In this document: one piece after another, positions 1-64,000 of the stretch
Position numbering within the stretch: position 1 is the stretch's first letter
How the letters are laid out: every line of letters starts with the position of its first letter
NCBI RefSeq assembly: GCF_030864355.1
Contig: NC_083397.1
Span: forward strand, 744,001 to 808,000
Direction of reading: 5' to 3'
Source: Cutaneotrichosporon cavernicola
Lineage: Eukaryota > Basidiomycota > Tremellomycetes > Trichosporonales > Trichosporonaceae
DNA length: 64,000 bases
The notes under the pieces: generated by a model
The model's input: the letters and a program-made list of their open reading frames with translations, nothing else
The model's database searches: none
What the model was told of the DNA's origin: nothing
Position numbers and translations under genes: made by a program

Positions 1-2639
1 GTGTCAAACTGCACGACGAGCTGAAGCTGGCCCTGGCTGCCACCGGTTGCGCGAGTTTTGATGATATCGAAGAGGCGCCCAACGACAACAAGGTTACCGC
101 GGCGCTGAATATCGCCCATCCAGGCGTCGTACAACGGTCGGGTGTCGAGCTTGGCCTTGAAGGCCGCACTCTCCACCTGAAGCTTCTGACCCTCTGTGTA
201 GCTCTCCCAACCCTTGCCCAGGACGTCTTCGACGCGCCTCATGTACATTAGCAGCTGGCGTTCGATCTGGCGCGCCCATAGGATAGCGCCAGCGACCTGA
301 GGGAAGTCGCGTAGCTCGGACATGTGCTGCGCCTCCGAGTTGCGATAGCCGCTCGTGAACTTGTGTCGGAGGTCACGCAGATCCTCCTTGACTGAGTCGA
401 TGAGTCGCGTCTGGTACTCCTGGATGGCGCCGCGGATCTTAGGGCGCACAAAGAGCGAGTTGAACTTGGAGAAGACGCGGAACATCTCCTGGGCTGTCGC
501 AGTGGTCGCAAGTTTGTCGCGCAAGCGCGAGATGATCTGGTTCTCGATGCGTGCAACACGATCGTTGTAGGCGATCTCAGCAGCGTACCAGATCTCGGAA
601 CCCTCAGGAGTCACGTCGAGGACATCGACATTCTTAACGCTGTCGTAGCTAAGGCGGACCTCTTCCTCCATGTCGATGTCAAAGGGGACATCGTTGCCCA
701 GGCCGCTGAAGGTGCGTGCCGAGCTCGTCATCACGCGGAGCTGCTCGTGCGAGCGACGGAACGCGCGGAGGTACACGATGCGTTCCTGTAACTTGTTGTG
801 TGCCGGGTTGATCTTGATAGAGATGAACTTCTCCGCACGCTTACGAGAGACTCTACGTCAGACACGCCTCGCGTTGGCAACTCACCCTCGCGGGCGACGT
901 TGGTGAAGTCCTTCATGTTCTCGTCCCAGGTCGAGAACACTTCTGCCGTCACGTTCATGATCTCGTCGAACTTGGCGTAGTCCATGTACATCAGGCGCTG
1001 GGTCCCGAGAACGCGGAGGAGCTGGTCGTTGAAGTCGGAGGAGATCGCCTCGACAAGAGGAAGCGTGCGGCGGATAGGATACGGACTGCCGTTAGGATGC
1101 GGCTGGCATCAAGTACTTACGAGAGCTTCAACTTCTTGTTAACATGGCCGAAGATCTGCCAGATCGAGTCCTTGATCTTCTCAAGATCCGTCGAGGCAAG
1201 GAGCTCGTCGAGCGGGAAGTCCTTCATGAGGACGTTGTACTTGTGCACTGCCGTCAGCTTCCACCGCGGAGCTTTTCCTTAGCTCACCAAGGTCCGTCGC
1301 CTCCTTGATACCAGTGTCAGCAATAAAGCTAACGGTGGCATGGAAGCGCTTGGCGTGACGAAGGACATCCAGCGCAAGCGAGACCTCATCACCCTTGAGC
1401 TGGACCTCGATCCTCTCGAGCTCGTTCTCCATGCTGATCCAGAAGTTGATCTCCTGGGACGCCGTGCCCGATGACACGTCGCGCTGGAGTTTGGTGACGG
1501 TCTGGATCTCCTTGATCCATGAGTTGACGTCGGCCTGAAGCTTGTTGAGGAAGGCAGAGTCAGAGAGAAGGCTCTGCGGCTCGATAGCGTCGACGGATAT
1601 CCGCTGCCCGTTGGCTTGGCAAGTCGCAATGGCCTTGCGGATCGCCGGGTGCACCGAGAGATGCACCTCGGGGATCTCGACGTTCTGCTTGAGGTGGAGG
1701 AGCGAGAGCTCGAGCTCGGCGAACTTCTTCTTCGTGACAGGAATGCCCATCTGCGCCTCACCACCCTTCTTGCCTGTCGTGGGGCCATCGTTGACGGTGC
1801 CCTTGGAGGCCACGTAGGAGTCGAACCACGGCGCGACACCCCAGTGCACAAGACTGTGCAGCCCGTCGTACGGCGAAGCCTGGGTCGTCGGTGTGGAGAT
1901 GACGGTCCCGGGCGCCGAGGGGCTACCGGCGCCGCCAAGATGCGGAAGTGAGCCGGCCGAGAGTTGGACGAAGTGGAGTTGTGCCCCTAGAGGAAGGAGC
2001 GAGTCAAGCGTTGGCGATGACTTGATAAGGGCCAGCGTTGAGAGGACATTAGGCGAGTGTGGCGGTGTGGGGGGAAGGGAGAGTCTGTAGCCGACCTTGG
2101 TGACGGGGTGGTCTGGTGTCAGGTGTGAAAGAACAGATACCGGTGAGGGGAGGGACCAGCGAGAGGGTTGAACTGAACGAGAGGCAAGCGAGACGCTGTC
2201 CTGTCACACGTCCGGAAGATCATCGCCTGGTAGCTGACAGCGAGGCCGTGTACCCGGATGTTCATATCAGTCCCCGTGGAGGCAGGCGGGACAGGCGGCG
2301 GTATGGAGATCAAGGAGCGGAGCCCAGAATCTGCGAAGCGGTAGGGACACTCACCGTCCTCGTCCACGTCGAGGTATCTCTCTTTTGTGATGTAGACGAC
2401 CTGGCAGCCAGCGTCACTCGCAAAGCGGAGTGTCTTCTCCTCGAACGTCGGGTCATTAAAGAGGCCCAACTCGAGCTCTTGCCTCGTCGCCGCCATCACT
2501 ACTGTCAGCGTGGCGTGGTGTTACACGGACCTGGAGGAAGGAGCGTGGTTAAGTAGGCTCTAAAGACGGCGACGTCGAAGCCGAGACCGCCAGTGGCGGA
2601 CGTAAAGGCCTCACCCTCCTCTTGTGAAGGGGAGGCCAT
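1..2639 (-). CDS. dyn1: Cytoplasmic dynein heavy chain, N-terminal part (gene runs off the left edge)
   Basis: The minus strand encodes the start and tail domain of a dynein heavy chain, the motor subunit that moves cargo and nuclei toward microtubule minus ends. The ATG at 2639-2637 opens [12 protein letters not shown]; a 32-nt intron (2499-2530) follows and exon 2 continues [12 protein letters not shown]. Downstream exons give typical DHC_N1 tail sequence: [16 protein letters not shown] (about 1400-1450), [22 protein letters not shown] (about 930-990), and [21 protein letters not shown] and [14 protein letters not shown] (240-480). A 33-nt intron (853-885) ends in CTGACGTAG. Only the linker-proximal tail is in the window; the AAA+ motor lies beyond base 1. 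Cytoplasmic dynein 1 rather than an axonemal form is inferred from the fungal context. Intron positions between 1300 and 2350 are approximate. Confidence 0.93.
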
Positions 2640-3187
2640 GATGTGTTGGGGAGTCTTGAGGTTGTTGTTGGGAAAAGTGAGAAGAGAGATGTGAATAAGT
2701 AGCGAACGTAGCGAGCGTCTGATGCTTTACGCCTGAACCTTAGTGAGATGTGACGCGTCCCAAGCTTGACGGGTCAAAACGACCAGACGAGGTGGCAACG
2801 CGTACCTTGAAACCGTGCCTGAAACCTTCCTGTTCTTCCTCCACATATCCACATATCCACATACCTCATTCTTACGTGCTTCCAACTAGCGTTCCAACCA
2901 TTTACTCATAAGATCATAAATGTAAATGTGAATGGGCCACGTCTAGCACGTCTCTCAAGATCTCAAAAGCACTCAGTCCCACATTCCCAAGGGCCTTGAC
3001 AAAGCCGGCCAGTAGGGCAGAGAAGGTGGCCTGAGGAAGGTGACTCACTTGGCGAATTGGCGAGTCAAGACGGCTGGACTGACCGTCGCCTGTACTTGTA
3101 TTCGTCATGGCTGCGGGAGTTGAAGAGGTCCAGAATCAAGACATTTTGTGTTATACACTGAATGCAATCTACGTGGGTTACATGTCT
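2640..3187. other. Intergenic region between Sly1 3' end and dynein start
   Basis: Both flanking genes are on the minus strand, so this stretch holds the Sly1 3' UTR and the dynein promoter. I see no convincing gene. A minus-strand reading between 2914 and 3108 contains GFVKALGNVGL, which resembles the Sly1 C-terminal [10 protein letters not shown]; this may be a decayed partial duplication (see findings). Confidence 0.5.
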
Positions 3188-5477
3188 CTATTGAACCGTT
3201 CCAAGATCAGCGAGGGCCTTGACGAAACCTGTAGGGTTTAAGACCTCTGTACTTCCGTACGTGATCCGCTTGCCTCCCCCACCACCTTCCCGTTGACTCC
3301 GTGACGCCCATTCTTGCAGGTTAGAGTACTCGACGTATCCTCCACCGCCGACGACAAATACCACACTCTCCTGGTATTGTGTCCTCGTGCGGCCCGACTG
3401 CAGGTTCCTTGAACGCGTCGCCTTGGGGTCAAACAGGAGGTAGTCGTCTGTGTCCTGCAACGCCTGGGTCGCCGCCGTTGATGGCTCCATCAGAGCCTCG
3501 ACGAGACGGGTGATAGTGAGCTCCTTCTTTGCGGGAAGGAAGTTCTTCACACCGCTAAGGATGTTGTCGAGGCTCACGCCAGTGATGCCTCCCTCACGAA
3601 GACGGTCGGTGATCTGCGGGTCAGCAACCAATGATCATACAGGCGTAGCAGACTTACACGATTGCCCAAAACACCGAACCCCTTCGTCCACTCGCCACCC
3701 GCAGCGACCGGCTGAGCTGCCACTGCTGGCTGGGACGCCATCATGGTCATCCGCGTGATCTCGCGGACCTTCTTGACGTACTCAAGGGCCGAGACGTCGG
3801 CACCAGCCGACTGCAACTGCCCAGTGATCTCGTCCAGGTCGGCCTTTGGCATGTCCGGGACAGAGAGATAGAAGATAATCGCAAGACGAAGCTGGTCCTC
3901 GGGTGTCGGGTGCGCAATCTGTCCAGGCTCGTCCGTCTGGCCACGCATCGCCGCAAGGACCTGAGCCTTGGTCATCTTCGATGCCAGCTCCTCCACCTGG
4001 AAGAGGTTGTCCAGGCTGCGTTCCTTGATCGCCTGCAAGAGCGCCGTGGCGATGTTCATGTGAGTGTCAAGGGTATGCTTGCGCGCGGTAAGCTCGGGCA
4101 GAGCAGTGATAGCCGTCTTGAGATTAGCGGCATTGGACGAGAAGTCGCTGTGGGTTGTCAGCACGTCGCCACAAAAGGACCTACATCTGAGAGACGTCGT
4201 TGACGTCGCTAACACCGGTCGACCGAGTGAGCTCAGCAGCGTCAGACTTGTAGCGGTTCAGCTCCGTGTCGATGTCCTCCGCGACCTGAGGGAACGGGTT
4301 CCCACCGTTTTTTGCCCAGAAGAAGTCTTTAGAGTCGATGTCATATGACTTCTTCTGTAAACGACCGTTTTCTGGCGACTCGACGGTAACCCGGTTGAGC
4401 TTCATGTCCAGCACGTCGTGAACGAGGGCCTGATATGTCCACGAGTGCGACAGCATCGGGACCAGATCGACGTTGCGGTCCATGATGACGAGGACTGCAG
4501 AGTCAGTAACGTGCGGGAGGAAGGACTCACGAGGTCGCTGGAGGCTGTCGGCGCCGAACGACGACCCTCCACGTTGCGATGACGTTGACGAGATATGGTC
4601 CCGGAGCTTGGCATCGAGCTTGCGTGCCACCATCTCCGCGGCGTTACCACGCGGCGACCGGATGATGGGAACGATACCCATGGTAACGATGACGCTGAAG
4701 AGGCCCTTGGCGATGCGCTCGACCTCCTCCTCGATCTCCACCTCGCCAGCCTTGGGGTCGTTGAGGACCACATAGCTGGGCTTTCCGTCCACCTCCTTCT
4801 CCGGTGCGCCGTTCTTCTTCGCGTGCCCATTCGCGTCAGCAGGCACGCGACTGGGAAGCAGCGAGAAGAGGTTGGTGGACGGGACAAGGAAGTCGAGGAA
4901 CTGGTCGTGGACCGAGGCGATGAGCTGCCCATTCGCACCCGTAGGATCATTCGCAAGGATGAGCGACGCGAGCTCCTCGAGCAGCGAGCGCGGTAGCGCT
5001 GAGGTGAACGAGAGGTGATACGACGAGTAGAGGGGAGGGTTGAGGTCCTGGCTGTGAGCTTGCTGCCTAGCGGTCCACATTGATAACGTACCTCAGCAAT
5101 GCGCCGGATGTTGGCAAGCGTCGGTGAAACAAAGTAGACTGCAGGCACGTCGGACAGAGGTGGTCGCTGGGCATGCAGCTGCCTGCGCGTCAGCGTCGAC
5201 ATATATTTGCAGCTCACATGTGCAACGTCACACCCTGCTCACGCAGGTCTTGCACTCGCAAGCTGGTCGCGAGAATGTCCTTGCTCAAGTCATCGAGGAT
5301 AAGGACTTTCCAAATTAGAGGCTGGGAGGACTCGTCGAAACCCGACGAGGGAGTGCCGGGGCGAGCGGCGGGGAAGACGCCGGCTGAGGAGCCAGAAACG
5401 GCGGGCGGCTGCTGGTTGAGGTTGAGGAGGGTGAGAAGGGCCTGGGTCTGCGACTGGAGCAGGGCTGGCCTGGACAT
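3188..5477 (-). CDS. SLY1: Sec1/Munc18-family protein Sly1 (ER-Golgi vesicle fusion)
   Basis: Sly1 is the SM protein that clasps the syntaxin Sed5 and its SNARE partners to drive ER-to-Golgi membrane fusion. The start ATG is at 5477-5475 ([20 protein letters not shown]) and the stop TAG at 3190-3188 after [10 protein letters not shown]. Diagnostic SM sequence includes [15 protein letters not shown] near the N-terminus, [18 protein letters not shown], then [20 protein letters not shown] and [20 protein letters not shown], which are typical of Sly1 rather than Sec1, Vps33 or Vps45. The C-terminal domain carries [19 protein letters not shown], the conserved end of the fold. Several short introns split the gene (for example near 5085-5210, 4180 and 3630). 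It lies head to head with the RNA polymerase III gene, sharing a 481-bp promoter region. Confidence 0.94.
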
Positions 5478-5958
5478 GTTTAAAGGAATACCCAGTGGAG
5501 AGCTGGATTGCCTGGTTGATAGAGGAAATGGAGGGGAATAGAAAGAGAGCTAGAGAAGAGATAGTGATGGGACGTGTTGGTGATCGTGTCGAGGGATGTT
5601 GCGGCAACGGTGTCACCGCTGGTCCATGGCCATGGGCCAGCGTGGAAAGCAAGACCACGTGGAATGCCGTGCCTGGTCATGTGCGGAATCAAATCCGCTT
5701 GGCTGAGGATTTCTGAAGCAATACCCAAGCTACTGTCCAGACATTCAGAACGAGTCATAACCATAACCCTCCTCCGCCACCAACACTCTGCTTGTCTCCT
5801 TTAAACGCTCTTATCCAACCTTTGCGGCTCAGATAGGCCCTACCTGCGAGAATAGAACTATCGCAGTTGTCTGGTTCCGGACGCGTATCGCATTTCCTTG
5901 CTCGCCCCGCCGCCTGGGGCCTTAGTACCGCGACCTCCCTCCACCTGCTGGGTACGAC
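5478..5958. promoter_or_regulatory. Divergent promoter region, Sly1 / RNA polymerase III RPC1
   Basis: This 481-bp non-coding stretch separates two divergently transcribed housekeeping genes and must hold both promoters. I see no obvious TATA box or regulatory repeat. A 5'-TGGCCATGGGCCA-like palindrome lies near 5622-5640. Confidence 0.5.
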
Positions 5959-8900
5959 ATGGACGTCGAGGTACCCCACGACCCAAACGACAAGCAATAT
6001 GTGTCCCAGGATGCACCAAAGCGCATGTATGTAGCTCTTTCCCTCATCGAATAGCTGGTGCTGACCACACCTCACAGAAAGCAGATCCAGTTCCAGCCAT
6101 TCGCGCCCAAGGACATTGTCCGCGTCTCCGAGGTCGAGGTCACCATCCCAGAGCTGTACAAGAACCATGAGGATGGTTCCCGTACGACTGCGCCGGGAGG
6201 ACCGCTTGACGCAAGGATGGTGCGTTTGCAATCCGGCGGACCTCATGCGCGACTTGTGACCTATACTGACTGAAGGGGCCGAACGAGAAGGGTGGCACCT
6301 GCCCAACATGTCACGAGGACCACACCCACTGCGTTGGCCACTACGGCTATGTCAAGCTGGCCCTCCCCGTCTTTCACATTGGTTACTATCGTCCAACCAT
6401 TAACATGTTGCAGTGCATCTGCAAGGTGCGTTACAAGCATTCACCACTCTAGCTGACAACAGACGTGTGCTCGCGTGCTCCTCCCACCTCAAGAACGTGC
6501 CGCGTTCCTCAAGCGCTTTCGCCGTCCCAAGTTGGAAATGCTGCAGCGCCAGGGTGCGCAGAAGGGTGTGCTCGCCTCATGCAAGAAGGTGACTACCTGC
6601 CCCTACTGCTTTGCGCCGAACGGAATCGTCAAGCGGTCCGGCACGCTCAAGATTTCGCACGAGCCGTACCGTTCGAATAAGAACGCCGAAGCGAAGCAGG
6701 AGTGGATGTCCAACTTCAAGTCGGTCATCACGGAGCAGGGCGCCATTGGAACGCACCTCAACAAGTCTGTCGAGGACATGAACCCGCTCAAGGTGCTAGA
6801 GCTGTTCCGCCGCGTGACTGCCGAGGATTGTGAGCTGCTTGCGCTGCGTCCCGAAATTGGCCGTCCTGAAGATTATCTCTGGACGTACATCTCGGTGCCG
6901 CCGCCGTCGATTCGCCCCTCGGTTGCGTCCGAAGCGGGTAACAACGAGGACGACCTGACGGCCAAGCTCGTTGAGATCGTCAACCAGAACCGCATGCTTA
7001 TGTCGGTGATGGAGAAGGGGCAAGGACTTTCTCAGACCATCTCCAATTGGGACGCACTGAGTCAAATGATTGCGCTCTACATCAACTCGCAGACCCCAGG
7101 TATCAACACGACGGGCAGCAAGCCGATCCGCGGCTTCGTCCAGCGTCTGAAAGGCAAGTCGGGTCGTTTCCGTGGCAACTTGTCCGGAAAACGTGTCGAC
7201 TTCTCTGGTCGTACCGTCATCGGTCCCGACCCAAACCTGCGAATTGACGAGGTTGCCGTTCCAGAGAAGATTGCGGTCAAGCTCTCGTACCCAGAGCGTG
7301 TCACGGACTACAACATGGAGGCCATGAGGCAGTGCGTGGTCAACGGCGCCAAGCTGCACCCTGGCGCGAACGTAATCGAGACTGGGCGTGGACCGTATCC
7401 CCGTCGCTCTCTTCAGCCCATCAGGGACATTGAGCGCCGCAAGGAGATGGCCCGCAACCTGCGGATTGGCGACATCGTCCACCGCCACGTTCGCGATGGT
7501 GATATCGTGCTCTTCAACCGGCAACCATCACTCCACAAGATCTCGATCATGTGTCACCGTGTTCGCGTGCGACCATGGCGCACGTTCCGTCTCAACGAGT
7601 GTGTGTGCAACCCCTACAACGCCGACTTCGACGGAGACGAGATGAACCTGCACGTTCCGCAAACAGAAGAAGCGCGTACTGAGGCACTTGAGCTCATGTC
7701 GGTCAAGAAGAACCTGGTCACGCCGCGCAACGGCGAGCCTATCGTCGCCGCCATCCAGGACTTCATCACTGCGTCGTACCTTCTCTCCAAGCGCGACCGC
7801 TTGCTAGACCGCCAGCAGTTCACCCAGATTGTGTCGTACTTGGGCGACGCAAATATCCCCATCGAGCTGCCTCCACCCACCATCTGGAAGCCGCAGAGGC
7901 TATGGACTGGAAAGCAGGTGTACAACCTCCTCATGCGTCCGAACAAGAGCTCGAACGTGCTCGTCAACCTCGAGGCGAAATGTAGGACATTGGTCGAGCC
8001 GCGCGCCGAGTACAACTTCCCTCTCGACATGGCGCCCAACGACGGCTACCTCGTCATCCGTAATTCGGAGGTCATGTGTGGTGTGTTCGACAAGAACACG
8101 GTCGGTGACGGAAAAAAGAACTCTGTGTTCGGAGTCATTCTGCGTGACTACGGCAGCAACGAGGCGGCGATGGCTATGACCAGGCTCGCCAAGTTGTCAG
8201 CACGCTGGCTCGCGAACCAGGGCTTTTCACTTGGTATCAATGACGTTATTCCGGGCCCTGTCCTCCAGGAGAGCAAGGATGCTCTGGTCGAGAAGGCATA
8301 CAAGGAGTGCGACGACAACATCGAGCTGGCCAAGCGCGGCAAGTTGCAGAACATGCCCGGATGTGACCAGGAGACTACTCTTGAGAGCACCATCTCGGGG
8401 ACCCTGTCTGCCACGCGTGCCAACGTCGGTGACATCTGCAAACGCGAACTGTCGCGTGCCAACGCTCCGCTTATCATGGCCACCTGTGGATCCAAGGGTT
8501 CGCTCATCAACGTCGCCCAGATGGTTGCACTGGTCGGCCAGCAGATTATTGCTGGTAAGCGTGTCGCAAACGGCTTCCAGGACCGCTCTCTACCGCACTT
8601 CAAGAAGAAGAGTATCGACCCACCAGCGAAGGGTTTCGTTCGTAACTCGTTCTTCTCCGGTCTCTCGCCCGCCGAGTTCCTCTTCCACGCCATTTCCGGT
8701 CGTGAGGGTCTTGTCGACACTGCAGTAAAGACGGCCGAGACTGGTTACATGGCACGTCGTCTGATGAAGTCGCTCGAGGACCTGTCGGCCCAATACGACT
8801 TGTCGGTGCGCAACTCTGTCGGCACCGTCGTGCAGTTCGAGTACGGTGACGACTCGCTCGATCCGGCGTGCCTTGAGGGTGACGCGACGCCCGTTGAGTA

Positions 8901-10458
8901 CGTGCGTAGCTGGCAGCATGCCATGGCCACCGCCCCGAAGGACGACGAGAAACTCTATCCTTATCAGATTGAGGAGATTGCTCGTTACATCTACCCAGAG
9001 CTCTACGCGGGCAAGGGGAAGGCTATCATCCCGCAGGAGTGGCAACAAGTGCACGTCAAGTTCCGCGAGGACACGTACCACTTCATCAACGACAATATCG
9101 CCAAGAAAATGGCCGAACAGCGCGAGCGTCGCGGTGTGCCCGCCGCCGACACGAGAGAAGCGGCGGAAGAGTACGAGGACTTCTTGCAGTCGCCAGACCC
9201 GGTGGTTCAGCGCGCGCTTGTCAACGCGTTCTCCGTCACGCGTTCGCAGCTCGACCAATTCCTCGAGAACTGTCGTACACGTTACCTGCTTGCCAAGATC
9301 GAGCCGGGATCCACTGTTGGTGCTGTTGGTGCTCAGTCGATCGGTGAGCCTGGTACCCAGATGACCCTCAAGACGTTCCACTTCGCTGGTGTCGCATCCA
9401 TGAACGTCACGCTCGGTGTGCCGCGAATCAAGGAGATTATCAACGCGGCCAAGATCATTTCGACTCCCATTATCACTGTGGAGCTCGAGCAGAAGCGGGA
9501 CGAGTCGGTTGCTCGTATCGTCAAGGGTCGTATCGAGCGGTCGACGCTTGGCGAGGTCGCTTCGATCATCGAAGAGGCGTGGACAGGCGCCGGCGCATTC
9601 ATCGAGGTGCATGTTGACATGGATGCCATCTCGAAGCTGCAGCTCGAGATCACCTTAGACAGCATCAAACACTCGCTTACGCTCGCGCCAAAGTTGAAGA
9701 TCCGCGACAGTGACGTCACAATCAACTCCAAGAAGTCACGCATCAAGATTTATGTTAACGACCCGTCCGACAAGGACAAGTTTTCGGGCGTGTATGAGCG
9801 CCTCAAGTACCTCAAACGCGCGATCCCGTACGTCCAGGTCAAGGGCCTCCCGGAGATCGACCGCTCCGTCATCAACAAGGACGAGAAGGACAACAATAGG
9901 CTGCAGCTCCTCGTGACAGGCTATGGTCTGAGCGAGGTCATGGGCACGGACGGCGTCGACGGTATCAACACCAAGACGAACCATGTCATGGAGACAGCAA
10001 AGGTGCTCGGTATCGAAGCGGCACGTCAGACCATCTACAACGAGATTCAGACGACCATGAGGTCTCACGGCATGAGCATTGACCCACGCCATGTCATGCT
10101 CCTCGGCGATGTCATGACGTACAAGGGCGAGGTGCTCGGCATCACGCGCTTTGGTGTCCAGAAAATGAAGGACTCGGTGCTCATGCTTGCGTCGTTCGAG
10201 AAGACGACGGACCACCTCTTCGACGCCTCCCTTTTCTCCAAGGTCGACGAAATCGAGGGCGTTTCCGAGTGCATCATCATGGGCACGCCTGCACCAGGCT
10301 GCGGCACGTCTCTGTAAGTGTCACTTATCTGCATTGCTAACACCAGCGCGTCAATTGTCACCCAGGCGCCGTTCCTGGCTAAGCGCAAGCCCCTCCTCTT
10401 CGAGTCTGCCTACAAGGACGGCCGCGAGCGCGTCGTGTCCGGCATGGACATCGACTAA
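5959..10458 (+). CDS. RPO31: DNA-directed RNA polymerase III largest subunit RPC1
   Basis: This is the catalytic beta'-like subunit of RNA polymerase III, which makes tRNA, 5S rRNA and U6. Five exons (5959-6026, 6078-6219, 6276-6425, 6463-10313, 10347-10458) join in frame to 1440 residues, close to the yeast protein (1460). The Zn-clamp motif CPTCHEDHTHCVGHYGYV is in exon 3. The universal catalytic motif NADFDGD with three Mg-binding aspartates is at about residues 506-512 (nt 7618-7638). The bridge/trigger region contains GEPGTQMTLKTFHFAG. The Pol III-type C-terminus (SIDPRHVMLLGDVMTYKGEV) is present and there is no Pol II heptad tail, which excludes Rpb1. Introns are 51, 56, 37 and 33 nt. 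The gene is convergent with UMP/CMP kinase, with an 82-bp gap. Confidence 0.98.
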
Positions 10459-10540
10459 CCCCCCACATCATCATCATTGCATTGTCACATTGTTCGGTAG
10501 AATGCTATTATGCATCAAAATAGTCTATTATGGGATTCTA

Positions 10541-11567
10541 TTAGAGGTTGGGCATGCGCTCCTTGAGGGCGGCCTTGATCTGGGCGTAGACCTCGTCCAC
10601 GATAGGCGTCGAGTTGATGTCGACGCACTTGCCCTGCTGCACATAGTACTCGATGACGGGGAACGAAGTATCACGGTAGGTCACGAAACGCTTCTTGAGC
10701 GACTCCTCGTTGTCGTCGGCGCGGCCCGAGGTCTTGGAACGCTCCTTGATGCGGTCGCGCATCACCTCCTCGGAGGTGTTGATGAAGAGGACGAGTGACG
10801 AGTCGACAACCTGATGTCAGCGGCAGATTCGGGGAAAAAAAGCAGGCATTGCGCACCAAATGCGCCCTGCTAGGAACGCATTTGACCGTTTCACCTCTGC
10901 CAAGGCGGCACGTGAAGAGAGGGAGGGCCTAGGCCAAGAGGGCACATCTAGCCGTGCGGACTACCTCCACTAGCCAAGCCCGTATTGGGTGCACCGAGCG
11001 GAGCACACGAGCAACCCTCCATCCCTCCATTCATCGGCTGAACTCACCGCCTGGTCGAACATGAGCGCCTGGTCCATCTTGCGCGGGAAGCCGTCGATCA
11101 GGAAGCGACCCTTGCCGTTGGCCCAGCCCTCGCCGGCGGAAGGGTTCTCGAGCGTCGTCGTCATGGCGTTCTCGATGAGCTGGGGTGAGCAGAGTCCATG
11201 CAATAGGAGTGGCAATTGCAATCACGCCGGAGCTCACCTTGATGGTCACCTCGAGGGGCACAATCAGTCCCTCCTTGATGCACCCGCGGATCAGGTCCCC
11301 GTACTTTGATCCGGGCCGGTCCTGCTCCTCACGGAGGAGGTCTCCGGCTGTGCGTTAGACGGGGCTGCTACTTGTTGGGCGTACCGGACAGGTGCTTGAA
11401 GCCGTAGTCGCGGACCATAAGGTCGCACTGCGTCCCCTTGCCAGCCTGCTGTCAGGTCGCGTTCAAAATGTAGCGCGTACTCCGGGGCCGCCAAGGACGA
11501 AAACAACAGTGACCTTCTCCTTGTCAAAGACAGGCTTGTCGCTAGTGTAGAGGGGAGTGGAGGACAT
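10541..11567 (-). CDS. URA6: UMP/CMP kinase (uridylate kinase)
   Basis: The enzyme transfers phosphate from ATP to UMP or CMP in pyrimidine nucleotide synthesis. It starts at the ATG at 11567 ([18 protein letters not shown]) and stops at 10541. The P-loop GGPGAGKGT is split by a 35-nt intron at 11446-11480, exactly between GGPG and AGKGT. The NMP-binding and core region reads [15 protein letters not shown], and the LID region [14 protein letters not shown] is the short form typical of UMP/CMP kinases and adenylate kinase 1, not of long-LID adenylate kinases. The C-terminus is [11 protein letters not shown]. At least four introns are used; one (about 10810-11050) is longer than most in the window and its limits are approximate. 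Confidence 0.93.
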
Positions 11568-11804
11568 GTTCAAGTGAGTTTGTTGGTGAAAGAGAGGATT
11601 GACGACGACTGACATTTAAAGGACGTGGCGTCGATCGACCTGTCCCGTGCCTGGATTTGCTCCTCTCTCTTCAAAGACAAAAGTACACCAAAAGACCTCA
11701 TCGCGTATCATAGCCGGCAGCCCCACGACGCTCCACAACACTCCACGGCGCTCAGACGCCTAGACGCTCACTCATCGGCCCATGCAATGCACAAGTACAA
11801 CAGA

Positions 11805-12986
11805 TCACGCATCCCGCTCGCCGCCTCCACCAGCTCCACCGCCGCTCTCACTCTCCTCCACAGCGCGCTTAGCCATGGCAGCCAGCACCTCGGGTTTGTC
11901 GCCAAACTCGACGAGGCGCAGTCTCAGCGCATAGCACACTAGGCTGTCAGCCACATCAAATGGAGGCATACCTTTCTCGATCTTCTCGAGGCTGCGAGTC
12001 GTCTCCTCCTGCTTCTTCTTGAGCTTGAAAAGCACGGACGGCGCGATACCGTCAAACACTGCGTCAGCCAGGCAATTAAACAAGCGAGATACGCACGTGT
12101 CTTGACCACCCTGACAAAGTTGCACACGGCGAGGGGCGTGTTGTGGTCGCCTGTGCTGAGCGCTGTTGTTAGCCCGAACAAGACGCGGGCGGTCGTCACC
12201 GCCGCCTGAGCGTATCGCCCCGAGTCTCGAGTGCAGCGCCGGGAAGCACCACCGACAGGGATCACCTTCACCGACGCGGATTATCGCGGGCAGATATATG
12301 CGTGCGGCCGTACGTGACCGACTCACCGTTGGTCGCGTAACGCATCAGCTCGCCTGTCAGATCAGACATGCCAAGGATATAGTCCTCGGGCGTGATCACC
12401 ACAAGCTGAGGTGAGTCCAGCTCCATTGACAGCTTACGTTCTCGCCTGTCTCTTCGGACACAAGCGCCTTCTGCAGATCTGGAAGCGAGACGAGGTCGCC
12501 CGTCTCGAGGTAGTACAGGAACGAATATCCCTCAATGTACTCCTCGAGGCCAGGAGAGCTGGTATCAGCTGGTGCTGGCCCTATGACAGTTGAGCGCTGC
12601 TGCTCTACTCACACCTGGCGGTTGAACTTCCAGAAGTTCTCGGCACCCGCGTCCTCCTCCGCCGAGCCGGCCGCGAGCTCAGCCGCAATAGCGGCAAAGT
12701 TCTTGTGGATCTCGCGCTCCTTTACACGGGCGTCTTTCAGGTTCTTCGCCCGCGCGCTAGGGCTCGTCGCGCCGCGGTGCAGGTGGAAGATGAGCTTCTT
12801 GGAGAGCTGGGTGATGGCGCGGCTGAGAATGATAACCTTCTCGCGGCGCTCGTTCTGCTGTCAGCTCATGAGCAGGCTGGAGCATACGTATTCGTCGAGT
12901 TCAACGCGGTAAGACTCAAAGGTCTTGGCGAGATGCTCGCGGCGCGTCTGCGTGGGAGGGCTTGCCTCCATTACGACGTCGGCCAT
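11805..12986 (-). CDS. Translin-associated factor X (TRAX) homologue
   Basis: The gene encodes a translin-fold protein. The ATG at 12986 opens MADVVMEASPPTRREHL-like sequence and the stop TGA is at 11805-11807 after GGGGERDA. Family hallmarks are an N-terminal helix bundle with KKLIFHLHRGATSPS, the FWKFNRQVSPGLEEYIEG-like segment, and ITPEDYILGMSDLTGELMRY, in which the Glu of GELMR belongs to the TRAX catalytic cluster. LKKKQEETTRSLEKIEKGM aligns with the TRAX C-terminal helix. TRAX with translin forms C3PO, an RNase active on tRNA fragments and RNAi passenger strands. I call TRAX over translin on the GELMR motif and ITPEDYxLG signature. At least five short introns interrupt the gene; exact junctions are approximate. 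Confidence 0.82.
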
Positions 12987-13235
12987 GGTTGTTGCTGTTG
13001 CGGAATGCCGAGTGGAGGTGATGCAACTTCAAAATATGGCACAGTCAGAGTAGACTAATGAGAGGCACGTGACTGATTAGAATCCAGTAGTATCTGAAAT
13101 ATAAAGATACCTTATACTGCAACCATGTGCGTCATCGGCCAACCCCGAGGGAAGAGGCAAGGAAGGTCAATCACCTCATAAGTCCACACCCTCCTAGTCT
13201 GCAATCTCCCCATCGCTCAGACACTAACTCTTACC
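12987..13235. promoter_or_regulatory. Divergent promoter region, TRAX / S28 peptidase
   Basis: A 249-bp head-to-head spacer. It contains an AT-rich element near 13085-13120 with a short inverted repeat (GTATCT, then about nine A/T-rich bases, then AGATAC) that could form a small hairpin or bind a dimeric factor. No experimental meaning can be assigned from sequence. Confidence 0.4.
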
Positions 13236-15343
13236 ATGCTGAGCGCTCTACTACTCAGCCTACTTGGGGTTGCGCCTGTACTAGGTCTCGACGCCGCGAC
13301 CAACCACCGCTTACTGAAGACTGGTAGGCCGCAGGTCGCGCTCTGGCAAGCCCTCCGTGCGCAGGAGAAGGCAAAGTGCGTCACCTTCCGTCCTGAATTT
13401 CGCTTCCTCTTGACTGACATAAGCTCGCTCTATGATGGAAGCGACGACCAGGTCGCGTTCTCGGCCCCGTCACACGAGGCCCACTGCTTCGACCAAAGTA
13501 TTTCGCACTTTGGCGAGGTCAACGGCACGTTCTGCCAGCGTTACTGGATGGACGACAGGTACTACAAGCCCGGAGGGCCTGTGTTCCTCCTTGACGGAGG
13601 CGAGACTGACGGAGCGGATCGGTGAGCTAATATCCTTAAGCCATAGCTGACATCAGCCTCCCCTTCTTAGAGACCGGGATTCTCCAGATCCTCTCCAATG
13701 CAACTGGTGGACTGAGCATCGTCCTTGAGCACCGGTAGGCGGCTAGACGAGTCGGCTGACTGGAGATACTATGGGGGGTCTGTCCCTGTCGAGTCTTTCT
13801 CGACAGACGACCTGCGGTTCCTCAACAACGCCGATAGTCTCGAGGATTCTGCCAACGTGAGTCGCCCAGCTTAATGATTCAACTCAGGCTTACTCATTCC
13901 AGTTCATCCGCAACTTCAAGCCACCCAAGCACCTGGGTGTGTACACTGAAGCCCTCAAGCCCAAGAACACACCTTGGATCTACTACGGCGGTTCATATGC
14001 CGGAGCACGGGCAGCCTTCATGCGCAAGGAGTACCCAGACCTTGTGTGGGGCGCGATCGCAAGCAGCGGTGGGTGTTTGTAACAGAAATGTTTAAACGGA
14101 AATTGACAGCAGCGGTGACACATGCGCAGATCAACATGGCTGAGTACTTTGACCCGATCCAGAAGTACGCCGACCAGACCTGCATCGCGACACTGCAAGG
14201 TGCCATTCGCGCGATCGATGCGCTACTTGAGCTGCCCCACCCCGTCCCGACGCTCCTGAAGGGCCTCTTTGGTGTAGCTGGACTCGAGAACGACGACTTC
14301 GGCGGTGTACTCCAGTATCCTCTTGGTAGGTCGGGTGATGAGCCTGCTGACGGAAGGATACTGGCAGGCGCGTAACTGGGATCCGGCGGTCAGCAGTAAC
14401 GGTTGGGAGGAGTTCTGCGACGCCCTCACGAGGGGTGGGAAGGGCGGACGCATCGGGCTGCTTAAGATGTGCGTCGGCTCATCAATCCATGTCGTTGAAG
14501 TGGCTGACATCAGCACACCTGCGATCATGAACTACGCCAAGTACATTCGCGAGCACGTCGTCGCTCAGTGTCCCACGGACGCTGTTGATGTGAGCTACAG
14601 CCTACCCGCCGGAGTTCCGGTCGAGCTGACATCAGTGCTTTGGGAATCACAACGACACCAAGTTCTTGGTCGATGACCTCGACCAGACGTGGCGGCTGTG
14701 GCTGTTCCAAGGTGCGTTTTCTCTTCAGTGCAGCTGTCCTGCGCCCAACGGTAGCTGACTCCAGTCTGTACTCAGTGGGGATACTTCATGCCGGCACCGA
14801 AGGAGGGCCCGTCTATCCTCTCCAAGCATGTTACCCTCGAGTACGCGTCAAATATCTGCAAGCAGGCATACCCGCCGGGCAAGTACTTTGCCGTGCCAAA
14901 CTGGCCGAATATCACGGACGTGAACGCACGTGGCGACTATGAGCTCGAGGCTGAACGCTTGGCGTACATCGATGGCGAGGCGGACCCTTGGCGCACGATG
15001 GTGAGTATGGACGGGTGCTATTATGATTTGCAACAGCCGCGAAATAATAGCGGGTTCAACTTGGACATGAACGGCAGCTCACCTCAGACGCCGCAAGCTG
15101 ACATCGCGCCCAAGCGCAAGTCGTCCGTGGACAAGCCTCTCCACCTGATTGAGGACGGTGTGCATCACTGGGATGAGGTCAGCTAGCCCAACCCCAAGTA
15201 GCTGACAACAGAACGGCCTCGAACATCACGACCTTGAGCCACCTAAGATTCGCGACGTGCACGAGTTTGAGGTGTTGTTCGTGCAGGAGTGGCTCGCGCA
15301 GTTCCGCGAGAGCAAGGGTGTTTGGAACGTGGGCAAGGAATAG
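13236..15343 (+). CDS. Secreted S28-family serine carboxypeptidase (Pro-X carboxypeptidase type)
   Basis: S28 peptidases cleave after proline in vacuolar or extracellular compartments. The protein starts with a signal peptide (MLSALLLSLLGVAPVLG, 13236). The fold begins QSISHFGEVNGTFCQRYWM and FLLDGGETDGA; LEHRYYGGSVP follows. The nucleophile serine is in GGSYAGARAA (codon 13993-13995). The Asp (DPWRTM, codon 14983) and His (VHHWDE, about 15163) complete the triad. Checked introns are 13376-13423, 13622-13656 (35 nt), 13735-13765 (31 nt) and about 14329-14360 (31 nt, restoring PLGYWQARNWDP); further introns lie near 13858-13903, 14070, 14690-14770 and 15180-15211. Likely secreted or vacuolar; the preferred substrate cannot be read from the sequence. 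Confidence 0.92.
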
Positions 15344-15513
15344 AAATAGACCAAAGTCTGATGTATCTTGCGTACGATCTTGCATCCGTGTTCGTGCTTG
15401 CAGTTGCTATTTCCGTGGTTGTGCCATATCGGAGACGGCCGAAATCGGGCCGGTATCTTCACGCCCACTTCTACCACCGCCAACTTTCCTCTGCTCCACT
15501 CACTTCCGCCAGC

Positions 15514-16574
15514 ATGACCGACGACCTCCCCACAGACAGACTCAAGCCCATCGACGTAACACCCGCCGAGGCGACAGTGTACATCCCCACGCCACTCCAC
15601 CCCAAGTCGGAGGCGCTAGCGAACAAGACGTTTGGGCGAGTCCTCCGCCCAGGTGTGGACGGGTGGACGCGTGAGGCGTGCATCGAGGCTGCGGATGTTG
15701 CGTGTGAGCCGCTGACTCCTGGTCAGGACTGACCGTAGTGATCCGCGTCGGACCCATGAATGGAGACGACATCCGCTCCGCGCGCCGCCTCAAGATCATC
15801 GCTCGTAACGGGACGGGATATGATGCAATCGACACAGCAGCGTGCCGCGACACAGGAGTGGTGGTGACCAACATGCCTGGCGGGAATGCGGACTCCGTCG
15901 CTGAGCTCACCCTCGCGCTGGCGCTGGCGGTCCTGCGCCGAGTGACGGATATCTGGCCGCGTATCCGGGCGGGCGAGCGCATCCCCTCCATCCAAGCGCT
16001 CTCTCCAGGCTTGAGCGGGAAGACTGTCGGTATTGTGGGCATGGGCAACATTGCCTACCTCTCTGCCAAGCTATTTCTGGCCTTCAACTGCCGTATCTTA
16101 GCCTACTCTCCCTCGAGCCCAGCGGAGAGATGGACGGCCGGTGACCCTACTTTCGAGGCAATCCCGTTCACCCGCATCGCCTCGCTCGACGATCTCCTCA
16201 GCCAGTCCGACGTGGTGTCGCTCCACTGTCCCCTCACTCCCAAGACGAAGAACATGATCGGCGCACCCCAGCTCGCCCGCATGAAAGATGGCGCGGTGCT
16301 CATCAACACCTCGCGCGGGGGCATGGTCGATGAGGAGGCGCTGGCTGACGCTCTCGAGCGCGAGGGAGGAGTGTGGGGCGCCGGATTAGATGTCATGGCT
16401 ACCGAGCCTGCATACGGCGAGAACCTTGGGCGGTTGCGCGATGCGCCGAATGTCGTGATTCTTCCGCATTTGGGCGGGTCGACGGACCAGACGACGCAGC
16501 GCGGATGTGATGCGGCGATTGGAATTGTGGTGGATTACCTCGGGGGCAAGGGAGCGCGGAACCGCGTCGTGTAG
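15514..16574 (+). CDS. D-isomer-specific 2-hydroxyacid dehydrogenase
   Basis: An NAD(P)-dependent dehydrogenase that interconverts 2-oxoacids and D-2-hydroxyacids. Two exons (15514-15703 and 15739-16574, intron 35 nt) give 341 residues, the usual family length. The substrate-domain segment is IARNGTGYDAIDTAAC. The Rossmann glycine motif is VGIVGMGNIAYL (GxGxxA). Catalytic-site signatures are INTSRGGMVDEEAL (active-site Arg), GLDVMATEP (Glu) and ILPHLGGST (His). It resembles phosphoglycerate dehydrogenase or glyoxylate/hydroxypyruvate reductase but is short, lacking the C-terminal ACT domain of serine-biosynthetic PGDH. Substrate is unknown. It starts 170 bp after the S28 peptidase stop on the same strand. 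Confidence 0.92.
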
Positions 16575-16649
16575 CCCATAATAGACATTAGAACGCGCTC
16601 GGAGCTCGTGGCGGAGCTGGATGGTGTGCATGCAATATCTACCCTAAGC

Positions 16650-17810
16650 CTAGGACATGGAGACGGTCGCGCCAAGGTCCTGCAGCGTCTTCATGAGCTT
16701 CTCGGCCTCCTCCTTGGGCACGTTCTCCTTGAGGGTCTGCGGCACCGACTCGACAAACTTCTTCGCCTGGGTGTGAGTGATGTACTAAAGGCCAGGACGG
16801 CCAAGATGGCCAGGCACGACCACGGGTGCGCGGTGACAACTGCTGAAATTGTCCAGTATCCTGCTGCGCCTGGCACAGCGACTCACCTCAACGAGGTTCA
16901 TGTTCGGCATGAGCCCCTTGACCTCGCGGATGATCTTAGCCTTGGCGGACGCGTCGATCTTCTCAAGCTTCACGGTGAAGATGGTCTTCTCCTTAGGCTT
17001 CTCCTCGGCCGCGGGCGCCTCCCCAGCGTCGACAGCGGCAGCGGCCGCTGGTGCGGCTCCCGCAGCGGGGAGCGCGACCTCGGTGATGTTGAGTCGGGTC
17101 TGGGGTTAGCGTTGTCAAGCCATGGCTGTGAGGACTGGAATGTGATGTACGAGGGGCGGACAGGCGACCTGCGACGCTAGGGCACATGCGCGCCGCTGCC
17201 CGGAAGCGACAGGCATATCACCAGTCGCAAACTCAAGGCCGTGACAGTCGAGCCGCGGCGAACGTCGCGCCTCGCCCTCCCACATCTTCATTCTCTCCAG
17301 ACCCGCCCATCCTTGCACTTGTCGCCTCGGCGTTCTACCACTCTTGCTCTCTGCCGTTCTCCACCAGCGATGAACGCCGGACGCACACCGCACGCCGGCG
17401 CCTCCGTCGGGCTCTCATCACAATCCTCCACTTCCTCCACCGGACCCACCTTGAGGGCAGACACAAGCTCCGAGACCTCGAGAAGGGTGAGCCCCTCAAC
17501 CGAGTCCACAATCGACGCAATCTTAGGCGACACAGCAGGCGCAGCCTCCTCGCGCGCGATACGCGTAGACGAGAATGCCCTCGCGGGTGCGCGGTACGTT
17601 GCGCGGCTAGACGAGGCGCGGAGGGCGCGGAGGACGGTCCTGGGGGCCTGGGGTTAGCTACTTTGAATTTCGAATGTCGATGGGGCGCGCGCGGGCGGAC
17701 GGGACGAGGCGGAGTGGAGTGGTGCTGGGGATTGGGAAAGGGTCGAGGAGAGTAGCCGTGTCCGTGTCCGTGTCCGAGCGCCCGCGCGGCGCAGCGATAC
17801 GCACGCTCAT
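16650..17810 (-). CDS. MRPL12: Mitochondrial ribosomal protein L12 (bL12m)
   Basis: A component of the mitochondrial large-subunit stalk that recruits translation factors. Four exons fit in frame to 183 residues: 17805-17810 (only ATG AGC), 17450-17647, 16887-17099 and 16650-16784. Exon 2 gives an Arg/Ser/Ala-rich mitochondrial presequence followed by the L12 dimerisation domain (IVDSVEGLTLLEVSELVSA). Exons 3 and 4 give the globular domain (FTVKLEKIDASAKAKIIREV; AKKFVESVPQTLKENVPKEE) and end LGATVSMS. The second intron (17100-17449, 350 nt) is by far the longest I resolved in this window. The six-base first exon is inferred, because no in-frame ATG precedes the presequence in exon 2; the true start could be in another upstream exon. 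Confidence 0.87.
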
Positions 17811-18589
17811 GGTTGTCGATGGTGTTGAGGGCTACAGTGGCCTCGGCGGTGGAAAAGGACGTCTCCGAAATCTCGCGGATCGCGTGTGCCACACTGAAAA
17901 CTCCGTGTCGCGTTAGGCGAGCGGGATGGTTGGTAGGCTGCTAAAAGAGATCAATCATATGCGTGCCTATGTGATACTGATATTAGCTTAAAGGGGGCAA
18001 AAATCCAAAAATCCATATTTCATCCGACGCTCGTATAGTGTAGGTGGTTATCACAGTTCGTTGTGGTCTGAATGTCCCATCCGAGCTAACCGCTGTTCGA
18101 CTCAGCGTGCGAGCATCTTTTTTGACTTTTGCTCTCTGCACTCGGCATTCCATAGTATTAGGGCGAATACCATTTGGCTACGTGGACGTTGGTTAGTCTT
18201 GGCTTTCCCATGTGACCACCCATGGTCGAGTTCTAGACGATCTAGACGTCGTACGCGTTGGTGTCCAAGTAATTCTCATCAAGGGAAGCCATCTATGCTG
18301 CGATAAGGGTTAGGTTGTATGTGTACCCAGTAGTGTCTCGTCATAGTGTCTCACTCTTCAACCTCAGCCATCTCGTCGAAATTGCCGCATCGTGTCCATT
18401 CCATCAACTACCCTCTCTCTATCTCTCTCTAATCTCCCATCTCTCCATCTGTTCATCCTTGTCACGTCATCGACCTACACCAACCCCCCACATGTCTCCC
18501 CGTTGATTGTACATACCTTCGACCCCATCCTCCACCTCCCGCGCACGCCCATCGAATTCCGCCCCGACCTCCACTCCCGTCGCTAACGA
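17811..18589. promoter_or_regulatory. Divergent promoter region, MRPL12 / apyrase
   Basis: A 779-bp non-coding spacer between divergent genes. The apyrase-proximal third is strongly pyrimidine-rich on the plus strand (CTCTCT runs at about 18410-18460), a common feature of fungal leaders and core promoters. No gene or RNA recognised. Confidence 0.5.
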
Positions 18590-21068
18590 ATGGCGCCGTC
18601 GATAGATGCGTCCTCGACGCACTATGCGCTCGTCGTTGACGCGGGTAGTTCAGGCTCGCGCCTCCAGATCTACTCGTGGCGTGATCCTGAGCTCGAGCGT
18701 GACGAAATACTCAGCGAGGTGCGCGCCGCGCGCGACGCCGGGCTTGCCGACGGCATGCCCTCTCGCTGGTGGTGGTGGGACCAGCTCAAGCGCAAGGGAA
18801 AGGGCAAGGCGACAGCGGAGGAGATGGAGCGTCGCGCGCTGCGTCGCCTCGTCCGTGTTGGCAAGGGCGTCAAGGGCGATGATTGGGTCAAGCGCGTCGA
18901 GCCTGGTAGGTATCACCAAGGCCTTGCTGATGGTAGGCATCTCGAACATCGCACCGGAAGATATCCCAGGATACCTCGCACCGCTGATGGCGCACGCCCT
19001 CGGCCACATCCCGCCTTCCCAACAGGCCCACACGCCAATATACGTGCTCGCGACAGCGGGCATGCGGCTCCTTAGCAAGGAGGCACAGAACGCCATCCTC
19101 GCCGAAACGTGCAGCACTCTCCGGCGCGATTACCCGTTCGCGCTCGAGGGGCCGTCGAGTGCGGGGCCTTGCGGCGACAGTGTGCGCATCATCAGCGGCG
19201 AGGAGGAAGGCATCTGGGGCTGGGTTGCTGTCAACTACCTTATGGACGGGTTCGGACATGCTCCAGAGCTGGCTCACGCCGACGGCCAGATAGAGCATGA
19301 CCACCTCTTGCCGTTGGCCAACCTCGCGTCAGCGCCAGAAGGGAGTAGTGCACTCGACGCAGTCACACCTGTGGATGTGCACCACCACTCGCCGACGTTC
19401 GGCTTCCTCGACATGGGCGGCGCGAGCACGCAGCTCGCATTCTCCCCGTCGGCCGAGGAGCTGACCCACTCGCGTTTCCCTGCCAAAGACCTCGCGACGA
19501 TCTCCCTGCGCCTTTTGAGTGGCGAACTCGTGGAATGGCCCGTCTTCGCGGCATCATGGCTCGGTTTCGGCACGAACCGCGTGCGCGAGCGCTACGTCGA
19601 GGCAGCAGTCAAGGAGTGGTCCTCACTGGCGTTCAAGCCAGAAACGATCTCGGATTCTTGCCTCCCCGTCGACCTCACAATTGCGGCGACTGAGAATAGT
19701 CCCGCCTTCGTCGGCACGGGCGACTTTACACAGTGTCTGAACGACCTCAAGCCGTTGCTGAAGCACGACGAGCCGTGCGATGCGGCCCACTGCCTATTTG
19801 GGGGAATGGCGACTCCGCGTATCGACTTTTCGCGCGCCGATCAGCGCGGGTTTATCGGCATCTCGGAGTACTGGTACACGGCCCACCAGGTACTGGGACT
19901 CGGCGGGGTGTGGGATTGGGCCGAGTGGGAGCGGGGTATGGGCGACTTCTGTGCACAGGACTGGGCGGCAATCGAGGCAAAAGTCCAGTCATCCGAGGGT
20001 TGGGCCGACGTCGACCTGACCCGACTCCAGATGCAGTGCTTCAAGGGCGCGTGGATCAGCAACGTGCTACACAATGGTATCGGCGTGCCACGCCTCACCG
20101 ACAAGGGCGGGAACGCAACGCTGGGTGGCACTGCAGGCACGAACGCCGAGGCCGAGTTCCGCGCGCGCCAGAAGGGTCTCTTCCAGAGCATGGACACTGT
20201 ACGCAACACGGCCATCTCGTGGACTCTTGGCAAAGTCGTGATCGAGGCGAGTAAGGCTGTCTCGGCCCTCCCAGTGGGTCGGTGGGCGCCGCTCTCCGCG
20301 GCACATGCACACCTCTCCTCTCTTCCCCCGTTCTTACTCGTCGGCTACACGCTGCTCGCATTCGTCATTCTTTTCGGGTTATGGCACATCCTCGGTCGCC
20401 GCTCAAGACGCCGAAAGGTACTGGCCTTGAGCTCCTTGCCCTCTCTCTCGTCCATTCCGGGACTGGCACGCTTGTTCCCGCAAGAATCTGCCGACCTGTA
20501 CGTTGAAGAAGGTGACGGCGGGGCGGCAATAATGAAGCGCCGACGCTGGTTGGCATTGGGACGCAAGCGCGACCCGCCCAAGCGCTCTCCCCTGCTGAGA
20601 AACTCGAGCATGCCGCTCTCCTCGGGACCTTTCAACGCCTCCAGCACAGGATGGCAGGCGAGCAGTGCAAGTCAACCGCCAAGCCCGCGCGGCAACCGCA
20701 CCGCATCCATGCTCGACGTCACAGCCTACCCATCTTTCCCTGGTACACCGCACAGTGGTGCTTCCAGCTCGGTCGCGTCCACACCACGCCCAGCTCGTCC
20801 CCGCACAACCAGCTACAATCCCGGAGCAGATGGTGGGTGGAACGACCCGCCTTTATCCATGTTCCACGACTCGAGCTCGTCTGCCGACGACGAGTGGACG
20901 CCCAAGCCCAAGCTGCACAAGAATCGGAATGGGACACTCACGCCTTCTGCTCGGCCTGGCGGGGAACGCGTGCTCAGCCGCAACTCGAGCCGCGCAAACC
21001 TTACAGACACGGGATATTTGGCTCAGCGCAATGCAAGTCGCGCAGGCACGCCCTCACGCGACTTGTAG
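18590..21068 (+). CDS. YND1: GDA1/CD39 apyrase, Golgi nucleoside diphosphatase (Ynd1-like)
   Basis: The enzyme hydrolyses nucleoside di- and triphosphates in the Golgi lumen, allowing nucleotide-sugar exchange for glycosylation. Two exons (18590-18905, 18937-21068; intron 31 nt) give 815 residues. Apyrase conserved regions appear in order: VVDAGSSGSRLQIYSW (ACR1), YVLATAGMRLL (ACR2), GEEEGIWGWVAVNYL (ACR3) and FLDMGGASTQLAF (ACR4). A single membrane segment (FLLVGYTLLAFVILFGLWHI) lies near residue 580, followed by a long Ser/Arg/Pro-rich cytosolic tail of over 200 residues. This single C-terminal membrane helix plus tail matches yeast Ynd1 rather than Gda1, which has an N-terminal anchor. The gene is convergent with the next one, 92 bp apart. 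Confidence 0.93.
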
Positions 21069-21160
21069 GACCATACATAGAATAGACTCTTTGCATAGGT
21101 GTACTACGAATAATGTGATCTGGAGAACAAAGGGGAAGAGAGAGCACAAGATAGAAGAGG

Positions 21161-24100
21161 TTACGCCTCGTCGAGCCCGGTGAGGAGCTCGCCGGCCTGC
21201 TTTTTCTTGAGTAACTGTTGTGTCATCCGCCACACTGTGTCACGGAGGTTACCCAGGCCGTGGTCGACGTCACCCTTGTTCCCACTGATGTCAGCTTGGC
21301 CAAGCAACTCAAAGTGGACTTACTTCAGGAGGTTGCGAGTGACAAGCGCTGCACGCAACGAGTTGTCGCTCGGACTGGCAGTGTACACGTGCCGGACATT
21401 GCGTTCAAGTAGGTGTCGGGGTTCGAGGATGCCACGCTGGGGGAACGCGGCGCGGATCGCGTGCCACCAGTTGAAGGGTCCTGGTGTGAGCTTTGACAAT
21501 ACCCACGAGAGAACTCACGCTTGTCGTATGGGTCGATTTGGGACTCGATGTGTATGCAGTGGTGTGATGTAAGGTGGCCTGTCGCGAGGTCCCAACGGTG
21601 AGCAAGCCAGCCCTCCTGGTACCCATGCTTGGTCATGGTGATGATGACGCGTGGTGGTTCCTTGCTAAGCGGTGCCCAGAGGTTGACCAAGATCGCCGCC
21701 GCCTCGTTGTACTTCTTCTGCCTGTCAGCAAAGATCTGTCACATGCAGCTCACGGCGAAGATGAAACTGTTGATCGTCTCGGCGTGGACAGGAGAGACGA
21801 GTAGTTTGTCGAATGGCAGCGGCTTGAGTGCCGTCAGGCGGTTACGGAGGTATCTGCTGTTAGCTGAAGCTCAGAAGCCTTAAAGCTCACGACTTGTATA
21901 TGTTCATGGTATAGATCGTGAGGGGGACAATGTCGAGCTCGCGCTTGAGGCTGATGCTGCTCATGGCGCGCACAAAGCTGTCCTCCTGCCACACAGCCGC
22001 CATGGCGTGGAGGCGCCCCACGACGATATCCCATGGCCGCACCTCATCTAGCGCTGGGGAGAGGCCATCGCGAACCACGATGCGAGTGACGATGGCGGTA
22101 CGCCCAGCGCTGTCGTAGTCTGTCCCAGTGGTTACGTTGCTTACACCTGACACCACGCGCGACCCCACCCTTGATCCGGATATCGTGGTCTGTGGGTTCG
22201 CGGAGGTGCGTTTAGCAGTGGAGCGGGTGAAATACGACGTCACGCTTTCTGGCAGTGGAGGCAGGTCACGCTCCAAGACCACAACCTGACCCGGCGTGTG
22301 AGACCGCGGAGAACGCGGGGGTTCAGGCGCCGCCTGACTTTGAACCGACGTCCCTCGTGAGGACGGGGCTGGCTGCTCCTTTGTGGGTGTGGGTGGGACG
22401 TTGGACATGGCGCGCGACTGAGTGGGGTCGCCATTAACCGTAGTGGGTGAGAAGATGTTGATGATCGGTCCTGTGGGAGTCCGAACCGACGACGCCACCT
22501 GCGAGACAGACTGAGATGGTGCTCGAGACACGCGGGTCGGAGCCTTGGACACGTTTGTTGGTGCCTTCGAGGTCGCAGGCTTCGAAACCTGGGTAGCGGC
22601 TTTGGACCTTTTCGAAGTGGCCCTTGAGGCCTCAGTCGGCGCTTTCGACACTTGTGACTTCTCAGACTTTGACACCTGCGGTTTCTCCGACTTTTTCCCA
22701 GACCGCGACACCTCGGTTGGAGCTTGTGCTAATGGGACCTGCGTCGGGTCACTGCCTGTAGCTTTGGGACTCGAAGTGAATGACCCTCCTCCCATCATGT
22801 ACTCGTCCGCGAGTCCGCCCGTTGGTATATAACCATTTGGCCCTACCTCTCCGGACGTCGAGATCTCCCGAGATGTCGACTCTGGGCAAGGTTGCTCTTG
22901 GAACTTTGGATAGCACTCTGGCGGTGGCTGGTAGTCGGGCGATCGGAACGGGAAGGTGCCGTGAGGGAGCATGTCTGGTGTCACGAGGGGCACAGACTGT
23001 AGAGGGAACACTTGGGGAGGTGGGAATGAGCCGGTGCCGTTGGCTGTGAAAGGACCTGGGCCTCTTGACATGTCGACGTCACGGTTGTTCTTCTGTGACT
23101 GGAATGCCTCCATGAGCGTTGTCATACGGCCGAGAAGCTAGAAATCAGTGACCAAACGACATGGTCCTCACCTCCGTGATGGCTTCCTCGTTTTTGCTCG
23201 GGCTCGGCGTTGCGTTGGCTGCCAGCTGCGCGGACAGAGGGAGTGCGGGAAGTGGTGCTGGTGTGACCGGCTCTGGCAGAGGGACTGCCCTAGCGGCAGG
23301 TGTCATGGGTACCGCTGGAGCGAGCACATCTGGGATTCCAGGAGTGGGCTGGCAGGTCTTGTGCCTCTGCTTCTTGCGGATCACAAGTGGTGGGGTGTTG
23401 TTATTGCGGCTCCCCTCGAGGAGTTGTCGGCTTAGCTCGTCAACTCGTGTGCGGGCCGCGTGCATGAGCGCCTTCTTGGCCTGGTCGCCGATCAAGTTGA
23501 GCCGCGCTGCATCGAGTAGCTGGCACAGCGTGTCGTCGTGAAATGTGCTGTCGTCGACGAGCTTGGCAATGTTTGTGAGCCTCGTTATCTGTGACACGGC
23601 GTCGGTCTCAGAGTCTGACTCCTCATGACCGTTCGCGTTTATCGTCTTGACGAGCGTGAGGTTGCGCGTGAGCTCCATGGTCTGGAGGAGTTCGGCAGGT
23701 GTGTGTGTGTGAGTATGGCAATGCTTCTCCTTGCGCTTGGGCTTGGAGCTTCTCTTGACGACCTTGGTCTCCTGGATGTTAACCCGGTGATACATGATAC
23801 TTACGTCGGGAACGATCTCGACAGATGCAGCCCGCACATTTATCACAGTTGCCGGCTTGAGCGATGGGAGAACTGGTATGAGTGGCGCGGGAATGGGCTT
23901 TCCGTCGGCGTGGTTCATGTGCCCGAAGGACTCTGTGCTAAACGTGTCCCGTGCTTCGCGCGGACGCATGTCGGCGGCGCTGAACACGTGTTCCCATTTT
24001 AGGTCGTGCTTGTCCTGACGGTTGCCGGCTGTGAGCGGTGCGTGCAGACGAGCAAAGGCGGCATCGTATGCGTCCTGGCGCTCGCGAACTTCGTCTATCT

Positions 24101-25117
24101 CGGCCTGCGTCTTCTCGTTCTGCGTAGCAAACGCTTGGTCGATCTCACGACGCGCCGCAGTGTCCTCCGCTCCAAACATCCTCTGGAGGTCGCGGTATGC
24201 AATCTCCTCGGACTGCTGTTGGTGTGCGAGCCTGGCAAGTTCCGCAGCGTCCTGCGCAGCCTCTTTCGCGGCTATGATGTCGACACGTCGTTGTTCCGCT
24301 TCGGCGTCTGCAAGCTTAGCCATATGCCTGAGCTCGCGGTCGTGCGTCTCTTGGGCCTTGGCGTAGTTGAATGGGTGTTCCGGTTTGGGCTGGTGCAGGT
24401 GGGGCTTGGGCGTGGCCTCCGGATCAGCAGAGCGCGAGAAAACCCTGGGAGTGGCGAGAGGCCTGGGGTTCGCAAACATCGTAGGCGAGTTGGTGACTGC
24501 CTGTGGCTGAGATTAGCTGACTCCAACCAACAAAGCTTACCTGGTAAACAGGGGCACCTCTGCTCATGGTCTCGCTCAATGGGCGCGCGAGTGGTGGTTT
24601 CCTCGTCGGCTCCTGTAAGGCCGAGAAGCTCTGCATAGACTGGTGACCTCGAGGAACGCCGCGGCCCACACCGATAACGGAAATGGACTCTTGTGGGAGT
24701 ACCGTGACCGCAGGGGAGTTTGTGCCTAGCATCAGATTGGTCATACGCGCACGTACGGGACGGGATCGCGGGCGGGGCCTCGGGATATTCGTATCGCAGG
24801 TGAGAGTCAACAGTGTACACTGCGTGCGCCTGGATCCATGGTCCGACTGCTGTTAGTTTCGAGTACTCCACCATCAACTAACCCTTGTCTCGGGCACTAG
24901 GGTCGAGGCCGGTTTGACGGAGGTCAGCGAAACAGGGTGGCTCCGCTGCGTCAACTAACGGAGGCGCATTGTCGATCCAGGTGGGCGCGCGCGGGAGGTC
25001 ACCTCCGAGCGGCTTGGGTGGTAGTGAGGGTCCGACTGATGTTAGCGGCCGTGAGCGGGGCGGCCGCGGAGTAAGGCGTGGGGAGAGGGGGCCGTAGAAG
25101 AAGGAGATGTCAGACAT
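21161..25117 (-). CDS. Large unrecognised protein: coiled coil, Lys/Ser/Pro repeats, conserved-looking C-terminal domain
   Basis: I do not recognise this protein. Reading the minus strand, a Pro-rich start (MSDISFFYGPLSPR) is followed by disordered sequence, then a long Ala/Glu/Gln-rich coiled coil (about 23950-24350), a charged linker, a degenerate repeat of APTxVSK units (22496-22723) and a C-terminal domain with aromatic-rich, folded-looking sequence (SLKRELDIVPLTIYTMNIY; GYQEGWLAHRWDLATGH; FNWWHAIRAAFPQRGIL), stop at 21161. Two junctions were checked: the 34-nt intron separating NEEAIT from LLGRMTTLMEAF (near 23126-23160), and a 31-nt intron near 24730-24760 that restores frame, so this is one gene of roughly 1100 residues. 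An alternative start is ATG 25400 (MATIVKTLLKSAMPKDK) using a longer first intron. Confidence 0.6.
22496..22723 (-). repeat. Degenerate in-frame repeat, APTxVSK-type units
   Basis: Within the preceding coding sequence about 76 residues consist of imperfect repeats with cores such as APTEVSR, PQVSKSEK, SQVSKAPT, ATQVSKPA, APTNVSK and APTRVSR. Period varies between about 7 and 15 residues. It is Lys/Ser/Thr-rich, probably disordered, and rich in possible phosphorylation sites. Confidence 0.7.
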
Positions 25118-26259
25118 GGTGGAGTGACAAGAAGAGGTGGGATGATGATGATGATGATGGGGAACGACCGAGGACGAGTAAGCATCGGGAGAAGGATATG
25201 AGGCGTCGGCGCCATTGATTTGAAGCCACGGGGCCGATTCCAGCACAGCGGCCCGAATCTGCCGTCCAGAGAGGAAGCGACTCACGGCCAAAATGTGCAC
25301 TGCGCGCTTGCATCTTGCCTCCTTTGTCTTTGTCTTTCTTCTTGTTGGCCTTGTCCTTTGGCATGGCACTCTTGAGTAGGGTCTTGACAATGGTAGCCAT
25401 CGAGTAGGATGAGGTGGTAGGATGTAGGAGATGGCTGCTGGATGAGGTCGAGGAGGGTGAGGTGTGAGAGGGGAGTGGAGGTAGTAGAGGTTAGAGACAA
25501 GATGTGGAGAGTAGTAGAGTGGCAAAAGTGGACAAGTTGACAGGTTGACAAGTGGACAATGGTCGTGAGACCATGAGACGCCGTGACGGGGGATGTGGGT
25601 GTATGTGTGTGTGTATATCGATGCTCAGGTTACTAGAGGGGAAGGGGAAGAAGGGGTGATGGAGGATGGAGGAGATCAACGCCCGCCCCCACGACGCGCG
25701 ACGACCTCACCTTCGGGTGACTGGGCGTTTAGAATTTGCTCGACGTGGAGCAATGTTGGGGACCGTGCCCCGTGCGTGCGCTGGAATGCACCAAACACGG
25801 TACAGTGTGGTCCGAGCCACTGGGAGCAACGACGGGCCAAGAGGTGGGGACGTGGGGACGTGGGCCCGTGACGCGACTCTAGATGAGTAAATGAGTAAAT
25901 GAGTAAAAGAGGAAAAGAGGAAAAGAGAGAAAAAAGAGACGTGGTGGTCGGGGTTTAGGTGGTAGAGATGGCTGAACCCATAATGACCTGTGAGGGTGAG
26001 GGTGAGATACAGAATCAGTGAATATCTACGTCTGTGTTTGGTCGTGATCACAGTGTCCGAGCTCAACGAGCCCTGTCATTCGCACCCACAAGTCACTCTC
26101 GCACCCTTGTTCAGCCATCTTCGTTACTTGTTACTCGGCCCTCATTCCGGGGCCCTCCTCGCATCCTCTCTCCCTTTTCTCTTTCTCTTAAGTTAGATAT
26201 CAGTCTGCACTCCATGCATGTCCCAATGCCAGAAAACCAAGATACACTTACTCATACAA
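25118..26259. other. Non-coding region with simple repeats
   Basis: This stretch holds the promoter/leader of the preceding minus-strand gene and the 3' flank of the DUF2985 gene. It carries (GAT)6 at 25141-25158, three copies of ATGAGTAA at 25883-25906 followed by A/G-rich AAGAGG units to about 25940, and purine-rich tracts around 25400-25660. A possible alternative first exon of the minus-strand gene lies at 25287-25400. No RNA gene recognised. Confidence 0.5.
25883..25940. repeat. Short tandem repeats (ATGAGTAA x3, then AAGAGG-type units)
   Basis: Three perfect 8-bp ATGAGTAA copies run directly into two to three GGAAAAGA units and an A/G-only tract. A purine-strand bias of this kind is typical of slippage-prone intergenic DNA. 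Confidence 0.75.
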
Positions 26260-28910
26260 CTATCCGCTTCGCCTAACCTTTGAAACAGAGTCGGGCTCCT
26301 CTTTGTTCAGCGAGCTCATCTCGTTGTACGGTGCAATGTCGTACGACTGCGGCTCGTCCGCCTCCGAGACGCTGGCTAGAATCGCTTCCTGGTCCAGCGC
26401 ATTCTCGCCAGTCTTCAACTTGAGGAGATCATCCGTCGCCGCCCGCTTTGGTTGTCTCGCGTCCCTGCTGAGGTCGGCAGCCGTGGGCCGGTTGCCTGAA
26501 ATTGTGGAGCGGCGTGGCTTCTTCACGCGCTCGGGGACGGGCTCGTCAACCGCCAGAGCCTTGCGAAGCTTGTCCTCGACAACAGCCGTCTTCTTCGTCC
26601 GCTTCCCGCCCTGCCAGATGAGCACGGCCGCACCAATGCCGCATAAGAACGACAGAGGGATGAGAGAGCCCGTCGTCCAAGGGGGCCTCTTGTGGCGGTT
26701 CATGCCCCACATGCATCCACATAGGAGGCATTGGAAGAATGAGTTGCCGTCCATGAGCTGCAGTAAGCGCTGGTTTGTGTCATGGAGAAATAGAAGCTGG
26801 GAGGAAGAAGAAGAGGCGTCCTCCACTCGTATGCACCACAGGGCGGCCGTTTTGCGAATGACGTTCTCCCCAACAAGCATCACTCACAATCGTGTTCCAC
26901 AAGGCCAAACTCATCGGGAATGCGCGATGCGTAGCAGTAGCATGGGGCCGGTACCACGTCTGGCTCTTGGCAAACTTTGTCTGCTGATCGACAAGCCTAT
27001 CGTGCTCCTCCTTTGTAAGCACGTTCTCGTACCCGGGCAGCGTCGTGGGGTCGGGAAGGTCGTCTGGATCCTGGACAGGTGGCAGGCCGAGCTTCTTACA
27101 CCGGCGCTGGAACCGCTTGCGCAGCGTCCAGATCACGCTCATACGGTACGTGTCTATCGCGCGCCAGGGGATGAGACCCACACCAGTGACTGTAAACAAC
27201 CCATTAACGACTTGGGACGAAATCTCAATCCAAATGTCCTGCGTATTCCTACTCGAGGTCGGGATCCAACCGAGGAGGAAGAGAACGATCGCGGCGCCCC
27301 AGAACACGACGAGGAACCCGTAGATTGCAGTCACGACACCCATTGGCGTCTTGAGGTACGCCCACAGACCTTTAAGGGCTGCCTTGAGCTTTTCCTTGCG
27401 CTCCTGCCGCACGAGCAACTTGCGCAGGTGCTTGTCGAGGTTGTGCTCTTCGGTCGTCTCACTCTCGTCCCCGCTCGACTCCTCGTCATACTCTTTGCCC
27501 TTGTAGGCCGGGATGGGCTGGAGCGGCACAAACTCTCCCATCTGGTCCCTCTGGTCCCTCTCTTGTGTGCGAGCCCCGCGGACCGAGCCCGCCTCGGAAG
27601 TAGGCGGACTCACATCCGCCTGCGACGCGAGAGTGGGACGCTGTGGGGTCTCCTTAACGAACATGCGCGTGAGTGTGCCCGCACGAGATCGCGGCTTGCG
27701 CGTTGCGGTGACAGGGGGAGGAAGGATGTTGTCATCCTGTCCTTCACCGCCGACATGGGTTCTGCTGTCAGCATTCTACCTCCACTTTGACGGCGCGGAA
27801 TGACTTACTCGAGACTGTGCTCGGACGGCGTGGACGGGATCACGAGCGTTGGCCGACGAGTCCACAGCTGCGGAATGTTGGGAAACATGATGCCGTTGGT
27901 CACGTTCTGGAGGTGGTTCACTGCAGTCAGCTCGACTCCACCTGCGACTCACAGGTCGACACTTCTAGGTCGACACAGTCGAGCAAGCCGATGGCGTCGT
28001 CGTCCAGCTCGCGGCTCTCAGAGATGACCTCGGTATTGGCACGCCTCCTGCGGCGGGGCGTACCAGCGCCGTGCCCGTCCTCTGACGACAAACGGACGTT
28101 GATTGAGCTCCCTCCCTCGCGCTCAATCTCACTCGCGGTACCATCGCTCGTCCTGCGTGCGCCGGCGCGCCGCTCCATCTCCTGGATATTATCGAGGTGT
28201 TGGGACCGATGGCGTCCCTGGGACGGCATCGTGACTCCCACAGTGTAGGCGCGATGGCGGGGGCGGGTGCGCGTCGACGGTAGTATGGGTGTGGAGGGGG
28301 AGGTGGAGACCACAGGTGATGCCTGCATTGGGGACGTTGGATGTGAGGCCGGCATGGGATCAATTGGGATGGAGATGCTGGGCAACCCAGATCTTGAAGT
28401 GACGGGAAAGGAGGAATGCTCTGTATCGCTCGGAGCGAATGCCCGGTTGGGCATGGGAAAGCCGACGGGTGCGGCAAGCAAGTCAGAAGAGTTATGGACC
28501 CCCAAATCAGGCGCCTCAGGCATACTCTCTAGCACTGGATGTGCACGCGTGGATGTTGGAAAGTACATTGGATCGTCGCGCAGCGCCTCGAGAGAGTAGC
28601 ATCGTACTGGACGCGGAGGGCGGGGTGCTCGGTGGACAGCATGCCCTCCTGCTCCTGGAGATGCAGTTACTGGGTACGTGGACCTTGGCGTGGGCAGTAC
28701 TGGGGAGGTTTGCGTAGACAGTGGAATGGGAGACGCAGCATTGGAGGCGATGCTGGTTGTAGCCGTATCCGAGCCCGAGCCGGAGGTGGTGGTCGTAGCA
28801 GGCTCGGCCAGTGTTGTTTGGATCGCCGAGGTCTGTGCGGCTAGTGCCGACTGTGCGACCGCGAGTTCATCGTCCCGGCGATGGGAAGAGGACATTTCAC
28901 TAATGTCCAA
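26260..28910 (-). CDS. DUF2985-family integral membrane protein
   Basis: The N-terminal third (start ATG 28910, MDISEMSSSHRRDDE) is long, Ser/Thr/Pro-rich and probably cytosolic. The middle carries an Arg/Lys-rich segment and then two membrane segments: LKTPMGVVTAIYGFLVVFWG with AIVLFLLGW, followed by NTQDIWIEISSQVVNGLFT and LIPWRAIDTYRM, the signature of Pfam DUF2985. A further pair of membrane segments follows (FFQCLLCGCMWGMNR; GSLIPLSFLCGIGAAVLIW), then a Lys/Asp-rich tail ending EPDSVSKVRRSG at the stop 26260. Short introns lie near 27780-27815, 27920-27955 and 26740-26890. DUF2985 is fungal; its function is unknown to me. Compartment is not predictable beyond membrane. Confidence 0.83.
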
Positions 28911-29277
28911 GAAGAGTTAGTTGTCAGGTTCTAGATGATGAGGAAGATAGTATGAATGGAGATATGGAGAGTTGGTCTGTTCTTGATGATTGATGGCAAA
29001 AGTCTCGTCATGCTAATCAGTCTAACCCAGTTGATCTTGTAACGGTAATTCGGATGGTAATGTAATGTAATGTAACGTAATCTACTGTCACCCAACTTGG
29101 TGTGATCGAAACAGCCTCAGTCTGGCTCGACCCCCTTGGCCCTTGGCTTGGCTGGGTACCCGCCCTAACCCTGCAACTGACCATGCTCCATGCCGTCACA
29201 GATCTAATTCACATGTCCCCGCATATCTATTAACACGTTTCTAATACTCCTACATATGGCCATGTCACCACAGTACC
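28911..29277. other. Intergenic spacer, DUF2985 gene / ATG22
   Basis: Both flanking genes are on the minus strand, so this holds the DUF2985 gene promoter and the ATG22 3' UTR. A tandem TAATG/TAACG pentamer run lies at about 29057-29081. Nothing else recognised. Confidence 0.5.
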
Positions 29278-31198
29278 CTAAACTACTTGCCGTCTTCCAG
29301 CTGACCATGCCGCCGCCTCGTCGACGCCGCGCCGTACTCGCACGTGCATCAATACAGGGACCGGGATGGCCAGCATGGCAGCAAGGAACAAGAAGCCAAG
29401 GCGGATGTTGCCCGTCGAGTCAGCGATGAGGCCAACGATGAGGGGCCCAACGAAAGAGGAGGATTTATCCGTGAGGGAAAAGAGAGAGAAGAACGTCGAC
29501 TCGTGTCCCGGTGGAATGATCTCAGCGTACACTGCCCGCGCATACGAGTTGAAGGGCCCGTAGAGCTGGTATTAGCAAAAATTGGACAAAGAGGAAACAC
29601 CGAGCCTGCGGGAATCCCGTTATTCGGGATCCCCGGTACTTGTCGTTTGGAATGCACCCCAACGAACCCGACGCCGGTATCGATCAAGACCAAGCGGAGA
29701 GTGTGCAGGCGCGCAGGAGGGAAGGGGTTTGAAATGAGGACAAAAATACACGTAGGAGAAAGAACACTTACGAAGCCAAACCACGCGGCTGCGACATACA
29801 TCTCCGCCTCGGTCCGCAGCCCGCCAACGCGGATGACCAGTCCAGCGCACGCGTACAGCGGCAACACCTGGGCGGCCAGGACAATGTACACCAGGACCCG
29901 GAGATTGCTGAGTCCCAACCTGCGCTGCAATCTGGGTGCGTAGATACTGCTTCCGACTGCGACGAGCTGCATGATTAGCCCGATGACGATCACTCTGGCC
30001 GGAGACATGTGCAGGTGCGAGCTCGCATACAGAATGGCCGTGTAGGTGGTCGTGTGGAAGCCGTCCGAGAGGAAGATCCATGCGAGGAGGAACGTGAAGA
30101 GGTTTGGGAGGAGGCGGATCTCGGAGGGATGGACCATGGAAGCGATGCGCCGCCACGCAGTCGGCAGCCATCCAGCTGGGGCGGGGGTCTTGGCGGCACC
30201 GGGGAGGCCGAGAGCGGCGGGGATTGTAAAGATGCCCCACCAGGCTGCGGAAAGGCCGACCGCGACCATCAAGGAGCGGGTCGACCCGCCGCCAAGTACG
30301 ACTGGAACCGAGAGGAGGGCGAGCATCGCGACGCCAGAGAAGAAGCCGATGGCCACGCCGTTGGAGGAGATGCGCGCCATCGTGCGTGAGAGCACCTCGG
30401 AATACTTGGCGGATGGAGGAGTGAGAAGAGCTTCATCCTCGCCATTCTCCTCAGATGCGCGGAGGATGACTGAGCCAACAACGGACGCGGCGTCAGCTTC
30501 ATCCAATCCTCCTCTCTCAACCCCGTCGCTGCTCTCCTCAGATGCCAAGCGCATGGCCACGACGGTTGGGTCTTCCTTCGCAAGGCCTGGGAGGAACGCA
30601 TTCGCGCATACGATGCTCGCCGCATACGTGATGTTTCCAACTAGCGTAATCAGCGCCCCTGTCACGGGGAGAACCGGTCTCGGAGTGCTGGGAATCACGA
30701 GGAAGAGGGCAGCGATCATGCTCCCCACGGCCGCGAAAGAGACGAGCAGGCGTTTGCGCCAGTACGCGCAGTCGGCCAGCGAGCCGATCGAGATGATGCC
30801 GAGAGCTTGCATGAAAACAGCTGTGGACTTGACGTACATCCTGGTGTGAGCGGAGCGAGTGCCGCTAAGAGGAGATGGACTCACGAGAAACTCGCCGTGT
30901 CAACCCACCGCCCCAGGATATGCGCGCGACAAGCGACGGGGGTTGTCCCCGGCAGCGGCTTCTCCCTTGAGCATGGGCGCGTATACTCTGGCGCTTCGAA
31001 GCCGATCTCGCGTGCCATTTCTGCCGTCAGCCAGGCCAAGTCGTGACACACGTTCGAGAGTGATCGGGAGGAAGATGGCCTGGTGTCAGCAAGGCGGAAC
31101 TGAGCGAAAGGCACGCGCACCATTGCGCACGCGGCAAACACCTCGGCGGCGAAGGCGTACCAGTACCACGCGCGGACGTGAGGTTCTGGCAGCTTCAT
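29278..31198 (-). CDS. ATG22: Autophagy-related protein 22, vacuolar amino-acid effluxer
   Basis: Atg22 is a major-facilitator-type vacuolar permease that exports amino acids released from autophagic bodies. The ATG at 31198 opens MKLPEPHVRAWYWYAFAAEV, the family's first helix, and a short intron ending CTGACACCAG leads to IFLPITLERVCHDLAWL. Multiple membrane helices follow (ALGIISIGSLADCAYWRKRL; LLPNLFTFLLAWIFLSDGFHTT). The C-terminal exon has the hallmark LYGPFNSYARAVYAEIIPPG and SLTDKSSSFVGPLIVGLIAD. A 206-nt intron (29566-29771), long for this window, separates AAWFGF from LYGPFNS and contains an imperfect inverted repeat. Stop at 29278. The cytosolic loop between helices is Glu/Ser-rich, as in other fungal Atg22. 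Confidence 0.92.
29610..29634. repeat. Imperfect inverted repeat inside the long ATG22 intron
   Basis: The arms GGGAATCCCG (29610-29619) and CGGGATCCCC (29625-29634) can pair over ten positions with one mismatch around a 5-nt TTATT loop. It sits within the 206-nt intron, so a hairpin in the pre-mRNA could shorten the effective branch-to-donor distance. Function is speculative. Confidence 0.5.
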
Positions 31199-31259
31199 TC
31201 TAGATGCGATGGAGAAGATGGAGAAAGGGAAGGGATGACGCGTTACGCGTTCATGGTTT

Positions 31260-31300
31260 ACGTCTACCTCCACCTCCACCTCCACCTCCACTTTGGTTTT
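31260..31300. repeat. Hexamer tandem repeat (CCACCT) upstream of ATG22
   Basis: Five near-perfect CCACCT/ACCTCC units lie 60-100 bp upstream of the ATG22 start, within its promoter or 5' UTR (GGAGGT on the transcribed sense strand). Simple-sequence expansion is the plain reading. Confidence 0.7.
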
Positions 31301-31457
31301 GCCAGGCTAGATGCCAGCTGGATGCTGGATGCTGGTCGGTCTGTCCGACTTGTGCTGTATGCCCTACATTGATCATTGCTCTATGAAACCACTACTGTAT
31401 TCACAGCCACATGTACTCCCTTGATTTTTTCCATGCTTCTTCTCTTGCCGCGCTGCA

Positions 31458-34400
31458 TTAAACATCTGCGAGTTAACTCTGTCTATTCCGAAGGCTGGCT
31501 CACAGTATGAGTTGCCCGCCTGGGCATAGTTCATCGACGACAGCTGGTCCTCAGACATGCGTTCCTGGTACTTTTCATGGGTACGCTTGAACGAAGCAAT
31601 GCAAGTGCGGATCGTCGCAGAAATTGGCATCGGCTCCGATACGCGGGGTGCGAGGATGTCGGCCAGGAGAGGCGGAATGAACTTGGGGACGGTGTAGGGG
31701 AACGCTTCGACAATAGCCACAGCGCCGAGGACGGCGGCGTGGAGCTCGACAATCTTGGCCTGGTACGCTGGATTGACGACACCCGGTTCGAGGAAGTGGC
31801 GCGGAACCTTGACCGTGTTGATCTCACGCGTAAAGCGGTCTTTGAGAACAATCACCATCGAGCGCTGCGAGCAGCGGAGGAAGGAGCCTAACGTGACGGA
31901 CGCCATCTCGCGGACTTCCTGGTTCGGGTCCTTCAGACACGTCGAGATGACGTCGAGACACTTGGCCTTGCAAGGCTCCGACAGGAGCGAGAGGTTGCGG
32001 AAGTATGTGAGACTCAGCACCGGCATGCAGTGCATCTTGGTGCGCCAAGACTGACGTCAGCATTGTCAGACGTAAACTCACCGTCGAGTGCTGGAGGATC
32101 GAGATGAGCTGCATGATGAGCGGCTCGACCAGCTGGAATGCCGGGGTAATCGATGTAGTCCAAGCGAGCAAGCGGCCGGCGATGGCCTGCATCTCGTTGT
32201 TGTCGTTCATCTCGCGTAGCTCGAAGATCTCGGGCAGAATGGGGATGAGGTATGGGAACGTGCCTACGGCATGTACGTCCGAGAGCTCTATCGTGAGCCA
32301 GTGCATCACTGCTGTCAGTTTCATCTTTACGCTCTCGCCAGCTTACTCGTAACCGCCGTAGTGTCGTGCGCCGACATTATGGCCTTTGGACCGTGAGGAC
32401 GTTCCTTGCGCAGCTCCTGGAGGCGCGCGACAATCTCCGTTAGTTGTGCCTGGAAGGGCGGGTTGCGGATGCCCATGATGTCCAAGTTACACTCGGGATC
32501 GTCCAACACAGCATCCACGAGGGCGTGTGCTGAAGGGTAGGAGGCGTTCCACTTGAGCTGGTCGAGGCCATTGAGGACGGAGCCGATCAACGCGCGTACA
32601 TCCGCGTACGGACAGTCGAGGGCCTTGAAATATAACTGTGCAAACTCGGGCGACCACGACTCGAAGCGCCAACGCAAGCAGCGCAGAACCGAGCGGCAGA
32701 GCTGCACGCGTCGGCTGAGGTCAAACGCGGAGCCACTCTGGAAGTCGGCGGCCAAGGCCGTTTCGAGCATGAAGTCGACCAGGGGCTTATAGCGGCGCGG
32801 GTCCTGCTCGTGGAGGACGTACTCGACGGTGATGTCCCAGCACTTGACCGTGTCCTGACGGATATTACGGAACAGTTCAGGGAGCAGTGGCGAGAACCAG
32901 TCCCAGAAGTCCTTGCGGTCCTTGCCTGGCCACTCCCAGGTGCCGCGCAGTAAGCCCGCCAGTAGCTCCCACATGGCGCGGGTGATGTGGCGATCGTACA
33001 CCTTCTTCGCATCCATGTCCTTGAGCATGTTGTCCACGATTGGCTTGATCTGGTCCAGCACAGGGCGGCCGTTGACCTGACAGAGCGATAAGATTAGGTC
33101 GATGTGGTTCGCGGAAGGGTAATTGCGCGACTCCTCCTGAGACCAGAAATCGGAGAGGCGCTTCCACCACGCTGGATCATTGATCGCGTTGCTGACAAGG
33201 TCGACCGCTGGCTTGCAGGCTGGCTCAAGGTGGAAGACCTGCTCATCCCAACCGGAGAACCGGGAGACTTCCATCTTGCGGCCCCAACAGAGCCATCCAG
33301 TGTCGATGCGGTCCTGGAGGACAGAGTCGTCCGTAGGCGGCTCGCGGAAGCTAGCGAGATACTCTTGGGTAAAGTCTGGCCCAATATTGGTGAGGTCAAG
33401 CTCGCGAGCGAAGGGGTCAAACGGCTCCTGGAGGAAGAGACGCTCGAGAGAATCCTGGGCAAACGTACGCATCGTTGCCTGGAACAGCATACGGGTCAAA
33501 CCAGCTGAGCCATAGTCGCGTATGCGAGGATGCGAGTTGCCAACGTTGGTGAGGAAGAACTCGAGGAGGCGCGGGTCAGTGGGACGGTCGCGGCGCGTCA
33601 ACGAGTACAGGAAACGAGCAGCTGCCTGCTGGTACCTCCAGTTGAGGGTTGGGTCTTGTGTAGTGGAACGAACGTGGTCGACAAGCTTGTCATACTGCTC
33701 ATCCTGGAAAGCCAAACGTGCGACCTCTCCCTCGTCTGTGGCCCTGATCACCGCTTCGCTGGGCTTGATGGGTCCGCCAGCCGCCTCAACGAGGTCGTCT
33801 GCCGCCTTTTCCGAGGTATCGACTCTTAAGTTGAGACGGAACATGACCGGCTCGCGCATCTTTGAGATGAGCTCATCGATCGCCTTGCCAACCAAAGTCT
33901 GAATCGAAGCCTTGGTCTCGTGGTGTGCGCCAAGAAGACAGTCGACAAGCTCGACAAGTCCACGCCAGTCGCGCGCCATGCGGGCCAGACCAACTATGTT
34001 GTAGCGCAGAACGTAGAGAGCGCCCTTCATACGGTCTGGGTCGTTTCCAGGTTGGAGAGCGTCGAAGAGCGTCGGGAAGCACAGCACCCACGAGCCGCGG
34101 TACGTCTTGGTGATCGAGTCGAGCTGGGACTGCGCGCGACGTCGGATGCGCACAAACGGCGACAAGCAGAACTCGAGCATGCTCGTAATGAGCTTGTCGT
34201 CCAGAGCCGATCGGACACGGTAGTAGCTAGCGGTCATGAGACGGTTGCTATGGTGTACCTGAGCAGCACCCAAGAGCACAGAGCGGTGCTGCTTGCGCTG
34301 CCCATCGTACATGCGCTTACTCGCTTGCAAATTCTCGTACGCTGCAGAGGCCGACTGGTACTTTTTGGAGCGCATGCCGTACGACACGAGCCACGACCCG

Positions 34401-37400
34401 ATCGTTGCGACTAGCAACTTGACACTGTCGACTGAGCTGTCCGAGTCGCCCGCAGTGCGCATGATGTTGGCTGCGCGGTGGAGCATCTCTCCTGTGCGCG
34501 CGCGGAACTGCATGACCCGCTGGTAGCGAGGGTCGTTAGGGTCCACGAGGAGGAAGCCGGCCTTGTACGGCGGCAGCAACTGCCACAATTCCTTGGGAAT
34601 GTACGATGGGGCAACCTTGCCACCCTGCTTGAGTTCCTCCCGCTCCTGAATGAGCGAGTAGGTGCCTAATAACACCTCGTCGACGAGGTTCATGGCACGG
34701 CAGAAGTCGTTGATCCACACCTGGTCGCCAGTACGCGTCTCGAGGAGACCTTCAAGAGTGGTGACCGCCTCGTCGGCGAGGCCAACAACTTCTAGGGCCA
34801 TTTCGACGTCGGCGTCGTTAGGTCGCTTCCACTGAGGCAGCGCCTCGTTGGCGCGATACAGCTTGCCCCACCAGAGAGAGTGGTTGAGCTTGAAGTCGTC
34901 GCTGTCGCGGTCCGGCTTGCTGAGAAGGTTCATCTCCTCGAGGTAGAGGGCGGTAAGGCAGCTGAGCGTCTTCTCGACGATCTTGCCAGTCCAGGCCCAG
35001 CCGCGCTCGGAGTACGTGTTCTTGAGCATGACCTTGAGTAGGTCGATGTAGTCGGCGCGGTGCTTGGGTAAGTTGAGGCGTCCGGGAACCAGCAGGCCAT
35101 AGAGGATGGACTGCCACCAGTGGAGGGGCGCGTCCGATGGCCTAGGGATGGAGGTAGTCGTGGTGCGTGTAGACGATGCTCCCGCCTTGAGCTCGCTGAT
35201 GATGCGCTGGCGACAGATGGGAAAGAGACGCTCAAAGACCTTAGTCGCATTCGCCGCCGAGAGGTTCTTAACCAGTTCGCCAACAGCGTCCACTGCGTTG
35301 GAGCGCGTCGTCGTTGTAGCGTATTCGACTACCTGTTCCAGAGCAGCGTCAAAGAGCTTGTCATCAAGCGCCGCGAAAATGGCGCCGCAGGTGTGCAGCA
35401 CACTCTGCAGCGTCAACATCTCCGTCTTACCACCGGCGCGGCCAGTCTTACCACCCTCTTCGGGGAGGTTGGCAAATAGGAGCAGGACACGTCCGAGGAA
35501 CTCCGGCACCCATTCGCGGAAGGCGGCAGTTGATAGGCGAACCCGCTCATTTACCTCCAGGTCGTTGAGCGCCTCGAACTCGTTAGTGATTGGGTCGTTT
35601 GGATCGTCCTCGACCGTGATGCGAGGAGCCATGCGCAGAGACCGTGAGCCAGCCTTGACTGCCCTGGCCCTTTCCTCGTCGACCTCCGAGATGTCGGCGA
35701 TACGGATGTAGTCCACCATGTTGCAGATTGCCATGCACGACAGCCCAGTCTTGGTGGGGTCGTTGAGGTCGATGCCAGGAAGGAGCAGAGTAAAGATGTC
35801 GGCCACGTACATGCCGCCGTAGCGCCACAGCTGTCGCCCAGCCAAGGGGAACGCGACAGCAGCGACAGCAAACGTCACAGACGCAGTGCGCTGCGTCTCC
35901 TCCAGACCCTGCAGCGACGGGACCGCCCGCTCCATGATCGCTGGCATAATCAGGTCAGGCTCGAGGAGCGCGAGACGACGCAGAGTCGAGATTGCCGGCT
36001 GCGCTGACTCCATGTCCTTGTTGAACATGGCCGACAGCGCGACAGGCCGGAGGCAAAGCACGAACGCGCGCTTGATCTCAGGAGTGAGGCGCCATTCGAG
36101 AGGCGTCTTGCATGACGGCTCCTCCTCCTGCTTCCATCGCTGAACGAAGTTGTTCGTCAAGTGGGAGAGGAAAGCGGTGAGGAACGCCGACCATGGCCCT
36201 GCGTTGCTAGGGTGGAAGAAGGTCTCGCAACTGGTGATGAGGTTGGAGAGGTGGTCCAGTGCCTTGGAGCCTGCGAGATACTTTTTGCTGGCTTCGATGC
36301 GCTCGCCCGCTGCAGCGAGAGAGTCGGTGCTGCCTGATCTGGACATGGCGGTGAAGCCGTTCTTCACGCGCGTGAGAGGATCCAGGTAGTTCTGGTTTCC
36401 CGAATAGGTAGGGTAGTGAGGTTCCGCAGGAGTTGCGGCGCGTGTCGGCACGCTGTTGGTACCAAAGGGCATAATGGCCGAGTCCTCTGCCATGCTGTAG
36501 ATGATGACCTCGGCGAGACTCTGGGTGCGGTCGATGGGCTTCTTTGCATCCAGAATCTTCTTGCTTGTGCGTGCGTCGGCAGCAGTGATGGACATGCTGT
36601 TTTGGGATGCCAGACTTCCTCCGACCGGAACGTCTGCCTGTCAGCTGAGTCTCAAATGCTTTGGGTTGACTCACTCAATGAGCGCAGACACTTGGACATG
36701 ATGAACTCGAACTGCTCGTCAGTGAAGACACCGACGTCCTTGCGGATGCCGCGCCAGTTGGGATCCCCCTGGTCCTCGTCTGCTGGGAGGAGCTCGGGGT
36801 CGATCCAGTAGTTGAGTCCGTCATCGTCTTCAACGACCTTGCCTTGGACGTCGAGGAGGCGGGCCTTGTGCTGCCGGTGGGCCTTGCGGGTAGCAGGGTT
36901 AGAAGCCTGCTCCGCGGGGGTGTTGGTGCGGCCGCGCGGGATGCGGTTAAGGATTGACGGATCTGATCGCGCGGGATCGACATGTGTTATAGCAAGCTGC
37001 CCAATCAAGTCCGAAGCCTGGTCGTCCCACAAGCCGCTGTTGAGGCCATACCACATGCGGAACACTAGAGACGTCAGTATGAGCCCTGCCAACGGGACAT
37101 ACCCAGAGGGAGCCACTTCTCGCAGTGGGTGATGGGGAGGAAGTGAACCAGGAAGAGCTGTGTCGCCAGGATCGAGTCCATGCTGGGGTCGAACTGGGGA
37201 AGTATGACTTCCAGCATCTCGTCGACCTGCTCTGGATGGAAGAATCTCTGAGCCGTCTCTGCGACATTCAAGTAGACTGGGGCAAGGTTGACCGTGTGGC
37301 GCGCTAGCTTGTTGGGGTGGGGGAACAGCTCGTTGTATAACGCGTCGTACAGGGGTCGCCATGGCATGCGCAAGTCGTGGATGGTCAGTGACCGGTCGCT

Positions 37401-37981
37401 TAGGTCAGTGGGAAAGGCCACGTACGCGTTCTCACCTCAGGAATGCGGTCAAGTCGTTGGCCCGGTCATCAACAAAGGATGTACTCAGGCCTGGGATGAC
37501 TGCGTCGTGTCAGACCATGCTTAACGGGTGCGTGGCGCTACTCACAAAGGATCTCGTAGAAGAGGAAGATGAGGCGGATCTTGATATCCTTCTTCATGGG
37601 ATAGCCCATGCTTATCCATCTGTGCCACGTCAGCGCTAGGTGCGACCGTGGCGGTGCGAGTGGAGCTCACATGTTGAGAGCGGACGTCCACATTCGGAAC
37701 CCGATGGACCACTCGCACGCCTTGACACACTCGGTCAGGCGGGTCACGATGAGCTCGAGGCGTGCATCCATGTCAGCAAGCGACTCTACCTCGTAAGGGA
37801 GGGAGAGTGGAAGGCCGAGGCATGACTGGCGGTCGTCGTCGGGCTGGTTGGTGGCAACAGCGGAAGGCCAATGGAGGGGTTGTTTACATTTGCGGATTGG
37901 TTTGATGACATGGGGTATGAAGTCGGTAGAGAAAACGCGGTGTTGAGGGACGGGTGGTTTACGACGGATGCGAGGTGGCAT
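31458..37981 (-). CDS. BLM10: Proteasome activator Blm10/PA200 (PSME4 family)
   Basis: A giant HEAT-repeat dome that caps the 20S proteasome. Start ATG 37981 (MPPRIRRKPPVPQHR); the N-terminal exons give LPLSLPYEVESLADMDARLE, ELFPHPNKLARHTVNLAPVY and GLNSGLWDDQASDLIGQL. The main exon (to about 32327) has FFHPSNAGPWSAFLTAFLSH and ICNMVDYIRIADISE, diagnostic of the family; the C-terminal part has FLRCSQRSMVIVLKDRF and PLLADILAPRVSEP. Total size is roughly 1950-2000 residues, normal for Blm10/PA200. Splicing a 38-nt intron (31466-31503) gives a C-terminus ...NSYYV-stop, a Hb-Tyr-X motif of the kind that docks in the alpha-ring pockets and opens the 20S gate. Without that intron the reading runs on into unrelated sequence. 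At least seven introns; internal ones are approximate. Confidence 0.94.
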
Positions 37982-38203
37982 GGAGGTGGTGTAGTGTTAG
38001 CAATGAGAACAAGGACAGGTTGATGAAGAAGAAGCAAGATGAAGAAGAAGTAGTAGTAGTAGTGGGCAAGTGGGGATTGTCACTCACATGAAAGGCCGCG
38101 TTGGCGGTGACAGATTCCGCAATAGCGTCACCGTTTACGGTGAGCCGGTTCGCGATCGGTGACGGCCACATGGTACCTAGATCCTCAGTGTAGCACTCGT
38201 CTG

Positions 38204-38706
38204 TTAATAATCCCATAGGTTGTCGTCGTCGGCACACAGCAGATGCGCACAGGCGACGGGCCGGGCGAGTCCAACCAGTGCGGGTTGTTCCAAAGCCAAA
38301 GACGAATGGCATTTTGGTATGTGGGCGACGGGCCGGGTGGACGTGAGGCGAGTAAGTGGTGGTGGTGGCGGCGGCGTCGTCGTTATGTGCATGAGGAGGC
38401 GGGCGAGCAAGCATAATAACGGGCACGCGTCAGTACATATACTCTTCATATTGCGTGCACGGACCACCAACCGGTGCGGCGTCGACCCTAATCATAGATC
38501 GACAAGCGCACGCAACGTCATCAAGCCTCGGACTTACCAAAGTCGATGCCGTCGTAATATTCATCAACGCCGTAGTATTCTCCCTCGCCGTCTTCCTCGT
38601 AATCGTCGTCGTCGTCGTCGTCGTAGTAGTAGTCGTCTGCGATTCCTCCAGACTCGACGGTCGAGTCAACTCCGTAAAACGGTCTAGTGACTGGGCGGTG
38701 CGACAA
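38204..38706 (-). CDS. Doubtful small gene with an Asp/Tyr/Gly-rich acidic exon
   Basis: A minus-strand reading from ATG 38706 (MSHRPVTRPFYGVDSTVES) runs through a strongly acidic, Tyr-rich block (DDYYYDDDDDDDYEEDGEGE, partly encoded by a (TCG)6 microsatellite at 38603-38620) to a good splice donor GTAAGT near 38534. Splicing to an AG near 38480 keeps frame into a Cys/Leu/Pro-rich segment ending DDDNLWDY at 38204. An acceptor-like GCTGAT...TAG precedes the ATG, so earlier exons are possible up to about 39160. I recognise no family. It may be a real small acidic protein or simple-sequence coincidence. Confidence 0.27.
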
Positions 38707-41242
38707 AGGCAGTGAGGCTAGTACCGATCAGCAAACTGTTTGTCAAGGGGTGGGTGGAGCTGCGCCAGCGCCACCGGGCGCCAGCATTTAGGCATCAGGC
38801 ATCTCGGGCCGGAACTGCCACATGACTTGGAGTTGAGAGCGATGGGTGAAGGCAGTCAAGCAAACCCATGAGTTACTCACGAGTCAGGTTGGTTGTCGTC
38901 TGACAGTGATCCTGCACACCTGCAACTGCCGTCATAGGCACTTTCGAGGTGGAGGTGACGAACGAGTCGTCGGATCGTCGGTGCGCAGAATATGTGTGAG
39001 TGCTGCTAATGGGGGTGTTGGGTAGAGTTGAGGAAGGCTGATGAGTGACAGAGATCGAAGTGTAGACAATGTTGTTGTGTGTCAAGTGTGTTGGAGATTG
39101 GGGAAGAAGGACACGGAAAGTGAAGACTTGCAGTCGCGAGTTGGCCGAGTTGGACAAGTGATGGATGACCCAACTACCAAGGAGGGGGCTGTCACTAAGG
39201 TGCAGTTGTCGGCACCACTCCGAGACGGCTTGGCCTCATGGCCTTTGAATCCAAACCGCCTGCGCAGCGTCCATAAGTGGAGGTCTGATGACGTTCTCCT
39301 ATTTGATCCCATTCCCTTCTTACATGTCACGTGTCATCCAGCTGGCATTAAAGTCATGGGGGGTGATAAATAAGCACCCGTCTGATATTGTCGAATTTCT
39401 TTATTCTGGTTTACCTCCAATCTGTACTGAGAGGTATGTAGGTACGTAGACTGGTAAACCGTTAGACTGGGAATGTTGAACTGGGCAACATGGTTGGTAT
39501 GACCGGGGCGATCGGGCGAGAGTTGCACTTACCGATCATCCCAGTGGAATATATTTTGTTCAGATTAGCAGCTAGCAGCTGAATTGCACAAGCCCGGCTC
39601 ATTATGAAGGGATGTTCCTGAGCGGTACGTGCAGTACTTCTGTCCTGGGCCACGGCCTGAGTCGCGGGCAGGCCGAGTCGGCGGTTCGGTGGTTCAACCA
39701 CAATACCACCAAACAAGTCCCAACCACAATTGCCGACTGAAACTCTTCCTATTCATTTACGGCCTCGACGCGCCTGTGCTGCTCCACGGCTCCTTGAATT
39801 CTTAAATTCTTGAACGCCAGTTGTGACATGCGTTACACGATGCCCTACTCGGTCTTATCCAGTAGCTATGTGTTGCGGTTTAGAGTGGCTATGGCCTCGT
39901 TCCCACACCGCACAGTCTGTTGCATCCCACAGTTACAGGCTGGCAGTCATTCATGAGAATATGAGAAGCCAAGAACGAGAAGAATGGGGTTCTGAAAGAA
40001 TGATAGAAGAGGTTGGACCTGGTCTTACCATTCCGTCCCTGATTATGTGTTCGCTCCGCTTGCCGTTTGTGCTGCTGGGAAAAGACGGTCTTGCTCCTGT
40101 CGTCCAAACCCGAGATCTGACAGTGATACAGTGAGTAACCCTGTCTCACTCCACGTTCTCATCGCGTGTGACATGCCCGGATAATCGATTCTATTCGAGT
40201 AACAGTACATGTTTCCAAACTAGTCCAAGAATGCCAGACTCGGCTCACCACTCGGCGCAATGTTTGAGTGTGTAATGCCATGTACTGTAATGAATGACGA
40301 CGACGATAGTGCTCTTGGCGGCATGGCGGCAATGAACTGACCGATAGCGATCTCTGGCACTGGCAATCTCTCGGTCTCTGAAGCTGCCCCTGTATCGCCA
40401 GTGCGGCACTGTCTCTTTTTGAGCCGCTAGCTCGTTTGCTGCCATACTCTTGGGTCTCGTGCGACCTGTGCGGTCCTCATTGGATATTACTATGGTAACC
40501 CGATGCCCTCATTTGTGCGCGTGTCGATTCACGAGTGGCTGCCTTTGAAGGATTGAACAAGACGCGGTAAAGAGTTTGGCGCGCGCGTTGACACCCCAGG
40601 CCCCCCAAACCCTTGTAATTCGCCCTGAATTTCCCTTTGTGAGCCGTCCGAGCCGTAATCCCTGTGCAAAAGGGGGGTGGTTTTTTTTCAGAGAGCCCAA
40701 CCTTTGAATGATTGACCCTGAGTGTTTGAAGCGCAACTTTGGACAGTTCCCTGGATCCCTGGATTCTGTTACCCCCTTCTCCAAGCTCTCCAGATGTAGT
40801 CTCGACATGGTCAATTGGTCAACACCCTGGTTTTGAACCCTTTGGAATTGAGGCTTGGGTATTGTAACAGTATCACTTACCTTGCCCTGGAAAACCCCCT
40901 TTGGTTGGAGCAATCACGCTTCACGCTTCATCCATTTCACTCTTGCACCCTTTGCCACGCTCATAACCTCACACTCCCCTCTTAACTTGGTTCCCCAGTT
41001 CCTTGGCTCTCCCCTCCCAACGCCGCGCACACTCACTACCGCAACCGAGACCTACCCCCATACCTGTCACTAACACCATTATCTTACTAGCTCCCTTACA
41101 AGATGACAATACACCTGTCTTAAACGTTGATGACATTCACACTCTGTGTTGCTTTTCTTTTTCGAAATTTGTTGATCAGGTGCATTGTTCTCGATTCAGC
41201 TGTCTATTACTGTAGAACTCTGTTAATGGCCAAAGCTCAACA

Positions 41243-41263
41243 GGCCCGAGGCCCGAGGCCCGA
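41243..41263. repeat. 7-bp tandem repeat (GGCCCGA x3)
   Basis: Three perfect GGCCCGA copies in the upstream region of the PAK kinase, with a fourth degenerate copy (ACCCCGG) adjoining. Confidence 0.8.
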
Positions 41264-41307
41264 ACCCCGGACCAATTTACCCTTGACCTGTCCTTTTGAA
41301 AGAGAGC

Positions 41308-41352
41308 GCCGTTTGGGCCGTTTGGCCCGTTTGGGCTGTTTGGGTGGTTTGG
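41308..41352. repeat. 9-bp minisatellite (GCCGTTTGG-type, five copies)
   Basis: Five tandem 9-mers: GCCGTTTGG, GCCGTTTGG, CCCGTTTGG, GCTGTTTGG, GTGGTTTGG. The constant GTTTGG core and a drift in the first three bases suggest an old slippage array. It lies about 800 bp upstream of the PAK start codon. Confidence 0.85.
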
Positions 41353-42134
41353 AGTGCTTACAGTACAGTAGATACATTTAGGTACTGTAGGTACATTGTA
41401 CTATAGTACTGTAGTGTAGTAGTAGTAATAGTAAGCCACCCCAGACCCCAGGTAACCGACTAGGCCCCAAACTTGCCTGGTAACACGACCCCAGTCACCC
41501 CTCCCCCCCTCTACCCTTCTTCCCTTCTACCCTTCTTCCCTTCTACCCTTTCCTCCTTGGAACCCCTTCAATCACCCCTTCACCTTGTCAACCTTGCTCC
41601 TTCCTCGGCGTGTCTCTGTCTCTGTCTCTCTCTCACTATCCCTCACTCTACATTCTATCCCATCCTATCCCATTCACTCCACTCATATCCCAACCCCATC
41701 TCACTCTACCTTTCAATTGCCCCGACTCTGCTCTGCCCATTGTTCCACATTGACAAAGTCCCTCGACACCGTGCCGAGCACGGACGCGAGCACAATCAAT
41801 CACCACTTTCAAACCACAATCTCCCTTCACTCCCAAGGGACCACAGTCAACCAGCATCCAAGCGCGCCTGTGTCCTACCATCGACCACCACTGCTGGCAG
41901 TGACGGTCCTGACGCGACACGGCCTCGATTCCTTCTAGCAATCGATTTCTTACCAGTGACCACGTCAACATTAACCGTCTCTCGCACAGTCGCATTCGCC
42001 CCTTCTCCCACCCCCTTTCCTTCTCTCACTCGTTGATTCAACCTCGCTGCCACGACGCGCTCTTAACCAACCCCCTCCTGGCTCGCAAACATCCGCGCCT
42101 GCTTTACGAGTAACAAGCAATCAATTCCATAACA

Positions 42135-44834
42135 ATGTCTGGGAACCCGGCGACAAGCCCGAAGCGTATAGGCGCCATCCGCCATCCCCAGTCTGAGTGT
42201 ACGTGTGACCAGGGCCCTATATATTTCCCAATATCCAGCTCCATCCCAAACTCTGCTTTGCCTCGCATCGTTCAAAGGAACCTCGCACTGACACTTGCCC
42301 AGACACTGGAGCCACTCCAATGACTTCGTCCGAGCTGCCCATCAGTCAGACCTATGCGCGCCACTCGGGAGGCTATGGCCCTGGGCCAACTGCTGCCCTG
42401 GCTGGCCCTCCATCCGCATACCGGCAGGATATGATCAACCCCCACTATGTTGCGCCACCAACCCACTCGATGGGTTCAACGTCCAGAGGCGACTCGAGCG
42501 TTAACGGCTTCATGTCCCCTTCCCTCTCGACCGGTCCTCCCACGTCGTCCCGAGCCCCGACTGCTCACGGATACTCGGCCACCAGTTCTCCCAGCATGAA
42601 CAGGCACTCTTATGGCCAGGGGTCTGCATACATCTCCACCAACCCACAGCCACCAAGGCCGGTGCGCTCTGGCACGCTTCCCCCGGGCGAGCACCCTGGC
42701 ATGATGAATGGCAACCACTACCATGATACCCGTAGTTCATCAAACGGCTCCTCAACTGTACACAGCAGTGGCATCGGCAGTCACGCACCCACCATTGGCG
42801 GCCTTGGTCTTACGCCGCAGTACCAGCAGCCCGATCATTTCAAGAGCAACGCTCCGTTCGAGACGACATTTGACCAGAAGATCAACATCGGACCCGTCAT
42901 TCCTGTGCAGCCCGAGAAAGACAGCGCCCCTCCACCTACAATGCGCGCCCGCAGCGGGACCGGCAAGAGCACCAAGGATAAGAAGAGTGTCCTTGGCCTG
43001 CTCAATGGTGAGTTGGCGAGGTTTTGTCCGACTGGTGAGACACGTCGCTGACTTCAACAAAGACTTCCTCAACACCAATCAGAAGAACCTGGTTATCTCG
43101 ACCCCGTATGACCCCATCCACCTCACCCACGTTGGATATGACTACAACACGGGACAATGTAAGTCCCTCTATGACTGCCTTGTTCTAACGCTATAGATAC
43201 GGGGATGCCCACAGAATGGCAGAAGATTCTCGACGAGAACGGCATCACCCGCGCTGAGCAGGAGGAGAACCCCGACAAGGTTCTTGCCGTTGTCCAGTTC
43301 TTCCAAAACCGTGACATCCCCGAGACGACCGAAGATGATGTGTGGAACAAGATGCGTAACGTCGCGCCTGCCCACCAGCTGTCACCCGCGGAGTCGCCTC
43401 AGCCCGTCTCGGCTGCCATGTCGCGCGAGAACAGCAACGATGGGAGCAACAACAACTACCAGTTCAATGCTCCCCGCGCTGCTCCTCCACCCCCAGCGGC
43501 TGCCAAAAGCCAACCCGCCATGCAGGCTGAGCGCACTGCGCCTGTTGCGCCGCCTAAGCAGCTCCAGCGCATGCCATCCTCGCAGTCCTCATCGCCTGCG
43601 ATCCCTCCGTCAACTCAACTCGACCGTTCGCACTCGCAGCGGTTGCCATCCACGACCTCGAGCAGTACGCCCAAGAGGACACTCGACCGTTCCGTTTCGT
43701 CTCGTACCCCCACCAGTAGCAACAAGCCTTCCCCATCATTGCACAAGTCGCACTCGCAGTCTGGGAGGTCGAGGCGCCCAGAGCACCCCCAAAATGCCCC
43801 ACCAGTGCCCCAAGCTCCCTCGCAGGGGGTCACGCGCTCGACCACGAAGGGTCGCGACCAGGCTGTCACGACGCGCCGTCGAGACAAGGCCAAGGAGAGC
43901 GAGGAGGTCATTCGGCAGCTGCAGCAGATCTGCTCACCAGGCGACCCCAATTCGATATATCGCCAGCTCAACAAGATTGGCCAGGGCGCGTCAGGTGGTG
44001 TTTACACTGCTTATGACCGCTCGGGAACACCGGTTGCCATCAAGCAGATGAACCTCGAGAAGCAGCCAAAGCAGGACCTGATCATCAACGAGATTCTCGT
44101 CATGCGCGAGTCATCACACCCCAACATTGTCAACTTCAAGGACTCTTACCTGTGGAAGGGTGACCTCTGGGTCGTCATGGAGTACATGGAGGGGGGCAGT
44201 TTGACGGATGTTGTGACTGCCCACTGCATGAGCGAAGCGCAGATTGCCTCGGTTAGCCGCGAGACTTGCGAGGGCCTTCGCCACCTGCACTCGAAGGGTG
44301 TTATCCACCGTGACATCAAGAGTGACAACATCCTCTTGTCGCTTAATGGAGACGTCAAGCTCAGTGAGTTTCAGCGATTTACCCGAGCTTTGTTCGAGTT
44401 AGCGCTAACGTCCAGCCGACTTTGGCTTCTGCGCGCGCATCGCAGACCCCTTGCACACGAAGCGCACAACAATGGTCGGCACTCCCTACTGGATGGCGCC
44501 AGAAGTCGTCATGCGTAAGGAGTACGGACCCAAGGTCGACATCTGGTCGCTCGGTATCATGGCGATCGAGATGCTCGAGGGCGAGCCGCCCTATCTGAAC
44601 GAGAACCCTCTGCGCGCGCTGTATCTCATTGCGACAAACGGCACGCCCAAAATCAAGGACTGGGACAAACTCTCTAGCGTCTTCCGCGATTACCTCAAGG
44701 CGTGCCTCACGGTCGACGCGGACACGCGCCCGAACGCCGAGCTGCTACTGCAGAACGAGTTCTTCAAGTACTCGGCCAAGCTTACGAGCTTGGCGCCCAT
44801 GATCAAGAGCGCGCGCAAGGGAAACCAGTCCTGA
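42135..44834 (+). CDS. STE20: p21-activated kinase, Ste20/Pak1 type
   Basis: A Rho/Cdc42-regulated Ser/Thr kinase controlling polarity, mating and MAPK signalling. Five exons (42135-42198, 42303-43007, 43063-43158, 43197-44363, 44416-44834) join to 816 residues. After a disordered Ser/Pro-rich N-terminus, the CRIB/PBD reads [17 protein letters not shown], followed by a short p21-binding extension with [15 protein letters not shown]. The linker has Pro-rich possible SH3 sites. The kinase domain shows [38 protein letters not shown] and [10 protein letters not shown] (all catalytic residues intact) and ends [15 protein letters not shown]. No PH domain precedes the CRIB, so this is a Ste20/Pak1-type kinase and not Cla4. 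Whether it is the Ste20 or Pak1 paralogue cannot be settled here. Confidence 0.94.
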
Positions 44835-45302
44835 GCCAGAGAGCGATCTGCGCGGCCAGCTGCTGGTCCCGCGCGGCGCCTTCAACCGACCACCAGAATA
44901 CCAAAAACATGTCCCCGCACCCCCGTGTCTGCCTGCGTCCTTGGTACACTTATCAGTGTCCCCCGGGTATGAACGCGCATCAGGGCTCATGTGCCGCTGT
45001 GCTCTGTGTCAATTTGCATTCTGATATATTCCCTCCGGTCCCTCTCGTTTGTATACAACCCCTCGGTGCATGTGTCAAAGCAAAGGTTATAGGTTCGTAG
45101 TTTCGTTTTTACAGATGCATGAGCTAGACCATGCCAAGGTGACGAGAGGGGTGCTGTGTAGAGATCGGCTCGTTGCTGACGAGAACTGGGCTTTGGGCCT
45201 GCTAACCTCGATCATCATTGTGCGAATGTGGCGACCGCACTCTCCGAACGGCTACACAATGTCTGTCACATGCAGTCGACGTGTGTCATCTAGCTTCTGT
45301 GT
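44835..45302. other. Convergent 3' flanks of PAK kinase and lipid kinase
   Basis: A 468-bp spacer between convergent stops. It should hold both 3' UTRs and poly(A) signals. No gene recognised. Confidence 0.5.
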
Positions 45303-46623
45303 CTATCCCCACACCCAGAACCCCTGACCGGCATGGCTCTCCATGACCTTGGCGCGCGCCGATCCACCTAGAGGGATGACATACAGGCTGCCGTCCGCGC
45401 ACACAGTGTGGCTTTTCTTGTGCGACTGGTCAGTTGGTGTCCACTCGAACCCCGCGCACCGGAACACCTCCACAACTGGTTCACCGCCCTCGTCGTGCTG
45501 CGGGACGCGGGCGCTGAGGTCAACACATCCGTTCCTGCCATAAACGAGCGCAATATGGCGCCCGTCATCATAAGCAGCACCTAACACCTCCTTGGCGCGC
45601 GGCGCCCACGCGGCGGCCTTATCGTCCGCAGCCCGAACCTTCGGATCGCGCATCGGTCGGAGTACGACAATGTCCATCGTTCCCTCGTGTGGCGCTGGCG
45701 GCAGCCGGGCGAGGGTTGGCGCGACGACAAAAGTGGGTTCCAGGCGTGGAGTCGTCGTCGTGGAGAGAAAGTATCCAAACGGCCCCTCTAACGTATAGTC
45801 TTCCTCCGGCACGGTATTCCAATCCTTCGTCCGGGGATCGTACATCCTCACCCCTGTGGTGGAGGGGAACAACTGCACTCGGGCCGGGAAGAAGACGGAG
45901 ATATTAGCTGCTGCCGCGAGTTTGAAGCGCTCGATGCCGGGCATTTCGGCGCGGAACGCCTCCGAGTCCGCTAGGATGTTGGCGTGTAGCGCCGTGCTGA
46001 GGACAATGTGTGAGGGGATCGGGTCGGCGTTGGAGATCGAGGTCTGCGTAACAGGAAGGGAGCGGGGGGCACCACCCTCGAGTGCGCGGATGAGCGAAGC
46101 GAGCGCGTGCATGTTCCCCGGGGCGATGAGTGGTTCGAGCCGTGCAGTGAGAGGTACGGGTACGCTGTCAGGCGGGAAGAGGGTCGAGTGGAGGGCGTTG
46201 GCCTGGTGTCAGCAGCCTCCCATTTCAGTAGAGTACAGTGCCCAGAGGCAGGGTGACGAGCTCCCAGCGCCCCAGTTCCGCGCCGCCCCGTACACCCTCC
46301 AACACGCCTTCCATGAACTCGTGTGCCGTTCCATCGCCCCCCCCAACCACGACGGTCGTCACGTCATCCCGCTTGACTTTGCCCTCTGACACACGTTGTT
46401 CGCGCTCGAGGAGGAGCTCACGGCCGATACGCCCCGCGTCGTTGACGCCCTTTGTGACGTGCACGTCGTAGTCGATGTCCAGGGAGTTGAGGAGGGGAAG
46501 GACGCTGTGCTCAATAACTGTGGTTAGGGAATGCGAATTGCACTAGTGGTAATGGGGCTGCGTACAGTCTGGTGCTTGGCCCGAGCCGGAGACGGGGTTG
46601 ACGAGAACGTGATAGCGCGGCAT
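45303..46623 (-). CDS. Lipid kinase with DAGK-catalytic domain (sphingosine kinase-like)
   Basis: The protein begins MPRYHVLVNPVSGSGQA (ATG 46623), the first strand and Gly-rich loop of the diacylglycerol-kinase catalytic fold, followed by DYDVHVTKGVNDAGRIGREL and the ATP-binding signature VVVGGGDGTAHEFMEG. The second domain contains LPLGTVLYANALHSTLF-type sequence across an intron (about 46206-46240). The C-terminal part ends SHAGQGFWVWG at 45303. Length, about 420 residues, suits a minimal sphingosine/long-chain-base or diacylglycerol kinase. I favour a sphingosine-kinase-like enzyme because no C1 or accessory DAGK domain is present, but substrate cannot be determined. It is divergent from the RING gene, 419 bp apart. 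Confidence 0.84.
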
Positions 46624-47042
46624 CCTCGAAGTGTGGGCCTGACAGGGATAGGAAGATGAGGAAGACGAAGGGGGAAGGAGATTAAAGAGATGGAGAGTGA
46701 GGATGAAGTGGATGGGGTAGAAGAATGGCTATGACCTAACCAGTGGCTGAAATGACGAAAAGACAGCGGGGCGCCACGAGTAGAGAACCAGTGTGACTGC
46801 CAACCTCTATCACTGCATACAGTTCAACAACAAGGTGAGCTCTTGACTGCCAAACTGGAAATCTGCATGCATTGTTGATGCTGTTAGACGCCAGCTGATC
46901 GCAGGGCCGTGAGTCTGAGTCATGTTTGGCCAAGTCACGTGACGTGCCTTGGGTCACTACGCGCCTGATGTTTCCAACTGTCTGGAACATTGACTCTTCA
47001 CTCTTTCATCCACTCTTCGTACTTGCCGACATACAGCGCGTC
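46624..47042. promoter_or_regulatory. Divergent promoter region, lipid kinase / RING protein
   Basis: A 419-bp head-to-head spacer containing a CAAGTCACGTGACGTG element near 46931-46946. The CACGTG core is an E-box that could bind a bHLH factor such as Cbf1-type proteins. The assignment is by motif only. Confidence 0.45.
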
Positions 47043-49027
47043 ATGCCGCTCAGACTCGAAGACGCACAGTGTTCGATCTGCATCGAGAATCTCTTTGACC
47101 ACCACGACGACCTGGACGAGGTCCTCCCAATCGCCACTCCAGACTGCGGTGCGTCCTGTCCGCCTCTTATCTGATTACAGGACATGTCTTCCACGAGCGA
47201 TGCCTCTTCGCATGGTTCACATCACAGGCCAACGCGTACCTCGCCCAGATGGTGGACCAGGGCGCAGCCGTGACCATTGCTGACGCGCCCGCCGAGTGTC
47301 CCGAGTGCAGGGCGGAGTGTTTCGCCGACCCCGAGACCGGCGAGCCCGCCGTCCACCGCCTCTATATCAACTTTTCTCGTGATGAGAGGTCCATGTCTCA
47401 GGCTCAGTCGAGCCAGCATGTTCCCAGTAGTCCGAGCATGCGGTGGAGAAGCGCGGATAAGATGGTTCTGGGGCTGGCGCGGCGCGCTAGAGGCGTCGCG
47501 GCCGAGCTGGATGCCGCAGGGCCCGATAGTCACGAGGATGACGTTCGCGGCGCCCTACGCCGGGCAGAAGCATTGCGTGCGGACGCTGTATCTTCCAAGG
47601 CTGCCGAGGGGTTCAAGGTGAGATACTGGGGGACAGAGCTGACCGCAGAAATATATGGCCGGCCTCACAGCAGCGGTCAACAAGCTCCACAACCGGCTCG
47701 AGGAACACCCGCTCATCGGGACTCTTGAGGGTCGTGTCCGTACTCTTGAAGATCAATTGGCCGCTGCCCAACGCGAGCATGCGCGGAGCACGCTTGAGCT
47801 CGAGCGCCGGATGCAGGCCGAGCTTGAGCGCGTTATCCTCAAGGAGCGAGGCAAGGCAGAGAGGGACGTCGCGCGGGCGACAAAGGAACGAGACACGATG
47901 CAGCGTGAGGTCGAGAAGAGTAAGATCGCACTGCATCGGGGGCGCACAGCAGCAGGTGAACGCGAGGCCGACCTGCAGGCCAAACTGGCCGAAGCGCAGA
48001 GGTGAGCTAAAGTGAATTCCTCAAAGCTGACATCAGACTCGGGGCGATAGAGACCCAGACGCGCACAGAGTTGCAGAAGGACCTGGCGGACCGCACCAAG
48101 ACGCTCAAGATGTGGCAGGCCAAGGCGGAGAAACGGGGCCAAATGAAGGGCAAACTCGAGGAGCTGCGGGCCGAGAACGAGGCGCTCCGTGCGGTGGCTT
48201 CTACTCAGCACAAGGGATCGCAGAGGGCACAATTTGTGCCATCCAGCCCTCGAGAATTTCGGTCCGAACCGGAGCCCATCGACCGCACGCTCGAGCTCGA
48301 GGTCGAGGCGCCCACGCTCGACTCACTGCTGGACCACATGAACGCGGACTGTGACAAGCGCTCAACCACCGCTCGGACGTTCAGCTTCGGATCTCCCTCA
48401 CCTCCTCGTAACCTCACCACGACAGCGCGCTCGCTCTTATTCGATGACCAGCCGCGCTCGTCGACTGCGCGCACACTCTCATTCGATATGGACCAGCCCA
48501 AGCCCCGCAGGTCCGGTACGGGACGACCCGAAGCGGTCCGCAGTAATCCCGCCACGAGCAGCAAGTACTTTGGCCGCCCGTACGAAGGCGGCCCAGAGCG
48601 ATCCAAGCCCGTCCGCGCGGCTGTACGCGAGCCATCCCAGGAAGGACTGGGCCGTGAGAAGACGCGCTCTGGAATGCAGCTGCAGGAGCAGTTCGCCAAG
48701 ATGAGCGACAACGCACAGAAGGGGAAGCAGAGGTTGAGCGAGATGAGAAACGGTGTGCACCTGGCTGCGCTTAGCGACCCCGCTCCGGTCCCCAGGCCAC
48801 ACGTGTTGGTGGACTGCTCGAGCCCGATCCGTCCCAAGCGTCCGCTGGAGGTGATCGAGATCGGCTCAAGTCCCGAAATCTCTGAACGGCGGCACGATAC
48901 AAAGCCCACGCGCCCCGACGCCAGACGGGTACAGAAGGAGCCAAGCATACTCGAGTACCTTGGGGTCGACAGCCGCGGGCGGCAGCGGGGGGTCATGACG
49001 GGCGCCAAGGTACGGCGACGTGCTTAG
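47043..49027 (+). CDS. RING-finger / coiled-coil protein, TRAIP-like E3 candidate
   Basis: Four exons (47043-47148, 47181-47617, 47649-48001, 48037-49027; introns 32, 31 and 35 nt) join to 628 residues. The RING begins at residue 10: CSICIENLFD, then, across intron 1, CGHVFHERCLFAWF and CPECRAECF. RING is followed by VHRLYINF, a coiled coil of over 200 residues (KLHNRLEEHPLIGTLEGRV to LEELRAENEALRAV) and a basic disordered tail ending GVMTGAKVRRRA. An N-terminal RING with a [NH]xLYI/F-type strand and a long coiled coil is the TRAIP/NOPO layout (replisome-unloading E3 ligase). The tail repeats a TARTxSF motif three to four times (STTARTFSF, TTARSLLF, STARTLSF). Assignment to TRAIP is inference. 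Confidence 0.68.
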
Positions 49028-49177
49028 GCATATAGAAGAGGAGCTTGAGTCCTTGTAGAGCTAATGTGATACATCAATGTATGTCGGGTACAGCAATGCT
49101 ACCAAGTCGTTCCGGAATGTGTATCTACAAGAGCCAGTCTACAAGACTTCGCATGTTACGTTTTTTTCCCTCTTCCC

Positions 49178-52100
49178 TCACTCCCTACTCCCATGCTCTG
49201 TCGGTGACGTCTCATTGGCATTATGATGCTGCCTCTGCGGGAAGGTGCGCGCAATCTCGACCCCAGCGTCGAGGTCGAGGCCCCACTCGAGGTTGTCCTC
49301 GCCTTCAAGCATGCTCGTCTCGCACTCGCCACGTCTCTCCATTCGAGTCTTCTTGCGCGGTGTTGACGATGGCGATTCCCAAGAGACTGATGCCGACCGT
49401 TCACGGGGTGCCGTGGCCAGTAGCTCAGGTTCCGAATCCGAGTCCGGGTCGCGGAAGCGCTTGCGGGGCGTGGTCTGGGGCGCGCCCCCGTGAGGATTGG
49501 TGTGGGTGTACGCTGCAGTAGGCCGCGTGGTCTGCCGCATATAGGGGCCGGAGGCTGGTGAGGAGGTCGAAGTTGGGCGCGGCAGAGGTGGAGGTAGCAT
49601 CAGGCCGGTCGAGTTCCGTGCTGGTGTGGGCGCCGGCAATGTGTAGCTCGCACGTGAGACGGACGAGGCTAAAGTTGGCACCTTCGCTGACCCTTCTCTG
49701 TGATTCACCATGCTAGAGCCTGTCCGTTCCTTGGGAGAGGCAATCTGGATGACGCCAGCGTTTCCACCCGTGGAACCGCGTTCCACTTGTGAGGCTCGCG
49801 GGACTGAGGCGGCTGCTTTCACAGTTTTGGCGCGCCGCTGACCTTGTGCATTTGTCGCGCGGAAAGGGAAGGACTTGGATGAACAGGTCACGGAGGATGT
49901 TGGGAGGGTGAGACGCTTGGCTGGCTGAGATGGAGGAGTTGCAGACAGGTGATCCGTTCGCCCGCCGCGCACCCCGTCGTCCTCCATGTAGGTGGGGTCC
50001 TCCAGCGTGATGTGACCAAAATTGTACCCACCCATCTGCGCATCCATGTCTTCGTCTTGACGCTTCAGAGGATCATCGGCCAATTCACTCGGGGACGATG
50101 TCGACAGGTCGTTTAGCTCGTTGACTCGGGAAGCTGTTGCACGTTGGAGCTCGGACACGGGTCCAGCACCTGGGTGCAACAGGCATGCTTCTTCTCTCTC
50201 GCGGCCAGGGCACCACAGAGCGCGCTCTGCATAAACCTCTCCTGCCTCAGCGCAACGAGGGCATATCGCCATGTCGTATGCGCCTTCTGCATCCTGGAAG
50301 ACGAGTCGGTTGGAGAACCTGCGATCATCTGGTGGGAGTGTGTAATTTGCGGCATCGCCCAGAGTGATGTCCACAAGAAGCTGAGAATCGCCGTAACCTG
50401 TGGACAGCACAGAGACATCCGAGTCGGTCTCGGAGGGAGAGGACTGGTATTCCTCCTCGCTGGCGTTGCCGTCTTCATCCTCGTCCTCGTCCACGAGTCT
50501 ATTGTCGTCGGCGCCGTCGTCAGTTGCATCCGACTCGTATGCACTAAAGCGGTCGTCATCGTAGTCGTCGCCTTCAGAGGTCCTGGTGTCGGAGTCGGAG
50601 GAGTCTGGGCTGTGCTCAGCTGGATAGGATGGCGCGTCATATTCTGCCGGCTCGCCTCCATCAAGAGGCTGGTCGTCGAAGGAAGCCGCATGATCGAGCG
50701 CGAACGCCGGCGAGACCGACTGTACCGTTGCCTCGTCGAGAGCCGCTGAAACATTGGTGGCTGACAGCCCGCCTTTAGATTCTGAGTGCGAACACATTGC
50801 TGGCCGAGTTCGCCCTTTGCAGTACGCCGCCATTACAGCACGGTTACCACCAGCGCTCTTGCATGAGCGGCAACAACGCGGCGTGCCCTTGCTCAAGGCG
50901 AGATTGGGCAAGTAGCCATCGTGATCACTGGGTGGAACCAATGCTGACAGCTCTGGAATAGCGTCGGCAGCTCCTATTCCAGCGTCAGCCGTTTCTGCTG
51001 TGGCATCGGTAACTTCGGCTGCAGTATTGGTAGGCCCTGGTGTAGCCTCTGCAGCATCACCAGTCCCCATGTGCGGGCAAAACCTTGGGCGAGAACGGCC
51101 GCGGCAGTATCCTGCCAGAGCGCCGCGATCACCGCCGGCGTCCTTGCATGCTCGGCAGCACCGCACGACGTCGCGGACCACGAGTAATTCTTGATAGTAG
51201 CCAGGATGGTCTTTGGGTGGAAGTGGCGCGATGATCGGCGTTGAGGCTGGTTCCGGTTTGGTGAGATCGGGATGCGGCGTGCGGGATTCGATAGTCTTTG
51301 GGGCTGCAGCTGTAGGACCACTAGCGCCGTAATACGAGCAATGCCATGGTCGATCCCGCCCTCGACAGTACCCTGCCAGAGCGCCGCGCTGGCCGTCGGC
51401 GACTTTGCATGCACGGCAGCAGCGCACAACGTCGTTGATCACGGCCAGTTTCTGCTTGTATCCCGGATGGTCCTTAGGGGGGAGGAGCGTGTCAGGTGAT
51501 CTTGGGATCGATTCCGTCTCCATGAGTTCGGAGGGCTGGGCGCGCGCCTCTGATGGGCTCATCTCTGTGTTGTAGTACACGCAAAGCCTTCGCCGAGATC
51601 GTCCTCGACAGTGCGCTGCGAAGCGGCCACGGTCACCACCAGCGTCCAGACACGTCCGGCAGTGGCGTATTTTACCTACGCCCAGCCCGTTCGTGTAGTT
51701 GGGGTGGTCCTCGGAGTGATCCTTCCGCAGCAATGGAGAGAACTCGCGGGCCACGGCCAGTACGTCCGCTGTCGTGTCGAAACCTTCCTCGTAATAGGCA
51801 CACAGGTGAGGTCGTGAGCGACCACAGCAGTAGGCGGCCAGACGAGCGCGATGTCCTGATGCGCTTTTGCACGCGTGGCACGTCCTGGGCTTGCCGAGCT
51901 GAATGCTCAGTTTTGCTGAATAACCAAGCGTTCCTTCCGGAGGAACAGTCCAGAGATGGAGGGACGCCAACAGCAATGCTGAGTTGGGACGCCGTTTCGT
52001 ATGCCGTTTCGACGAGGTTGAGTGACGCCGCCTCCTCGGTGACGGGGTGGTCTCTGGTTCGTCGGCGGCCCGTACGGCTTCGTCACAGACGTCTTCCTCA

Positions 52101-53658
52101 ACAGTAACAAAGCGAGGATTGGCAACGATATCTCCGACGGAACGTCGTGAGTGTCGAGGTTGAAGGGCGTGAGTGCTTGATTCACTATTGTGGTTAGGCT
52201 TTCGAACGAGGGGAGATGACGTTAGTGTTGAGGAAGAGGATGAGGATTGTCCTGCGGTAGGTGATGTCCAGAGTAATGAGGGATATTGATCACGGTGGGA
52301 TGCCCTTCTGTCTTCGGTGGCTTGTCGGTCTGGGGAAGGTGGTCTGACCCAGGTTTCCCGCCGTCGGACAGTCGTAACTTCCTGGATGCTTCGCGTTGAG
52401 GAAGGCGCGCTGCTGATAGGATGGGCAGATGAGCGGGATGCAGGTCGTCCCGCCGGCAATGTCACTTGACGGTCACGTTCCCACAACGGTGGAGAAGGTA
52501 GGGCGCGCTCCTTGCCCCTCCTTGAGCGGGGAGCTTGGACTTGGCCTTGAACAGTGACAACGCGTGTAGTGACCTCTTCGACCTGGACAATGTGGCTGGA
52601 AGCACTGCGGGACAAGCCAGAGACCGTTCGAGAAAGCTCCCGAGGATGCTGACCACGCCGAACAGACGACGCGTAAGCACCACGCAGGTTTGGGGTGGAG
52701 CGTGAAAGCTCAAGGGCCGGGTAATCTGAGTGGTTCACACGAGGTCGGCGGCGCGGAGAGGAACCCGATTCACGATTACGTGCAATGGGCGATGGTGTTG
52801 GTGAAGGATGGCGAAATTGCTAAGGATCAACGAGGGCTCGGAGCGGCTACTCACTGTCTCGCGTCCACCAGAATTGACGCGACTGCCTTTGGGCAATTCA
52901 AGCTCATCCATCACACCATCCTCCACCTCGGGAGAAGTACCAAGTACAAGGTGACTCAGCCGCCGCAACGGCGAGCTGTCCGGGGCACCTCTGCGCTCCA
53001 ACTCTGGGAGTGGTTGCTCGCCAAACCGTTTGCGCCGCGCAGCCTCTGCCCGCATAAAGTCGTCAAGATCGTGGAGGTCGTCGGCCGTCCATTCGTTCTC
53101 AATCTCGACAACAGGATACTGCGCGTCGAGACCCGATTTGTCTCCCCAGTCACCGAGTTCGTCCTCATCGTCGCCAAACTCGACCAACTCTGGGCCTATA
53201 ACCGGTTCAGACTGTAGACGGAGGGGGTCCAGGCGGATGCCATCCTGGTCGTCCTCGATCGCCTCGCCGAGGTAATCACTGCCCTCGGCGAAGGGGCGTG
53301 CTTCGAGGGACTTGAGATGCCCATTATCCGTCGAGATCACGTAGGTTTCAAGGTCGATCTCGTCGTCTTCCTCCGGCGGCACCGAGCTGTACTTGTCGGC
53401 AATGGCATCGAATGACGACTGAAGGCGCGCACGCGATTGAAGTAGCTTCTGGCGCAGCTCACGGTCAACCTGACGCTCCGGGTGCAGGATTGTCCTGAAG
53501 CGTGGGCCAGTCTTTGGTGAGGGGAGAGTGGCAGAGGAAGAGCGTGTTGAGGTGATTGGGGGGTTGAGGTAGGGCGCGGGGGATGAAGATGCGGGTGGTG
53601 TTTGTTGTCGTCGATTGAATGTGGACCATGATTGTGCACGCCCGTTCCCCCCTTGCAT
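49178..53658 (-). CDS. SCM3: Scm3/HJURP-type CENP-A chaperone with six C2C2 metal-binding-like modules
   Basis: Scm3 deposits the centromeric histone H3 variant. Two exons (52855-53658 and 49178-52819) flank a 35-nt intron (GTGAGT...CCTTAG, 52820-52854) and join in frame to 1481 residues. The Scm3 domain is at residues 62-120: RARLQSSFDAIADKYSS, DDEIDLETYVISTDNGHLKS. Residues about 560-1151 hold six modules, each roughly L/V-PP-x-DHPGY...R-C-R-x-C-K-x-A-GG-x-R...A-x-YC-x-GR-x-RP...C, with cysteines always spaced C-x2-C-x13-C-x8-C. An acidic block (DDYDDDRF...EDEDEDG) lies between modules five and six. The C-terminus is basic and disordered (TPRKKTRMERR). Large fungal Scm3 proteins are known to carry lineage-specific DNA-binding domains or a cysteine-rich metal-binding cluster C-terminally, which fits. 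The gene is head to head with a Dsc4-type gene. Confidence 0.88.
50171..51946 (-). repeat. Six-copy coding repeat, C-x2-C-x13-C-x8-C module
   Basis: Copies, as residues of the full Scm3 protein: 560-612, 634-685, 714-765, 801-851, 896-947 and 1096-1151. First cysteine pairs read CHAC, CRTC, CRAC, CRAC, CRSC and CPRC. The third cysteine is followed by CGR, RGR, RGR, RGR, KGR and PGR. Copies 3 and 4 share PPKDHPGY, DVVRCCRACK and GALAGYCRGR and are the most alike. Copy 6 is the most diverged and is separated by the acidic block, yet keeps every cysteine spacing. Confidence 0.93.
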
Positions 53659-54289
53659 GATAAACGGGTCAAGTTGTTGCCAATGGTGCGTTAAAATCGG
53701 CTCTTGGCTAACATGACGCGGAGGGGGAGGATGAGTGGGGTGAGATGGAGATGGAGAGCAGAGCTAGGAGAGAGGAGACTGAAAGTGTTAAAGTAAAGTA
53801 AACAAGTTACGTTGGCTGAATGCAAATGTCCATTCCTTACTGTACCCTTCCTTACCTTCCCTCAGCTTGACTCTCACTCTGTTGGGTGGCGACCGGCTCA
53901 TCGGCTCATCCTCATCGGCCAATAGCGACGGAACCAAATTGGGCTACGACTGGATGTCAGGCACTCAAGTCCTCGACTGGCCTCCACGGGCTCTGCAAGC
54001 TCCATGCACACCGTATCACAGCCATCATCGTCAATATCCTTCCTTCATCCATCTCATCCATCTAATCTCCAACCGCTATCCAATCCCTCGTTCTCGTTGT
54101 GCCACTACATCTCGAGCATCTGTTTCCTATCCTTACCGGCTACCCAAGACCATGCAAGCCACCCTGCCCAAGACCTAAAATCCCACGTCTCACCAAGTCA
54201 AGGCCCTCCTTGACGTCAACGAGCAGCGGCTGTTGTGACAGGTCAAACGCTCGCCAGAGGCTTTAACCACCTTTTTCTATCCGCCATCC
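53659..54289. promoter_or_regulatory. Divergent promoter region, Scm3 / Dsc4-type gene
   Basis: A 631-bp spacer between divergent start codons. It includes purine-rich sequence near 53720-53770 and CATCCATCTCATCCATCT repeats near 54040-54065. No extra gene convincingly seen; small upstream readings on the plus strand at 53867-54213 look like leader sequence. Confidence 0.5.
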
Positions 54290-55453
54290 ATGGTATATGC
54301 TCCACAGCGGCGTCATGCCGTGGCTTCTGTGAGTCAGCTTGGGTCTGTAGCGTCGCCCGTAGCTAATGTGCAGATGTCAACGACATTGCAAGCGCTCGCG
54401 TTGGTGCAGCACTTCTACGCCCCCAACATGCTCGTGCTACTATGCCGCGTCTTCTCTTTGATTCGTTAGCTAAACCGCGCCGTGTTGGCCTAACCCCAGA
54501 CATTCGAGCACCACCCGTGATTCAGCCGACCCGGTCGCTGTTCTCCCTATGGTTCTTAGTGGCAACTACAAACCTCGCTGCCGTCTTCTTCCACTTAATG
54601 GGTGACGGGGAAGGTGGTTACGATACCAAGGGGTTGATGCTCGATTTTGTGGGGCAATGTGAGCTCGGCGGCGCTGTGTAAAACTGACATCAGCAAACCC
54701 TTCCTCCCTTACCCGCGTCCTCATCCTCGATCTCGCCATCTTCCTCCTGCAGCTTGTGACCTTGATCGTGTGCTACGTTGTCAACTACACACCGACGCTG
54801 CCCAAGACTGACATCTTCCTCTACGACGACCTCCTTCTGCCGCCAGAGGCACCCGCCAGGGCCGTGGCCGAGGATGATCTGGATGTTGAGAGTGGCGACC
54901 AGTTACGGCAACGTCGTCACGGGAAGGGACCACGATACCAGAACGTTGCTACTGGCGACACCTCGTCATGGCCTGAGGATGAAGGAGAAGACCCGACAGG
55001 AAGGTGTACGTACTCTGTTCATGTACAAAGCCATTCCGGTCTGCTGACATGACAGCATCCGCCCGTTCGCCGGTTAGGGCTTCCACTCCGATTCGACGCG
55101 GACGCTCTGGGGTCCCTCTTGTGTTCAACATTCCACTCGCCCACATGCTGAGCCTCATCTTTCGGCTGCCAGGCCCTTCGCCGATGAGTGTTGCCTCGGG
55201 CGGCACGCCTCTCACCTCACCGCCAACCTCACCCCGCAGCGTGCAGGACGAGTTGGCGCTGCTCACAGCTGCTGTCACGCAGGCCGCAGTTCAACGCGAC
55301 TCGCGGCCTTCGGGTGCGACGACAGGAAGCAGCAGCAGATCACCAACAGAGTCGCCGGCTGGCAGCTCGGAAGGCTCAGGACGAAGATCCGAGCCGGACG
55401 AAGATGATACGGATCGGATACCTGGGGATTATTGGACGTCTAGAGCTCGTTAG
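54290..55453 (+). CDS. DUF1746 membrane protein, Dsc4-like subunit of the Golgi DSC ubiquitin ligase
   Basis: The protein begins MVYAPQRRHAVAS (ATG 54290), followed by LQALALVQHFYAPNMLVLLCR, the family's first membrane helix with the Tyr/Phe-Tyr-Ala-Pro motif. Then FSLWFLVATTNLAAVFFHLM, DFVGQSNPSS and LILDLAIFLLQLVTLIVCYV complete the DUF1746 pattern. Exons 54290-54328, 54374-54464, 54500-54658, 54694-55003 and 55078-55453 fit in frame to 324 residues. The last acceptor is uncertain: the acceptor that looks strongest by branch site (end near 55055) would give a stop after about seven residues. In fission yeast, Dsc4 helps the DSC E3 cleave SREBP-type factors; that role here is inferred. The far C-terminus is Ser/Pro/Glu-rich. 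Confidence 0.8.
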
Positions 55454-55668
55454 GCAAGGACGAACATGCATTGTACTGTATTCTGTGCATCTTGGCATCT
55501 CTAAGAGTGCGAGTTACAGGACCTCCTCCACATCCCAGCTGCGGAAGCAAAATGTTCCAACTCGTGGAAGTGGAGGCTCAAGGGAAGGTGGGTAGCCAAA
55601 GGTGATTGATGTCTACATGGTTGATATCAACAAAAGCTCTTCGGCACATCTATAGAGTACCACACACC

Positions 55669-58094
55669 ATGTCTATCGCTCTCCCCATCACCCCTGTTCC
55701 TCTATTCAACCTCGCCGCCCCGGCCACGTACCAGGGCATCGAGGTGGAGTGGATCCTCGACCCCACTGCCTCGCCCAAGTTTGACGGCTCTTCGGACATT
55801 GAGACCATTTCGGCCAAGCTGGAGGCCAACTCGCCTCGCGACGGACCCGCTCTCCCCGAGCTCCCCGCCAAGCTCGACCGCGATACCCCCTTCGCCGAGG
55901 TCGCCAAGATCCTCGACGCGCTCGACGACTACCTCGCTTACCGGTAGGGCCTTGACGGTTCCCATGTGGCTGACAGCAGCACGTACTTTGGCGGCGCGCA
56001 GATTGGCTACAACGATGTGCTCATCTGGGGTCTGATCCGCTCCAACAAGTCGGCGGCGGGATCAGTCAAGATTCCCGGCCGGCCCCACCTCGCTCGTTGG
56101 TACACGCAGTTCGAGACGACCGAGCTGCCCAAGACCATCGCCGAGTCGTTCAACAAGGCCCGCTCCGACATGGACAAGGGCAAGAAGGTCAAGCGCCAGG
56201 AGGTTATTGAGGCGGTTCTTCCCAACGCTGTCGAGGGCAAGGTCGTCGTCCGCTTCGCTCCGGAGCCCTCTGGGTACCTCCACATCGGTCACCTCAAGGC
56301 CGCCATTCTCAACCGCTTCTTCGCCGACAAGTACAAGGGCAAGTACATCCTCCGCTTTGACGACACGAACCCGTCCAAGGAAGAGGGTGAGTTCGAGGAC
56401 GCGATCAAGGAGGACCTGGCCATGATCGAGGTCGAGTTTGACAAGGTCGTCCACACCTCCGACCACTTTGACAAGATCCGCGAGCACACCGTCAGGCTCA
56501 TCAAGCAGGGCGACGCGTTCATGGACAACACGGACGCCGAGACTGTCAAGGAGCAGCGCCGGGCCGTTATCCCTTCGAAGAACCGCGACCTCTCCATCGA
56601 AGAGAACCTCAAGTTATTCCAGGACATGTGCGACGGCAAGGCTCCCACGTGGTCGCTCCGTGCCAAGATCGACTACGAGCACAAGAACGGTGTAATGCGC
56701 GACCCTGTCATCTACCGTGCGGTTGAGGGCTCGCACCACATCACTGGCACCAAGTACAAGGCGTACCCCATGTACGACCTCGCATGCCCGGTCATCGACC
56801 ACATTGACGGCGTGACTCACGCACTCCGTGCCAACGAGTACGCAGCTCGCCACGAGCAGTACGAGTGGTTCATCAAGAGGCTCGGCTTCCCCCACATCGA
56901 GATCTTCGACTTCTCACGTATCGACTTTGTGTACACTGTGTTGTCTAAGCGCAAGCTCAAGTACCTCGTCGAGCAGGGTGTCGTCTCGGGCTGGTCCGAC
57001 CCCCGTTTCCCTACCGTCCGCGGCATCCGCTCGCGCGGTATGACTGTCAAGGGTCTCAAGGAGTACATCATCAGCCAGGGTGCGTCACAGCAGTTGCTCC
57101 TGCTTGAGTGGGACGGCATCTGGACTGTCAACAAGCGTGTCATCGACCCCATCGCGCCCCGTTACTGGGCCATTGCCGAGGACAAGATGGTCCCCGTCAA
57201 GGTCGAGGGCCGGGACACGGACGCTGAGACTGTCGAGAAGAAGCCGCTCCACAAGAAGAACCCCGAAGTTGGCGAGAAGGACCTCGTCTTCTCGTCCAAC
57301 CTGATCATTGAGCAGGAGGATGCCAAGACGTTTGGCGACAACGAGGAGATCACTGCTATGGACTGGGGAAACGCCTATGTCGCCGACAAGAAGGTCAACG
57401 CTGCTGGCGATGTCGAGGCCGTCACTCTCAAGCTCCACCTCGCGGGTGACTTCAAGAAGACGTCTAAGAAGGTTACTTGGCTCGCCGCTCCCACTAAGGA
57501 GCACCCGCTCGTCCCAGTCACGCTCATCGAGTACGACTACCTGATCACAAAGAAGAAGATGGACGAGGCCGACGACCTCTCCAGCATTGTCAACCCCAAG
57601 ACCGAGTACCGCACGCCTGCGCTCGCGTCGGCCGAGGTCGCTAACCTCAAGAAGTGGGACATCATCCAGTTCGAGCGCAAGGGCTTCTACATCTTCCAGG
57701 GTACCAAGGACGCCGAGGGTCGCATGGAGTTTGGCTTCATCCCCGAGTAAGTTGATTATATCCGCCCAGCTAACGTGCAGTGGTCGTCTCGCCACCATCA
57801 CTCTCAAGGCTACCCCCACCGCGGAGACCCCCAAGGTTGCTGGGGCTTCCAAGGGTTCGTGGGGCAAGCCCGGTGCCAAGAAGGCAGCTCCTGCTCAAGC
57901 GCCGGAGGGCGCCAAGGTCAACCTCTCGGACGCCACGGCGGGCTTTGAGATCCCTGTCAAGGTCGACATGTTCGAGTCTGCTCGCGTCTAGTCAGTTTTT
58001 CTGAAAGTACTCAACTGATGACAGTGGCAAGGAGGCCGTCCAGATTAACCCCAAGGTCAACATGTTCACCTCGAAGCCAGTCTACGACAACTAG
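55669..58094 (+). CDS. GUS1: Cytoplasmic glutamyl-tRNA synthetase
   Basis: A class I enzyme charging tRNA-Glu. Four exons (55669-55943, 55980-57746, 57781-57990, 58025-58094; introns 36, 34 and 34 nt) join to 773 residues. The N-terminal 180 residues form a GST-like domain (TYFGGAQIGYNDVLIWGLIR), as in eukaryotic GluRS that bind Arc1-like partners. The catalytic core starts VVVRFAPEPSGYLHIGHLKA (HIGH motif) and continues RFDDTNPSKEEGEFEDAI, typical of the eukaryotic/archaeal GluRS class. The KMSKS-equivalent is VLSKRKLKYLV. The anticodon-binding domain ends about residue 690, followed by a Lys/Ala/Pro-rich linker and a tail with two similar MF motifs (KVDMFESARVY and KVNMFTSKPVY). Confidence 0.97.
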
Positions 58095-58155
58095 TGTGCT
58101 GCCCAAGGAGGGAATGTATGTAGAGCTGCCATGACACGATTACTATGCTACAGTG

Positions 58156-59720
58156 CTAGAGCTTGCGGCACGTGTCGCGCCCTTGTGCGACCTGGGCGTT
58201 ACACAGCGCAATCTCGAGCGGCATGGAAAGGAGGGACGCGAAGAGGATGCCGGTCGAGTCGGCCGCGCCAGTCGCACCAATACGGAACTCCTTCTCCATC
58301 TTCCGTCGTACCTCTTCAGGGGAGGAGCCGTCGCCGTCCTCGTCGTCTCCCCCCTCGTGGCCAACGTGGTAAAAGGTGTTGACGTACGCTGCGCCGCCAC
58401 ACAGCCCCTCGAGACACGTGAGGAGGAACACGGCGGTGATCGAGCGGTCGACGCCGGTCGACGGCTCTGGCGCTGGCGGCGTGTACTCGGGCGCGGAAAA
58501 AATGAATGACCGCGACTGGAGCGTGAGGAGGACTAGAACGAAGAACTGGATGATGGTAGGAATGGGGAGGAGAGGCCGTGGGATGGGCGGGATCCCGAGA
58601 CTTAGGCTCGAACGCGAGATGAACACAAAGCTCTGGTCTGGCGTTAGTTTCGGCGAACCTGAGCAAACTGACAGGTAAGACTCCAGAATGGGTAGTAGTC
58701 TCGCGGACTCATGAAGAGAAGGGACCACGGCCCATGCGTTGGCAACGGAAAGACGAGCGTCGGCGCGACTCCAGAGTTGATAACGTATTCCTCGATGTAG
58801 ACGAAGCAGAGCGGGAGCATGTACCGCAGTACGAGGGGCTTGAAGAGCTCCCACTTGTCCGCAGGCGAGAGATATACCTTGGGCACGTACTGCCCAAACG
58901 CGCCGGGCGGTGGCCTCTCCCCAGGCCTTCCTTCTTCATCTTCGTCAGTCGGGAGAGGGTGGTACGCCGGTGCGGAGCCGAGCTCGCCCCACGACGGGAG
59001 GACAAACTTGTACGTGAGTGGGAAGAAGAGCGGGAGGACGGAGGAGATACCCAGTCCACCCCGCACGCCAAGGCCGCGGAGGAGCCACCACAGTGCGGCG
59101 CCAGCTACGCCAGCAAAGCCTGTGCCGGACGACCACGCGCCGACGGCGGTCTTTGACGCCTGTCGGGTCGGCAGAGTGGTGGTGAGCTGGAGGAACGTGA
59201 GTTCGCCAAGTCCACTCGAGAAAGATGCGAGAGCGATCCCAAAGAGCCTCCCACTGACGCCCGGTGAGAGGGCCACGATCAGGATCCCGCTGAAGCTGAT
59301 TGCCGTGCAGAAGCCGACTCGGCGTCGGTATCGGATCTCGCCAGTCGAGATTAGTGGCCAGCAGACCTTGGCCTGGCGTTAGCTTGGTCTAATTGAATAA
59401 GCTCACGATAAGCGCAGGGAAGATGTTGAAGAACGCGACGATGCCCTTCGGCGTCGTGGCTGGCACCAGGTCAAGCGCGGCACTGAGGATAACCACGTAT
59501 AGCACTAATTAAGCTGGTGTTACGTGGTCCAGCTTACCATTGTTCAGTAAGCCGAATGCCATGAACGCCGCAAAGAGGTTGCGGCGTGCGTTACCCGTCG
59601 ACGCCGGCCTATCATTCGCTATGATTAGCTTGGTTAGTGGCAGGACTCACCGTCGATGAACGCGTCCACCTCGTCGTCTTCTGTCAGGAAGGGGCGGTGG
59701 GGCGTCATGGCCATGGTCAT
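58156..59720 (-). CDS. BTN1: Battenin CLN3/Btn1, vacuolar membrane protein
   Basis: A lysosomal/vacuolar multipass protein linked to pH and basic amino-acid homeostasis. The ATG at 59720 opens MTMAMTPHRPFLTEDDEVDA. The first helices are NLFAAFMAFGLLNNVLYVVI and IVAFFNIFPALIVKVCWPLI, followed by the CLN3 signature SSGLGELTFLQLTT. A luminal/cytosolic loop with DEDEEGRPGERPPPG follows, then VLRYMLPLCFVYIEEYVINS, FVFISRSSLSLG and LEGLCGGAAYVNTFYHVGHE, all conserved in battenins. Stop at 58156 after GRDTCRKL. Introns lie near 59370-59405, 59508-59537, 59620-59650 and 58640-58680. It is convergent with the GluRS gene (61 bp apart) and divergent from USP5. Confidence 0.94.
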
Positions 59721-59985
59721 AGGCGCACTGAGGACCCGAAGCTCGTAGGGCGACAGCGTGAATGTCCAAGGAGCCCAGAGCTGAGAGCCCCAGACGTGCA
59801 GATCAGAAGTCAAGATGTCAAGATGTCAAGTTAATTCAGGTGGTGAACGCTCAAGTCGACCTCCACATTGACTTAGGGGTAAGTTGAGTACCGAATAAGG
59901 CACGACGTCACACTGTTGAGGAGAGAAGGTGCAAGCGGGATATCAACAACTCCTTCTCATTCACATTCTCTATTGTTCTCTCAGC

Positions 59986-62703
59986 ATGGTTTGCGGGCAT
60001 ATCGAAGAGCTTGCAGCTTCGCTGAAACCCCCTAACCCTTCCCAGCAGGTCCACCGGTGAGCTGCTGTGCCACACTTGATGGAGCTGACCAACAGCGAAG
60101 AATGCACGCTCTGCTTCGACGGACAGGTGCGTGCCTCTGCCTTCTCTGCTGACAGCAGGATGACGCCGCAGGTGTCTTAGTCTGCCTGCAGTGCTTCAAT
60201 GGCGGTTGCAACAGCGACCGCAAGCACGCGTACCTCCACTCGCAGAAGCGTGAGCACCCGCTCGGCGTGGTTATCAAGCGCACGCAGAAGGAGCAGAAGC
60301 AACGCGTAAGCGCCACGGTGGCGACGTTAACCCCAGTCCGACAGCGAGCCGCCGATGAAGAAGCTGGCGATCACCGCGCCGAGCGACGACGAGCTGTACA
60401 ACGTCACCACCTCGCTCCGTTGCTTCGCGTGCTCGCCTGTGGGCGAGGTTGTTCAGTCTGACCACCCGAATGTGAGCCTAAGACAGATTATTTAAGCTGA
60501 CGCCAGGTGGAGAAGACGGTCCAGGGAATCATGAGTGCGCTCTCGTCGGCGCAGCAGTCTGAAGTCAAGGCGTGGGAGGAGGAGATCATAGCCTGCGAGC
60601 ACGCCCTCACACTCCAGCAGGAACCTCTTATTGTTCCGGGAGATGGTGCGCCAAGGACCATACGTCGTCAGCTAACATCAGTCTCCCTGCAGTGCGTCGA
60701 GTGCGATCTCACGTCCAATCTCTGGCTCTGCTTGACTTGTGGATTTGTTAACTGCGGCCGTCAACAGCATGGTGGCATCGGTGGCAATGGTCACGCTCTC
60801 CAGCACTTCCACGACACTGGTCACCCACTCGGCGTCAAGCTCGGCACGATCACGCCCGAGGGTGGCGGTGACATTTACTGCTACTCGTGTGACGACGCGA
60901 AGCTTGACCCCGACCTCGCTCTCCACCTCTCTACGTTTGGCGTGAACATGCTCAGCCAGTCCAAGACCGAGAAGTCGATGACTGAGCTGGTAAGCTACGG
61001 TTACCGGTACCCAGCTGACGCCAGCAACTCGAACACAACCTCAAGTTCGACTTCTCGATGACGGGCGACGACGGCAAGGAACTCCAACCCGTCTTCGGTA
61101 AGGCCCTCACGGGCCTGAAGAACCTGGGGAACAGCTGTTACATGGCGTCGGTCATGCAGGGCCTCTTCTCTCTGCCCGCCTTCCGCGAGCGCTACTTCAC
61201 CGAGCAGGGACAACACCACTTCCAGACTTGCGAGAAGCCGTTACCAGCTGACTGCCTCGAGTGCCAGATGCTCAAGCTCGCGGACGGGCTCCTCTCTGGA
61301 CGCTACTCGGTACCGGCGCGCCCCCCTCCAGTCGCGAGCAGCGATTTCGAGGTTGCTGAAGCGCCCAAGTTCCAGGAGGGCATTCGGCCAGCTCAGTTCA
61401 AAGCGCTCATCGGGAAGGGCCATGAGGAGTTCTCGACCATGCGTCAACAAGACTCGGAGGAGTTCCTCCAGCATCTCCTCGACCGCCTGCGTGCGGAGGC
61501 TAAGCGCCTGGGCCGCCACGAGCATCTCGAGGCCACCAACATTTTCCGCTTTGGCATGGAGCAGCGTCTCATGTGCGACGAATGTCGTAGAGTCGGATAC
61601 AAGGTCGACCACGTCGACCTGGCTTCTCTCCCTGTCACGGCCGTGGAGCTGAGCGTCGACGAGGACGGCAAGAAGCACTTCCAGCCAGTCACCCTCGAGT
61701 CGTGTATCGACGCGCTCTGTGCCACTGAGGAGCTCACTGATTATGCGTGCAGTACCTGTGAGAAGAAGGTTCGCGCTGAGAAGTAAGCCGCGGTATGGAG
61801 TTCAGAGGCTAACTAACAGGTCCACCAAGTTCGCGACGTACCCCGACCTCCTTGTGTTCCACATGAAGAAGTTCCAGCTCGTCAACTGGATGCCCACCAA
61901 GCTTGGTCAGTTATCTTAGGTGTAACATTTGCTGACTTACAGACGTGCCTGTGCAGGTTCCGGACGCACTCAACCTCGACAAGTATCACGGCGCGGGTCG
62001 CCAGCCGGGAGAGGCCGAGCTAGACGATGACGCGGCAGCTGCGCAGCCCGAGTTCAACGCCGCAGCCATGGCGCAGCTCGAGGCGATGGGCTTCCCTACC
62101 ATCCGCTGCCAGAAGGCGCTCCTCGCGACTGGCAACTCGGACCCCGAAGCTGCCATGAACTGGCTCTTCGCACACATGGAAGACCCTGACATCGATGACC
62201 CTATCCAGCCTGCTGGGGTTGCGGCTAGCCGGCCCGAGCCCACTGCGGAGCAGATCTCGATGCTCTCCGAGATGGGCTTTACCCATGCCCAGGCGCGCAA
62301 GGCGCTTCGTGAGACTGTGAGTTGATTTATGTTCAGCTGCTGACTGGTGCAGGGCGGAAATGCGGACGGGGCTGTTGAGTGGCTCTTCTCCAACCCCGAC
62401 GACATGGGTGAGGAAGACACGCCTGCGGGTAGTCCGGGAGGCTCAACCACGCCAGCTGTCGGCGGCTCGGCAACTATGCCGGCCAACTACCGCCTCAAAG
62501 CCTTCATCTCGCACAAGGGCCCGTCGGTGCACTCTGGACACTACGTCGCGACGATACGCCAGCCGCAGGCTGGTGTCCCGGGCTCGTCCGAGCCGCAGGA
62601 CGAATGGATCCTCTTCAATGACGAGAAGGTTGCGCGCGCCGCCCCCCACGGCGGCGAGGAGATGCGCTCACTCGCTTATCTGTACATTTACGAGCGTATT
62701 TAG
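59986..62703 (+). CDS. UBP14: Ubiquitin C-terminal hydrolase 5 / Ubp14 (isopeptidase T)
   Basis: The enzyme dismantles free polyubiquitin chains. Ten exons joined in frame give 799 residues: 59986-60056, 60096-60126, 60159-60305, 60337-60471, 60507-60645, 60682-60989, 61025-61782, 61820-61905, 61943-62316 and 62353-62703; introns are 31-39 nt. Domains in order: a variant N-terminal zinc finger (MVCGHIEEL; CTLCFDGQDDAAGVLVCLQC), the ZnF-UBP (CDLTSNLWLCLTCGFVNCGR; HYDTGHPLG-like HFHDTGHPLGVKL), the catalytic Cys box GLKNLGNSCYMASVMQG, two UBA domains (LEAMGFPTIRCQKALLAT; LSEMGFTHAQARKALRET) inserted in the catalytic fold, and the His box KGPSVHSGHYVATI. All match USP5/Ubp14. Confidence 0.97.
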
Positions 62704-62756
62704 GTTAGAAGCATTAGCATAGCGATGTTTGCATGGTGATTGTACAGTGATGAATG

Positions 62757-63543
62757 TTATCGAATGCCGTCGTACATGCGGAACTCTTGGCTGCGGAAAC
62801 CTCTCGAGCGGTCCTGGCCGAGATCGACGAGTGCTGGGCCGTCTGGCAGCCCCTCGACCACCTCGTCGTCCGTAGTCTTGGCCACTGGTCTGCTGTCAGC
62901 CGGTTCAAGGGTCAAGTAATCGTACTCGGGCGGTCCAAAGACCTTGAGGCCACGCACATGCGTGTCCTTGCCGTTCATATGGTTGGCAACTATTACGATG
63001 CGGATGTGGTGCGTGGGGATCGGTGGGCCTTCAATCGCGCCGTCGGCGTCCATTGGCCGGAGGGGGATCACGATCCATCCGTCGGGTTTGTGGAACTCGG
63101 TGTATCTCACCTCCTGGAGGTCGTGCACACCCGTCCCGGCCCGGATGGAGAGCCTAGAGGGCGTGTACGAGTCGTCCTTGCGGTGGCTGGTGAGGAGTGC
63201 GATGGACTACGTGTTAGCACCAAAGCGGGCGTGGTAGAGGTGATTAGACGCACAGAAATGAATACGCGTTTGGGGAAAGAGAGGTCAATCGAGTGAGGTT
63301 GTGGTCCCTCGGACCTGTCATAAGTACTTGAACGCTGGAACGGTGCAAAGGGAGGAGGGAAGAAGTTAGAGCTCACTGCCAGAACGTCCCCTCGTTGTCA
63401 TCACGCAGGTTGTCGACGCCAAAGCCGTACTTGTGACTCGAGACCGACCACTGCGCAAGTCGACCAAGCTCGGGTCGTGTGGGAGCTATGACGGAAGCGA
63501 GGTCTGCGACTCCCTGGGTCGCCGTCTCTTCGTCTTCGTCCAT
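62757..63543 (-). CDS. APC10: Anaphase-promoting complex subunit 10 (Doc1)
   Basis: Apc10 supplies the DOC domain that, with coactivator, binds D-box degrons on the APC/C. Exons 63377-63543, 63254-63314 and 62757-63206 join in frame. The sequence reads LGRLAQWSVSSHKYGFGVDN, LRDDNEGTFWQSEGPQPHSI, DSYTPSRLSIRAGTGVHDLQ and HKPDGWIVIPLRP, the canonical DOC jelly-roll. Total is 225 residues, or 213 if a 36-nt stretch at 62890-62925 with perfect intron borders is also removed (see findings). The tail ends RSQEFRMYDGIR; the IR C-terminus matches the Ile-Arg tail by which Apc10 docks on TPR subunits. It is convergent with USP5 (53 bp apart). Confidence 0.95.
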
Positions 63544-63798
63544 GATGTTATGTTGTCAACAACCCGCTCAGCCTCGGCGGATGTTGTTGTTGGTGGAATT
63601 AGGGCCGTGGATTAGCTATGGGTATTAGTAAAGTTTGTAATAGGTAACTACTAGCGTCGGCATTCTTGCGCCAGAGGTGCCGATGATTGCCGTTGAGGTA
63701 TCTCTCCACAATTCCACAAACAGGGTTACTGACTCAGCTCTTACTGGACAAATTGCTCTTCTTCAACACTCATCGCGCACGAGTTTGGAGAGCGGACG
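63544..63798. promoter_or_regulatory. Divergent promoter region, APC10 / OPT transporter
   Basis: A 255-bp spacer between a minus-strand and a plus-strand gene. No recognised motif. Confidence 0.4.
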
Positions 63799-64000
63799 AT
63801 GAACCCTTCACAGTACGAGCTCAGCAAAGGTTCTATGGCTTAAACAGATCACATCCCATCACGGGCGACTACAACTACCACGTCGCGCCGGCGGACGATG
63901 AGAGCATCTACGACCTCCCCGTCCTCGAAGCCTGCTTTACCCCCCGCGCTGTCATTGTGGGGCTGGGTGTCGGCGTCTTGCTCTGTATGACGAACATGTA
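63799..64000 (+). CDS. Oligopeptide transporter (OPT family), N-terminal fragment
   Basis: The gene runs off the right edge. ATG at 63799 (MNPSQ) followed by a 35-nt intron (GTACGA...TTAAACAG, about 63813-63847) joins in frame to SHPITGDYNYHVAPADDE and then DLPVLEACFTPRAVIVGLGV and LLCMTNMY. The TPRAxxxGxGxGxLLCxxNMY sequence is the start of the first membrane helix of OPT-superfamily importers of small peptides or metal chelates. The start codon is the nearest one compatible with a short intron and could be wrong. Which OPT subfamily it belongs to cannot be told from 44 residues. Confidence 0.75.

Follow-up and report, generated by a model that had tools for sequence, protein, structure and literature searches.

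Scm3 proteins with cysteine-rich regions are a kind already known, since Aravind, Iyer and Wu reportedly described in 2007 large members of this family with fused DNA-binding domains and a cysteine-rich metal-chelating cluster. The same authors are said to have proposed that such additions to Scm3 recognize regional centromeres. The cluster is reported to be a lineage-specific C-terminal addition to Scm3 and in this resembles the six-module array described here, a likeness of description only. In fission yeast, the cysteine-rich domain of Scm3 reportedly binds zinc, and localization at centromeres is said to depend on it, a result attributed to Folco et al. in NAR 2024. This segment is reportedly located apart from the CENP-A-binding domain, like the modules of the Tremellomycetes, but it is a single domain, whereas two to six modules are found here, and this comparison is likewise one of description only. 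As far as the literature searched shows, an array of six copies is new, and so is a copy number that varies; a published account of a six-module array was not found there and may still exist in print.

The two-module Scm3 proteins of Cryptococcus and Tremella (P0002 and P0003, for example) share the module, the domain order and the C-terminal LEWGxD with the protein analysed here. They differ in having two modules instead of six, and the first module of Cryptococcus ends in C-x6-C. In PMC11185503, CNAG_02218 is named as the putative SCM3 of C. neoformans, and a selection analysis in which four three-chromosome Kwoniella species were compared with a sister clade places it in its top 30.

The Scm3-type gene is located at positions 53658-49178 on the minus strand of the window, by which we mean the whole stretch of 64,000 nucleotides from Cutaneotrichosporon cavernicola that was analysed. 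It would encode 1,481 amino acids, with the start codon and the splice join deduced from the open frames. Exon 1 (53658-52855, minus strand), whose start codon is deduced in this way, bears the Scm3 domain (53302-53454, minus strand), which by its family would bind CENP-A/H4. The domain matches positions 2-52 of PF10384 above the curated cut-off (54.8 and 51.6 bits against 24.3; E 1.7e-13 and 7.4e-14), and the only match to this family in the 20.2-Mb genome is the Scm3-type gene. According to PMC13322267, the scm3 domain is marked by the motifs KY and DxGxL, and by eye both are present in the translation (ADKYSSV and TDNGHL). A phase-0 intron of 35 nt (GTGAGT...TTAG, 52854-52820, minus strand) is predicted to join the two open frames. 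Exon 2 (52819-49178, minus strand) is a single open frame of 1,213 amino acids which contains all six modules. Judged by composition, a basic stretch with a pI of 11.7 (51959-52819, minus strand) lies before the module array, and an acidic linker (50354-50773, minus strand) with 41 D/E and 3 K/R in 140 residues precedes module 6. The conserved C-terminal motif LEWGLDLDAGVEIARTF (49241-49291, minus strand) contains LEWGxD, with L or M as x, in all nine rows of the alignment of the query with its relatives.

Around the Scm3-type gene, the window contains ordinary genes identified by Pfam. These are the largest subunit of an RNA polymerase (6457-10314, plus strand), a PSME4-type proteasome activator (32330-36640, minus strand), a kinase with a p21-Rho-binding domain (43175-44515, plus strand) and a class I Glu/Gln-tRNA synthetase (55948-57747, plus strand), which lies a short distance upstream of the Scm3 gene. 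A tRNA-His (gtg) is located at 18029-18115 on the plus strand. The G+C content of the window is 58.4%. The contigs C1-C7 all start with repeats of the telomeric unit CCCCTAA, which matches 28 to 50 times in 400 bases, so the assembly is near chromosome level. Four contigs have lengths which are exact multiples of 2,500 (C2, 3,335,000; C4, 3,097,500; C7, 582,500; C8, 1,015,000), and C8 opens with a run of N, with no G or C in its first 10,000 bases.

All six modules lie in the minus-strand frame of exon 2 and have the spacing C-x2-C-x13-C-x8-C, as the preliminary description had stated. In 2,000 residue shuffles of the exon 2 protein the motif occurred on average 0.001 times per shuffle and at most once. 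The modules were also scored with a profile built from 28 modules of relatives alone, which were defined by a regular expression and include one module with tyrosine in place of cysteine 3. This profile finds six of six query modules with 23.6-50.9 bits, and the best score among 501 controls, for which the whole protein was shuffled 500 times and reversed once, is 7.9 bits. Module 1 (CHACKSASGHRARLAAYCCGRSRPHLC) is located at 51880-51800 and scores 37.7 bits, and module 2 (CRTCLDAGGDRGRFAAHCRGRSRRRLC) follows at 51661-51581 with 45.2 bits. Module 3 (CRACKVADGQRGALAGYCRGRDRPWHC, 51418-51338, 34.0 bits) is a duplicate of module 4 (CRACKDAGGDRGALAGYCRGRSRPRFC, 51157-51077, 43.7 bits). The highest score, 50.9 bits, belongs to module 5 (CRSCKSAGGNRAVMAAYCKGRTRPAMC, 50872-50792), and the lowest, 23.6 bits, to module 6 (CPRCAEAGEVYAERALWCPGREREEAC, 50263-50183), which is diverged and acidic. 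The net charge of the core, from first to last cysteine, is +4 to +6 in modules 1-5 and -2 in module 6. The modules are unevenly spaced, with distances of 73, 81, 87, 95 and 203 residues between first cysteines.

Three further sequence features had been attributed to the modules. CxGRxR, starting from cysteine 3, is present in all six. The A-G-G-x-R core is complete in modules 2, 4 and 5 only; it is partial in module 1 (ASGHR) and module 3 (ADGQR) and lost in module 6 (AGEVY). Similarly, by eye modules 3, 4 and 5 have a clear PPxDHxGY lead-in, and modules 1, 2 and 6 a partial one.

Fourteen distinct homologous proteins were found in three protein searches, two of which scored only the candidates with most words in common, so that their list is far from complete. 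Modules are present in 12 of them, with two to four each, one copy being truncated. Each of the six Cryptococcus proteins and the protein of Tremella mesenterica contain two modules, those of Kwoniella newhampshirensis and Cryptotrichosporon argae three, and the proteins P0001, P0013 and P0014 three, four and two, respectively. Two Scm3 proteins of Termitomyces, which belongs to a different class from the Tremellomycetes, are without the module altogether. The expectation that relatives keep the cysteine modules was borne out in nine of nine named Tremellomycete proteins found. With a search by the Scm3 region alone, which is unbiased toward modules, seven of nine proteins, the query included, bear them. 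Since 12 of 14 homologues contain it, the four-cysteine module is a conserved module of Tremellomycete Scm3. Six is the highest module count among the proteins found, in agreement with the earlier proposal of an expansion to six copies. Of the 12 module carriers, 10 also have PF10384 within the predicted protein that bears the modules; it is not listed for P0013 and P0014. These two share the C-terminal motif LEWGMDE and are therefore probably incomplete Scm3 predictions.

Within the genome, a six-frame search with a single module gave five matches, all inside the Scm3-type gene; this query missed module 6 and could miss diverged copies elsewhere too. Among the relatives, tyrosine replaces cysteine 3 in module 1 of Cryptococcus neoformans Bt85 (P0005), and the second module of C. 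gattii VGV (P0006) is truncated and stops after GGERAKTAE. These are either degrading copies or annotation errors. As some copies seem to degrade (Bt85, VGV), not every module copy appears to be indispensable.

The regular expression used to pick modules presupposes cysteines 1, 2 and 4, whereas a search with leave-one-protein-out profiles does not. Of 15 proteins searched in the latter way, 13 yielded modules, 35 in all, and by eye all four cysteines are kept in 33 of these modules, which upholds the conservation claimed for the module. The module alignments comprise 33 of these 35, without the tyrosine copy of P0005 and the truncated copy of P0006. In the 34 pattern-picked modules, the glycine two residues past cysteine 3 is invariant (34/34), and in AGGxR the second glycine is kept in 33 and the arginine in 32. 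In 31 modules an alanine stands three positions ahead of cysteine 3. Between cysteines 3 and 4 the spacing is x8 in 26 modules and x6 in eight. The net charge of the core is positive in 31 of the 34, zero in two and negative in one. Compared with P0001, the nearest relative, the query cores are 67% identical in module 1 and 44% in module 6, and the four linkers that separate modules 1 to 5 show identities over 15-23% of their length. This linker identity is partly lowered by the smaller number of modules in P0001 and by the lack of a clean partner for modules 2, 3 and 5 in the alignment.

The growth of the array can be traced in part by comparison with P0001. In a tree of 34 modules, which rests on few columns and has strong support on 4 of 31 inner branches, query module 1 pairs with P0001 module 1 (97/89) and query module 6, though short of the starred level, with P0001 module 3 (91/76). 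Query modules 2-5 group loosely with P0001 module 2. As the tree is weakly supported, the order of duplication was deduced from pairwise scores. By these, P0001 module 2 is the best match of query module 5; a global alignment places it on query module 4 and not on module 5, with about equal scores (185 against 187). Modules 3 and 4 share 70% identity over 198 nt, with dN 0.27 and dS 0.57 over 42 codons, a ratio of about 0.5, which indicates only mild constraint. Tandem Repeats Finder found nothing over 49000-54000. The simplest reading of these comparisons is that tandem duplication inserted about three copies between module 1 and module 6.

Structures of modules 4 and 6 were predicted with AlphaFold2 using the 33-module alignment, giving a mean pLDDT of 88.9 and a pTM of 0.71 for module 4 and of 88.5 and 0.70 for module 6. 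The two models are not independent, since both use the same 33 alignment rows. In both, short helices are predicted at residues 28-33 and 35-39, just past the first cysteine, with a hairpin ahead whose strands have four residues in module 6 and two in module 4. Modules 4 and 6 are thus predicted to share a similar compact small fold. As the hairpin sits before the first cysteine in the models, the domain appears to include the lead-in.

Membership in a known zinc-finger family was considered and found no support in Pfam or the PDB. Pfam gave no family for exon 2 at E values up to 10, and for the 33 modules it gave no zinc finger and six families, each matched by one module (best E 0.03). The best match of a profile search against the PDB (E 0.089) was to C2H2-type fingers around the first C-x2-C, and Foldseek gave no significant match for the two models (best E 4.9 and 6.4), folds this small being easily missed. 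VIA-align on the models gave nothing useful.

We consider it fairly probable that the six modules, each with one zinc ion, tether the chaperone together with CENP-A to centromeric chromatin. Each four-cysteine module would fold around one zinc ion, as suggested by a compact, confidently predicted fold in which the four cysteines are nearly invariant. Modules 1-5 would contact DNA or nucleosomes through their net positive charge. Together, the modules would hold the chaperone, and any CENP-A it carries, on centromeric chromatin, a targeting role suggested because the cysteine-rich domain of Scm3 has been reported with such a role. Extra copies would raise avidity and would not bring new specificities; the partner of the acidic module 6 would be a different one. 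Zinc binding and multivalent chromatin contact are plausible on these grounds. The acidic module 6, the degraded modules of two relatives, the mild constraint on modules 3 and 4 and the lack of a solved fold resembling the models count against this reading.

The tether presupposes that Scm3 domain and modules belong to one protein, as had been assumed from the start. That the cysteine exon is instead part of a separate gene, so that the fusion is an artefact of the gene model, is scarcely credible. It would be favoured by an intron that is itself deduced and just 35 nt long. Although short, this intron comes close to the usual size, since four exon joins that could be measured in this genome, in genes of histone type, have gaps of 43, 44, 48 and 49 nt, and GTGAGT is the donor there too; gaps of 12, 24 and 106 nt at three more probes were unclear. 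The frame of exon 2 has its first methionine only downstream of module 2 and therefore needs an upstream exon, and the join is exactly in phase 0. Modules and PF10384 occur together in ten relatives, and P0001 has its Scm3 domain and modules within one predicted protein with no break. The P0001 frame is open across the stretch matching 52854-52820, where it starts with V-S, as the GTGAGT donor reads; an intron spliced there in P0001 would be a multiple of three. The separate-gene artefact was rejected on the start codons, the phase-0 splice and the joint occurrence in relatives, and we strongly infer a splice between Scm3 exon and repeat exon. Another doubt concerns the copies added to the array. 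Their gain could be neutral, the product of drift in a tandemly repeated coding sequence, with the ancestral-type modules working and the added ones contributing nothing, as the 70% identity of modules 3 and 4 over 198 nt, their dN/dS of about 0.5 and copy numbers of 2, 3, 4 and 6 among the proteins found would allow. Drifting copies would, however, be expected to lose cysteines, and the four cysteines, their spacing and CxGRxR are kept in all six copies, the diverged module 2 included, which makes drift improbable.

The main rival to chromatin contact is the binding of a protein partner. The modules might bind a Mis18-like or CENP-C-type receptor and not DNA or nucleosomes, and copy number would again tune avidity. 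In PMC4818781, Mis18 is described as responsible for the centromere localization of Scm3 in fission yeast and of HJURP in human. The most conserved residues of the module (Cys, Gly, Ala and Arg) may be structural, so that the contact face is not fixed by them, and the acidic module 6 would also suit a protein partner. Against this, the module cores are mostly basic, and no Yippee-Mis18 domain was found in the genome by a six-frame search, which misses split exons and whose positive control was silent, so that absence is not claimed. On balance, a protein partner is possible but rather unlikely, and the zinc tether to chromatin is preferred.

The Scm3-type gene is accompanied in the genome by a histone with at least two exons (within C4:1817742-1818102, minus strand), which by eye has CENP-A features and which we take to be CENP-A-like. 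A CENP-C domain matches over the cut-off (4 of 14 control genomes match below it), and Piwi domains match over the cut-off at two loci. By sequence, the parts of the CENP-A pathway that were looked for thus appear to be present, except for Mis18.

The preliminary description had also proposed that the array marks regional centromeres. This finds no support in the genome, where few retroelement matches were found in 20.2 Mb: at least five to rve (integrase), at least four to RVT_2 and at least three to RVT_1, of which several share one element. For Cutaneotrichosporon (Trichosporonales), PMC10568926 reports no obvious centromeric repeats and chromosomes that are possibly holocentric or have very short centromeres. 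As a separate observation, a retroelement with RVT_1 and rve is located about 16 kb past the end of the window (C5:823860-825931), and about eight such places exist in the genome. Mapped centromeres of Tremellomycetes range from long and retrotransposon-rich in Cryptococcus to short and repeat-poor in Kwoniella, with median lengths of 32.9 kb and 6.7 kb, respectively, and LTR remnants in only some centromeres of Kwoniella, according to PMC11185503.

Module counts of two in Cryptococcus, three in K. newhampshirensis and six in this genome fit the direction of repeat loss in these few lineages. It is conceivable, at a low probability, that the chaperone itself carries the centromere address, the zinc-module array having gained copies as centromeres lost their repeats and so replacing repeat DNA. 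The comparison of module count with centromere length across lineages is a lead and not a test.

How a CENP-A chaperone finds a centromere without a recognizable DNA sequence is an open question. The module is a small protein unit not covered by any Pfam family, and the differences in copy number between relatives would represent natural variants of the presumed targeting part.
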